From Amanita rubescens (taxonomy: Eukaryota > Basidiomycota > Agaricomycetes > Agaricales > Amanitaceae): a stretch of DNA of 64,000 nt. Shown one piece after another: positions 1 through 64,000 of this stretch (the stretch's first letter is position 1; the number at the start of each line of letters is the position of its first letter). The position numbers and the translations under genes were made by a program. Below the pieces are notes generated by a model. The model was not told the DNA's origin. It ran no database searches and saw only the letters and a list, made by a program, of their open reading frames with translations. Where the stretch lies: contig WION01000006.1 in NCBI GenBank assembly GCA_015039365.1, positions 62,001 to 126,000 on the forward strand. The letters run 5' to 3'.

Positions 1-470
1 AGTAATTAAGTCAAAAGAGTAATAAGTTACTAAATAAGTAGTAATAAGTGTAAAAGTACTTAAAAATCAATGCCACTTTTTTTGACCTTATTTTCGGCTA
101 CTTAAGACAAGATAAGGATCATAAGACTATCACCTACCAAATAAGTGGCAAAAAGCACTTGTAAGTCGAGCACCTGCAAAATAAGTTGCAGAAAGTGCAA
201 ATAAGCGGTAGAAAGTGCAAAATAAGTGGCAGAAAGTGCTTGTAAGCCAAGCACCTGTAAGTGGTGCCAGTAGGCTGGGTTTGGCTTCCAAAAGTCCCCA
301 AAAATAAGTCAATTAAGTCAGCTTTTTTATTTTAAGGCTCTCAAAAGAGGGGGGGGGGGTGCCTTATTTTACTTATATAAGTCAAAAATAAGTCCACAAT
401 TTGGTAACTTAAAAATTACTTATTTGTCTTATTTAAGTCAATAAGTCCTGATAAGGCAACCCAGAATTCT
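1..470. repeat. AT-rich repeat block, possible transposon end
   Basis: The words AATAAGT and ACTTATT recur many times in both orientations. Between about 140 and 260 a unit resembling ATAAGTGGCAGAAAGTGC recurs in imperfect tandem, spaced by CACCTGTAAG-like words. A run of about 12 G lies near 348. No coding sense is visible. Dense short subterminal words in both orientations are known from ends of hAT-like DNA transposons, but no transposase and no target-site duplication can be shown, so the transposon reading is inference. Confidence 0.5.
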
Positions 471-595
471 CCTGATGTAGGAAGCAACTCTACGGTAACA
501 TGCCGAAAGGAAAAGCCGTGGCATCGCTAGTGACTTGTAGATGTGGGCCACCAAGTGGCAGGTCCGAGGCCCCTCTCTTACATCAGGAAAACAGC

Positions 596-760
596 TGGTT
601 TTGCTTTGGCAGCTTCGGCTTTGCCAGTAGAGCATTCCTGGGCTTTAGCTTTGGGCATGCCCACTTTTTAAGCTTTAGCTTTGGGTCTGCTGGCTTTTTG
701 AGCTTTAGAATTTGTCCAAGTTGCTTTGATTGCTTTAGCTCTGACCATGACTCAGGCTTT
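596..760. repeat. Short direct repeats (GCTTTAGCTTTGGG type)
   Basis: The words AGCTTTAGCTTTGGG and TTTTTGAGCTTTAG recur several times. Read on the minus strand the block gives a lysine-, proline- and alanine-rich stretch, but no start, splice site or continuing frame makes it a gene. It could be a decayed piece of a low-complexity gene or of the element at 1-470. Confidence 0.4.
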
Positions 761-779
761 CAAGGGAGATGAGAAACAT

Positions 780-3700
780 ATTTATCTTAAAATACTGTCT
801 AAATACAAAGGTCAGGTTTCAAACACACGTCCACATTTGGTCCCAAATCCCTTGGAGTCCAGAGTGAAAAGGTGTAGAGATATTTCCTAGGTGCCACCGT
901 ATATAACTGTAAAACTTCTGACAGAATTCTGGAAATGTACATTTTGCGGGAGAACCACAGCTGATAAAAAAGATCGTGCCAAAACAAGCGAATTAGATAA
1001 CTACGGCCGTTATGCATGAGAAAAGAACAAACGTAATGAGAATACCACTTACCTGGACAACTTGAGAACGCATAGCGATGAATGCATTGAACAAGAACTT
1101 TTGATTTGATGTGTAGGGAGGTGATGTTAAATCCCGCTTGCTGCTAGCAGACGAGGGAGGGGATAGATCACGTACTTAAGGCTTAGGCACGAAAGTGTCA
1201 ATGATGGTGGGAAAGTCCTGGTCCGAATTCTTTGGATGGGTAGCGGGAAGGCATTGATATGGCGAAAAGCCAGTCTAGAGGGTGAGTTGAGGGGTCACTC
1301 GAGAGAGCCAAGGAGGAGGATCACCATGTTTTCGTGTACCCGCAGTAAAGCCGAGAGATGAGAGATGGACAAGAACGGGCGGTTAAGTCTGCACACAGCT
1401 TGTCGATAAAGGTGATATTGATGGGTGAGGAAGACCAGAAGAGAGTTGAAGGGAGATCGTCGAAGGGCATACAATCGAACGGGATCAAGGCTTAAGAGCA
1501 GAGACTTATTTGGGAGACTTGGTGACCTGTTATAGGCGTAAGGATTACGCAGAGAGCTGAGAGCGGAGAAATCACCAAATCATGATTGATAATTTAGGAC
1601 GTGTCTGAAGTGACGAGAGAAGCGATGATCTTCGTTACGAGAGGTGCTGGCGGGCTGCGCAGTAACGGAAGACGGAGGTGCTTGAGGGACGGGTGCGACA
1701 TGATGACGAGGCTGATACTGTTGATGCTGCTGCAGGAGCGATGGCGCGTGAAGGGATGCATAGCGGGGGTGTACTGCAGTGTTGTAGCCACGGAGGGAGC
1801 CGCCTGCTATACTGGGAGGTTGGGACTGCATTGGTGGCACGCTGAGGTTTGCAGGGAGGGAACGGTGTTCAGCGCTGGGCTGCGTACGAAGGAACGCAAG
1901 AGTTGGAAGCGCGAGATGGTGTTGGGGCGGTGGTAGCCGCACCTACATCGTCCAATTGGTCGCATTGGTGTCAGCGTCCAGATCAGTTGGTTGTATTTCT
2001 CGAGATGGGCACCGGTTATAGCTACGTGTGTGGTCAGAATACGAGAAAAATAATGAAGATATCTCACTTGAACGCGATCGGGGGAGCGCTAGCGTTGAAA
2101 CCGGAAAGAACGAGTTGCGGGATTAGTCGGATGCGAAATGCGGCACTGAATCCAGCGTAGGGGGTGCACCGCAGTGTTGTAGCCAAGGTGGAGGGACTCG
2201 CCCGGTACTGGGAGCCATGATGGATGCTAGCTGCCATGGACATCGTAATAGACTACGTCGGATCGGACTTTGTCGCTGTGTTGAACCTCGCTCTCTGCTG
2301 GGCGCGAAAGTGTCGATGACAGTCTTTGGATGATGCGGTAGAGTGACCGCATCCTGCGGAACGCACGGGATGGTGGCCGATGGTGCTGGGGTTGAGGGAA
2401 GTGGCTGGCTGGCAAGTACGGCGGATCGAGGGGCGTGAGATCTTTGAGGTGGACTGAGGGTGTACAGGGCTCTTCGGGCGTGGGTTTAGGATGGAATGGA
2501 CGTGTTGTGAGGGCGAGGCAATGGGTGAGCGAGCATGACGATGTCGGGGAGCGTTGTGATGCGTGGGAAAGAGGCGTGTAGTCGCGGCTCGGTAAATGCC
2601 GATGTGCGGATTTTCCACTCGTATTCTGCTGGAATTCCACATTCCACGCGGAACGTGTATAGGCTGTGCCAGCCAAACTCGCTGTGGATACAGTGAATCA
2701 GTGATACAGATTCCGTGCAGAAATGGGGGGGGGGACTCACACGAAGTGCTCATTTTTAGTATGTGGATTATATAATCCAGGATGTGCCGGCGTTTAACGG
2801 GAACAAGAATGGAGAGTCGTTTCAGATTATAAAACCGAGACCTACGTTTCACTACGGCCTCGGAATGTGCCCAGTCCATGGCCAGAAGCCTGGGGCTTGG
2901 GCCTCAACGCATCTACCCAGGTTTATATACCATAGAATGCGTGGCGTGTGCCCTTGCATGTCTTTCGTGCTGCGTCAAACGCTTGGAGACCGACGGACGA
3001 TACGGGTCTTCCGCCGGATGAGATTGACGGCGCGCTGTCACCCAATGTCACAGGCACATATCTTGGCGCAGGCAGCCGACACGACTCACCGAGACGATTC
3101 CCGGTGTGGGTTACCTGCCAAGAAGCATGCCCACAAACTGGACGTGTCTTGAATGTGTCAATCCAATGGGAGCTGGACGAGTCGAAGTAAATCATGTAAC
3201 GCCAAGTTGCGCAGCCCAATGGCAAACGTGCGTATTTACCAAGGCTCAGTCAGAGACGTCTCCGGCAACACTGACAAGAGGCAATGCCTTTTTGTCACGG
3301 GAACAGCGGCAAATGATGCATAGACTATTCACGCTGTCTCTGCAAACTCATGGCCATGGCTGTATGAATTTCATCTCAATACCGTTGATCCACTCTACCA
3401 CACCTTCTGATCCATGTCTGATTTTGCACATCATGATCGGTTTGCCAGTCACACCTGCCGAGTCTTCATACCTTCTGGCCACGAGCAGCTCAACGAAGAT
3501 TATATCTACGCCAGGTGAAGGAGACAACGACAGGTGTTGACTCACAACTTGTTCGCGAACAGGGCCGACCTTCATGGCAAGCATCTCCGACCCGAGACGC
3601 TTGGTATTACGTAGCACATTAAATAAATGATGCCGCTAGTGCTGCCAAGTGTTCGCTGTACCATCGCCCAGCCATCTCGTGTTAAATCCACATGCATAAG

Positions 3701-5011
3701 GATTGCTGTTTCACGCTTTACCAACTTTGCCACTCCCTTTTTATGAGATCAACCGCTCATATAGGGCCATTTGTGACCCTCTCTTGGCGCGCCAGCATTC
3801 GGTCACCTTCGAGTCCATGCTGCATCTGAAGTACGGTTTCGTACAGCTCATACTACCTTACGTTTCACTTCATGACTTTGCATAGATGGTCCCTATCATG
3901 TAAATAATACAATCGTTTGCGTCTGCTAGAGTCTGCGATGGTTTCCGCCGGCGACAGCAGGATTCCAAGTTCCAGCCACATTGGACGTAGAAACGTGTGT
4001 CGGGGAGATCTTGTGCAAACTGCGAATGAACCGAGTCTTGAAGCTTGAGTCCCTGCGTCAGGTCACGCGATAGGCTCACGCATCAGGACCCAGGACGATG
4101 CCATTTGCATCCGGCGCCTCTCGAGAGTTCATTTGACCTTACATGGCTAAATTGTGGGCGCAGAATCTCATGATTCGAATATCCACTGGACGGCTTGGAA
4201 TTGATAGGGATCAAGGTTGACGATAGACTTGGCAGTAGAACCAATTTGTTTCCACCGGTGCAGGTGGTGGAGCTGATGAAAGCAAGTAAAAATACTGTAA
4301 ATCTGATCAAGTCACCGCCCGATCACCTGATAATCAGTGCTGGAGGCCCGGTGATGGATCGCGATGATGATCAGTACTTACTGTCAGTGTCAACAAGGAT
4401 ACTTTGATGACAATGGCCTTTGCTTTGGAGCGTAAACTGGCATAATGGCTATGTCTCATTCACAATCAGAGTGCATCAGTGTATCGCCATCATTCTGATA
4501 TCGAACTTCGGGATGCCGTACTTGATGTAGCTGAGAGTTGTTACACTTGAACTGCTTGGCGTTCACGACTTTAGTTTCTATCTGTAAGATATTCTGGAGA
4601 TATTTATTAGAGTAAGTATTATGTCATCATTGTAGAAAAACGTGCCAGCTTCATGTTTTTGATGCCGTATTGAGATAGCATCTTGACGGTAGAAGCCGAA
4701 AAAGCCCCAAGGCGTCGACAAGGTTCTCAGATGCAGTCGCATCAACGGCATCTCCTAATGGTAATACTGCATCCTCAATTGGTCAGTATGATATGGATCA
4801 GTCTCAGCGACTTACGCTCCATGAGTACAAATATGGTCCAACCATCTGTAGGAAGGATAGCAATCTATTTCGTTAGGCAATACATGATGCACGATACTCC
4901 ATCGTCACGAGGTTGTTAGTAACTGTCAACTTCCACTCGCTTGTTGTCAGGATGCACCGCCATCTGAAATGTAGCCTACTAAGGGCAAATAAGAGATGCT
5001 TGTCTTAGGGG
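780..5011. other. No supportable gene; degenerate sequence
   Basis: Only short overlapping ORFs on both strands occur, none with a recognisable domain or consistent splice structure. A diverged direct duplication of about 55 bp is present at 1766-1820 and 2161-2215, both containing GCAGTGTTGTAGCCA. On the minus strand 1580-1942 reads as a 120-residue H/Q/P-rich ORF that could be an exon remnant. A run of 10 G occurs near 2725. The stretch looks like decayed repeats or old gene fragments. Confidence 0.5.
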
Positions 5012-5018
5012 TATAAAA
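5012..5018 (+). promoter_or_regulatory. TATA box of the defensin-like gene
   Basis: TATAAAA lies 85 bp upstream of the ATG at 5103. A strong TATA box that close suits a highly or inducibly expressed small secreted protein. No other element was assigned. Confidence 0.6.
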
Positions 5019-5102
5019 GGCCTGCAATTTTGGCAAAGAGAAGCAAGCCACTCACAGCTTACTCCAAGAACTTCTCCGCACATCGAATCCTCTTCAATAA
5101 AC

Positions 5103-5402
5103 ATGCAATTCCGTGCCCAGTTGTTCGTTGTTCAACTACTTGCTGCCGCTCTTCTGCTCTCGAGCGGTGTGCGCGCTTCACCTGCAGACCCTCAGCTTAT
5201 TGCGAGGGGGCCGGAGCTCAGCTGCCAAGCTTGCGACATATGGGGAGCTGGGGATGCGTGTTGCTCTGCTAGTTGCATTGCCCATGGTCAGGGCATACAC
5301 GGAGGCTACTGCGATTCCCGTAAGCGTGTTCTTTGACAATAACAGATAAAATAAACTGAAGGAATTATCGCTACAGACAAAGTGTGCCACTGCACTGTGT
5401 AA
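5103..5402 (+). CDS. Secreted CS-alpha-beta defensin-like peptide
   Basis: Two exons, 5103-5319 and 5377-5402, joined across a 57-nt GT-AG intron, give 80 residues. Residues 1-25 form a signal peptide (hydrophobic VVQLLAAALLL core, VRAS region), followed by a short propeptide ending near LIAR. The mature part has eight cysteines in the order C-x2-C-x8-C-C-x3-C-x11-C-x5-C-x-C, with GGYC before the sixth and CHC near the end. C-x3-C, GxC and CxC together are the signature of the CS-alpha-beta fold of fungal and invertebrate defensins such as plectasin; eight cysteines would allow four disulfides. Unlike most defensins it has one lysine but several histidines and acidic residues, so its charge would depend on pH. 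There is no dibasic Kex2 site. The last exon supplies only the closing CxC, so without the splice the motif is lost. Antimicrobial function is inferred from fold alone. Confidence 0.75.
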
Positions 5403-5881
5403 GCGTGGAAGCATTAACTATCCAGAGTTTGCGGTTTTGGTGAGTTGCCTGTCTCATTAAAATACCACTAGATTGAATCTAATAGGTAGATTCGCCTCGT
5501 CTTGTTATTTGACACGTGTAACAATGATTTAGTAGTTGCTTGTATATGATAGTTTGAGATTGTCAATCATTACCTTGCCTTAGTACGAATCCGGGCCAGT
5601 TTGTGAATAAGTGTAGCACGACTAGGTGCCATGACGGTGGGTGCAGACCTAGATGTTTCGCGCCGCCGAGCAACATTCAGTGGACAAACTTCATGAGCAT
5701 CAGAAAATACACCACCGACGACTGATTGTTCGAATACGAACTTGGTTTGATGTGAGTGTGAGGCGCCGCGTAAGTACAAAAAAGGAAATTACATAATGGA
5801 GGAATTTTTTGGTTCTTATTATACCGTCATCAAGCACGACGACAAGACTTAGGCTTGGCCGCTTAAGGGCATTTCTAGTAT
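5403..5881. other. Intergenic, promoter side of the exonuclease gene
   Basis: Nothing coding is supported here. It contains the 3' end of the small peptide gene and presumably the promoter of the gene starting at 5882. ORFs at 5570-5779 (minus) and 5809-6006 (plus) have no recognisable features. Confidence 0.5.
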
Positions 5882-8800
5882 ATGCACCGACGAACTCTCC
5901 ATCTCACCGGTACCACTACTACCTCCCGATGCATCGCTGCACCGTGTCGTCGTTTGGAGCTTCGGGCCTTGTCAACCTCGGACGAGCAGAGAACTTACGC
6001 CTCTGAAAAACAAAAAGGGGACAAGGCTTCATATTATGGCAGAGGAAAGAGGAGGTTGTCTCCAGAAATGCAAATGATGAAAGATACTTTCATGCTAATT
6101 AACAAGGCCACCAAAAAGAATACGGACCGTTCTGGATGGAGGGGTATTAATAAGCGGAGGTCTGAGGAAACGAGACTGAAGGCCGATATCAGGGTGGCTG
6201 GGTGGGGGGTGAGAGCTCTCGGGGAAAGCCACAGGGAGAAGCTTGTGCAAGTGGAAAACCTAGAAACGGGTCATGGAGGGATAGCGAATCAGCCGGCGCA
6301 GTTGCCATCGTTGATGAAGCAAGCTTATGATGCTAGTGAAGGGCAAGAACACGAGCAAGATTTGGTGGCAATTACATACGAGCTTGGGATGTTTGTGGAA
6401 TTGAGACGGTGATTTCTCTTATATTCCCCAATGAATCTTCCTCATTTGTCATTTTCTATAGAAATGAGATATCCACACATGGCGTTATCGTGGGCGAAAG
6501 ATCCGCTGCTGGACGCCTCTTTTACCCTTGCCTCATGTCTTCTGGTGAAATCTGGACACCCAATGTTAACGACATATACTTTTCCCTTCCACCCATCGCC
6601 CCTAGCGATCTCGCGCGGCGTTGCGGCACGGACCCCATCGCGACTAACGAAGGTCAGCAGAATGCGCGTGTGCAGATGCTCCGGCGCATTCGCCTTGTCG
6701 AGAAGGCATTGGAAAATAAATATCATGTTGTGTCTGTAAATGCACATGACCTGTACGAAAAATTACGGCATCCGGATCCACACCAGTGGGGCGAAACGAC
6801 GGTTGGAGAAGTTACAAAGACATTGAAATTGCAAGGCTTGATATCCGAGTTCGCGGTGCACAGGTTCTTAATGAACAATCCTATCAATTTTGTCGCGGAA
6901 CCGGGTTACAGAGCCTCCCAGAAATTCAAAGTCGTCCCTGAAGCGCACGTCAAGGACCTAGAAGCAGTCGAAGCGTGGATGAGAAAGGAAGACGGTCCAT
7001 TAACCAAATTCGTCCCTGAAGCGCACGTCAACGACCCAGAAGCAGTTGAAGCGTGGATAAGTCCATTAACCAAATTCGCACAGAAAGCGTGGCGCATCGT
7101 CGTTGCAAACAGAGAGAAACTCAGGTTGGGATTTGCCGGCGCACCCAGCTGGCGTCGTGCACACCACGCATGGGACGCGAATGACCGGACGATCTTGCGT
7201 GTGCTAATAAACGCCTTGAGGTTCCAAAGAAGTACTCAATCTGATCCATATGTCATATTTGTAAGCGCGATTCTGAAAAGGTTAGATTTGGAGAGTCCGG
7301 TTGTGAAGGATCACGAGCTTCAAGCGACGCTTGTTGAGCTGGGCATTTTGGCACCCTGGCAAGATCTGGTAGTCATTCAACCGCACCTGGATCTCGATCT
7401 TGAACCAGAACACAAATCGAAAAGGGCGAAGAAACAGAATGAGTTGGTGCAGCGGGGATTCAAAATGATTAAGCAGGCCGCGACAAACCGGCCTACGACG
7501 CAGGCGAAGAATCGGTTGGGGCCCGAAGATTTTCATCCCTCGGATCCACTCGAGGAAGTCCGACATGATTTTGGCGATATGAAGATATATGTTGTCGATG
7601 ATTTCAACGCGCAGGAGCTCGACGATGGTATTTCTATCGAACGCGTACCTCTCGAGCCAGGCAGTATGTGGATACACGTGCATATAGCCGATATGGCCTC
7701 GGTAATACATCCAAGACATGTTTTCGCAATCGAGGCAAGCAAAAGACAGGAAACAATGTACTTGCACAATGCATTCCCGCTTTTTCCGCCCTCTCTTACC
7801 CACTCCCCAACGCATGGATTGTCTCTTGGCTCGAGAGGGAAGGGTGGGGGCCCACTTCGTGTGCTTACATTCAGTTGTAAAGTTGACGCAGATGCAAAGA
7901 TATTAGATTACAAGATACGTGCAGGCCTCGTGCGGAATATCAAAACAATCGACTATGATTCTGTGGACCGCGCTCTAGGCCTACCGTCTCATGCTCATTA
8001 TCCGTTTGGTCGACCTTCATCCACGACTGACACAGAGACTGCATCGCTATCAGAAGAGGAAATACAAGATTTTCGTGACCTACTTGCATTCGCCGATGCT
8101 GCGACTTCTCAGCGCGTAAAGAACGGCACCTTTGCCATTGATCATGCATTGGGAAAAGTTCAATTGGGTTCATTACCGGAGCGCATGCCGACGTGGCCGA
8201 CCCTTAAACCCTCTGAATTTTCTGGCTTCCCTTCGATGAATTATATTGTGCAGCGAACAAGCGACATGGAACGTGGGTCGCGCAGTGTAATTGCCGAAGC
8301 AGCTAAGTTGGCTTGCCGTGTAACTTCACGCTTTGGGTTGGAATGGAACCTTCCGCTTTTGCGTCGTCATGCTCCTCCATTTGTCCCTAATAATCCAACG
8401 GATCTCTGCAAGATGATGGTTGCACGGACATCAAATGGCTACGCCGAACCTCACATAGCAGCCAAGTACATATCATTCTCCCCACCTTCGACATATACGC
8501 TATTACCGAAGGAACATTTCCATTTGGGTGTCCCTGACGGCGAGGGCTATGTCAGGTCAACGTCTCCGCTGAGGCGATATAGTGATCTGGTTGTACACTG
8601 GCAGTTGCACCATGCACTCCTCGGTGGAAGGGCCGAGTTTTCCACACCACCGTTCAGCGCCGACGACCTGGAGAAGTACATGGCGAAACTTACGGGGCAT
8701 GAAAGCCGGCAAAAGGGGCTGAGGTTTCACCACCAAAGGTATTGGCAGACAATGTTTATTCATCGGTGGGTGGAAGGCATAAGGCTAGGACATATTGATC

Positions 8801-9045
8801 CAGACAAAGTTGTGGGAGGGAAGAATCCAATGGATGAGCTCTATGCGCGAACACAATTGTTGCCAAGGGTCAACCCGCAACTGAGGTATGAAGCTCCAGT
8901 CACGCTTCCAGATATTGGGGCCCGTGGCATACTACTCCTCCCTGATCGCACACTCGACGTGGAAATCGGTACAGAATTTAATGTGAGGCTGAAGGAGGTG
9001 AAGCTGGGGGTAAGGCCGATGATGACGTTTGAGGTGAAGGAGTAG
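5882..9045 (+). CDS. DSS1: Mitochondrial RNase II-family 3'-5' exoribonuclease (Dss1/Msu1 type)
   Basis: Exons 5882-6408 and 6462-9045 (53-nt intron) give 1036 residues. The N-terminus is rich in R, S and T and lacks acidic residues over the first 30 or so positions, as in a mitochondrial targeting peptide. The C-terminal half is an RNB domain: the acidic cluster reads DDFNAQELDDGIS, the form seen in the Dss1 branch (DD-G instead of the DDA of bacterial RNase II), and SPLRRYSDLVVHWQ matches the second catalytic RNB block. In yeast this enzyme is the nuclease subunit of the mitochondrial degradosome with the Suv3 helicase. Around 6934-7078 an internal duplication repeats VPEAHVxDxEAVEAW...PLTKF. 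CYP51 starts 139 bp downstream on the same strand. The start is the first ATG giving a targeting peptide. Confidence 0.9.
6934..7078 (+). repeat. In-frame tandem duplication inside DSS1
   Basis: Two copies of a roughly 78-nt and 66-nt unit, both starting GTCCCTGAAGCGCACGTCAA and ending near ACCAAATTC. The second lacks 12 nt. The frame is kept, adding about 22 residues between the N-terminal region and the RNB domain. Confidence 0.85.
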
Positions 9046-9052
9046 AATTATA

Positions 9053-9077
9053 TCTAATCTAATCTAATCTAATCTAC
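9053..9077 (+). repeat. (TCTAA)n microsatellite
   Basis: Five near-perfect TCTAA units begin eight bases after the DSS1 stop, in the 3' flank between DSS1 and CYP51. Confidence 0.9.
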
Positions 9078-9184
9078 ATAATCCTAGCTTACCAGAAAAG
9101 GCATATATCGAAATGAGTGGTTCGATTTTTTAATACTTATAAGTTATAATTCGCCGTTTTTCTCTGGTCCTTGCTCTTTCTCCC

Positions 9185-11207
<2,023 letters not shown>

Positions 11208-11582
11208 AAGTTTCCCTATACCAAATGGAACAACAGAGACTTCGTCATAATTAGGCAGATATATATACCAATCAGCTGTCAGTTAACATAAGTAGTATTT
11301 AAATGTCTTAGACTGGAAGAGTTCAGGGCCAGACTTGATCCGTCGTTCACTGTAATGAGAGAGGGCCATTGAATCATTTCGCATCATTACATCGTCAATA
11401 TGACAACTCGAAAAAGCTCTAGATAATCAAAGTATGTGAGGTCATTCCAAAAGTGGGCATAAACGAGTCATAAGGATCGTAAATGTATCCTGATAAGATT
11501 AAGAGTGAAGGTCGAACGGGGTGAACATATGCCAAGGGGATGAAAAGGTTTCCAAATAAAATGTTCTTGCAGTGATCTGATA
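11208..11582. other. Convergent intergenic region
   Basis: Lies between the stop codons of ERG11 (plus) and the W-motif gene (minus). AT-rich, no coding feature seen; it should hold both polyadenylation regions. Confidence 0.5.
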
Positions 11583-14500
11583 TCACATCACGACACACCA
11601 TTTCCGCTTTTGTCCGTCTACATCTCCATCAATCGCAGGACTTGTAGATGCTCCCGCCTCGTTTTGGACATTGAGAGTCTCAAAGACATCGGTAGTAGTG
11701 GTCACCTTGGGTGAAGGAGCAAATTCGCCTTGCGCAACGTCCAACGACGTTCTACCCTCGTTAGGCTTAGGCGTAAACCAGCCACCGGGGAAGAACTTGG
11801 AGGATGACGATGATGAAGAGTCTTGGCGACTGTGGCTGCTCTCGCTTGGAGAACGTGACATCGAAAGCCATTTTGGTAGTACCCATAGATATGCAACTAA
11901 GGCACGCAGCCCAAACAGCATGAATTTTTCATTTTGAGCAAAGTTTTCGGCGCCCGTCACATTGTATTCAGGCCGCAGCTGTACAGCGTTTGGTTCCTGA
12001 ACCTCATTCAGCTGAGGCTGTTCGACATGAATTCAGATTATACTAGTCATTCAGTTTAAGTTACTAACCTCTAAGTCACCAGAAACGGACCCCTTTGCGA
12101 TGGGCTGAGATTCCTGCTTGTCCTCGCCCTCAAGGGAAAGACTGGAGCCCTGGTGCATCACCGAATAGCTCGGCGTCCAGGGTTGATCCACCACATCGGT
12201 CGTAGCGTTATTAGACTCCGTGTTGGTCAGCGAAACCGAAAGAACAGGACGAGTGATCTTATCGGCAGATGATGTAGCGTCAATTTTACAAGTTGCACTA
12301 TCACTCTATCAAAACATTAGCTTAACCTTTTGCCATACCAAAATAAAATGATGAATACCTCGCCAACTGTAGTTAGACTATCCGCTGCAGCCTCCACAGC
12401 GGCAATCGCGATGACAGGTGCAACTACGTCGATAAGAGTAGCCTGTTGCAGAGAGATGAGACGACAGTACTGGAATGACTGATAAAATCCAAACCTCTGT
12501 GTTCTTGTAGACCTGTTCATCTTGCAAATCTGTAGTATGCATCGCATCGTCACTTTGAGAGTGATGAACAATTTCAGCAACGGAGATGTCTTTCGACACG
12601 GGTGGCGAGGTCCAAGGATCTTGGAGTGCTACAAATTCAGTAGATTCAACATCGTGTGTGGGAGTTTCTTCGAGATCTTTCGAGGTGACTGGGGGTGTTC
12701 CTTGGGAATGAGCGCGGTACGGCGGTTCAGGCGTTACAAACTCGGAAGCTTCAAGTTCCTTGGCTGCGACCAGCGGTGATCCTTGAGAGTGAACAGAATA
12801 TGAAGGCGCCCAAGCCACGGTAGGTTGTTCATCCGCGGTGGGTTCAAGTTCGGCAGAGGCTACATCCAGTTCCGCGGGTGGAATCGATCCTTGAGAATGA
12901 ACAGAATAAGATGGTGTCCATGACTCGGTAGGAGCTTCCAGAACCGCGCTCTCGATAGATTCTGTCGATACAGACAATATAGGTAATTCAGCCGCCTGTT
13001 CCTTCGACTCGAGTGATGACTCGACTTCAAGTGGTTTCGTATTGGCTGCTGGTGTTACGGTCTCTTCAAGGACCGTGGAAGCACCTTGCGATTGAGCCGA
13101 ATACGAGGTTGTCCATGTCTTCACCGACGACTCGAGGGTGTCAACGAGAGAGTCCAATGACTCCTAAGAAGCAGCTTAGTACTGAACAGATATTCGTAGT
13201 GTTAACTTACCTCTTCATGCGATGAAGTTTCTGGGGCTTTATTTACTCCTTCATCGGCGAGTGCAATCACGGTCGCACTTGCCGCGATCTCTTCCGTTGG
13301 CGGCTGCCCAACTGTGAGATCAACTATCATCAAGCAACCAATGACGAACCTCGGTAGTGTCAGTCGACACAACATCTATATTTTCCTTGGTTTCGTTCCC
13401 TGATTCGGTAGATTCTTGGACCACCACAGTCTCAGGAACTTGTTCATTATCGTCCTCCATTTTAATCTCGCTTTCCACAGCATCACCAATGTCCGGCTCA
13501 GCTTGAAGTTCAGCAGCGACAGTTTCAGCAGGTACAACATCATCAGCGGCGTGTTGCTCCTCCGCCATAGGGGCGATTTTCGCGTTTGTCTGTGTCAGAA
13601 CTCCTTGTAAATGCACAGAATACGAAGCTGTCCAAGGTTCTGCACTCGGTTCCAGGGGTTGACCATCAGCAGTATCCTGACGCGGCGTGAGTACGAGTAC
13701 GATGAAATGAAAAATCACCAATACCTCAGAAGCTACACTTGCTAGTGGTTCTTGCTCGGCTACCTCTTCGGTGAGAACAGGTGTGGCAGCGGCGACCACA
13801 TCAGCGAATTTCTCTGTCTTGAAGTCATTTTCGATCGGCGCCTTTTCCGCGTCCTCTTCGAGGAACTCTCTGTGACCTATAGTAGTTACTTGGAATGAGG
13901 GTGACCAGGGCGATTTCGGTCGTTCAATTTCTTCAGCTATACTAAGCAGGTGCGAGGGCTGAGATTCATGCTCCTTGAGCTATGTCTCGTTAGATTGATA
14001 GGTCTCTGCAAAATGTTCAGACATACCTCAATCCCGCTGTCAACGATTGGGGTGAAAGTTGTCGTGTCAAGAGCGGTCTGTACATATAGGTTCTCTGTTT
14101 TGAGCCCAGTCAACGGTTCAGCGTCCACTGCATCGTCTTCTATTGTTTCTGTTTGTTGTTCTCCCGCTGGGACTGTGATCGGCGGCTCCAAAACATCGGA
14201 CAAATGTCCATTTTGGGCAAGTGTAGGAGCCTCGTCATGTACCATTTCTACATTTGCTTCCTTCACCGACTCGGACGAGACAGCAGATAGAGTCTCCTCG
14301 ACAGCATTTGTTGCCAACGCGATCGAAGCACCTTCAAGCGCAACCTCAGCATCGTCCTTGATACCCGTCTCAGATACTTCCTGTCCGTAAAGCGTAGGCT
14401 CGACTAAGCTCTCCGGCTCGGTATCTGCTACACGGCCAAGGGCACCCTCTGTTGACGGTTCAGTGGGGTCGACAGTAGCTGGCGTCTCCTCTACTGCAAT

Positions 14501-17500
14501 TTCCTTTTGAGCAACTCCAACAGGGGCATCATCTGCCTCCACAGAAATAATGTTATCTTCACATGGTACGTCCTGGACTTCAACAGGAGCAGCCTCAGAA
14601 GCAGATATTTCGGCAACTGGTTCTGGATTAGCCTCGACAGCGCTTGCAATCTCGGATGCCTTGATCTCCTCAACTTCAGAGCTGACCTCCCCGAGGGGAA
14701 CTTCAGCCTCATCAACATGCACAGGGTCATCTTCGTGGGTAGCTGCGGTGGTGACAAGTTCAGCTCCTACTGGCCCTGAGGATTCAATTTCACCAGTACT
14801 GTCGGTGACGGGCTTAGATTCTGAAGCATCCCCATTAGCAACTTCAGTTTCAGCAGGCGCTGTCACTTCAACAATGGGAAGCACTTCATCATCAGGTTGG
14901 GTGGCAGGCTCAGCTTCGACGGGTGCTGGCCCTGGGGTTTCTTCACTATTAGCTTCAGATTCAATTGCTGTCGACGTCTCCTCGTTGACAGTTTCAGGTA
15001 TGAGTTCAGCTTCAGCAGGTGCTGAGGTGTCTTGACTAGCAATCTCAGAGAAAGTTTCGACCGCAATGGGAGCAGCCACTTCGGTCACCTCAGCGACAGG
15101 TTCGATCTCGATAGGTGTGGTTTCACTGGCGATGACTTCGGCTTTGACGGGTGCAGGAGCCTCCTCGCTGGTCACATCGGTAGTCGGCTTGGAAACAGTG
15201 AGTGATGCCTCTTCACCCGCAGCCTCAACGACGGATTCGGCCTGAACAGCGCCTGTTATCTCTTCGCTGACGACGGGTTCAACTTCGACAGGCGCAGACG
15301 TTTCCTCGCTGGCACCAACCTCGACGGCAGGTTCAGCTTCGACGGCGACTGGCGCGGGCGTTTCCTCGTTGGTAGCAACCTCGATGGCAGGTTCAGCCTC
15401 AACAGTGACTGGGGCTTCTTTGTCGACAACAGGCTCAGGTTCGACGGGCGCAGCGGTCTCATCGCTGGCAGTAACTTCTGCAGTGGGTTCGGCCTCAAGG
15501 ACGACTGGTGTCTCTTCACGAGCGACAGCTTCGACTTCGGCTTCAACGACGACTGGCGGCTCTTCACTGGTAGCTTCAACCGGCACCGAAGTCTCTTCGA
15601 TGGCAACCTCATCTTCGGTGGGCACCGAAGCATCTTCAGTGATAGCTTCGATCGTAACAGGTGCCAGAGCCTCTTCACTGGCAGCCTCGGCTTCAACTGC
15701 TGCAGTCACTTCTTCGTCAACCTCTGCAGCAACTACAGGTTCAGCGGGCGCAGATTCTTCTTCGCGAGTGATCTCAGTAACGAGCTCTGCTTCGATGGAT
15801 GCCGGAGTCTCATCAATAGCGACTTCGGCGAGCGGTGTACGAACCGGAGTCGCTTCACTGGTGTTTTCACCAGCTTCAACCGACAGCGGAACTTCCTCAG
15901 CGGTCACTTCGACGGGCTCAGCCTCAGCAGTCGGCGCTTCGTCGTTGACAATGGGGCCCTGTACCTCTTCAACCACAGCTGCCGGAATATCTTCTGTTTC
16001 CTCTACTGCCGACTCTGCAACCGCCTGAGCCTCAGCGTGCACAGTAACACCTTCACCTGCAAGCTCTTCTACTTGCTCTACCGCGGCATCATCCACGACG
16101 CCATCAACCTGCGGCTCTTCGACGAACGGGGTCGTCTCGACTTGCACAGTAACCTCCGGCTGTTCATCAAGCTGTTCCAATGTTGCCTTGTTCCCGTTAG
16201 CCTCCTCAGTCGCTATGTGTTCATCCTCTACGATGGGTTGTTCGACTGCCTCGTGGTTATCGTTCCCAACGTTATTAACTTCCGCAGCAATAGGTTCGGC
16301 CTCGTGGGCTGTCTCCTCTTGTTCAATACCTCCAACGGCACCTGACTCAACCTCTGGCTTGTTCACCTCGGCAACCATTTCTTCCAGAGTCACCTCGGTC
16401 TGTGGCTGTTCTTCTGGGATTTGGTCAATCCCGGCCTTCTCTACTGCTGCAGTCGCACCATCAACAGCCGCTCCCTCCTGGGCCTCCGTTATCGAAACAG
16501 GGAGATCCCCTTCGTTAGAGGATGGTTCCGTATCAGTAATAGCGACGGCGTCGCTTTCCGCAGGGACAACGTCCTTTATCTCTGCAGAAGAACCAAGATT
16601 ACCATACTGAGTAACTAATGCTCAGTGCTACTCACCTTCGACTTGAGCGACTTCTTCCACATGGGGTACATCAACCTGGGTATCTACAGCCGACTCTCCC
16701 TCCATGGCAGGCTCGACCGCTCCGACGTCCGGCTTATCAGCGAAGCCATTGTCCTTCCCATCTTCCTTTTTCTCCAAAGCAGGGGGCGGGATCTCAATAG
16801 CAGAATCGTTGATAGTCTTATCAGCAAGGGATTCCTCGACCTCGAAAGGAAATTCGAGTACGTCAATCAAAGGGTCGGTATGATAAGGCGCCGTACTCAC
16901 AAGGACCGTTACGGATTCGCTGGTTGAAGGCCCCTGGTCCTCCGCGATCGTCGCATCGTCAACAACATCAGCGGCGAGTACCTAAAATGCCAATACCATG
17001 AGCTGCCGTTCCCGACGAATAACAAAGAAAAGCGTGAAAGCGTGAAAAGAAGGGCAACACTTACGTCGTCCACTTCTTTCACGGATTCATTCTCAGCTGT
17101 AACCGCAGGCTAAACAAAGAACTATTTGATCAATCTATCAACGTTGGAGCATGAATATGACACACGTTCTCAGCGACGACAGAATCTGATGGCGACCCAA
17201 GTAAGGCGTCTGTGGTATTGTCGGTCTCGCCGTTTTCTTTGCTGTGTGCTGTGATGACCTGTGGCACAGCGTCTGCCGTGGGAGCATGACCATTTGCAGC
17301 GTCGGCGGATGGCTGGGTGACATAAAAGGATAAGTGGCATGGAACAGTGAGAAGAAAGGAAACATACACCGGAGACAGACGAATCGGCGTTGGCAGACAC
17401 GTCAAGATTGGACGCGTCTTCCTTGGGCAACAAAAGGGGAATCTCCAAGGCAGACTCGGAGGACGACTTGTCTGCCGTAATTGACACGTCGGTTGGCTGC

Positions 17501-17583
17501 TCATGGTCGTGAACTTGGGTAGAAATGGCGAGCGTAATGGAATCGACGGTATCGTTGACGTAGTCCGTACCAGAGACGGACAT
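11583..17583 (-). CDS. Giant acidic repeat protein with W-T-P-S-Y-S motifs and CaaX end
   Basis: Not a recognised family. Twelve exons on the minus strand (17583-17368, 17312-17166, 17109-17065, 16981-16636, 16581-14027, 13979-13725, 13676-13350, 13303-13211, 13163-12495, 12442-12359, 12305-12069, 12017-11583) sum exactly to 1802 residues. Exon 5 (about 850 residues) is low-complexity, made of E/A/P/V/T units such as EETPAPVEVEP. The last third carries a recurring motif, consensus P-W-T-P-S-Y-S-V-H-S-Q-G, with Trp near residues 1128, 1203, 1345, 1410, 1446 and 1622, plus degenerate copies near 1480 and 1512. The last exon has a hydrophobic segment at 1690-1708 (KFMLFGLRALVAYLWVLPKW), a Ser run, and ends KRKWCVVM: a CaaX box after basic residues, predicting prenylation. 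Inference: a disordered, membrane-tethered protein with repeated short docking motifs. Exon 4 reads through a possible donor at 16900. Confidence 0.8.
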
Positions 17584-17769
17584 TATCGGACAAATAGAAT
17601 AAAGAGAAGTGCCAGGAGAGAGAGATATAAATGGCGGAGAGAGAGACTCCAAGCTAAGAGTCCTTTGCCAGTTCAAAAAGGAAGACTTCGCGAGCCGATC
17701 AACCGGATTTCCCACTCACGTGCTCACGCGATAGTGAAATGTCCACATGGATTTATATAGGATGCTAGT

Positions 17770-18705
17770 CTAGAATAACACAACCCCAACAAGACCAAGC
17801 GCCCCTGCAAGCTCAAGCGCTCCAACGCTCAGCCCACCCGCATTGTTCGATTCAGACGCACCACTACCTGTAGACGCAGCGCGCGCAGTAGTGCTGGTTT
17901 TACTGGCCGCCGCATTGGTGGCACGCGTAGCGGCCGGTGTGGTCTCCACAGCACTGCTCTGACGTCAGCCACAATATTTTCCACAGCGCGATTGCACCTA
18001 CCCTTGTGTTCCTGATCCAGAGGCGGTGTTGGAATCCGTCGGTCCAGGCGCGGCAGTCATACACCTACAACTCTTCTTTAGTCGCCGTGTTACGAATCAT
18101 TGCTTCCACATACCCTTTATCAGTGCCCTGTCGGACTTGAACCTGGTCCGTGAAGGCGGTCTCGCCAGTGCTGTCCTTTAGCGCGAAGGTGCTGTATAAC
18201 CGTATTAGCCAACGAGCAAAAAACTAATTTCAAAACGCATACATTTGTTGGCCAGGATTCACATTAGCTAACCAAGTTTTGCTCGTGTCGTCCGTTGCGT
18301 CAAAGGATTGAATCTGACGATGAGCATTTACATCCGACAATAGTAAATCGAGCAAGCTGCACTCACGGGTTCGCCAGCGACCTGGCCACCTACGTAGGGA
18401 ATAAGTAAACTAACCTTGACATAACCAAGCCAGCGTACCTGGAAGAAGTGTCAAATAATAAGGCGGGGTGCCCCCGCTCCAAGTAAGTAACGTAGGTTCT
18501 ATAATGAGCAAGTTATACTATGCGGTCATCCAATCAATCAATCAAGGCATACGGCATTGGACTACACCCGCACTGCACACGCCATTGTCAGGTTGCACTC
18601 AAACATGCATACAATCCAAACGACTTACGGCGTGTTGATAGTCAGTGATGCGATGGCCGGCACCAAAGAAATGATCGCGATAGCTGTTAAAAAGAACTTA
18701 TTCAT
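17770..18705 (-). CDS. Secreted GPI-anchored protein, Kre9/KNH-like Ig-fold domain
   Basis: Eight exons (18705-18629, 18572-18553, 18498-18439, 18389-18367, 18313-18243, 18191-18114, 18064-18002, 17953-17770) sum to 191 residues. A signal peptide (MNKFFLTAIAIISLVPAIAS) is followed by LTINTP...QCQPTLLTWSGG and PYYLTLLPGG, the hallmark of the fungal Kre9/KNH-like N-terminal domain, then a Ser/Thr/Ala-rich stalk and a hydrophobic C-terminus (VGALELAGALGLVGVVLF) typical of a GPI signal. It likely sits in the cell wall or plasma membrane; family members influence beta-1,6-glucan but most basidiomycete copies are uncharacterised. Two internal exons are only 20 and 23 nt; the 20-nt exon is needed to restore the conserved Cys-Gln-Pro. 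The gene ends 187 bp upstream of the W-motif gene, same strand. Confidence 0.85.
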
Positions 18706-18962
18706 CTTGAGGAGGGCGCCGCTAAAACGGTAGTAATGATGGACGAAGAAACGAATAGAAAAGAGCGGGGGCGAAAACAGGAAAAGAGAAGGACGGGGTA
18801 CTTATATACCGCGGAAAGTCGACACTTCGAGATCCGTCGACGTCACACTACTGCCAATGATCGAGATCGCATGGCGAGCCAGCCGAAAGAGCCAAAACAT
18901 GAGTATATTCCAATATAGTACCTAGTTAGCACCACTCTCGTGGAAGGTTTTTGTACACACAT

Positions 18963-21960
18963 TCACAATCCAATCCAGCTGCTGCGTCCTCCAGGGTTAT
19001 GCAGGCTCGTGTGCCCTATCTTAACAATATCATAACCCGCCTCTTCTATCATCAAAGAAGGCTCCCTCGATGTGCTCGCCCGAGACATGAACGAAGGTAG
19101 AGGCTCAGTAGCATCGATCAAGGGGCTTGGCGCACTCGCAGTGGGCAAAGGGCTAGACGGCATAAAGAAACCCGACAACAGCCGTTCCGCCGCCGAAGGG
19201 GACATCGCATTCTCAGATACCGCAGAAGGGATCGCCAGAAATGACTCTGCGTGCCATTCATACCATACTTGGCGTTCGTTCGTCAACCGCCAGATCGACA
19301 CCTGGAGCTCCGATTTACTTGGCAGGTACAAAGGTTCCTACAACACGTCTCGGAATCAGTTCAACACCCTTACTAATGACGCACTTTGAACGGGAAAAAC
19401 AACGGGAACCAACTCAGCATATTCTTTGATATCCGATCCTTGCGATGAGGGTGGATGCTTAATCCGATATTGCCGTATAGAACCTTCCGTTCCGACACAT
19501 TATAAGTTCATCTAGCACCGTAGTCAAACAATGTCTTACCGCTTCAAAGTATCCGGCCAACCCACTATAGACCTTAGTACGACGGCCCAATTTTGATGAA
19601 GTGGATTTCACTCACTGCAAGACACCAGCATGCGGTACGTAAAAATTAAGCTTCGCAGAACGCGCGTTGTGGCTGTTGGTCAAAGGTAGACCTATCAAAA
19701 GTCAGATACTCCACCACGGGAGCACCAGGGCATCTCACCCCGTGAATCAACAACAAGATCCCGCCTCGGATGCTCAAACTCCCAACATTCCTGAACTTGC
19801 GGTCCGCATGTGCCCCTCAAACCGCCCCCATCGCCGCTCAAAATATTGACAGCGGACAACATTACGACATAAGGTGTTTCCAAAGATTTTTCGTCTTCGC
19901 CTGACCGTGCTTCGTTGTGTAACTTGGACGACGATAACGGAGCTAAATGCGCCGTGTATGAAGACGGGATAGATATACCATCAGCTGCATCATTCGTGAT
20001 TAGAAGCGAAACAAATCTGCCACTAAAAAATGAAACAAACGTTTCAAAAACCTCATAGCTCCGTCAAGGCACTCCGGACTAAGCTCATTATCACCAAAGG
20101 AACCGAGCAGCTCGCTGACGAGTATATCGGCCAAATCTGGCACCTCGATAAACCGCATGTCACCAAACAAAATCTTGACCTTGTCATCCCACTCTTTCTC
20201 CTGTCGCGCTTGTAACCTATTCTACTCGGTTAAGAGATGAATGCGACCCGATAGCATATACCCACGTTACAAAGGCGTTTGGATTCTTCTCGACAGCGTA
20301 TATGAATGCCACCCTTTGTGACCGTTCAATTGCCTTTAAGCAACGCTCTACAAGTGGACCCCTTCCAGCTCCTGCCACGCAGCATACTCTAGGGAAAAGA
20401 CGTTCGGACAGCCCTGGCAGCATATCAACCAACTTACATTCTCTCCAAAGTAGCTGGCCGTTTCAAAAGGGCATGGTACATAGCCTAGTCCGCATAAGTA
20501 TCAAGCGGACAACAACAGGAAGTAACCTTGCCTCTTCGTACTGAGCATACTTTACCGGATCCTGCTCGAAAGTATGATAGGTCGCACTTTGTAGATTGTC
20601 CATGAGTGGCTAGATATGGAGTCAAGTTTGGCCTTCGGAATAACATAGGATAGACTGACTTGAAGAGGGGCCTGCAGAAAGTCCTGATAACCCTGTGCGT
20701 AATTTTCCACCGTACCTGCCTGTTGCGCAGCCTTCATGGAAGGGCTCGTCTTTTCCAAATGCCTTATGTACTGCATATATGCGGGTTCGCCACCTCGACT
20801 ATGCAATCTGCCGCTTGCCTCGGACAATACAATAGTCGGTTTATGCTAACAGAGCTACTACTGTTAGAAAACGTCAAGTCGGACAATACAGTAGACTTGC
20901 TATCATGCTGTTTCGTATAAACATCTGTGTCGGTTTGGGCAAAACAGGGTACCCTTTTGTGTTTGCGATAAAAGTCGACGCATGTATGTGAAGGTGTCGC
21001 ACGGATTCGGCGGCCCATTTGCTTAACACGCCCAAAGTGGTGGGGAGGGGAAGACTCAGGTCGAGCACTGCAAAAAAAGTCTCAAAAACAGTAGTTGGGG
21101 CATAGGAGGCATCCTTACTCAAAGTCAAACGTGTGTTGTAATCGCATATTGATCTAATAACGTCCCACATTTCCCATGTTGCATTCACTTCGTTTTCTGG
21201 TGCAGTCGATAAACTTTGCCTCGGGATTAAAAGCGTTGGGAGATCAGAAGGCTTGGCCTGACCGGTAGGAGGTTCCGGTATAAGCACAGAAGGACTGTAG
21301 ATCGGAAGTCTGACTGAGAAGGTGAGAAAAGGTGCAGCGCTCAGACAGGAGTTGACAATGCGTGCGTATGATGCGACATGAGATCTGTTTCGAGGTGATG
21401 GAAGAATGATCGTTTGGATATTCAAATAGGAAGCATAAGCAATCTCCTGACGGAGTGCCTTTGTGAAAATGCGTTAAGTCAGACTCTAAAAAAGGTTTTC
21501 AAGTACGTACGATCTCGGCATCGTGACGAACCCAATCATCTTCAGCATCCAATTCTAGCCATTCCGATATCATGCCTGTGATCCCCTCCGCCTCGTCTGC
21601 ACGATAAACGATCAGCTGGCCGCCTCAAAATTGGTGCCGCGACTGACCTAATCGCGTCATCGTTACTTCGTCCTTCAAAAAGGCTGGTCTTGCCCTCCAT
21701 TCCTCAGTACGTCTTTCAACTACCAAGTCACGTTCATGCTCTTCCAACTCTGAAGATTGTATGCACATTTCTGTCCATCGTTGCTTCCATTTGTGTGTTG
21801 TGATGGGCAAGCATAGCGCATTATACCCTTTAGCACGGGCTTCGGAAACGAGCTTGAGGACAGGGGTTGCGTGATACTGCACATCAAGTGTGCTAGCAGC
21901 CTTGTCTAGGTCCTCAAGGGTGATGTATGTGGCTATTGTGGCGCCTGTGTTCCAGGACAT
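18963..21960 (-). CDS. PRMT5: Type II protein arginine methyltransferase PRMT5 (Skb1/Hsl7)
   Basis: Fourteen exons (21960-21648, 21596-21511, 21458-21119, 21067-20901, 20845-20660, 20609-20532, 20484-20438, 20388-20266, 20216-20041, 19984-19739, 19691-19616, 19564-19540, 19483-19385, 19337-18963) sum to 778 residues. It symmetrically dimethylates arginine on histones and splicing proteins. Seen in order: N-terminal TIM-barrel region ([31 protein letters not shown]), linker [24 protein letters not shown] split over an intron, the SAM motif [11 protein letters not shown], the double-E loop [15 protein letters not shown], the [10 protein letters not shown] block, and the beta-barrel end with [13 protein letters not shown]. 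About 95 residues of Ser/Pro-rich tail follow, beyond the animal C-terminus. Two introns (donors at 20900 and 20531) use GC instead of GT. One exon is 25 nt. Confidence 0.93.
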
Positions 21961-22342
21961 GTTAGACCTGAGATAATATGTGTTTGTTTGACGCGAGCCT
22001 CGGGCCCAAGCAACGCGTCAATAGGCACAAACAGCAGATGACGTATGTGATACTAATGGCCTGCTGTGTACAATGGGCCCGCTGCGCCCTGCGCAACACA
22101 AGGAATGAAGCCGCGGCTAATCCTTACGCCTGGTCGTCGTTGGCGCTGGGCGACAGGGGAAGAAGCAGGGGGATACCATTTATGTTAAGGGCCCTGGCAG
22201 CTTAATTACCCTGATCGAAGTAAGGTATTGATGGTTGATGATCGTGATCACAAATGACCCTTGCACTTCTGATCATGATCAACGATACCAGATCGACAGT
22301 TGACAGGACATATCATATCCTGGCATGGGAAATACAGCCATT

Positions 22343-23254
22343 TTAACTAGTTCCCTCATCTAATCTTTGCCTCTTGGGTTGTAAACTGTCGTGCGCGGCG
22401 TCCGCGCTTTCCCCTGCGGCCAGGTCGTGTCCCTTGGCTACTCCATCCAGGACAGTCTTGCTGATAGCATCCCTGAGTTCCTGGTCTGGATCTCGACCTT
22501 CTTCTTCAGCACGCTGCATGATTCCCTGAACTGAATCTATAAGCTGAGTTGTCAACTGCTCGGATACGATTTCCTGCTGGTGCTGTGAAGGCTGTGCCGG
22601 CGGTTGGTCTGAGATGGGCTGTTGTGAGGCTGCCGTCAGAGATTGCAAGTAGCGCGCGATGTCAGGAAAGTCTTCTTGAAGGTGCTCTATAGGCTGAAAA
22701 TGGAAATAATTTAATCAATAAAAAGTCTGGTTGATGAAATCAGTGGCATACCGAGATCCCATCGTTGTTGTGGCGGTCGATGACAGCTCCGCGTTCGACT
22801 AGGAATTGAGCGGTTTCGATGTTTTCTACTGTGTACAAGGGGGTATCTCCATCGCTGTCTGTGATGTTGACGTCTCCGCCTAGGCGGCCGGTCAGGATAA
22901 GGTTTGCGATAGTGGTCGCTGACTAACCCTTGGAGATGAGATACTGTAAAACGTGGAGCTGTGCATAGGAAGCGGCCGCATGCCTTTCTGTGAGTCAGCG
23001 GCGTCCGTGGGTAGGGATCAGGAACGCACATTGGAGTGTAAGTGTTGTCATCGGGCTGGTTTGGGGAGAATGCTACGAAAGGGTTAGTGAGAGAGAGAGA
23101 GAGAGCGGAGTGAGCGGACACTTACAATTATCCTCTATTAGAAGCTAGTAACTCACGTGAGCGCGGGCAATTAAAGAAGCGAGAAACGTACGCGGACGCG
23201 GGGGAGGTCGCCGTCGGCGGCAGCGACCCAGATGTTCTGAGGAAGGCGGGGCAT
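22343..23254 (-). CDS. Small ankyrin-repeat protein (YCR051W-like)
   Basis: Six exons (23254-23192, 23144-23126, 23072-23030, 22983-22928, 22879-22752, 22693-22343) sum to 219 residues. It starts MPRLPQNIWVAAADGD and has about three ankyrin repeats (YTPMHAAASYAQLHVLQYL, GDTPLYTVENIETAQFLVERG, GISPIEHLQEDFPDIARYL), followed by a Gln/Glu-rich helical tail ending KRQRLDEGTS. The layout resembles the conserved fungal protein YCR051W, whose molecular role is not known; ankyrin repeats usually bind proteins. Exon 2 is only 19 nt and encodes LLIEDN. Intron 2 contains a (CT)n tract (23088-23105) near its 3' splice site. The start codon is 99 bp from that of the divergent WC-2-like gene. Confidence 0.85.
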
Positions 23255-23353
23255 GATATAATAAATGTAAACAGATCGAGATCTAAGATCAGAGCCGACG
23301 ACCCGCATTTCCGGCCGTTTTGTCTCACCCTTTCTTGCTCTCCCCTGTCAGCC
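23255..23353. promoter_or_regulatory. Shared bidirectional promoter, ankyrin gene / WC-2
   Basis: Only 99 bp separate the two divergent ATGs, so all core promoter elements and both 5' UTRs must fit here or inside the genes. It includes GATCGAGATCTAAGATC, which contains GATC and GATCT words of the sort GATA-type factors can bind, so self-regulation by the WC-2-like factor is possible but unproven. Confidence 0.6.
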
Positions 23354-25701
23354 ATGAGCTTCCTCGTCAGTCCAAGACTGCACATGCAGCCAGACAACAA
23401 CCCCTCCACAGACCAAGACTATCCCGACGATCACCAGCCCCTGCCTATTCAAAAGCAACACAACTCCAGTTGCTGTATGTCTGCTTCTCTACGATCGTAT
23501 TTCGATCGTCTCATCCGTTTTTTGCAGATTGGGCCCTTCTCAATTCATCGCTCGATTTCATTTATTTAGATCCTATTCTTTCCAGTCATCTCGCCGACCA
23601 GGCTGGCCTCCTACTTAACAAATCTCTCATTGACTACGTCCATCCCGATGAGCAGGCTTCAGCTAAGCACGATATTGGCGGCGTCGTCGAACGCAAGACA
23701 ATGCACGGCTCAATAACTCGGTATATTTTTCTCCTTTTCTCTTGTCCCCGGCTGACGATTTATATTTCCGTTTCATGCAGCATACGATTTTCCCGGTTAT
23801 CCAGAATCCGTCGCATGCTGGGGTACGACGGGCCGCTGTCAAATTCCACATACCGCCAGAGTTTCTCTGGATCCTAACTACATGGTCGTCGACATTGTCA
23901 CAAACTGGGCTGCGGAGGGCCTCGTGTTATGCTTTATCCACGCAACTGCCGAGCATGATAGTGAAGACTTGAAAAAGTCCGAATGGACAAACTGGTGCGG
24001 AACGCCCGTCCTGGACATGCAACAGATACATCGCCTGTACCATGCCCTCCTCATGTACATTCCGCAAGGTAACATGACCAGAGTCTTCCAAATACTATCA
24101 AATTCGCAAGAACGGGCTTTATTAGTATCCTGGCCTCCGGACCCAGTCCAAAACGACCCAGGTCCTTCCGGCCGGGACTTCGCAAAGCTGGTCGAGACCG
24201 TGGAGTTTGGCGCCAGTCCAGGTTTGAGTGATGCCAAGACCACTTGCGCTAGGCGGTACCGGTCAATTAGACCCCTGCCATTGTTCGCGGATACCGTCGA
24301 AAGTATTTTTGTTCCTCATGGTAAGCAGGCGTTAGGGTTCACTGCGGAGTACTATATCTGACGCAACGCGTGTTCCGAAGGGTCTGTTATCTTTGCATGT
24401 CACAGAATCAATGCATCCTCTCGCAACGCTACCTCTACGATGCCTCAGGCATATAGCACTTCTACATACCACCCTCAGCAGCAACAATATTACGAACAGC
24501 AAACCAACTTTGCGCTCCCTCCTCTTGCGTCTCCCCAGACCGCATACAATGGCAATTACGCTCCGCAAACTCAGAATTTACCGACATCGTATTCAACTCA
24601 GCGATGGTCCGCCGAACAGCAAGGCGTGTACCATCAATGGGAATCATCCGCGCATTCACCCTCTCATGTCCCGACTGTAAGTAATCTACGATCTGGAGCA
24701 TACCCGCCACATCTGCATCAATGGCAGGCCCCGCCCCCGTCATACGTGGACGCGAGTACCAATTCTCAAGCCGGTTTCAATCGGCCAATTTCCCCGGGTT
24801 ATTCCTATCCAGCAGTAGGAGGTTCCGGAGGCGAATTTCCCACAGACCTTGTGCCGCCTCCAAGGCGTCGAGTGAGCCCAGGTTCCACGCGTGACCATTA
24901 CTCCACAACTAGCCGCGCGGCCAGCAACAGGCCGATGGGCGTCCTTCGGTGTTCAAGCTGCAAGGCGACCCAAAGCCCGGAGTGGCGTAAGGGACCGAGT
25001 GGGAAGAAAGAATTGTGCAACGCGTAAGCTCTGTCTTTGAGATCCGAGCAATGATTGATCATCAATGCAGGTGTGGTTTACGCTATGCTCGTTCCCGGGC
25101 AAAGAAGGAAGGTCACAACCCAACTCAACGCAAACGAAAAGAGAAGACACAGGTAAAAGCCGAGTCGACCACACCTCCAAATGCATCGCCTACCTACCCG
25201 GCTATGCGGCGCAGAATCGGAGAGGAGTCATTCTCCACTTCTTCAACTGGTTCGCCCTCGGGCAGCGATATCTACTCACAGTCTGGACACCCCGTTCTCA
25301 GTACTCTCACTCCATCCCCATCCCCACCAGCAAACAACATGAGCTTTGTACATTATTCCCCTGGCCCGAATAGCCGCCAGCAATATTCTACCGCTACAAA
25401 CAACTTTTATTCAGTTCCATCTCCGCTTTCTAATCCGCCAGTTCTCAATACTCCGCACGAAACGGCTCATTCAACGCACGAACAGCATGGCACTCAACTA
25501 CCTCCATTGGGTCAAATCTCGTCCTATACAAGTCGCATATCCCCGATGCTCCCGGCAGCTTCCTCCATCACACATTCGCCGCTTACCTCTACCCTGCCAT
25601 TAGCATCATATGAGCGTGAAAGGGACAAGGACCGAGAGCTTCCACCGACACCGGTTTCTGCTGAGCCGCGCCAGCCCAGGTCCATTCTGACACATCAATG
25701 A
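23354..25701 (+). CDS. White-collar-2-like PAS/GATA transcription factor (frame break)
   Basis: Exons 23354-23474, 23528-23720, 23781-24320, 24381-25023 and 25071-25701. A PAS-like domain (SSLDFIYLDPILSSHL, SLIDYVHPDEQ) leads into RIRFSRLSRIRRMLGYDGP, then VVDIVTNWAAEGLVLCFIHA, IPHG-type VIFACHRIN, a Q/S/P-rich region, and a GATA zinc finger CxxC-x18-CxxC starting CSSCKATQSPEWRKG, followed by a basic tail (RAKKEGHNPTQRKRKEK). PAS plus C-terminal GATA finger is the WC-2 layout; the partner WC-1 is a blue-light photoreceptor. In exon 3 the frame of LGYDGPLSNSTYR does not continue into VSLDPNYM: one base too many lies near 23840-23860. A 37-nt (23823-23859), 64-nt or longer intron ending CCGCCAG could restore the frame but would remove conserved-looking residues. 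So this is a base error, a real frameshift, or unusual splicing. Confidence 0.82.
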
Positions 25702-26335
25702 GGTCCATCACCTCTCCTATGATAGGCTCATCCAGCCATGTTTCAATTTCCTTTGTCCCCACGTTGCAAGGGTCTGGCAATGAAGTTTTACAAATCCCGT
25801 GGATCCCCTTGTGTCTCAGTTGTATTCGATTCCCCTGTACAAATGCCGTGGAAGTTGTACGCTTGCCGGGAAGCCTCAAATGACAGATGCTATGCACAAT
25901 CAATGCATTGTTTACATGTGGCTCTAGTCTCCGACGCCTGTTCCAGTACGTAGTCATGTCTGTCTCTTTAGGGGTTTTAATTCCGTCCTCCATTCTGTGA
26001 TTGGGTCCAGGGTTGCTGAACATTCTGTTTACGCCCTTTTTCATCCGTCTGTTCTTTTATCCACTGCATAATTACATTACGTCCTGTACAAACGGCCCGT
26101 ACATTATTATATCGATAGTGGTACTTTACTGTTCAATGCCTCCATATTGTGTAACGCTGCTTAAAACAGGAGGAAACTAGTAGTAGTATGTTATAGCAAA
26201 GCTGATTATAAAGGTATCGATCAATACATTATTGCTGATGATATCATTGAAAGCCGATACGGCAGATAATATCTATCACGTGGTGATGCAGGCCCCAAGT
26301 CAAGTCTCCATCACCGCATTTGTCTTCCTGCAGCG
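25702..26335. other. Intergenic between WC-2 and SDS22
   Basis: No gene supported; AT-rich after 26000. Holds the 3' UTR of the WC-2-like gene and the promoter of SDS22. Confidence 0.5.
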
Positions 26336-27853
26336 ATGGGGGACGACAAGGAATCCATCGCAGCTGATTCTAGTACTGCGGATGTCCGAGGAAACAACGC
26401 AAAGTGGGTCGACTAGAAGCCCGGATTCATATATGCTGATCACCGGCATATCCTCTATAGGCAAAAGCTAAGCGCCAGGGTAGAGCTCCCCGTGCCCACC
26501 GCTGACGCAGCAGCGGCAGAGTCTGACGAAGAACCAGCAGACGGAGAGGAGCAATATGAAGAAGGTGATGACGACTTCCTCGTCGACTTCCCTGACGAGA
26601 CTGATGTAAGTGGTGTACCGCCGAAGAGCCATGTGACCTGCTAACGGCGTTTTACAGGATTTGGAACTCGTGCACTTACGGATTGGTTCGCTCGCCAATT
26701 TACGTCTGCAGAGGTTCGCAAAACACCTTAGGCGACTGTGTCTCCGGCAGAACGTGATAACCCGTTTGGACCCGGAGACATTCCACACGTTGACCAACCT
26801 AGAGGAACTGGATCTGTATGACAATAAGGTCAAGCATCTGGGAAATGCCTTGGAGAAACTATCGAATCTCAAGTGAGGAGGTGGTGTTCGCGCTTGATTC
26901 GTTGCGGCTGACCAACTTAGTTACCTAGGACACTCGACTTGTCATTTAACTTGTTTAAAAGTGTTCCCGAACGCCTAGATTTCACACCCAAGCTTGAGAC
27001 TATTTATTTTGTTCAGAACCGCATTTCCGAGATCAGCGGTCTCGACTCTCTCGTAAATCTTCGCAGTTTGGAATTGGGAGGAAACAAAATACGCGTAAGC
27101 TGGTTTGTTGCGTCGCTGATCAACATGTGTTAATTCATATTTTAGAAAATAGAGAACTTGGATGCATTAGTGAACCTTGAAGAGCTTTGGTTGGGCAAAA
27201 ACAAGATCTCCAAGATCGAGGTACGCGGAATGAGATAAACAATATTGAACTTATGTGGCTGACAAAATTAAGGGTCTCAGCAATTTGAAGAAGCTCAAGA
27301 TCTTAGCCCTCCAATCAAACCGGATCACGAAATTGGAAGGGTTAGAGGGGCTAGAAAGTTTGGAGGAGCTTTACTTGAGTCATAATGGTGTGAAGAAACT
27401 TGAGGGACTTGAGAACAACGTGAGCCTTTTTCATTGATCTTCAATTAGGGTTGATCAATCATTTCCGATAGCTCAATTTGACGACGCTTGATGTTGGGAA
27501 TAACTTTGTCGATGTCTTGGAACATGTTTCCCACCTTCACAATTTAACTGAACTATGGGTAAATTTCATCGACGCATATGAGAGAATATGAATTCATGTG
27601 ATTCCTTTTTAGATGAATCATAACAAGATCCCTGATCTGCGTGCTCTTGACAGAGAGCTGCGGCCAATAACGACCCTAGAAACGCTGTATCTGGAAGGAA
27701 ATCCGTGTCAGACTTCGGATATGGTAGGGTACAGACGGAAAGTTATGCTCGCCCTGCCGCAATTGAAACAGATTGATGCAACGTGAGTTCCCATATCTTG
27801 CATTGATGGCTAAGTCATTAACTCCATTTACTAGGTTTGTTAGACTGAAGTGA
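26336..27853 (+). CDS. SDS22: PP1 regulatory subunit SDS22 (leucine-rich repeats)
   Basis: Nine exons (26336-26403, 26461-26605, 26658-26872, 26929-27094, 27146-27220, 27273-27419, 27472-27558, 27613-27782, 27835-27853) sum to 363 residues, the usual size. An acidic head (about 70 residues, EEGDDDFLVDFPDETD) precedes eleven or so 22-residue SDS22-type repeats, for example LEELDLYDNKVKHL, LETIYFVQNRISEI, LKILALQSNRITKLEGLEG and LEELYLSHNGVKKLEGLEN, and an LRR cap (LETLYLEGNPCQ...YRRKVMLALPQLKQIDA). It binds and matures protein phosphatase 1 catalytic subunit in nucleus and cytoplasm, needed for mitotic exit. The last exon encodes only TFVRLK and the stop. Introns lie mostly between repeats. 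Confidence 0.94.
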
Positions 27854-27939
27854 TGAATTTCTGCACGTTTATTCTCCATTTGGATTTGTAGATAGGATGT
27901 GTAATTTCACTTGATAAAAATGAACGTCGACAAAACTTT

Positions 27940-28019
27940 TGACAACAGTGAGATTTGAACTCACGCCCTTTCGGACCAGATCCTGGGTCTGGCGCCTTAG
28001 ACCGCTCGGCCATGTTGCC
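27940..28019 (-). tRNA. tRNA-Leu (anticodon CAG)
   Basis: Minus-strand cloverleaf: acceptor GGCAACA pairs with TGTTGTC, with A as discriminator. The anticodon stem CCAGA/TCTGG encloses the loop CCCAGGA with anticodon CAG. T arm GTGAG-TTCAAAT-CTCAC. There is an extended variable arm, as in type II leucine tRNAs. A box (TGGCCGAGCGG) and B box (GAGTTCAAATC) are present, and TTTT follows within about 12 nt as a pol III terminator. No intron is apparent. Lies between SDS22 and the orphan gene at 28141. Confidence 0.93.
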
Positions 28020-28140
28020 TTTCTAATTTGGCGGAATATCTGACATACATAATATGATTGAAAGGTTCGTGGGAAATCTACCGCCTGGGCTTAAATCCAC
28101 AGGTGTCTGAAACATCCTCCTCTTTAACGTTCACTCTACA

Positions 28141-28812
28141 ATGGGAGACCCGTCCAGCCTTCGTTTCGTCCCCGCTCCCGGGTCTACCATTCCAATCAAT
28201 TGGGCCCGCGTTCCAGAGGCAACGAAGAAGGCCCTCTTAAAGCTCTATGGATATGATTGGGAGAATCGTACGACCAAGCCTCTCCCAGAAACCGTCGCTG
28301 ACCTCGCAAAAATGTTTGACGAGACAAAATTCTTTGGATACTTTCGGCCCGAGGTCCTCACAATTCTCATGGACATCAGCGAGTTCGGGCTCCAAGCTGC
28401 TGCAACCCCAACCAGCCTTCAAGCCGGGCCCCGTTTCTACATGACCTACATCGGTGAAGTCTGGTTCTTTCTCTTTGCTCCAGGGGAGAGAGATTGTATA
28501 GTTGGACACAGTGGTCGAATAACCAGGGAAATCGAAGAGGATGATGACGACGACGACGATGACTACGAGACCAAAAGGGCAGCTAACGAGACAGCAATAG
28601 CAAAGGAGTTTGATGTGAAACTTGAACGGGAAGTTTCCCGAGGAATGGCTTGTCTTGTCGGTCACACCAACAAATTAGGTGGATGGGAAGCATCGACGGC
28701 TAAATCCGATTTGGAGTTTTCGCAGTACGCTACTGCAATTATGGGGCTTCCCAGGTCGCACCCAATGTACCGCGACCTCATGCAAAATGTGTTCAGGAGT
28801 TTTTCAAGGTGA
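28141..28812 (+). CDS. Acidic orphan protein, 223 residues
   Basis: I do not recognise this protein. It is a single open frame starting MGDPSSLRFVPAPG. It contains a run of eight Asp after two Glu near residue 140, a hydrophobic centre (FYMTYIGEVWFFLFAPG) not long enough for a clear membrane segment, and mixed alpha-helical composition elsewhere. No signal peptide is seen. At the end, AG-GTGAGC is a good splice donor; splicing to 28870 would give the same last residue and stop within three bases, so the protein is unchanged either way. Codon use looks like neighbouring genes, supporting a real gene. Confidence 0.65.
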   Translation: MGDPSSLRFVPAPGSTIPINWARVPEATKKALLKLYGYDWENRTTKPLPETVADLAKMFDETKFFGYFRPEVLTILMDISEFGLQAAATPTSLQAGPRFYMTYIGEVWFFLFAPGERDCIVGHSGRITREIEEDDDDDDDDYETKRAANETAIAKEFDVKLEREVSRGMACLVGHTNKLGGWEASTAKSDLEFSQYATAIMGLPRSHPMYRDLMQNVFRSFSR

Positions 28813-28870
28813 GCTGCCATTTACCTTGTTTCGAATATTATCAGAGTAGTTAACAATTCTTTCAAAAGAT

Positions 28871-29743
28871 AATTTGCTCGAGGTGCTCACATAAAGGGGC
28901 AGTTAGTCGACCGTATCAACTTTAAAGTAGTTTAAACCCTATCAGTACAGATCGCGCCTGAACTCCATCTTAGTACCCACATCGTGACCAACAAGCACAA
29001 GGTATCACATAACACACGAGTCAGATGCCTTTTCTACCTATCACATAATCGCTGATTGCAATTGACTCTGTTATGCGCCATCAACGATCAGGACGAACAA
29101 AATGTCGTCCCTGATCTTCGTGACAGCCGAGATTGATTAGATTGATCAGCTAGTATGGACCTGCTAAGTGAGGCTAAGTGCTTGTAGGTAGGGATTACTA
29201 GCAGGGCGTGAAAGCGATGCCATATGTAAAGTCAAGCGCGCCTGCGCATGCATCCCATGACCATGTCCTTGGCAAGTTCATATTATCCGGAGTCATGCAT
29301 CAAAGTGCTGAGTAAATATGTGGAGACCGATTTTGATTATCCTCTGATACCGGAGGCCGAAAGGTTGCCGCAAACGACACATTTGTTCACAGCGATCGAA
29401 TCCGCACGATTGTCAGCCACACCACTCAGCTCACAAGACTCGGAGTGATGCATGATTCTAATAAATGCCGAAAATTCCATCGTGGCGATTCATGATGCCG
29501 ATGCAATCATTGACATGTGCAATGGTCAGGTGCTAGGTGGTATTCAATTCGTATCCACGGCTCTCTTAGCCTCAACGTCGTGACCTGCTGTGCTACATGG
29601 TTCAAATCCGCAGTTCCTATCACCGTTCTGCCATTCTGTTGGACTCATGTGTTAGATCTACTCATACAGAAAACAAAAAACATCCGGTTAAATAATTTAC
29701 AGAGGAATCGGCATATCGAATAAGTAAAACAAGCAGAAAAATC
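28871..29743. other. Intergenic, convergent
   Basis: Between the orphan gene (plus) and the 3' end of the DUF6533 gene (minus). ORFs such as 29248-29448 and 29517-29723 show no domain. No repeats recognised. Confidence 0.45.
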
Positions 29744-31314
29744 TTATACAGTGGAAAATAGAGATACAGATCCGAAACCTGCATATCTCTATCAGCGGAT
29801 ATCTTCCAAAAGTAAACCTGGACGTACGAAGTCTGTCGTGATTTTGGTCGATGGTCCAATCGAGATCGGCGGCGACGATATTTACTTCGTCGTATTTCAA
29901 AGTACTTTCGAGAAGGTGTAAAAGCATTCGAGTTGTCATAATGCCAAGCGAAGCATAAAATGGTCTATGACCTGTTAATTAACGGTTACATTGAGAGAGT
30001 GATAGATTTACCCATAACCAAACCACGGTATTTTGGTTTTGCCCTATAATTGAGGTGAGTTGCAAGCCAACGCCTTCACTCAAAACTTTTGCTCACCGAA
30101 ACCTCGAGATTATTCAATAGCAGAACAATGGTCACTCTGAAAATTCATTCATGTCTTGGAACTCGAGAAAGACAACAAAGCCGTACCCAAAAAAATACAG
30201 GATATTGTCGTTGACTAATACTCTGGTCAAAATCATGACTTTCTTCGCAGCCGGTAACCGAGAGAGGTCGAGCACTTCCACATATTTGTACAGAGCAAAC
30301 CCGAAAAGAATAACTTCATATATCGTTGCTATTCGGGGATTCGGCAAGGCGCGAATAATGTATTCATCAATAAAGGCATACCTGGTATCCATTCGCTCCA
30401 TTCGATTGGGGTGTTGACCACTGGACAACCTATAAGGGTAAGACGTATTGCAGATTTAATGGCTTTTTGTCTTCCTATCGCAAGGTCTGTCAAGATGCCT
30501 ACGAAAGCTAATATAGCGCAGAAAAATAGGGCTGCATTAAATATGGCAATCTGTAAAAAGCCAAAAGTCAACGGGATATGCCCTGTGCGAGGGAAATGAT
30601 ACGGACTTTGCGTGAGCATCCATACAACGCGTAAATGCGCAGTTGAATGATAATTTCAACAGACCACAGACTGATAGCACCAGCTATTCTTAGCATTGGG
30701 TCGACAGCGAGGCAACTATCATAACAACGATCGGTCAATGTCACGTCATGAATGACAGCTGACGCATGTGCATGTGCATGATGCTCACACTGTGTTGGAA
30801 GTGATGCCCGGTATTGTGAATAGGTGTATCTGGAGGGCGTTTGCCGCAACGAGGAATATTGTATAATAGCGCATCTGAAACTTCAGGGTAAGTGCATGAC
30901 AATGACAAAAAAAAAGTAAAGTACCCAAAGGAACATGATTTTGCCCCGGTTCCATCGTTGCGGCTGATATTCGTATAAGTATGGATGTGAAGCCATCAGT
31001 AAGGGGGCGTACCCAGACTAGTCGAACCTGGTGGAAGTCATGAACAATGTAACTTTCAGAAGCAACAGAACGCTTGCCTCATCTTCGAGCGTATAAACTT
31101 GATACGGTGTCGTTAAAATCGCAGTATTATTACGAGCGTGCGATGTTGCTTACAATAATCAAGAAGTACCCATGTCAATGATGCGACTAGAACGGACATT
31201 AGTTGACTGGAGAAGAGGGTACGGAATGCACTTCTTTGACTTACGAATCGTGTATAGCGGGGGTATATTCGCCTCGTAAGCGTGGAGATAAGCGGAATTG
31301 CTCTCTGAGGACAT
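29744..31314 (-). CDS. DUF6533-type multi-pass membrane protein
   Basis: Belongs to a large mushroom family of about seven membrane segments with unknown role. The model starts MSSESNSAYLHAYEANIPPLYTI, then TM1 LASLTWVLLDYFYTLEDEVRLVW (the family's D-Y-x-x-T-x-x-D-E motif), PQRWNRGKIMFLW, MRYYTIFLVAANAL, IIIQLRIYALYGCSRK (the typical L-R-x-Y-A-L-Y-G), FNAALFFCAILAFVGI, IYEVILFGFALYKYVE, DNILYFFGVTIVLLLNNLE, and a C-terminal part IMTTRMLLHL. It has about a dozen short exons, including successive exons of 20 nt (31078-31097) and 15 nt (31013-31027) separated by an intron with a GC donor. The 5' splice (donor after ACGATTC, acceptor GTTCTAG, 58 nt) and last exons were chosen because they keep the frame. 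Divergent from CCDC174 (250 bp). Confidence 0.78.
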
Positions 31315-31563
31315 TGAGTGTCCTGGGGAGCGATGCCAGGATATATATACTGCCATTCGACGGTCACGCCACCCTGATGTATTTGAAGAACCATTGGGCT
31401 GAAGCTATGCTTTCACGATGCACAGTACTTATATCCGCGTTTATTTGGCATGAGTGGCACGGCATCAAGATCATCCTCCACGAGTTCATCAGGGACTTGG
31501 ATCAGAATCAGATTGAAGGATAGCTGTGGGAACTTTAATCCATATTTGGCCTTGCCTCTCAGC

Positions 31564-32995
31564 ATGGCCCCAACCACAAAGAAGTCCAAGGCAATCAGCG
31601 CAAGTTCCTTCCTCGAGCTCAAGGCTGAGCTGGCAAAGAAAGAAGAGGAGATTTCGAAACTCAAGGCTGCTGGAAAAAGCACCGCAATCGGCGGAGGACC
31701 CAAGCGTCCCGACAAGGTATTCACCAGCTCTATTACCCGCCATTGGACTTGTGCTGATATTGTAGACGCAACAACCTAGAAGCCCACAGTATGGGCTCGC
31801 CAGAATAAGGGTGTCGGTTCAAGAGCAGCGCGAGACATAGAATTGGAAGCGATCGACAAGCCAACCCTCGAGTCTGCTCGCGCTGTCTTGGAACGAAAAG
31901 CGAAAATATATGACAAGCTCAAGAAGGGAAAAACAGGAGGGTTGTCTGAAAATCAGTACAACTCGCTGCTCGTAGATGTAAGCTTGCATGACTACTTTCA
32001 ACAGCGTCTTGTGATTGCTGGCCTAGTTCGACTCAAAACCCATAAGGACCTATGAATCCGATAGCGACGACGTAGACGAGTCATTGACAATACCCAAACC
32101 TCCTGATCAAGGGGTACGTGCTCGTACTAACTATGCATATAATCACACTAAGGCAAAATGGATAGAGTGATCCAATGGTGGAATATGAAGATGAGTTTGG
32201 TCGAATACGAACGGCTCGTAGGTCTGAAGTGCCTCGAAACCTCCTGCCTCCAGAGCCTGATGAAGATGAGTATGTGTCCATGATTTATTCAATCTTACAT
32301 ATTATTTATTGGGATCATCCTAGGGACATCGTCATTCGTTCGTATTGATTTTTTTCTTGATGAAGCGTCGTCATCTGACATGACAAACAGGAAATCCCGT
32401 TAATCATTTCCCCGTTTACATGCCATCCGAAGACCGCGTAGCCGAAATCGAAAAGACATTCGCCGAGGAGAACAACCCATTAAACCTTCATTTTAATGCA
32501 ACCAAGGATAATCGTGCCATGGGTGCTGGCTTCTACCAGTTCTCAGCTGACGAAGAGACAAGGCGTGCACAGATGGACGAGCTCAAGACTGCAAGAGAAG
32601 AAACTCTGCAGGCGCGGCAGGAAACAGGCGCAGTGGACATCAAAGCTGGCGAGGTCGAGGGAATGCAAGCAAATGAGATTGCAAGGAGTAGGGCCGTGGA
32701 GAAAAGGAAGAGAGAGATAGAGGAGAGAAGAGCGTTGATTGAAGCAAAGCGGAAGAAAGTCAAGGCAGAAGGAACCGAGGAACCGAGACCACCTTCAGCT
32801 GCGCAGCCAGTAATGCAGCCAGCGTCTCAGAGTCAAACGGCGAGAGATGTTTCGGTTGGCCCATTTGTCGCTCTGGAGGGGCATACTGCGCCGTCCGCGA
32901 AAGAAAGGGCCAAAAAGAGCAAGAGCCAACCTACAGAAGCGGATGCGTTTTTGGCCCAGCTTGAAAAGGACCTTTTGGATTCCAGGAGAAAATAG
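31564..32995 (+). CDS. CCDC174-like nuclear coiled-coil protein
   Basis: Six exons (31564-31716, 31780-31977, 32027-32113, 32166-32269, 32324-32337, 32391-32995) sum to 386 residues. Highly charged and helical: an N-terminal coiled coil (LELKAELAKKEEEISKLK), then a WARQNKGVGSRAARD block, an acidic linker DSDDVDES, EYEDEFGRIRTARRSEVPR, and the block MGAGFYQFSADEETRRAQMDEL, which is the conserved core of CCDC174 proteins; a basic ERRALIEAKRKKVK tail follows. CCDC174 associates with splicing/exon-junction factors in animals; fungal function is unstudied. Exon 5 is 14 nt, encoding DIVI and parts of two flanking codons. Confidence 0.82.
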
Positions 32996-33981
32996 GCTCA
33001 CGGGCACTCAGTACCCGGTGTTGGTCACTGTTATACGATCCAGACTTCAGTTTTCAATTGCCTTCGCAGGACTGCATATAGGTATTAACACTTTATATCC
33101 CTGTACTGGTAGCTCGGCTAATACGGTATAAGCATGTAAGTCACTTATAACATCGCGGGGATAATGACGTGTGTATCCTCGGACGCAATATGGGCGATCG
33201 ATAACCTGTTCTGGTACATTCAATACCATTAACTGACATGTTGTGCCGAATAGGGTCGTAACGGCGTAGAAGCCTCAGAACCCCTTCATACCACCCACCA
33301 AGATAGCACTAGAGCGGTGATGGACATTATTTATGTCCCCCAGTCAACCAAATATAAGAACTAGGCACGATTCTGGGGCCCCATTCAGATTGCATGAAAC
33401 GCAGATGACCGCAGTAACGGGGAATACAGCAATACACTGCGGATTACTAACTGAAGTATTGACCCCGGTAACGGTATCAGGCCCGTCAGAGTCTCTCTGA
33501 TTCGTTTCATCCAAGAACCGCAAATTTAATCTCTACGACAAAAGCCTGCATATCTCCGACGCATATACGTTAGAGAGGCTTGTTGGGGAGGACTTGAATT
33601 GGGGTAAAATCATTAATGTATTGTTAAACGTTTGAAACCACAAACCTGGGGCCTATTATCCACCTGACACTGGACATATCACTGCCACTTCTTCTCCACC
33701 TTTCAATTGCACTGCCTTGGCATCATCAATCATTTCCGCGTCCACACTCCATTGACTGGATTTCAGAACTTCACGCAGGACTGCCGGGATGGCGCTGCAA
33801 CAGCAGTTCTGCTAGATCCGAGAGTTTGTAAGGGTACTTGGGTAACAGTACCTCCTCTGACGTTAGACCAGTCGCCGTTGACGCTGCAGCGAAGTAGAGA
33901 ACAGTAATGGGCTTATCGTGAGACATGATGATGGTGGTACTGTCAATGTCATCTATATATCAATTTCAACATTCTACAGTG
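32996..33981. other. Intergenic, convergent
   Basis: About 1 kb between the stops of CCDC174 and thiamine pyrophosphokinase. Short ORFs only (for example 33707-33907). No domain, repeat or RNA feature recognised. Confidence 0.45.
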
Positions 33982-35022
33982 TCAGCATTCTACAGTGTCA
34001 TGCGGTCTCAGCTCTACTGTCCACCAGATCGGCTTCGTCGTCTTGATCCAGACGTTCTGTCCAGGCACTAGATGGTTGGAGGTTGAGACCATACCGTCAA
34101 ACGATGATTCACTCTCCACTACGATAATACTGGTGTGTTCATACAACTGTCGCTTAGCGGATAACACGATACGCACCAAGATTCCACTCCAGTCCGGTTG
34201 TGGACAAAACCGTGCTATCAACTCCGATGGGCAGCAATCCACAGGTTTTGCCAAGTAAAACGGTGATCTATCTCGATTGTGTGCTCCCCCTTGACCAAAT
34301 GCATGAGCATGCTAGAGTATGCGATAAGTGAATGCAGGTTACACTGTCCAGAACCCAGCCAACGTTCTCATCCGTGATGGCATATACTTTCTTGCGTATC
34401 TTTCGCAGTTTATGCAGGTACGACAGTGTGTGAATCGTTTGATCCAGGCGGCCTGTAAGCCCACCCAGCACGATGAGTTCGTACTGAGGAAAATTTAGCT
34501 CATATACCGAGTGAAAATCAAGTCATACCTCTAACCCTTCCACTCGTTCACGTTCGTGCAAAGCAGCGACGCATTTCATGAGGTCGGTAGAGTCCTGGTC
34601 CTCGTCACATAATGCAGGGATGCCCTATACTCAGATATATATTTCAGTTTGGAAAACAAAGGAAGCTAGCTTATCACACCTGTTCAATGTAGTACCTTCT
34701 GACGTCGTCACGAATCGAATCTAAATCACCCTTGATAAGGTCTGGTAGGTATCTAGCTTGGCCATTAAAAAACCTCCCACACCTGGATACTCAAGCAAAG
34801 CACGTACAATTCCCTCTGGTCACCAACAAGTCCTTGACTCTTCGGATTCCCAAGTATGTCGTATAGCCGGTTGGCGCCCCCATCTGCGCAACAATGCCAT
34901 TGCGTGCAGTTCCAAAGGCGGCGAAGAAGCCACAGAGGGAAAGGTTGGTTGAGAATGATCAACGCCCGCCGGACATTGCTTGATGGATTCAACGTCAGAA
35001 ATTCAACGTTCCAAGTATTCAT
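33982..35022 (-). CDS. TPK1: Thiamine pyrophosphokinase, with one frame break
   Basis: Exons 35022-34808, 34752-34680, 34624-34529, 34483-34343, 34289-34177 and 34118-33982 would give about 257 residues once one surplus base is allowed for. It transfers pyrophosphate from ATP to thiamine, making ThDP. Seen: ALIILNQPF start, CCADGGANRLYD, IKGDLDSIR, DEDQDSTDLMKC (the acidic Mg-ATP residues), LGGLTGRLDQTIHTL, then the C-terminal domain with TCGLLPIGVDSTVLSTTGLEWNL and SSFDGMVSTSNHL...IKTTKPIWWTVEL. Exon 5 begins in the frame of GEHTIEIDH but the TCGLLPIGV block is in the +1 frame; the switch falls at a T4 run on the minus strand (34257-34260). Three T would join the frames. No intron fits such a short distance. 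Either a base error or a recent inactivating change. Confidence 0.88.
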
Positions 35023-35077
35023 CTGGAAGAGAATGATTGGGAGCTACTACAGGCAACAACAGTACAATGTACAATCA

Positions 35078-36690
35078 TCAATGTACATCCGCTAAATTCC
35101 AAAGCAAAGATAACGATGAAACCCAGCCTATGACCCCTGACTTCTTCTCGACCACGTCGAGAAGCTGAGCGCTCCGACGATTCCCACCTACGAGCAAAGC
35201 AGTACCTGCGCCGACCAACCCAGGTACGTACAGGTACCAAGTGCTGTCCATATCATCAAGATCAGCCTTGGCTTTGATAAGCGCTTCTTCTTTCCTCTTT
35301 CGCCGACGCACAAGAGGCGGCCCTGGATCTGTCTGCCGAGACCCGATCGACTGTTCACTTTCAGGTGTCGTAACTCCCACATCCATCCTCGGCATCTCCA
35401 GATCAAGTGCCCCAAATCGACTCGTGGATTCACTCTCATGGGGTAGTGAGGGAATTTCGATATCCGGATCCAAAGCATGCGCACGCTCAAAGTACTTTTG
35501 GGCTGCTTCGCGGTCTTTTTTCCATGCTTCCGTCCCACTTTCCTCCTGGGCGGTCTGCATTGGTACACGGATTGATGATAAACTAGAATATGATGAGGCT
35601 AACAGCGGTGAAGCAGTACCCTCCAGATGCAGTAAACCTGCCTCTAGATAGAGACGGGCGACACCGTTGTGGCCGCCGAGACACTGGACAAAGTAGGCGA
35701 GAGTTCCACGTGGCGACTGTTCTTGAGGGACCTTCAAGTCAGACGTGACCTGCAGTGGGACATATTGTGAAACCAGTCTCATTGTAGCCGATGGATTCCG
35801 TGCTTGATGCCACGCTCGGCTGTGCCATCGTCAAAATATCCGTGGCCAATGAAGAAGATATACTCACACGAAGTACTCGAACGCCTCCTCTTTGTCTTTT
35901 CGGATATCAAAATGTTCTAGCCCGAGCAGCGCTAAGCTCGTTGGATCCATGTTGTATTTATACTCCATCTCGTAGCTTGTGTGAAAGACCAGTGAATCTG
36001 TTATTGGTGCTGAAAGCGTGTCCAGAACAGGTCCAACTATCAGTGAGGGCCAAATAATTGACTGCTCCTTCTCCAAATGCAACGTGAGAAGTCTTCCCGA
36101 ATGTGCAAACTGCAGTGAGTCCAGGGAAGAGTAAGACGACCGTATACTGTTCAACACGTGGCCCGGTGAGACGGACCGAGAAGCTGCAGAATTTGATTGT
36201 GGACGTCTCCGATGTAGTTGGAATAGCTGTTCGTCGGCAGAAGAAAGGCTAGGGGATGACAACCCTGGGGAGGGTGAAATTACGTCTTCCACATCTGACA
36301 TTTGAGCGCCCTCCAGGGATGCAGCGAAGCTGCTTGATATTTCCGGGTCCGACACCAACGCATACGAAGACTGGGAGGAAACGGTAGATGTCGTGGACGT
36401 AGTGCGCTCACGCTTTGAAAGTCTGTTGGTCCGGGTTTCTAGCTGCCATACGGAGTTGGTCGTGTCTACCGTACTGTATAGTCGTCCCTGCGAGCGAGAC
36501 GTGATCTCCTGTTCCGAAATGCAGGGGGGGGACGCGACGTACCTTCACTACTGGAGGTTTCCCGTGTACACCTACGACAAGATAATTGCGCTCTATCGTC
36601 ACCTGCGGCATCACGTTCACCGAGGTTTCATCCCACACGGATTCCTCAGCTCACCACAATATCTTCCTCATGAGTCTCATACGGGACCAT
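35078..36690 (-). CDS. TPR-like protein with C-terminal membrane segment
   Basis: I do not recognise a named family. Exons 36690-36655, 36602-36543, 36487-35868 and 35819-35078 sum to 485 residues. Order: a short N-terminal block (MVPYETHEEDIV, VTIERNYLVVGVHG), a Ser-rich linker (TTSTTSTVSSQSS...SPSPGLSSPSLSS), a conserved-looking middle LEKEQSIIWPSLIVGPV, YKYNMDPTSLALLGLEHFDIRKDKEEAFEYF, then helices with TPR/Sel1 character (GVARLYLEAGLLHLEG; REAAQKYFERAHALDPDIEIP), a basic RRRKRKEEALIKAK stretch, and a hydrophobic WYLYVPGLVGAGTALLVGG near the end, likely a tail anchor. That would place it on ER or mitochondrial outer membrane (inference). It ends 55 bp upstream of the TPK1 start on the same strand. 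Confidence 0.7.
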
Positions 36691-37157
36691 CAACAGAATA
36701 GTTGCCTGGATATCGTCTTTACTAAGCGTGTGATTCGAGTGAGTGGCGACCCCAAAAGATTTACCTGATCATGAGACTGGGGTACAATGGTAAATGGGTA
36801 GCACACGGCGCCATTTTAGACAAGGACAGACCTGATGCCATGAATACGCATAATTTCTGTCACTGTAGTCGGTCATGGAGGTCGAAGCGAGCAGAGGAGA
36901 GAAAAAGACTGGCGCTAACGAAGAAAGAGTTCCGATTTCGTAACAAGCTAGTCATGCCGGCCTCTTCACTATAACCGCGATCACACGTGTCTCCATTAAG
37001 CTTCACAAAACATCTAATCCGTCTATTCTCCAGCGTCAGATACGACAAACCCAGTTTAGTGACATAAATAAATAAAAAAATATGCGCAGATGTATGTATA
37101 TAGCACAGAGAAAATGAAAGAAAAGGAATGTAACGACTGTGGATAGTAAGTGAGCGA
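36691..37157. other. Intergenic
   Basis: Between two minus-strand genes. AT-rich 37060-37090 (ATAAATAAATAAAAAAATAT) may be the polyadenylation region of the Ser-rich gene. No gene seen. Confidence 0.45.
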
Positions 37158-40100
37158 CTATGACTGATGCAAATGAGATGGGGTCCGTTGCGTATTCGAA
37201 GATTGTAATGTTTTGGCAATTCTCTTGATTGTGTCCTTCTCAGCCTCCATGTGTTGCTGCATCAAGCCATCCAGCCTGCGGAGAGACTCTTGCGAGTCTT
37301 CAACTTTGGAGGGACCTTTCCCGGTCATTGACCGCGTTTCGCCAGCCGTCGCCGGCCTGCGTCGAGGCTCACTGAAATCGATCGAAGGACCACTCGGGTG
37401 TTGTTTAGAATATTTATAAAAGTCAAAGGATGAAGCGGGAGCACCGTGTCCAAGGTCACTCTTGCCGGTCTTTTGACGCGTAAAAACGGGTGGCCGCAGT
37501 GGCATATTGACGATAGGTTGTTTAGGGTCTTGGACACCGAATGGTAGAGGGGCGTGTTGATCATCCGTAGATTGTGCGGTACGAGAAAAATAAGGAGTGG
37601 AATGGTTTCCCAAGCGCATTAAAAGCGATCTAGAAGGTGGAGAAACATTGGACATGGTTCGGCTCCGTGTCGCGCTGAATATAGCAGCATGCACTACGTC
37701 ACTTTCATCAGATGAAGAATCAAGGTCATCCAGAGCATTAGGCTGAGACTGAATACTATCAAAGAATGACGTGGGTGAGGCTGGCGCTGGTGCAGAGTGG
37801 AGGGAAGCATCGACATTATCATGGCCCGGAATTTGGAAAGTATGTGGCATCGTAGAGGGATCTCCACGTCGGCCGGATATGGGAAGTGGAGGTGTCGTGG
37901 GTTCTGGAGCTACAAATTCCATCACGCTGTCCAGCGATGCTTTGGCGCTCTCAAGGGATTGAGAACCTCTTCGTACAGGCAGGGGTGGGTGCCGCAGGGA
38001 AGAGACACGCGGTGGTGGAGGAAGCGCCACATGAGCCAAAGAGGAGGAGATTCGTGGAGGCGGCGACATGGCAGAATCCCGGAGCATAGGACTATTCCGG
38101 GCCCCCGTCAATTGTTGCACGGATTGTTGCGACTCTGGGCTGGTCGGTGTTCCCGAGGGATAAGCATGAGCATTGTTCAAATCCTCTTGGAAGGCTGATG
38201 TTGTCGGTGACAAGGAGTAATGCGAATAGTCGGATAACGATGGTCTGCGCATAAAGATAGACTGGGCAGTAGACTGACGAGCAGACGCATTAGCAAATTC
38301 ATCTTCAGAATACATAGATTCCGTGATGGTGTTACGCGTCGTATTCGTATTTCCGCTTGTGTCGTTTGATCCATCCAAGTTACGACCCGAGTCGGCGAGA
38401 AGGTTGAGACCGGGCAACGGTGGTGGCGTTATGCGATTCGAGCGTAATATATCTGAATCATAAGCATCCGATAACATGGGAGACGACACAGTTCTACGCA
38501 ATGTCGGCGTCGGAGTCCTACACTCTCGTTCTGGCTGTTCTGCTTTTGCGTTGGCCGCAAGATCTGTCTGTGACTGAGAGATGAACGCAGTCAATTGCTT
38601 GCGTGGGGGTGGTGGCGTCAGAGCAGTTACAGGATCAGTAGGTGTCTCTACCCGCGCCGGCAGATAGCTCGAACGGTTTGATGGTACGCGCTGACCAGAA
38701 GACCGATGATCCGGGACAACAAGCACTGGAGATTTTGACGGTCCGGCGTTGCTGGATGTTGGATTTTCCTGTCTATTGTCACGAAAGGAATCGTCCGAAC
38801 TGTCCGGAAAGGGTTGCTCAATGATGCGCTGTTGCAGTAAGATCCTGGGGGCAGGACTTTCGGTAAGGTGGGATTCTTTCCTTTGCAGAGGTGTTGATGC
38901 TCCAAGGGCATGCGAGAAGGTGGATAGGTCGGGTGTATTATCCAACGAGTGATGTACGGCCTCCTGCAACAGCGCTTTCCTCCAATCGTCTCTCGGGTCG
39001 AAGGAGGACATACCCGGACTGCCAGGTGGTAAATGCTCTGCCAAAACAGCAGCACCAACCGACTCGCTGACACCTAAGCCATGCCATGTAGATGTCTGCA
39101 TAGGGAATGGGTAGGATGGAGAAAGCGGTGGAATGTCCACTGCATCCGTGGGGTCGATGGAATAGCTATGTCCATCTATATCGAGGTCCCGGCGGGCATG
39201 TACACGCGATTTGATTTCCTGCTCTGCCTGTTTGGCCGCTAGACTGAGGTCCTCCATCTTCTCCCTTACGACGACCACGCGACCAACCCTCTCATTGACC
39301 GCACCACCGAGAGATGGGCGTGGGATTTGGAACGATGTGCGAGGTTGCAGCAAATGTGGCGCCATGATAGAATCGCCAGTAGCTCGCAGCATAGGCAAAG
39401 ACGAGTCTACAGTTGGACTTGATGGCTTTGACTTAGACTTATTGACGCGGAAAATGTCAAAGAAGGTCGGCGTTGCTGCGCGGGTCATCTTTTTCGACGC
39501 ATCCGTAGGCGAAAGTTCGGAAAGCATAGGTTTAGAATGAGCGGGAGGGAGAAAATAGTTGTTCTTGACGAGTAGACGCAAGCGGTAGGAGACATCATCT
39601 GGGTCGAAGCCAGGAAGTTCCTCGACTTCAGGTTCGTACGACGACACTTCAAAGTGTTCGATGTCCTCCGACATAGTGCGCAGCGATGTTGGAGAATCCG
39701 GTCCAGAGGCAGATGAAATAGATAAAGGGTATACAGATGACGAAGTCCCCGACTGTTGAGTGGACACCGAATCCCGCACGTTGGCTTTGGGGGTCATGCA
39801 AGATTCGCGAAAGAAAGCCGAGGGAGGGGAACTGGAAGTAGCTACAACGTCGGGCAAGCTAGAAGCCCGTCCGGGAACCTTTACCTGGAAATGTAAGAGG
39901 TTTGAAGGCGTTGTTGGTGCATTGAGTAAACTCACTAGCTTGACGGTCATCGGTGACGGTTGTGGATCTGCCACCATAGTTACATCGAGTGCAGCACCTT
40001 CACTCGACTGCAAACTGCCAGAGGCCTTGCCATGCAAGTCCCGAAAATGCACCCTGTCTTGTTCTGGAGGCCGTAAATGTTGACCATGCGTGTCGTAGGC

Positions 40101-40271
40101 CAACTCGGAAGGGGGTGACTTGACGGGCTTGGGAACTGTTCTGGACCTTGACCTTGCTCTTATGCCGGGTCGTCGGGCGAGACTTGAGCCACTGGAGGAG
40201 CTAGCAACTGAAGAATTTGAAGGAGAACGGTATAATACATGGTCAGAAGGGACCAAAGAAGACATGCCCAC
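37158..40271 (-). CDS. Intronless Ser/Pro-rich disordered protein, 1037 residues
   Basis: Function unknown. One uninterrupted frame starts MGMSSLVPSDHVLY. Almost the whole protein is Ser/Pro/Thr-rich and predicted disordered, with many SP, TPP and basic-SxS patterns that could be kinase targets. Ordered-looking islands: DPDDVSYRLRLLVKNNYFLPPAH (about 230-250), RVGRVVVVREKMEDLSLAAKQAEQEIKSRVHARR (a coiled-coil-like helix about 330-360), and a C-terminal helix SLRRLDGLMQQHMEAEKDTIKRIAKTLQ. No signal peptide or membrane segment. The lack of introns over 3.1 kb is unusual next to neighbours with an intron every 100-200 nt. It is divergent from ERG28, with 80 bp between start codons. Long antisense ORFs over it are shadows. 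Confidence 0.8.
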   Translation of the reverse strand: MGMSSLVPSDHVLYRSPSNSSVASSSSGSSLARRPGIRARSRSRTVPKPVKSPPSELAYDTHGQHLRPPEQDRVHFRDLHGKASGSLQSSEGAALDVTMVADPQPSPMTVKLVSLLNAPTTPSNLLHFQVKVPGRASSLPDVVATSSSPPSAFFRESCMTPKANVRDSVSTQQSGTSSSVYPLSISSASGPDSPTSLRTMSEDIEHFEVSSYEPEVEELPGFDPDDVSYRLRLLVKNNYFLPPAHSKPMLSELSPTDASKKMTRAATPTFFDIFRVNKSKSKPSSPTVDSSLPMLRATGDSIMAPHLLQPRTSFQIPRPSLGGAVNERVGRVVVVREKMEDLSLAAKQAEQEIKSRVHARRDLDIDGHSYSIDPTDAVDIPPLSPSYPFPMQTSTWHGLGVSESVGAAVLAEHLPPGSPGMSSFDPRDDWRKALLQEAVHHSLDNTPDLSTFSHALGASTPLQRKESHLTESPAPRILLQQRIIEQPFPDSSDDSFRDNRQENPTSSNAGPSKSPVLVVPDHRSSGQRVPSNRSSYLPARVETPTDPVTALTPPPPRKQLTAFISQSQTDLAANAKAEQPERECRTPTPTLRRTVSSPMLSDAYDSDILRSNRITPPPLPGLNLLADSGRNLDGSNDTSGNTNTTRNTITESMYSEDEFANASARQSTAQSIFMRRPSLSDYSHYSLSPTTSAFQEDLNNAHAYPSGTPTSPESQQSVQQLTGARNSPMLRDSAMSPPPRISSSLAHVALPPPPRVSSLRHPPLPVRRGSQSLESAKASLDSVMEFVAPEPTTPPLPISGRRGDPSTMPHTFQIPGHDNVDASLHSAPAPASPTSFFDSIQSQPNALDDLDSSSDESDVVHAAIFSATRSRTMSNVSPPSRSLLMRLGNHSTPYFSRTAQSTDDQHAPLPFGVQDPKQPIVNMPLRPPVFTRQKTGKSDLGHGAPASSFDFYKYSKQHPSGPSIDFSEPRRRPATAGETRSMTGKGPSKVEDSQESLRRLDGLMQQHMEAEKDTIKRIAKTLQSSNTQRTPSHLHQS

Positions 40272-40351
40272 TGGTGCAGAAAATGTGTAAACCCACTTTC
40301 TTTCAATTATCTAAGCCTCTTACGGCATAGTTCTGCTGCTAGGTTACAACC

Positions 40352-40971
40352 ATGTTATACACCCTAGTCCATTGTCTGTTGTTCCCTTCCCACTAGCCGA
40401 TGATATACTCACCAGCTAATCCACTTAGATCTTCCCCAATCTCCCGGTTGGCTCCCACACTGGCAGCTCTTTATTGCCATCACCGCACTTTTCAACACCA
40501 TACAGAACTATACAACGCTCAAACTCACTAGAAGAGTCTACAACAACGCCTCGGGTACTTCATTTCATCTCTTCTACCACGTATATTTTCAAACTTTTGC
40601 TCCCAACAGTCACTTCGCTACAAGCCAGAACCTTCGGAACATGGACTCTCACCGCGACCATCGTGCGAGCCTATGCTGCCTACAACATCAACAACAAACC
40701 GTTCGTTTTGTATATATATGGAAAGAGCTAAATTTAAATCATTTCATCAGTATTTACGACATGGCACTGTTGACTTACTTAATTGCCTTTGGCCACTTCT
40801 TTTCTGAGTTTCTCATTTTCCGCACCATAAAATTCGGTGCAGGATTGCTTGGTCCCGCCATCGTATCCAGTACGTGCACATGCATCCATCTAGCAAAGTC
40901 GCTCACTGAACGTTTCAGCCACGACGCTGATTTGGATGATTGCGCAGTATGATTTCTACGTGAAAGCTTGA
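40352..40971 (+). CDS. ERG28: Ergosterol biosynthesis scaffold protein ERG28
   Basis: Five exons (40352-40373, 40429-40554, 40610-40700, 40751-40869, 40919-40971) sum to 136 residues. ERG28 is an ER membrane protein that tethers the C4-demethylation enzymes (Erg25, Erg26, Erg27). Seen: LPQSPGWLPHWQLFIAITALFNTIQNYTTLKLTRRVY, SLQARTFGTWTLTATIVRAYAAYNINN, YDMALLTYLIAFGHFFSEFLIFRT and TTLIWMIAQYDFYVK, about four membrane segments in the family order. The first exon is 22 nt (MLYTLVH plus one base), spliced across a 55-nt intron with a CTAAT branch site; without it an in-frame stop precedes LPQS. The start lies 80 bp from the divergent Ser-rich gene, so the two share a promoter. Confidence 0.9.
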
Positions 40972-43826
40972 GCGCTAAATACAGATATATCCATGGCCTA
41001 TCTATCTTGTAGCGTGACTTTTGACTACTATGCTCGGTTACGATCGGTTGTGGTGAGACTCCTGCTGTGATTTTTTGGAACACCAATGACCATAGAGCGA
41101 AATACGTTTCGGATAAGAGGGTCTATGTACGGGGCACAGTGATAACGGTTGAAACTTCATCCACTGGTTCACTCTAACGCCCATCGATGGCATCCTACAT
41201 TCAAGCTTATCGCAGGTGGTTCTTGAGAACATAGCTTACGCATTTAGTGCTTCGACGTCTCACTCCTGTGCGGCGCTCCAGAGACCGTGAACTCAGGTCT
41301 CCTCGTTATAAGGGTCGCCAGCCCTGTCATGAGCGTGGCAGATTGACGTGCAGGATTGGATCACTTGTATCTAACTATTGCCACACACGTTGGTTTCATC
41401 GAGAGGATGCAGTACGGCTCGAACCTTGATCACCAACACCCTGGTGCGCCCTCAATTCATTCTCTGACGAATATCAGATGCTTTGTTGCACACCTTTCAT
41501 TGGTTAATGCATCTTTAAAATTATTCACGTTGTTTAGCAGCCATGCCCATGGCGATAGCCTCCAATCCTATTTTTTGCTATCAATTGCGGAAAAGCGGGA
41601 TGTTTGGAGAGGACTCCTTCCGCCTCTGTTCCGCGCAACGTGGACGCCTTGGCAATTATGCATCATGGAACTTGTGCAGTACGCGATTTCGGCCACGGGC
41701 GAAAGGTGCGTTATGGTCTGATCCCTCGAATCTGTCGTTTATGCGAGGTGGCGCGTTAGTTGCAAAACATCGTGCACGGGCGATCCCGCCATACGAAACG
41801 GGAGTGCCAAGCTGCTTCTTCCCCACGCATATGCCGGCACACTTCTTCAGCCCCACACGGCTTATTGGGGACTCCCGAGACGAAACGGGCACTTTCCGAA
41901 GGAGTGGGGTCAACAGAGCATCAACTCCCGCTCGAAATCCAGGGCAACAAGTGATATGAAACCATCCCACTGATACGACTTTGTTCTGGATGCAACCGGC
42001 CTTACCGACACGTCACCCCACCCCCAAGTTCAAACGGTGAAATTCGCTATGTAGCGATATCATCCAGTCATATACCGCCACACATGACGTTATTTTCTTA
42101 CACCTCCGTCTAAAGGCACAACTAGCTACGTGATATACCTTCCTCAGCGTTTATCGGACACGTGAAGAAGGTGGCGAGATGGCTTTACATAGAAAACAAA
42201 AGCAGGATCTCTCCGCAGCTGACGACTTCCTTACGTGCTCTTTCCGCCTCTCTAGCTAATGCACAATTATGGCTAGTACGTACCGAATCCACGATTGTAT
42301 GCAGTTGCAAAACAAATAATAGGGAGCATGACCGCATCCGCCTAAAAAAAGTGAACGAAGGTGAGCGATTTTTTCCTTGCGGAGTTTTTCACGAGGATGT
42401 TGTATGTTACATTGTTAACCCCAACAGTCAGTGTACCGAATCCCAGAAACGATTTACAACATCATGTCACAGCTATTAATGTCTACATTACAGTAATTCG
42501 AGTCATCGGCCGAAGAATAACGCTGTAACCATGGGGTATTGTGGGCGTCAGACCCTTGTCCCAAAATGTTGAAGTACAACTTTTGCCTACTGCACTTGAC
42601 CATGCATCTATATGGCATTCGACTTGTGGAGTACATCTTACGACAATCCCAACTAAGAAATAATTGCCCAGAACCAGGTACATAGGTTAGTCACGGACCT
42701 CGGGTGCCTGCCCACACAGCAACGTGAGCGAACGTTGCTATAATTTCGTGGGAATTACTTTGGGGCATCCCCACTAACTGCAAAAAGTTCCTCTTCGGTT
42801 ACAACCCTTAGGATAACCTCAGGTTACCAAGAAGAACTAAAACAAATGCATCAATGTCGCCTTAATTTTCGCGAAAATTATCTTGATGTGTTTGTCATGT
42901 GAGTTGCCCCGGATCTACTTGACCAGTGCAGCGCATCCCGGGAAAGACGAGGAAAATATCAGGTGAACCCCTGAGACCTCACATGTTCGTTGCCAGTCAG
43001 ACTCTTCAGATAGATCAAGCGTTCTTCTGATATATTCATGACCCGTACCAGTATCGCGAGTCAAGCGATGCCAATTGAATACGGTGGCCTTATTACTTTC
43101 GTTCTCATGCTTCTGAGATCTGATATGGCGCTAAACTTGACCGATCTATGGGTTTCTATGAGCAACGTCAAATGAAACGGGTTAAGTAGTACAACCTTCG
43201 CACCGTATGATGAAACGGGGTTCGTACAAGCGCGCAAACCTGGGCGTGGCATTTGAGTTTGCGTAGTGGTCAGATCCGGGATCCGAAAATATGATCTTGG
43301 TCATGCTGTAATGCTGTAATCCCTATACGCAAGGAAAGCCGGCAACTGAACGTAAATCTCGGTTTTTTGTACGCATCGATGGCCCTGTATTCTGAAAATG
43401 TCTCGAGATGGGAACCGCATACATCCGAGCAGCGTGCAAAACAAAAACTGGGACCGTTAGACGCAGGGGCAGTCACATGTGTCAAGAGCCCCTAAGAATA
43501 TAGCTCGGGGTGTACCCGAAGAAGGATGGTTACGGAACACGGAATAGACAGAATACGAAACGGATAACCAGATTACAGCCATAAATATCGAGAAAAGGGA
43601 AGAGTGAACGAGTTAGGCAAAACGGCAGCAACGGAAGATCCGTTGGAGAGGTGAGTCAAAAATAGAAAATTCTCGGAGATGGCTGTTTGACATACGCGAA
43701 CAAGGGGTGACATTTTCGTGCGGATTATGCAAGATTATGCAGCGATCGGCTTTTTTGAATGGGAGCACTGCCGGGGCATATATAAGACCGTCGGTCCATT
43801 CGCAATCACCGCGCTGTCCTTTGCTC
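40972..43826. other. Gene-poor region of 2.9 kb
   Basis: No supportable gene. The ORFs at 41356-41970 overlap one another on opposite strands and show no domain; others are under 110 codons. A perfect 18-bp palindrome lies at 42863-42880. No long repeat was recognised by eye. The base composition is close to average, so decayed coding sequence is possible. Confidence 0.45.
42863..42880. repeat. 18-bp perfect palindrome TAATTTTCGCGAAAATTA
   Basis: The sequence equals its own reverse complement over 18 bases, centred on CGCG. It lies in gene-free sequence. It could be a dimer-binding site or chance. The core TTTCGCGAAA resembles E2F/MBF-type sites (TTTSSCGC), but there is no adjacent gene to regulate. 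Confidence 0.7.
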
Positions 43827-46201
43827 ATGTCTGTTCAAGAATTCCGCTATCCACAGGAACTTCTCTGTGCCATCTGCGCACACGTATACTATGCCAGTCT
43901 TCCTCCTTCAAAGCCCTCACTAGACCCCCTCATTGTCAATTACAATGGCATTCCGACTGGCTTGCCATCCGCCATGCCACCTGCTAACTGGCCTGAACCT
44001 ATAGCACGTCATACCTTGGCGAACCTATGTCTCACCAGTCGTTCATGGTACGCGGCGGCGAGGCCATGGCTGTGGACCAAGTACGTCACGTTGTTTCTCT
44101 TGCCTCATTCCACAGTTGACATAAGTTGATAGGTTGGAGGTCCGCCTTCCCAGAACTTGGTTAGCGCTCGTGGAGCAAATCGCGTGGAATTACGAAGAAG
44201 AGACGCTCGACATTATGATGGGAAAAACAATTAGAGCTGCCGCGGAAGTTGCGGCATCTACATTAACCGCGTGCCGGTCAGACGGAGACGCGGCTCTGCA
44301 TCTAGAAGAATGCGTGTATAACAAGTTAGAAGGTCCCGATACCTCGATTCCTGTAGATCTTCTCTCTCCCGCTGCATCACGAGATCCGAGTCCGCGACGC
44401 CTGCGGCCAAAAAGCAAAAGTCCTGCAAGATGGAAGATCCTGAGGTCAATTAATGATGCGATACAGGACGTCCTCAAGGAAAGAAACCCGATCTTATACG
44501 GTGAGTCTTGGTGTTTCAGTGCCTCCCTCTCATCCGCTAACGCATTACAGTGCCCATTCCCGATGATCCTCGGCCGGGGCGCTTCGTAAGACACCTCGAT
44601 TTTAATCATTTCCGCACCATTGGTATGCGCCGCTCCGTCGAGGAGGGTGTTAATAGTCGTTTCGTTACCGGAGAGAGAGTTGAGGCTATCCTAAAGGTAT
44701 TTTACTGCGTATTCTGAAAGGGAAATTCCTGACCATTAATTTTAGGAAATGCCCAATTTAACAGCTTTCGGTGCAACGGAATACATGGATGGTTCGTTGA
44801 CGTTGCCCGTCCTCAAGGAATTATTCCTACGTGGCGCGCCATCTCGTGGTCGCAGCCGCCCGTCTCGCGGCCGCGCCCTGCTTTCCGACTATGACATCGA
44901 GGAAGAAGAGCGCGAACGAAGGAGGGAGTGCAAAGACCTCGAAGCAGTCGATCTGACTGGTTGCGTCAGCGCCGTCTTCGTCAACGCGCTCACCGAATTC
45001 GTCAACAATCACTTGATACAAGCCGATTCCGATGCAAACTCAGACGAGGCTAGTGGAGGGAAGCAGCGCGGACAATATCGAGCTTACTTTGACGAGCCTT
45101 TCACATTCCCAGGTCTGCAGAGGCTAGGTCTTCGTGGCGTCAAGTCCATTTCACCGCGTATTCTAGGCCCCTTTGTATTGGCCTTTCCCTCATTGACGCA
45201 CCTTGATCTCTCCGGCACCCGTGTCACCTCGGATATCCTTTACGCGCTTGGTCAGTCATCAACCATGCAGCTACAGTCACTCGCGCTGGCTCGTTGCATC
45301 CGCCTAACAGGCGACAGCATCAAGGAGCTCTTGATTAACTCTTCTGTCACAATGCATTTGCAAGAGCTTAACCTTTATGGGGACATGACATACTCCTCAC
45401 CTCTGTCCGAAGATGACTTGAGGCAAATCCTTACGCATGCACCGTGCTTCCTCAGTGGCGACCTCGTGTATCTAGACTTGTCTAGCTCGCCTATGACTGA
45501 AGAGCTATTAATGGATGTTTGCCGACCGCAATTTAAATTGCGTTCGTTAGGACTCTCACACATACCGAACTTAGCATTACACGCGGTCGAAGAGTTCCTT
45601 CGATTAAAGGCACAAAATGTCGAGGTCTTGACTTTGATTGGATCAACCCCGGAGCTTGACTGTGGGTTGCGGTCTCGTGACACTCCTGCAGCAGTGCCTC
45701 GTTCGGCCGGCAAGTCGTCGATGGCACTTCATGCCCAATTAATTAGTCCGCTTTGCACCGCGCCGTTCTCGTTCAGTACGCTAGGGCATAGCCCGGCCCG
45801 TCCACCACTCACTCGACTGCGCGTCGTTGAGTTAGCACCTGTGATGCTCAACGCTCTAGGTGCCGGGGCTGGTTCTTGGCGAATAATCAAAAGCAAAGGG
45901 GGCAGAGGTTGGTATGTCGATACTGCCAGCGGATGGATTGCGCAAGAGAGAGGCTGTGAACTAAGAAGAGATCTAGAGCCTAGCCATCCATTGAGACAAG
46001 AAATGGAGCGTCTTGCCGACGCGAACGGCAATGTTAACAGTGGTGTCGGCTGGCACGCACGAAAAATGGAGGTCAGTAATAAATATATCTTATATTTGAG
46101 AGTCTTGTAGCTGACTGCGTTGTCAGATTCTCCATGGTCACGGAATGCTTGGCCGCGAAGACGGGTTATATGGTGCCGTTTCTTTCGCTTACCAAGGCTG
46201 A
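43827..46201 (+). CDS. F-box-like / leucine-rich repeat protein
   Basis: Five exons (43827-44080, 44133-44500, 44551-44696, 44746-46071, 46127-46201) sum to 722 residues. The N-terminus resembles an F-box: MSVQEFRYPQELLCAICAHV...LANLCLTSRSWYAAARPWLWTK (L-P-x-E-hydrophobic replaced by Y-P-Q-E-L, then the L-x-x-L-C-L-x-S-R-x-W block). Degenerate leucine-rich repeats follow: LDLSGTRVTSDILYALG, LQSLALARCIRLTGDSIKEL, LVYLDLSSSPMTEELL, LRSLGLSHIPNLAL. The C-terminal block GWHARKMEILHGHGMLGREDGLYGAVSFAYQG is well ordered and spans the last intron. F-box/LRR proteins select substrates for SCF ubiquitin ligases; that role is inferred. A Ser-Arg-rich insertion (GAPSRGRSRPSRGRA) and an acidic DIEEEERERRRE follow in exon 4. 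Confidence 0.78.
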
Positions 46202-46829
46202 GCAAGCCAAGAGAAAAAAAAGACTGCGGAAACATCGGCAGCTGTGCTGTTGTACATAACGGATTGCGATTTTTTTACATATATGTAGATTATTAGGATT
46301 TATAATTACGTCTTTGCTGTGCGCTCTTGGGATTACTGCGTAGAACATAGTTATTTAACAGCTTCCTGTTCTGTATTTCTGTGAATTATAAGTATATTCT
46401 GAATACAACTTGCTAGCTTAACGAGTCCGTCATTGTGGGTCAGCGTTGCAATAGCGTCAGGTACTTGACGTCGAGAACGGTGATGATGTCAGTGCATAGT
46501 TTACATAACCAGCCGGTCAACAAAAAGCGTGGGCAATTGCTAATTATACTATATAGTTTGCACAGCAATTTGGTCGCCTGTGGCGTGCTCAGCATGCCAA
46601 AGAACCAAAGTTCGCCATTTCTCACTTGACGTGTAGGCCTTGAGGCTTGAACATCATCGCGCCAAGGTAAGATCGTCATCGTGCGGGTAATGTTGTTTCC
46701 TCAAATGCCGCAGCACAGCCGTTTCTGAGTTAGGCGTTCTTGGCACTCCCACGACCACTGGTGGTTGGAGGATTTATCAACGCGTCAAATCGCTTGCGGC
46801 CTACATTTCTAAGCACTTCTCAGAACAGC
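46202..46829. other. Intergenic
   Basis: Between the F-box gene and VCX1, both on the plus strand. AT-rich to 46400; no coding or RNA feature recognised. Confidence 0.45.
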
Positions 46830-49396
46830 ATGTCTACAGACAACCTTGGTACGTTCCACTTTTCAATCCATGGCGATGCATCGATGAATAACTGCTTTGT
46901 AAACAATACAGGTGGCCCAAGCTTGGACAGAGTTGAGCGTAATACACAATTGAGACAACCTAAAGCTGCTCAAAGAAGAGCCACAGTCAATGTTTCCTCT
47001 CCAATCGAAGATGGGGATATAAAAGGAGAGGCACCAGTTTTGAGCCCCCAAGTTACGATTCCCAAACCCCCTCGCTTCACCCTTCAACGAGCCGCGACTA
47101 TGATGCTTACACCTACAAGGCCTGTCGGCCATGCTCCTGGCTTCCTTAAAAGTCTTCTGGCGGTTGTGAAATCTTCATGTATGTGCATCTACCAAGGTGG
47201 AGACCCCTGACATACGTTGCTGAACCCCTTTCTTAGGGTTCAACCTCATGCTCGTCTTTATCCCAGTTTCAGTAGGTATTCCGTCTGCCTACTCCACCAC
47301 CTGACTAACGAGATTCTAGTGGGCACTGCATTTTGCGTTACCCAGCTCATTTCAGAATAGGGATACTCTGATCTTTGTGTGTAAGTTACATGACCACTTG
47401 CGCAGCGTGCTGTTTTACGATCCCATCTCAGTTTCCTTCCTTGCGATCATACCACTTGCAAAGGTAAATCTCAGGACATCTGCCAGGCAGAAAGGTTTTA
47501 ATCTTAACTTAGTTGCTGGCTTTCGCCACTGATGAGCTATCAAAACGTGTCGGGCAAACCCTTGCAGGCTTAATCAATGCTACCCTGGTTCGTGTTGACT
47601 GCTCTACGCATATTATGGCTTTCTAACACCTATATAGGGAAATGCGTATGTGTTCGCGGAACTTCTAGTCCTTCTGCTTTTTGACATTTGATTTACCCAG
47701 AGTCGAATTGATAGTTGCCGTGCGTTAGTTTTAGAGTTAGACGATTGATATCGCTGACGTTCTTGCTCCACAGATCATTGCGTTAATCAAATGTGAATTA
47801 CGCATCGTGCAATCCTCGTGTAAGGTTAATCCATATTGTTGCATATTCTTGATTATAATCTTGTCTAGTGGTCGGATCGATATTAAGCAACCTTTGTGAG
47901 TACCGGACTTAGTTCTGCAAACAATAATACTGATTCTGGGTCTGACGTAGTGTTGGTTCTTGGAATGTGTTTTTTCGCTGGAGGCTTGAAGTTCTCTGAA
48001 CAGGGCTTCGGAATCAGTGAGTTATTGAGTAGAGTGCAATAACTATCCTTACATTACTTAGGTGCGACGCAGCTCAATTCCTCGTTGCTGACCATCAGCG
48101 TCATTGCCGGAATCCTTCCTGCCGCCTTCCAATTCTTTGATCAAGGAAATAATGCACTTGAACAACGGGATATTCTAAGTGTTAGCCGTGGAGTAAGTGT
48201 ATTCTTTATATGATCTTTTGTACGAGCGTTCAACTCTTTTGTCAAGGTCTCTATCATTCTTTTGTTCAGTACGTACCCTCGAACTATACAGAATACTAAT
48301 TTTAACCGCTCCTGGCAGTCTATTGCGCCTATCTTGTCTTCCAGCTCTACTCTCATACTGTCCTTTATGATGATAACGCGTCGGATACATTCCAGTCAAC
48401 TAAATACCGTCTCAAGAAGAAAGACAAGGGTGAGAATCAACCGAGTGGTGATGCAACACAGCCTGCGGTTCCTTCAAGCGAGGAGGGCTCAAGTCAGTCT
48501 GCGCATCGTGACGAAGAGCAAGGAGATGTCGACAGCGAGGACGAGGACGAGATACCAGAAATGAGTTTCTTGGCAACACTTTTCCTGCTGGCAGTTGTAA
48601 CAGTGGTGAGGAATTCTGTTGACGATAAGCGTGTATATTGGTTGATCCCACCACACGGATAGCTTGTCGCGGTAACGGCTGAGTGGCTAGTGGACTCGAT
48701 CAACGGCCTTACAGCCTCAGGCAAAATTCAACAGGAGTTTGTCGGCTTGATCTTGCTGCCAATCGTTGGAAACGCCGCAGGTGAGTTTCCACAAATCTAC
48801 TCATAATAGGTCGTTTACTGAATTGCTAAATAGAACACGTTACCGCTGTGACTGTTTCCGTCAAGGACAAATTGAATCTCAGTCTCGGTGTTGCCGTCGG
48901 TTCCAGTATTGTAAGTTGCAGCCGTGGTTGTCTAGGCTATCATTAATTTCCTTCCAGCAAATCTCCCTTTTCGTCATTCCGTGAGTACTGCCGACCTTCT
49001 CAGCTCGACGTTGCTGACTTAGAAACAGTTTTATCGTTGTACTTGGCTGGATCCTCGGAAAGCCAATGTCGCTCCTTTTTGACCCGTATGAATCTGTCGC
49101 ACTTTTCTTATCAGGTTTGTGTTTAAGTTATCCTGGTACCACACAGCACTCACTTATGATAGTCCTCACCGTCAATTACGTTGTGCAAGATGGGAAGTCG
49201 AATTGGTTAGAAGGCATGATCCTAATGTGTAAGACTTTTGGTCAAACATGTTAAATGCATCCTAATTTTACCTCAAGGTCTCTATCTGATTCTTGCGGTT
49301 ACTTTCTGGTACTATCCCGGCAAGTCAGCTCCTTCATTCAGCTCACCACACGACTGACTATGAATAGGTTCCGGCCAAGGATACAGTTGTTCATGA
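46830..49396 (+). CDS. VCX1: Vacuolar Ca2+/H+ exchanger (VCX1/CAX)
   Basis: At least 18 exons; starts MSTDNLGGPSLDRVE. It pumps cytosolic Ca2+ into the vacuole in exchange for protons. A disordered head (RRATVNVSSPIEDGD) with an autoinhibitory-type basic stretch precedes about eleven membrane segments. The two alpha repeats carry the ion-binding motifs: GNAVELIVAIIALIK in the first and GNAAEHVTAVTVSVKD in the second, with the acidic loop SEDEDEIPE between halves. Other landmarks: LVGSILSNLLLVLGMCFFAGGLKF, TISVIAGILPAAFQF, LSLGVAVGSSIQISLFVIP. One internal exon is only 8 nt (47638-47645) and splits the first GNAVE. The last intron appears to use a GC donor (CCCG-GCAAGT), ending SGQGYSCS; a GT donor two codons on would give a longer basic tail ending at 49441. 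Convergent with FOX2. Confidence 0.92.
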
Positions 49397-49546
49397 GTTT
49401 TCGAGAGCAACCCAGATTCCCATTATACCAGGTGCAGGCGTGATGTCATCTTACCCATGTAGCCATAGTCTATTAGCACTATTTCTTTGAGACAAGCTTG
49501 GAACATGCTGCTATTATATATATCCTTATATGAACGATTAGCTTTA

Positions 49547-53902
<4,356 letters not shown>

Positions 53903-54672
53903 TTTACAGTCAGATCGTCAAAACAAGAGAGTAGGGTGGTAGGATAGGGTAGGATCTCCTCCGCGGTGCAAATAACTGCCCCCGCTAGCATGTGAAATAC
54001 CCCCGCGTTTAGTGGATCCGGGTATTTCCACGCGGGTCTCTAGTCAAAAATAAAAATAATAAATTTGATTGACGCGCCCCGCGCAAGATATATCATGTAC
54101 AGATACGATCGTTTGATATATACCGTGCAGCTGTGCGCAAGCGCAGCGTACTAGGAAGGGGTGCAAACGAAAGAAGCGTTAATGAAGAATAGAAAAGAGA
54201 AGGATTCTTTGAGACGTCATCTGGGGCGTAATAAATAACGAGAGATCGGATGCATAGATATCGAGGGAGAAAGAAGAGAGACCAGAATTCCTGTATACAT
54301 CATGACGATGATGCCAATATCGGAAAAAAGATAGGGAACGAGGGACGTGAGCATAGCACATAAAAGATCATGACATGGCAACTTGTAAACCATCAGTAAC
54401 ACAGGGTTTGGATGCCGTAAGGATGTGGAGAGAGAGAGAGAGAGCATGGGCGACAGCAGGAGCGTTAGAAAAAGAACGAGCAAAAAATGTTCAAATGGTT
54501 AGTCAAACAATTGAAATTGTAGAGATGAGGAACCCAGAGATATATGAACACAAGCGAGTCATAATCAAACATCGAGATGAGGATGGAGATGATACGTAGA
54601 GTGGCAGGTAGATGCGTGGAATACAGGGCAACCATAGGGTGAAGAACATATGAGGAGCTAAATCGGGGCAGA
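53903..54672. other. Intergenic between FOX2 and cyclin B
   Basis: Holds the FOX2 promoter and the cyclin B 3' flank. Contains CGCGGG-rich words near 54020, an AT-rich tract at 54045-54065 and a (GA)n run at 54427-54444. No gene supported. Confidence 0.5.
54427..54444 (+). repeat. (GA)n microsatellite
   Basis: About nine GA units in the 3' flank of the cyclin gene. A similar (GA)n tract at 23088-23105 forms the pyrimidine tract of an intron in the ankyrin gene. Confidence 0.85.
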
Positions 54673-56515
54673 TCAGGACAACGCGGCGGCGAAGTATTCC
54701 CTGTAATTCTCAGGGAAGTTCTCGAGCATGTGACTTCGTGCCCAGTCGACGGCGAATACTGAGGCCTTGAGAAACTTTCGATTTGCGTACTTCTTGCATA
54801 CGTAGGTCTTGAGGAAGCTTGGTTCCAAGAGTTTCTCCATTAACCACTGATGGCCAGTGTCGAGTTGCTCTGCTGTGTAACCGGACTGGAACACGAAGCC
54901 ATCATTCTATACACAAGGCATCAGTCACGCGTCACAAAACGGAACGAGGCATTAAACAATTGACATGCGCCTGCCACATGCCAATATCCGCACCGAGGGT
55001 TGCTGATAATATTAAATAACGAAAGGAATGCCACCTACCCAGTCACCGCCCAGCAATTTCCTCGCACTGTACATGCCAACTGCCGCGACCAAGCTTGGCT
55101 TTGCCCTCAAGAATCGATGATCAAGCAATGTTACTTCGGCGAGGAACTTGCCCAAAGTTCTGGTTCGTAACTCGTAGTCATCAGCCTTGCTGATTTTCCG
55201 CATCCAACTGTACGGTGAGCAATAGTTTGATATCTGGAAGTCGAGAGTTTGCAGGATAATTCTTTCACCCTTCAAGATCTCGTCTTTTGTGTAGGTATTG
55301 TGGGTGATGTACACGAATTCATCGACGGAAGGGGCGAGAATTTCCTCGTACTTGGCGGCGATCAACATTGCGGTTACCCCGACAAGCTGAAGCTTAGAAA
55401 CCGAAACGACGCGCTTGGTCAGGAAGCGGTCAACAATGTTCACCGCTATCCACAACGTTTCCGGAAGCATGTGATATCTCAAGTGAACTTGAAGCAACCA
55501 GTCGACAAGGGTTTGCCTCATTCCCCAGTTAATTTCGGTTTGTCCAGCCATATAGTTGGGATTTGGCATGGCGTTCTCCTAGTGGAAAACGTCAACATTA
55601 TGCAGAGCCAAATCGTGGATTACCAACCTCGAGGTTAGCCATGTATTCAAATATATCATCTGCATACTCAGATGCCATCGCCGTATCATACATGTTGATC
55701 ACATCCTCGTAGGTCTCACGGAGAGCTTCGACTTTTTTCTGGCATTTGTCTAATAATGCAGTATCCATGTCAGGCCACACCTTGGCGGATTTACCGTCTA
55801 CCGGGTCTTGCTCTTCTACATCTTCTTCCTCGTCGTCCTCTTCAATGCCGACCATGGCCTCGACCTCTCTTTCTTGATGGAGATCAATGAGCTGCTCGGA
55901 CTCATGCGTGTTGTCGTCCTCGACGTCCATTTCATGACTTGGTTCATCTTCGTGAACTTCCTCTTCTTGGAGAACAACTGGTTCAGGGAGCGTGCGGCTA
56001 TTCCGCCTACTGCTACTTGGGATGTGTATCTGGTGGCGGGCGACGGAGGGGCGAGCATGGACTGCAGTGGCGACAGGCTGTGAGATCTGTCCCCTGCTTG
56101 GGCCTAGAGGTACACGCTGAGGAGCAGCTACCGAGGTTGACCGAGCTCGTTTGAGGTTTGTTTCTTCCTTGTCTTTGAGGAGGGAATTCTTGCCAGCATC
56201 CTGATAGGACTCGTCAATGTTTTTATCTCCGAGTTCAGTGCCAGAAACTAACTTTGCGGTTCACAGCGGAGAGCGTGACTTCACCGAGGGCCGTACGAGT
56301 TGGGGGTGCCTTGATAATGTTCTCCTTTCCTGTGATGCGGGATGCACCTGTGATGGATGACTGGCGAGCATGCTTGCTATTTGCGTTCTCGTCGACCTTA
56401 CCGCGCTGTGCGAGTAAGCGCCTTGAGGGGAGCTGTGGCGATGCGATCATTGATCAAGAACCACAATTGAGTAGTAGGAGGATGGGGAACTTACACGGAT
56501 GTGACTTGAGGCCAT
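54673..56515 (-). CDS. B-type mitotic cyclin
   Basis: Exons start at 56515 (21 nt, MASSHIR), 56432-56253, 56200 down to about 55629, 55575 down, and a last exon from about 54906 to the stop at 54673. It activates Cdk1 for mitosis. Regulatory elements in the N-terminal part: a KEN box (TGKENIIK) and a destruction box RTALGEVTL, both recognised by the APC/C. A long acidic stretch (EEDDEEEDVEEQD) follows. The cyclin box begins MRQTLVDWLLQVHLRYHMLPETLWIAVNIVDRFL, with the MRxxLxDWL signature, and continues through KLQLVGVTAMLIAAKYEE and the second fold (YCSPYSWMRKISKADDYE). The C-terminal SYTAEQL-type helix reads GYTAEQLDTGHQWLMEKL. An apparent frame break at 56253 is resolved by a 52-nt intron (56252-56201). 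Confidence 0.93.
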
Positions 56516-56864
56516 TTGGGACGTGTAATGTAATGAAAAGGCTAATTACCTCTGAGAGATATGGTGTGGCAGCGAAATGGATATTGTGAGAACAAGAGAA
56601 GACAGTGGAAGAAACAAGTAGAAGTTGAAAGTCTTATGTCCGTTGTGGACAAAGGAGAAGATGAAAGTAAGAAGAAGAGGCTTGCCTGCTTGTCAGCCTC
56701 TGTAGAAGCGTCGCGAGTAAGGGCTCGGCAGTTTGCTGTTCGAACAACGGTCACGTGTTTCCCAAATAACGCGTCGCGACGCGACACGTCCCGCCCTGCA
56801 TCGCCACTGATGGCGCATATCCTCTTTTGGTATCCGTCGGCATATGTACATAATGTCCTTATCC

Positions 56865-58118
56865 TCATTCCTCTCGTTTGAGGCTCGTCCATCGCTGATA
56901 CATCCCCTTCTCCTTCCAATTTGCATTGGGTGCAGTTTGATCTTTAATCTCCTTGCTTCCAAGGCCAGCCCGGTTGGCGGTAGGGTTAATCTCAAGTGGC
57001 TGGACTAATCTAGTCCGGCCTTCGTCGAAACCTTGATCTGACGTACCGAGCACCATACCAGGTGCCCAACCTTGCTTCATCAGGAGGCGGTGTCCAATAT
57101 TAGAACTTGGTAACGGAGTAGCTGGCTTGGATACAGGCTCTAGCGATGGCGTCCGCATATCCGGAGTAAGAACAGGCGAATTGTGTCGTTCGGATGGCAT
57201 AGTGATTAGGGCAGCAGGTTGCACGCCAGGAGAATCTGAATGTGAGGATGGATGGAGAGCACGCCGGCGGGCAGAACGGTCGATATATTGGGTATCATCG
57301 GATGGTGACTGAGAACGTGGCGCAGCTTGTTCGTGGCGTGCAAGCAGGTTATGCTTGAGCATAGTCAACGCTTTCTTCGCATCTCTCTCAGGCTTTGGAG
57401 CGCAAGACAAGGTTTCCAAGCCAGCTGACTCTCTTGTTCGCTTCTGCGGATTCGTAGGAGTGGCTTTCGTTGAATGAAACAGAGGAATTTGAATTTCATC
57501 TCCATCGGCTGGAGAACACACATCACATGGAACTTTGTCTTTGTGTATATGAATGACAAAGGTCGTGCTTCCCAGCGTCAGACGATCTAAATGCCTCAGC
57601 TGCTTCGGCACGCTGGCCATGCGAGGCGGGGATAACCGCGGACCAACGTCATTTGACGAGGATGACGTGGAAGATGCCGACCGAAGGAAAGTTCCATGCT
57701 TGGAACCCATATCCACGACACTCCATTCTAGTCTCTGGGCATCCCAGTACACAGTTGCATGGAGTTTGGAAACTTCCATCTCCTTCAGCCTGACCCTAGG
57801 TATGCCGACATCCGCGAGCGGCGCATCTCGGCCCAGTTGCAACTCTGAGTACCCGTCGATAATCGCAAGCTTATGCTTGCGGGGTAGAATCGATGTGCGT
57901 AATACGACAAGACGTAGCGACGGCGTATTTGTATGGTGCTTCTGTGGAGCAGAAGGGCGAGGTTCTTTTGCTTGATATTCGGATATTGTGGCATCCAGAG
58001 TTACAGCAGTGGATGATTCACCGGGCCATTCGTAGGCAGGATCATAGACATCGCCCGGCCTTGGCCGGTGATTCCAGTGTTGTGCGGCCCTGGAATCGAT
58101 AATCTCGCCATCTTCCAT
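56865..58118 (-). CDS. FHA plus G-patch protein (AGGF1-like)
   Basis: One exon, 417 residues. FHA domain at about 70-195: LQLGRDAPLADVGIP, EVSKLHATVYWD, VVDMGSKHGTFLR and LTLGSTTFVIHIH, with the G-R, S-x-x-H and N/H-G-T residues that bind phosphothreonine (here KHGT). A Ser/Pro-rich linker follows, then a G-patch at about 345-395: IGHRLLMKQGWAPGMVLG...NPTANRAGLGS. The end is basic. FHA next to G-patch is the layout of AGGF1-type proteins; G-patches activate DEAH helicases in splicing or ribosome assembly, so a nuclear RNA role is likely (inference). Divergent from the XLF-like gene, 272 bp apart. Confidence 0.88.
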   Translation of the reverse strand: MEDGEIIDSRAAQHWNHRPRPGDVYDPAYEWPGESSTAVTLDATISEYQAKEPRPSAPQKHHTNTPSLRLVVLRTSILPRKHKLAIIDGYSELQLGRDAPLADVGIPRVRLKEMEVSKLHATVYWDAQRLEWSVVDMGSKHGTFLRSASSTSSSSNDVGPRLSPPRMASVPKQLRHLDRLTLGSTTFVIHIHKDKVPCDVCSPADGDEIQIPLFHSTKATPTNPQKRTRESAGLETLSCAPKPERDAKKALTMLKHNLLARHEQAAPRSQSPSDDTQYIDRSARRRALHPSSHSDSPGVQPAALITMPSERHNSPVLTPDMRTPSLEPVSKPATPLPSSNIGHRLLMKQGWAPGMVLGTSDQGFDEGRTRLVQPLEINPTANRAGLGSKEIKDQTAPNANWKEKGMYQRWTSLKREE

Positions 58119-58390
58119 GCGCTATGATATCGAATGGCTTGAGGCTGCGCTACGTCACAGATTTAAGTGCATGCAAGTAAGGGCGTCTTGCCTTTAACCT
58201 AAAGTTCCCACACTTCGATCGAACCGGCAGTTGCCGTGTTTGCCGACTCAGCATGTGACAGACTGACAGTGGCATTCTGCCTGCATCTTTCATTTACGCC
58301 TGCATCTACTGGTAAGTATTGTCGCTATTGGTCGCCACAGGCTAGTCGTAACTGCGCAGAGCTTACTTCTGGTGTGGCAACACTTAGACT

Positions 58391-59992
58391 ATGCAGGAGT
58401 TCTCCGAGGTTTTCTTTCTCTCAATCACCCTCCAACGCACGGCTAACTAGGTCTTCTATCAGGAACACGTAAAGAGCCTTCTTAACAAAGAATGGATGGT
58501 GAAGGTGGATAATGAACGCTCCGTTCCGCATCTATTTGTACGTATGCAGGGCGTCGCATCTGCATCATAGGTGACTCGCATCAATTGATCTTCTGACAGA
58601 AATTCTATTCTTCCACCGTCGACCTTACTTGTTGTCTAATGATCACAGATACCAAACTTGTTTGGGCCGAGGGTATGTACACTTTCTCTCGCACGCACCC
58701 AAACTGAAGTGCGCTCGGATAGTGTTATCCAGCAAGCAGTTTGCACACAGGTGGCGTTTATGCAATCGAGTCCCTGACCAGGGAGAGCCGGATCTTATGG
58801 ATGAAGATTCCTGCAGGACAACCAACCTTGAATTTCTTGCAAAAGTTCACACGTTGGGGGGCATTGCAGATATGTCATTCCATGTGGTCGAGTCAGATTA
58901 TTCAGTGCGTAGCACACTCTTTGTGCCGATGATGACCCTTACGAGACAACGCAAGGATCTTGCATTCCAGTTAGAGTGTGACACGTTCCAGTGGCGTTGG
59001 GAGACAAACTATTTGGGGCATAAGCGGTCTTCAGAAATTATCTCGAAACAGATTATATTCCCACTAATTAGTTTGGGTCATATGGCATTTTCGTCTCCTC
59101 AGAGTCTTAGCGAGATGTCTGACACGGACATCGAAAAGGTTCTTGCTTCTCCTTTTTCGTACCCTGATCTGATGATATTCCCAGGCCGTCGATAGAGTGG
59201 GCAGAACAGCGAGGCGGGCCGTGGATACTCATATCAAACATGCCATATCAAAGCCTCGTGTGGCTACAACCATTCGGCGCATGACCGCCATGTTCAATTT
59301 TTCCTCTGAACTCCGTAAGCTTCGTTTTTTTCTTGCCTTATCGGCACTGCATGCCCAGTATACTTACCTTTCCTTCTCCCGACCACAGCGGCCGTTTTCT
59401 CTTCTGCCGAAAGGCCGAGTCTCGAGCCGGGAATCCGTGTTGAACCTTCCAGAATGCAGACATTGAATAAACGTCCTTCTGAGCCACCAATAGTTGCTCC
59501 CAGCTCTCACCGTCAAAGTACGTGATTCGTTGTTTAGGTAACCAGACAGACTAACAATGTCCTCCTCTCCAAGCGCCACCACCAAGGCAAGAAGTGTCCC
59601 ACGAAAAATCGGAGGATTCCGCAACGGAACCAGAGTCGTCCGCTAGCCCTAGTAAGGGGAAACGTCCAGCAATCGCAACGTCCAGCCGGTCTCCGCTATC
59701 GGGGCCTCCCGAATTCCCCAAGGAACTAGCCACTCTCCCACTTCGCCAGACCTCACCAATGGCCGCAAAATCTGTAATGGCGACGACCGCCGTTAGTGTT
59801 CCTGGCTCTGATTCAGAATCTTCTCCTAGGAGGCCTGTGAAGAAACATAAGCGTCCTATATCTTCTGACGCGGATGAAGATAGCGAGGATGAACGCCGTA
59901 AGCACCTAGAACAGCTTAAAAGTGGTAACGGATCTGCGGTTACAAAAAGGGGTGTACGACAACCAATAAAACGAGGCGGAAAACGTTTCTGA
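58391..59992 (+). CDS. XLF/Nej1-like non-homologous end-joining factor
   Basis: Eight exons (58391-58408, 58463-58537, 58600-58672, 58723-58904, 58956-59138, 59185-59314, 59389-59517, 59574-59992) sum to 402 residues. N-terminal head domain: NKEWMVKVDNERSVPHLFKFYSS, TCCLMITDTKLVWAE, SKQFAHRWRLCNRV, a beta-strand pattern like XLF. The helical stalk (SEMSDTDIEKAVDRVGRTARRAVDTHIKHAI) continues to MTAMFNF. The tail is disordered and Ser-rich with a basic patch KKHKRP and ends RQPIKRGGKRF, resembling the basic-plus-aromatic Ku-binding motif at the XLF C-terminus. It would bridge DNA ends with Ku and XRCC4/ligase IV. The XLF assignment rests on pattern, as this family diverges fast; a structure prediction would settle it. 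Confidence 0.72.
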
Positions 59993-62767
59993 TGGCTCTT
60001 GCCACAAGCTGTTTGGTGAACATGGATAATTCCGATGACTTATGTATGTGCTTGGGTACCGATGCGTGGACCACTTCCTACGCCGGATTGATGAATCAGA
60101 ACTTTGACATAGGACGATAAATATAATTCACAGATCAGGATGGATAATGCTACAAGGATTACTATTTGTTGGAGTCGTGCCGATTGGGTATATGAGATTG
60201 GTCCAATTTCTCCTCCATGATATATCAACGCCCTACACGACGATGGAACTCCTCCGACCTACAGTCGTCGCACGGCGCTTGGAACAAGTTAATGATACGC
60301 CTCTTGTCTTGTGAATACTGTTGTTCAAGCATGCATATGTCAGCTTCTTTTAGAACGCCAGGATGCTCACTGCTTCACAGAGGCAATTCGGTGCCCTATG
60401 GATATGTTTTGAGCTATTTCGGCAGTTGGGTGACTGACAATCGTCCTTTTCTCCACTATAATACGACTTTTTGAAGCACTAGATGCGAAACGTAGCGATC
60501 ACAAATTGTCACCAAACGCGACAATAGCAAGTGCCGAATACTTACGCCACACCCTCTATACAGATCGCCGAAACTAGTGTTGAAGTTGAGCATTCTCTTC
60601 GTCGCAGAGAAAGCGAGAAACAGCGCTCACACTTCGAAAAAACACATATTGTTGTCAAGGATATCACGCGATACGTGGAGGTGTAAGATGTGGGGGTTGG
60701 TGAGGATAGATTTACCCCGGGATCAAGCCCTTAATATACTGCATTGGACGGAGTGCTACTGCAGTATGTGAGAACGTGAAATATCGTTTGTCACGCGACT
60801 GACCATCGGATGTTGATCGTGGTACGGATCTGATCTGCAACCGTCTGGGGCACAAGACTGTGCCTTTGTTACAAAGTACGATGCTCTCGTTATCACTGTT
60901 ATTGTGGGCGTCATCACCGGTAATGATTCCATCTTCCGCAATCCAAAGGGGGACGCGGACCGGTAGTCTCCAGCGCCACTCAGAAATATCCGAAACTGTG
61001 CACTGGTACATCAAGCCTGAAGCTGCACTTATGAGAACTCACATATCCCATCACCTCGGCTCGTCTCGGTCGGAGAATACATTATCAGAAAATGAGTTAT
61101 TGGGTCATGATTGCCTCGAGTTTTTATCCGCAAGTAATGCCGAGTCCTAAACGGGTTTAGACGTCATTTACTTGTCGGGAATCGTAATGGGCGAGGCACA
61201 TCTGATGACGTATTTTTCACCAGACAGTTTTGATCCCTGGGCACATTCGTAACTTAATTCGCGGGAATGGCGCCAAGTCTTGTATTATTTGGCTTGCATA
61301 GACCTATCTATAATAGCACTGCGGTTTACTTTTGAAATGAATGACGGCAACAGATAGATTGCGCCCACGTTAATTAGGGCGATCGTGGGGTTTCAAGGAG
61401 CATTAGTGTCAGACTAACACCAACTCGCGGTGGTCAGCGATTACAATTTCTCGGCCACAGGCATTCCGACAGTTCAAACGTTCAAGTTTAGTACCTGAAA
61501 ATTTGCTACAAACTAGACAATGCATGCTACCTTTCGTCACGCAGTTTCAAACAAGCCGCCCAGGTCACAAAATCGGTTGAAGATAATGTACCCGGACCAT
61601 GGACTAGGCGCTTATAAACAAGATACGGAATAAAGAACGTGCGAGTCTGGATTCGGTGTTCACAGGAGATCTGTACTTCTAGACGTCAATATTAATGGAC
61701 CATGCCATATCTTCTGTATCTAGAAGTCAAATATTAATACATAGCAGTATCTAGTTGACATACCGTAAATGCGGGGCACCTCTCGATCTCTTGATATGTT
61801 CTACGGTGAAACACGCACTGTTGTATAATAAACTGCACTCTCGTATCTCATACATCGAAGGTCACCTGCCTCGTACCATGTGTGAAGTAACCCCTGGTCG
61901 TACCCTAACCTGTTAGATTAAGCCGACACATGCAAGCCCTTATAGTCGATCACAAGACAGTGGCTTTATTATGCCTAGCCCAACTACGTATACATCGAGC
62001 GCGTTGATGTGACCTAGGAAAGTAATGCGAAGACTATATGCAGCAGAGGAACTCACGAAAAAAAGGAAAAAATAGGGAAAAAAAGGTAAAGGCTGAAAGC
62101 CTGGACCCTGCACCAAGTCACAGAAGTTCCATTTCAAGTGACCCGATGTTTCGGTGTAAAGAACTGATAACCGAGGATAACGCACCACAGTAAAAAATCA
62201 ACACGAGGTGGGTCTGTGATCCGTGGCTCACCGGATAACGCAGATGGGTAAGTACAGCAATCTTGTACCAGCGATCTACGATTTTGGGTCAAGTCACATC
62301 AGGGGAAATTACCACCCACAGAAGCCGCACGAGCCTCGCATGAAACAAGCAATTTGCAATGAATGACGAAATGACACGATGCGAACCTGCAGAGCGGTTA
62401 GTAGACATTACTAGGGACGAAATCATTTTTTCAATATGATAGTGGTATTAGTAACAGCCCACAGGTTCTCCGATTCAATTTTTGATGTGGCTTCGATCCT
62501 GGAATGCGGCAGAGATATAGAACGGTGATAAATTTTAACTCCTTGTACAACGAAACGGAAGGCCGAACTGAAGGCCTCGTGTCGGTTCCGCGTTGATAGA
62601 GCATGTGACGTTTACCGGATCTCGTGGCTTAAAGTCCTTTTTGTGTGTGTCCTGAACTAGGGCGTCGACAAACAGGTCCGATACTGCAGGGAGGCGTGCT
62701 TACATAATACATGACATCCCAAAAACGGAAGGGCTTCAAAACCTACACTCACGTCCTGTCATTTCAA
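59993..62767. other. Gene-poor region of 2.8 kb
   Basis: No supportable gene. ORFs at 60712-61014 (minus) and 60860-61150 (plus) overlap and have no domain. Two near-identical words (TCTAGACGTCAATATTAAT at 61679 and TCTAGAAGTCAAATATTAAT near 61720) form a short direct repeat. A-rich tracts lie at 62055-62090. Nothing else recognised. Confidence 0.45.
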
Positions 62768-63686
62768 ATGAGCACGGATAGCAACGCCGAGGGCCTTATT
62801 GAGGTAGTTGGGACGTCATTTTCTCGTGTTTCTTACTAAGTGCACCAACAGGCTGCGTTAGATCAGGCGTTTTCTCCCCCTCCATTGCGGAAACAGGCTC
62901 CGGTACCATCTACACATGAGACGGGGAAAGACGGACATGAAGTGGTGAGCCAGTCTCAAACGCACGAAGAAACGAGCGGCGATCCAGCCGGTGCATCGAA
63001 CGTTTCTGTTGATGCTTGGAGGGCAGGCTATGACGAGCAAGTCCAAGCTTGGCATGCCGAGTCAGCCGGAGCCCGTGCGAGGGCGGAGGAGGAGAGGGCT
63101 AGGTGGGAAGCCATCCGTGCCGCAGAAAAGGAGGAGGGAAAATCTGACCCACAGGAATCGGAGTGGGAGAGTGTCGTTGAAAAGAAGGACGAGAGCTCGG
63201 CATTGATGACTGATGTTCCGGATCTCATTGTTCGTCGTCCTGTATTCTTACGACTTCTCAATTCTGAACTTCCATCTATAGCAGGGAACCTTTGAAAATA
63301 CGCAAGGAGAGTCGACTGACGAATCACAAAAATGGGAGGATATCCATTCTTCAGAAACATCCTCATTCCCTTCAATGTCTTTTCCAGAAAGGACAGCCAC
63401 ACCTTCACCATCTCCTCCTACTCGGTATGACACATTAGAGCCGCCCCGCACCGCAACTTCAGCTATTTTTGATCCGTCCTTGTCTACTCGGACTCGTCTA
63501 AAGGCGCTGTTTGCCTCACTAGCTATCAACTTACTCTTACCATTTGTGAACGGGGTTATGCTTGGGTTTGGCGAAATATTTGCCAAGGAGGTTGTCATTG
63601 GTTGGCTCGGTTGGAGGGGGTCTGGGTCTACGGCGGCTTCTGCAGGGGTTCGCACATCATTGCAACGTCGTTGGCGGTCTACATAA
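62768..63686 (+). CDS. MIM1: Mim1/Tom13-domain mitochondrial outer-membrane insertase
   Basis: Exons 62768-62803, 62852-63229 and 63285-63686 sum to 271 residues. The C-terminal 60 or so residues carry the family core: FDPSLSTRTRLKALFASLAINLLLPFVNGVMLGFGEIFAKE, one membrane segment with the G-x-x-L-G-F-G-E pattern by which Mim1 oligomerises. Mim1 inserts alpha-helical proteins into the mitochondrial outer membrane. Yeast Mim1 is about 113 residues; here a roughly 190-residue charged N-terminal extension is added, with a coiled-coil-like part (DEQVQAWHAESAGARARAEEERARWEAIRAAEKEEGK) followed by acidic and Ser-rich disorder. Joining of extension and core depends on the intron 63230-63284, which keeps the frame. 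Confidence 0.8.
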
Positions 63687-64000
63687 CAGTGTCATGGCCT
63701 CGGTAATGATATATTGAATACAGTTGACGTGCGAAATAGTGAACACAGGGTAATCTACAATCTAGCATTCTTGGGCATGGTCCGGATTGCTTGACGCACC
63801 CCCAGATCACCCAACACGTCTTCGGCTACACGTGTAAACCTGTCAGAACTGGCCCGGCCCAAGACAAATGTCATCTACTTACCGCCACCAAGAACGCTAT
63901 CAAAGGTAACAGTGCGGTGATACTGTGCAAAACAAGTCAAGAGATAATCGCAAGGGTGCGGAGTGGGATGCTGACGTGTTCTATATAGCTGCCCATTCCA
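63687..64000. other. Window end, nothing recognised
   Basis: 3' flank of MIM1. Short ORFs only; a gene could begin outside the window. Confidence 0.4.

Follow-up and report, generated by a model that had tools for sequence, protein, structure and literature searches.

Few mushroom defensins have been studied, and several fungal families of such peptides are reported to carry cysteine patterns of their own (PMC5116183). An anionic charge is given for more than 60% of putative fungal defensins, and AfusinC, an anionic peptide of the CS-alpha-beta fold considered here, is reported to have MIC values of 4-64 ug/ml on most of the Gram-positive strains tested (PMC6181372). In plectasin, replacement of H18 by alanine is described as lowering the affinity for lipid II more than ten-fold (PMC11222147), and copsin, which on the same account and a related one is without the plectasin residues concerned, nevertheless assembles with lipid II (PMC12284004, PMC11222147). 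One study notes that, among fungal peptides, antibacterial activity had been shown only by those near the ancient invertebrate type (PMC8877149). Here we compare with these systems a locus of Amanita rubescens, in a stretch of 64,000 nucleotides (hereafter the window) that covers positions 62,001 to 126,000 of contig WION01000006.1 (C545) on the forward strand, and that holds, at window positions 5103..5402 (C545:67103-67402), a gene for an eight-cysteine peptide.

This two-exon gene is confirmed as genuine. Exon 1 (5103..5319, + strand, 217 bases) ends after the first base of codon 73; an intron of 57 bases (5320..5376, +, GTAAGC...CTACAG, phase 1), which falls in the loop between two strands, separates it from exon 2 (5377..5402, +), made up of the last two bases of codon 73, the codons for KVCHCTV and the stop codon. 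In-frame splicing gives an 80-residue precursor that matches the NCBI nr record "atesin-3 [Amanita rubescens]" (P0001) letter for letter over all 80 residues; the gene is already deposited, annotated with the same correct splice. When GT-AG pairs were enumerated for donors from 5240 to 5336 and intron lengths of about 40-260 bases, further splices, such as donor 5326 with acceptor 5376, were also seen to end in CHCTV, but of the combinations listed the deposited protein results from 5320/5376 alone. The first-pass annotation of the window had put forward exactly this model, which proves right to the base, down to the short last exon with the CxC end. Its further expectation, that single-exon gene finders would miss that end, is plausible in that eight relatives are deposited as frames whose ends, by their protein letters, look like a run into an intron at the codon that is split here, but the window gene itself was annotated with the correct splice. 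In the flanking sequence, a TATA-box-like TATAAAAG (5012..5019, +) stands 91 bases 5' of the ATG, and an ATTAAA (5456..5461, +) is by its pattern a possible polyadenylation signal. The long frames of the relatives P0002 and P0003 appear by eye to be open from the place matching the TATA-box-like site up to their own ATG.

All eight cysteines of the product lie in its second half, in the pattern C41-x2-C44-x8-C53-C54-x3-C58-x11-C70-x5-C76-x-C78, and a hydrophobic leader occupies the N-terminus. Residues 1-25 (5103..5177, +) would form the signal peptide, with a probable cut between VRA and SP by the -3/-1 rule. Residues 26-35 (5178..5207, +) probably make a short propeptide ending at R35, as suggested by the AR, VR or KR that directly precedes the first cysteine in many relatives; nine relatives have no basic residue near that cysteine (P0004, P0005, P0008-P0010, P0012-P0014 and P0017). 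The mature defensin would then start at residue 36, its residues 36-72 (C41, C44, C53, C54, C58 and C70) coming from exon 1 (5208..5318, +) and, codon 73 being split, the remainder from exon 2.

The framework of CS-alpha-beta defensins, C1...C2-x3-C3...C4...C5-x-C6, is found here as C41...C54-x3-C58...C70...C76-x-C78, and C41, C54, C58 and C70 do not vary among the 49 aligned members of the family described below. Structure prediction of the mature part, which the first-pass annotation had proposed as a check, returned the helix-sheet core: the AlphaFold model has the one helix (residues 50-60) and two-stranded sheet (67-70 and 76-79) of the CS-alpha-beta superfamily, with a pLDDT of about 81-86 over the core residues 41-80. 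Eighteen PDB entries were listed as structural matches, with weak scores, of which 14 are named as defensins, drosomycin, sapecin or scorpion toxin and the titles of the remaining four are silent on the fold; one structure search gave four Foldseek matches, one of them to an unrelated entry. Plectasin is among the structural matches, and the absence of eurocin, micasin and copsin from them has no bearing on those peptides. Of solved structures, those nearest in sequence are insect-type defensins (the DEF-AAA series) and 6px8, a venom polypeptide built on a defensin scaffold, rather than plectasin, and 6px8 is also the best single PDB match by sequence; matches to a complement receptor (E 0.018) and to rotavirus NSP2 (E 0.7-0.8) we take as chance. 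Homology, the predicted fold, the co-occurrence of cysteines and a probably conserved intron position agree in supporting the view, already taken in the first-pass annotation, that this is a secreted basidiomycete peptide with eight cysteines, defensin-like and of the CS-alpha-beta type. The label 'plectasin-like', given to it at the same time, holds at the level of the fold only, as H18 is absent from the family.

The family to which this peptide belongs stands far above chance, as judged from the four relatives that a single-sequence search found besides P0001 (E 2.7e-31 to 5.7e-12) and from the profile matches, 36 proteins with a profile of three rows and 70 with one of 23 rows. In total it comprises 73 protein clusters, P0001 included, from several fungal phyla. 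Members in the Agaricales come from Amanita thiersii, Lyophyllum atratum, Cyathus striatus, Mycena pura and Laccaria amethystina, and further ones from many Aspergillus and Penicillium as well as from Cordyceps, Ophiocordyceps, Rhypophila, Arachnomyces, Mortierella, Linnemannia and Lichtheimia. Some carry public names, either 'atesin-3', as do the records from Mycena pura (P0012) and Linnemannia gamsii (P0020), or names starting 'Invertebrate defensins'; many are called 'hypothetical protein' and many are nameless. The A. rubescens peptide has the atesin-type motif, CSxxC followed by GGx with a serine before the third framework cysteine and a histidine before GG, the full stretch of which is visible in 51 of the 73 clusters, the other 22 being largely frames cut at an intron. 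Against the Pfam Defensin_2 model (PF01097) P0001 scores 15.1 bits, under the curated cut-off of 20.4, and of 49 aligned members 31 reach E <= 0.01, which places the family at the edge of that model. A single protein of Mortierella sp. GBA39 (P0037) carries two defensin domains of the family in tandem; it may represent two genes joined by annotation.

The intron of the window gene probably keeps its position in the family, to go by the ends of deposited frames. Sixteen relatives have a truncated frame that goes at least three residues past GGxC, and in eight of these the residue at the third codon is compatible with a phase-1 intron and in eight it is not, phase being read here from protein letters alone; in the tree, the compatible ones group with the rows of Agaricales. 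Several Aspergillus frames end in K or EK, as from a phase-2 donor, and others break off after CSAS, ending CSASV, which suggests that Aspergillus genes may have a second intron, in the helix. Phase-0 introns in the helix and phase-2 introns in the loop are described for other fungal defensins (PMC4165938). P0004 comes from a 995-base contig that reads through without an intron, and may be a transcript.

If the canonical bridges are C41-C70, C54-C76 and C58-C78, as the framework implies, C44 and C53 would be the extra pair. Across 74 domains of the 73 clusters, a count that leaves out one chance match in P0046, both cysteines are present in 16, neither in 58, and a single one in none. The domains without them have glycine at position 44 and alanine, or in two cases leucine, at position 53. 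On a tree of 52 rows, built with both columns masked, the pair changes state jointly about six times (bootstrap range 4-7; at least two on well-supported branches), and each state is found within Amanita, with C44 and C53 in A. rubescens and neither in A. thiersii, and again within Ophiocordyceps. The rows are interrelated and many are near copies; an independent-pairs test found two well-supported pairs, both in the same direction, and six on all branches, too few for significance. The simplest reading is that C44 and C53 are bonded to each other and are gained or lost as a unit. Because the two co-occur and are never single, the probable fourth disulfide of the A. rubescens peptide, which the first-pass annotation had proposed from the sequence, is well supported. 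Fourth bridges at other positions are reported for plant, insect, mollusc and macin peptides (PMC5116183).

A second contig of 36 kb (C481) is colinear with C545 in several blocks, with 99.3% identity in the 5.1-kb block containing the gene and 98.5% in a 7.6-kb block upstream, and looks like the other haplotype of the locus. The defensin coding sequence does not differ between the two; around it, in the 2,600 bases compared, the alignment differs in 27 columns, made up of 7 substitutions and two 10-base indels. Two paralogues lie upstream, outside the window, at distances of 7.7 and 8.7-8.8 kb, one direct and one inverted, both with counterparts on C481. In the direct copy (C545:59412-59588, +) a stop interrupts the core on C545 and the frame is broken on C481; the inverted copy (C545:58259-58390, -) still has its leader and a 90-codon open frame, and most of its defensin core is gone on both contigs. 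Both look decayed, which for the inverted copy is a matter of judgement. That the coding sequence stays unchanged amid 27 differing columns while two paralogues look decayed suggests that selection keeps the intact copy, and the survival of one copy of three argues for function, short of proof. From sequence similarity, the locus seems to have arisen by tandem duplication of a segment: window 2905-3574 matches C545:57269-58000 at 82%, and window 5148-5559 matches C545:59413-59771 at 80%.

Searching the genome with the protein gave at least seven matches, all in the defensin cluster or at the corresponding place on C481. With Defensin_2 six places were found, and the best of these, on C331, reached 20.6 bits, just above the cut-off, with an internal stop; with the pattern tried, this locus shows no defensin-like cysteine pattern, and we take it as chance rather than as a further defensin gene. 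Under the cut-off, the same search also gave matches in 3 of 14 control genomes, and it missed the window's own gene, so that more defensin genes are possible. A codon-pattern search for GGYC did not discriminate, with 208 and 222 matches compared with 345 and 344 in the reversed control.

Other features of the neighbourhood were noted in passing. A repeat element at window 534-2864 is present on C545 and missing at the same place on C481; its DNA occurs at no fewer than 54 places in the genome, the window included (40 of 88 candidates scored), with further near-complete copies on C526 and C4 at 99% and on C122 at 92%, and a copy in two pieces on C66. The stretch C545:61522-62477, which ends near window 477, is likewise unmatched on C481. 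Some 1 kb downstream from the defensin gene, a frame of 878 codons (6409-9045, +) encodes an RNB ribonuclease domain (PF00773, E 1.6e-42) and includes a short repeat at about 6927-7078. Farther along the window are a frame with a partial GATA zinc finger at its end (24440-25024, +) and one with FHA and G-patch domains (56868-58118, -).

With the cysteines paired and counting from G36, the calculated net charge is about +1.3 at pH 5, +0.1 at pH 6, -2.1 at pH 7.0 and -2.8 at pH 7.4. The description of the peptide as near neutral, which the first-pass annotation had offered, thus applies only near pH 6, and at pH 7 it is mildly anionic, at about -2; many members of the family are anionic as well. 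A histidine directly before the GG box (His66) is found in 50 of the 51 members, at a place where the aligned insect defensins have arginine, and it could make the peptide pH-dependent. At Ser57, the position of plectasin H18, 49 of the 51 have serine and two have histidine, so the A. rubescens peptide is without the lipid II histidine of plectasin. Since copsin assembles with lipid II without the plectasin residues, the lack of H18 is compatible with a lipid II target; if the atesin family does bind lipid II, its contacts would differ from those of plectasin. We would go further only tentatively, and regard as possible rather than probable a wider reading in which the family is a fungus-wide lineage that has switched the C44-C53 bridge several times, has put serine for the plectasin histidine and keeps a near-invariant titratable histidine, and in which the peptides may bind a bacterial target in a way unlike plectasin and be active chiefly where soil or surfaces are acid and the charge turns positive.

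Our preferred reading, which we hold with moderate confidence and by analogy with other peptides of the fold, is that this intact single-intron gene encodes a secreted CS-alpha-beta defensin with four bridges that serves in host defence, chiefly against Gram-positive bacteria at the envelope. The signal peptide would be removed and then, probably, the ten-residue propeptide, leaving a mature peptide of about 45 residues in which the predicted helix and two-stranded sheet would be held by the three canonical bridges and the C44-C53 bridge would fasten the loop at the N-terminus to the beginning of the helix. Fold and relatives suggest that, once secreted, it may act on bacteria around the mycelium or fruiting body, with the cell envelope as its target and probably a cell-wall precursor within it, as for other CS-alpha-beta defensins. 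Action on Gram-positive bacteria is likely by analogy with proteins of the same fold, AfusinC included; the restriction of antibacterial activity to the ancient-invertebrate-type peptides, as one study reports it (PMC8877149), lowers our confidence in an antibacterial role. A rival reading, which we think unlikely, is a peptide that serves the development or fitness of its own fungus and in which killing of bacteria would be secondary or missing. The gene for anisin1, a CS-alpha-beta defensin of Aspergillus nidulans, is reported to be associated with conidiation (PMC6394349), and the family both lacks the plectasin H18 and has many anionic members; however, the aclasin gene of A. clavatus is described as rising two-fold with bacteria or oxidative stress (PMC6394349), and the anionic AfusinC is antibacterial (PMC6181372), both being compared with our family at the level of the fold.

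Two other readings are less probable still. As a small secreted cysteine-rich protein whose best PDB sequence match is a venom polypeptide (6px8), and with channel toxins among the CS-alpha-beta folds, the product could be imagined as a symbiosis effector on the tree root, A. rubescens being ectomycorrhizal, or as acting on soil fungi or animals through ion channels. We consider this quite improbable: the family is also found in Aspergillus, Penicillium, Mycena and Linnemannia, which are moulds and saprotrophs, and such a spread is a poor fit to a symbiosis-specific role. Slighter still is the chance that, like the two copies next to it, the gene is a relic, silent or in decay, for although two of the three copies at the locus look decayed on both contigs, the window gene has its frame, leader, splice sites and eight cysteines intact, a coding sequence identical on both contigs and the family motifs fully kept.

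The novelty seen by the first-pass annotation is lower than it supposed, the protein being already deposited; its fold and kind are known, and an anionic charge is usual in fungal defensins. Among the literature matches listed, a set in which subscription papers were mostly outside the scope, no title concerns atesin-3 or an Amanita defensin, and within the same scope neither the joint switching of C44 and C53 nor the family-wide Ser57 and His66 was seen in print. These last points merit a small study, without being a surprise of the first rank. In this family, spread over several fungal phyla, a disulfide bridge has seemingly been switched on and off in nature, with either state present in Amanita, and two positions that are important or divergent in plectasin and insect defensins have been replaced.

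Set beside the described peptides, the one from A. rubescens resembles different systems in different respects. Abisin1-3 of Agaricus bisporus (fDEF1) are reported to be anionic (-3.8, -3.8 and -2.8) and to have one intron (PMC4165938), the comparison here being one of charge and intron, and AfusinC of Aspergillus fumigatus, with its reported measured activity (PMC6181372), is compared with it in fold and charge. Copsin of Coprinopsis cinerea is likewise a mushroom CS-alpha-beta defensin, but is described as having 57 residues and six disulfide bridges (PMC6272156), against a probable four here; the mature part has eight cysteines in place of the twelve of the copsin type. Plectasin of Pseudoplectania nigrella is given with six cysteines (PMC5116183) against our eight. 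It also differs by H18, for which the atesin family has serine in 49 of 51 members. The insect defensins (PF01097; the DEF-AAA series, lucifensin and sapecin) and the venom polypeptide Dg3b (6px8) offer the nearest solved sequences and folds, with the same order of cysteines; the insect peptides are cationic, have three bridges only and, in the five alignments shown, carry arginine before GG where the atesin family has histidine. Within the family, the six-cysteine members (A. thiersii P0006, L. atratum P0005 and the Aspergillus and Penicillium clusters) share with the A. rubescens peptide the core CSASC...GGxC...VCxC and the hydrophobic leader, but have glycine and alanine or leucine in place of C44 and C53, and hence no fourth bridge. 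The eight cysteines of A. rubescens and the six of A. thiersii thus form a natural pair, which would show what the added bridge does for stability and killing.
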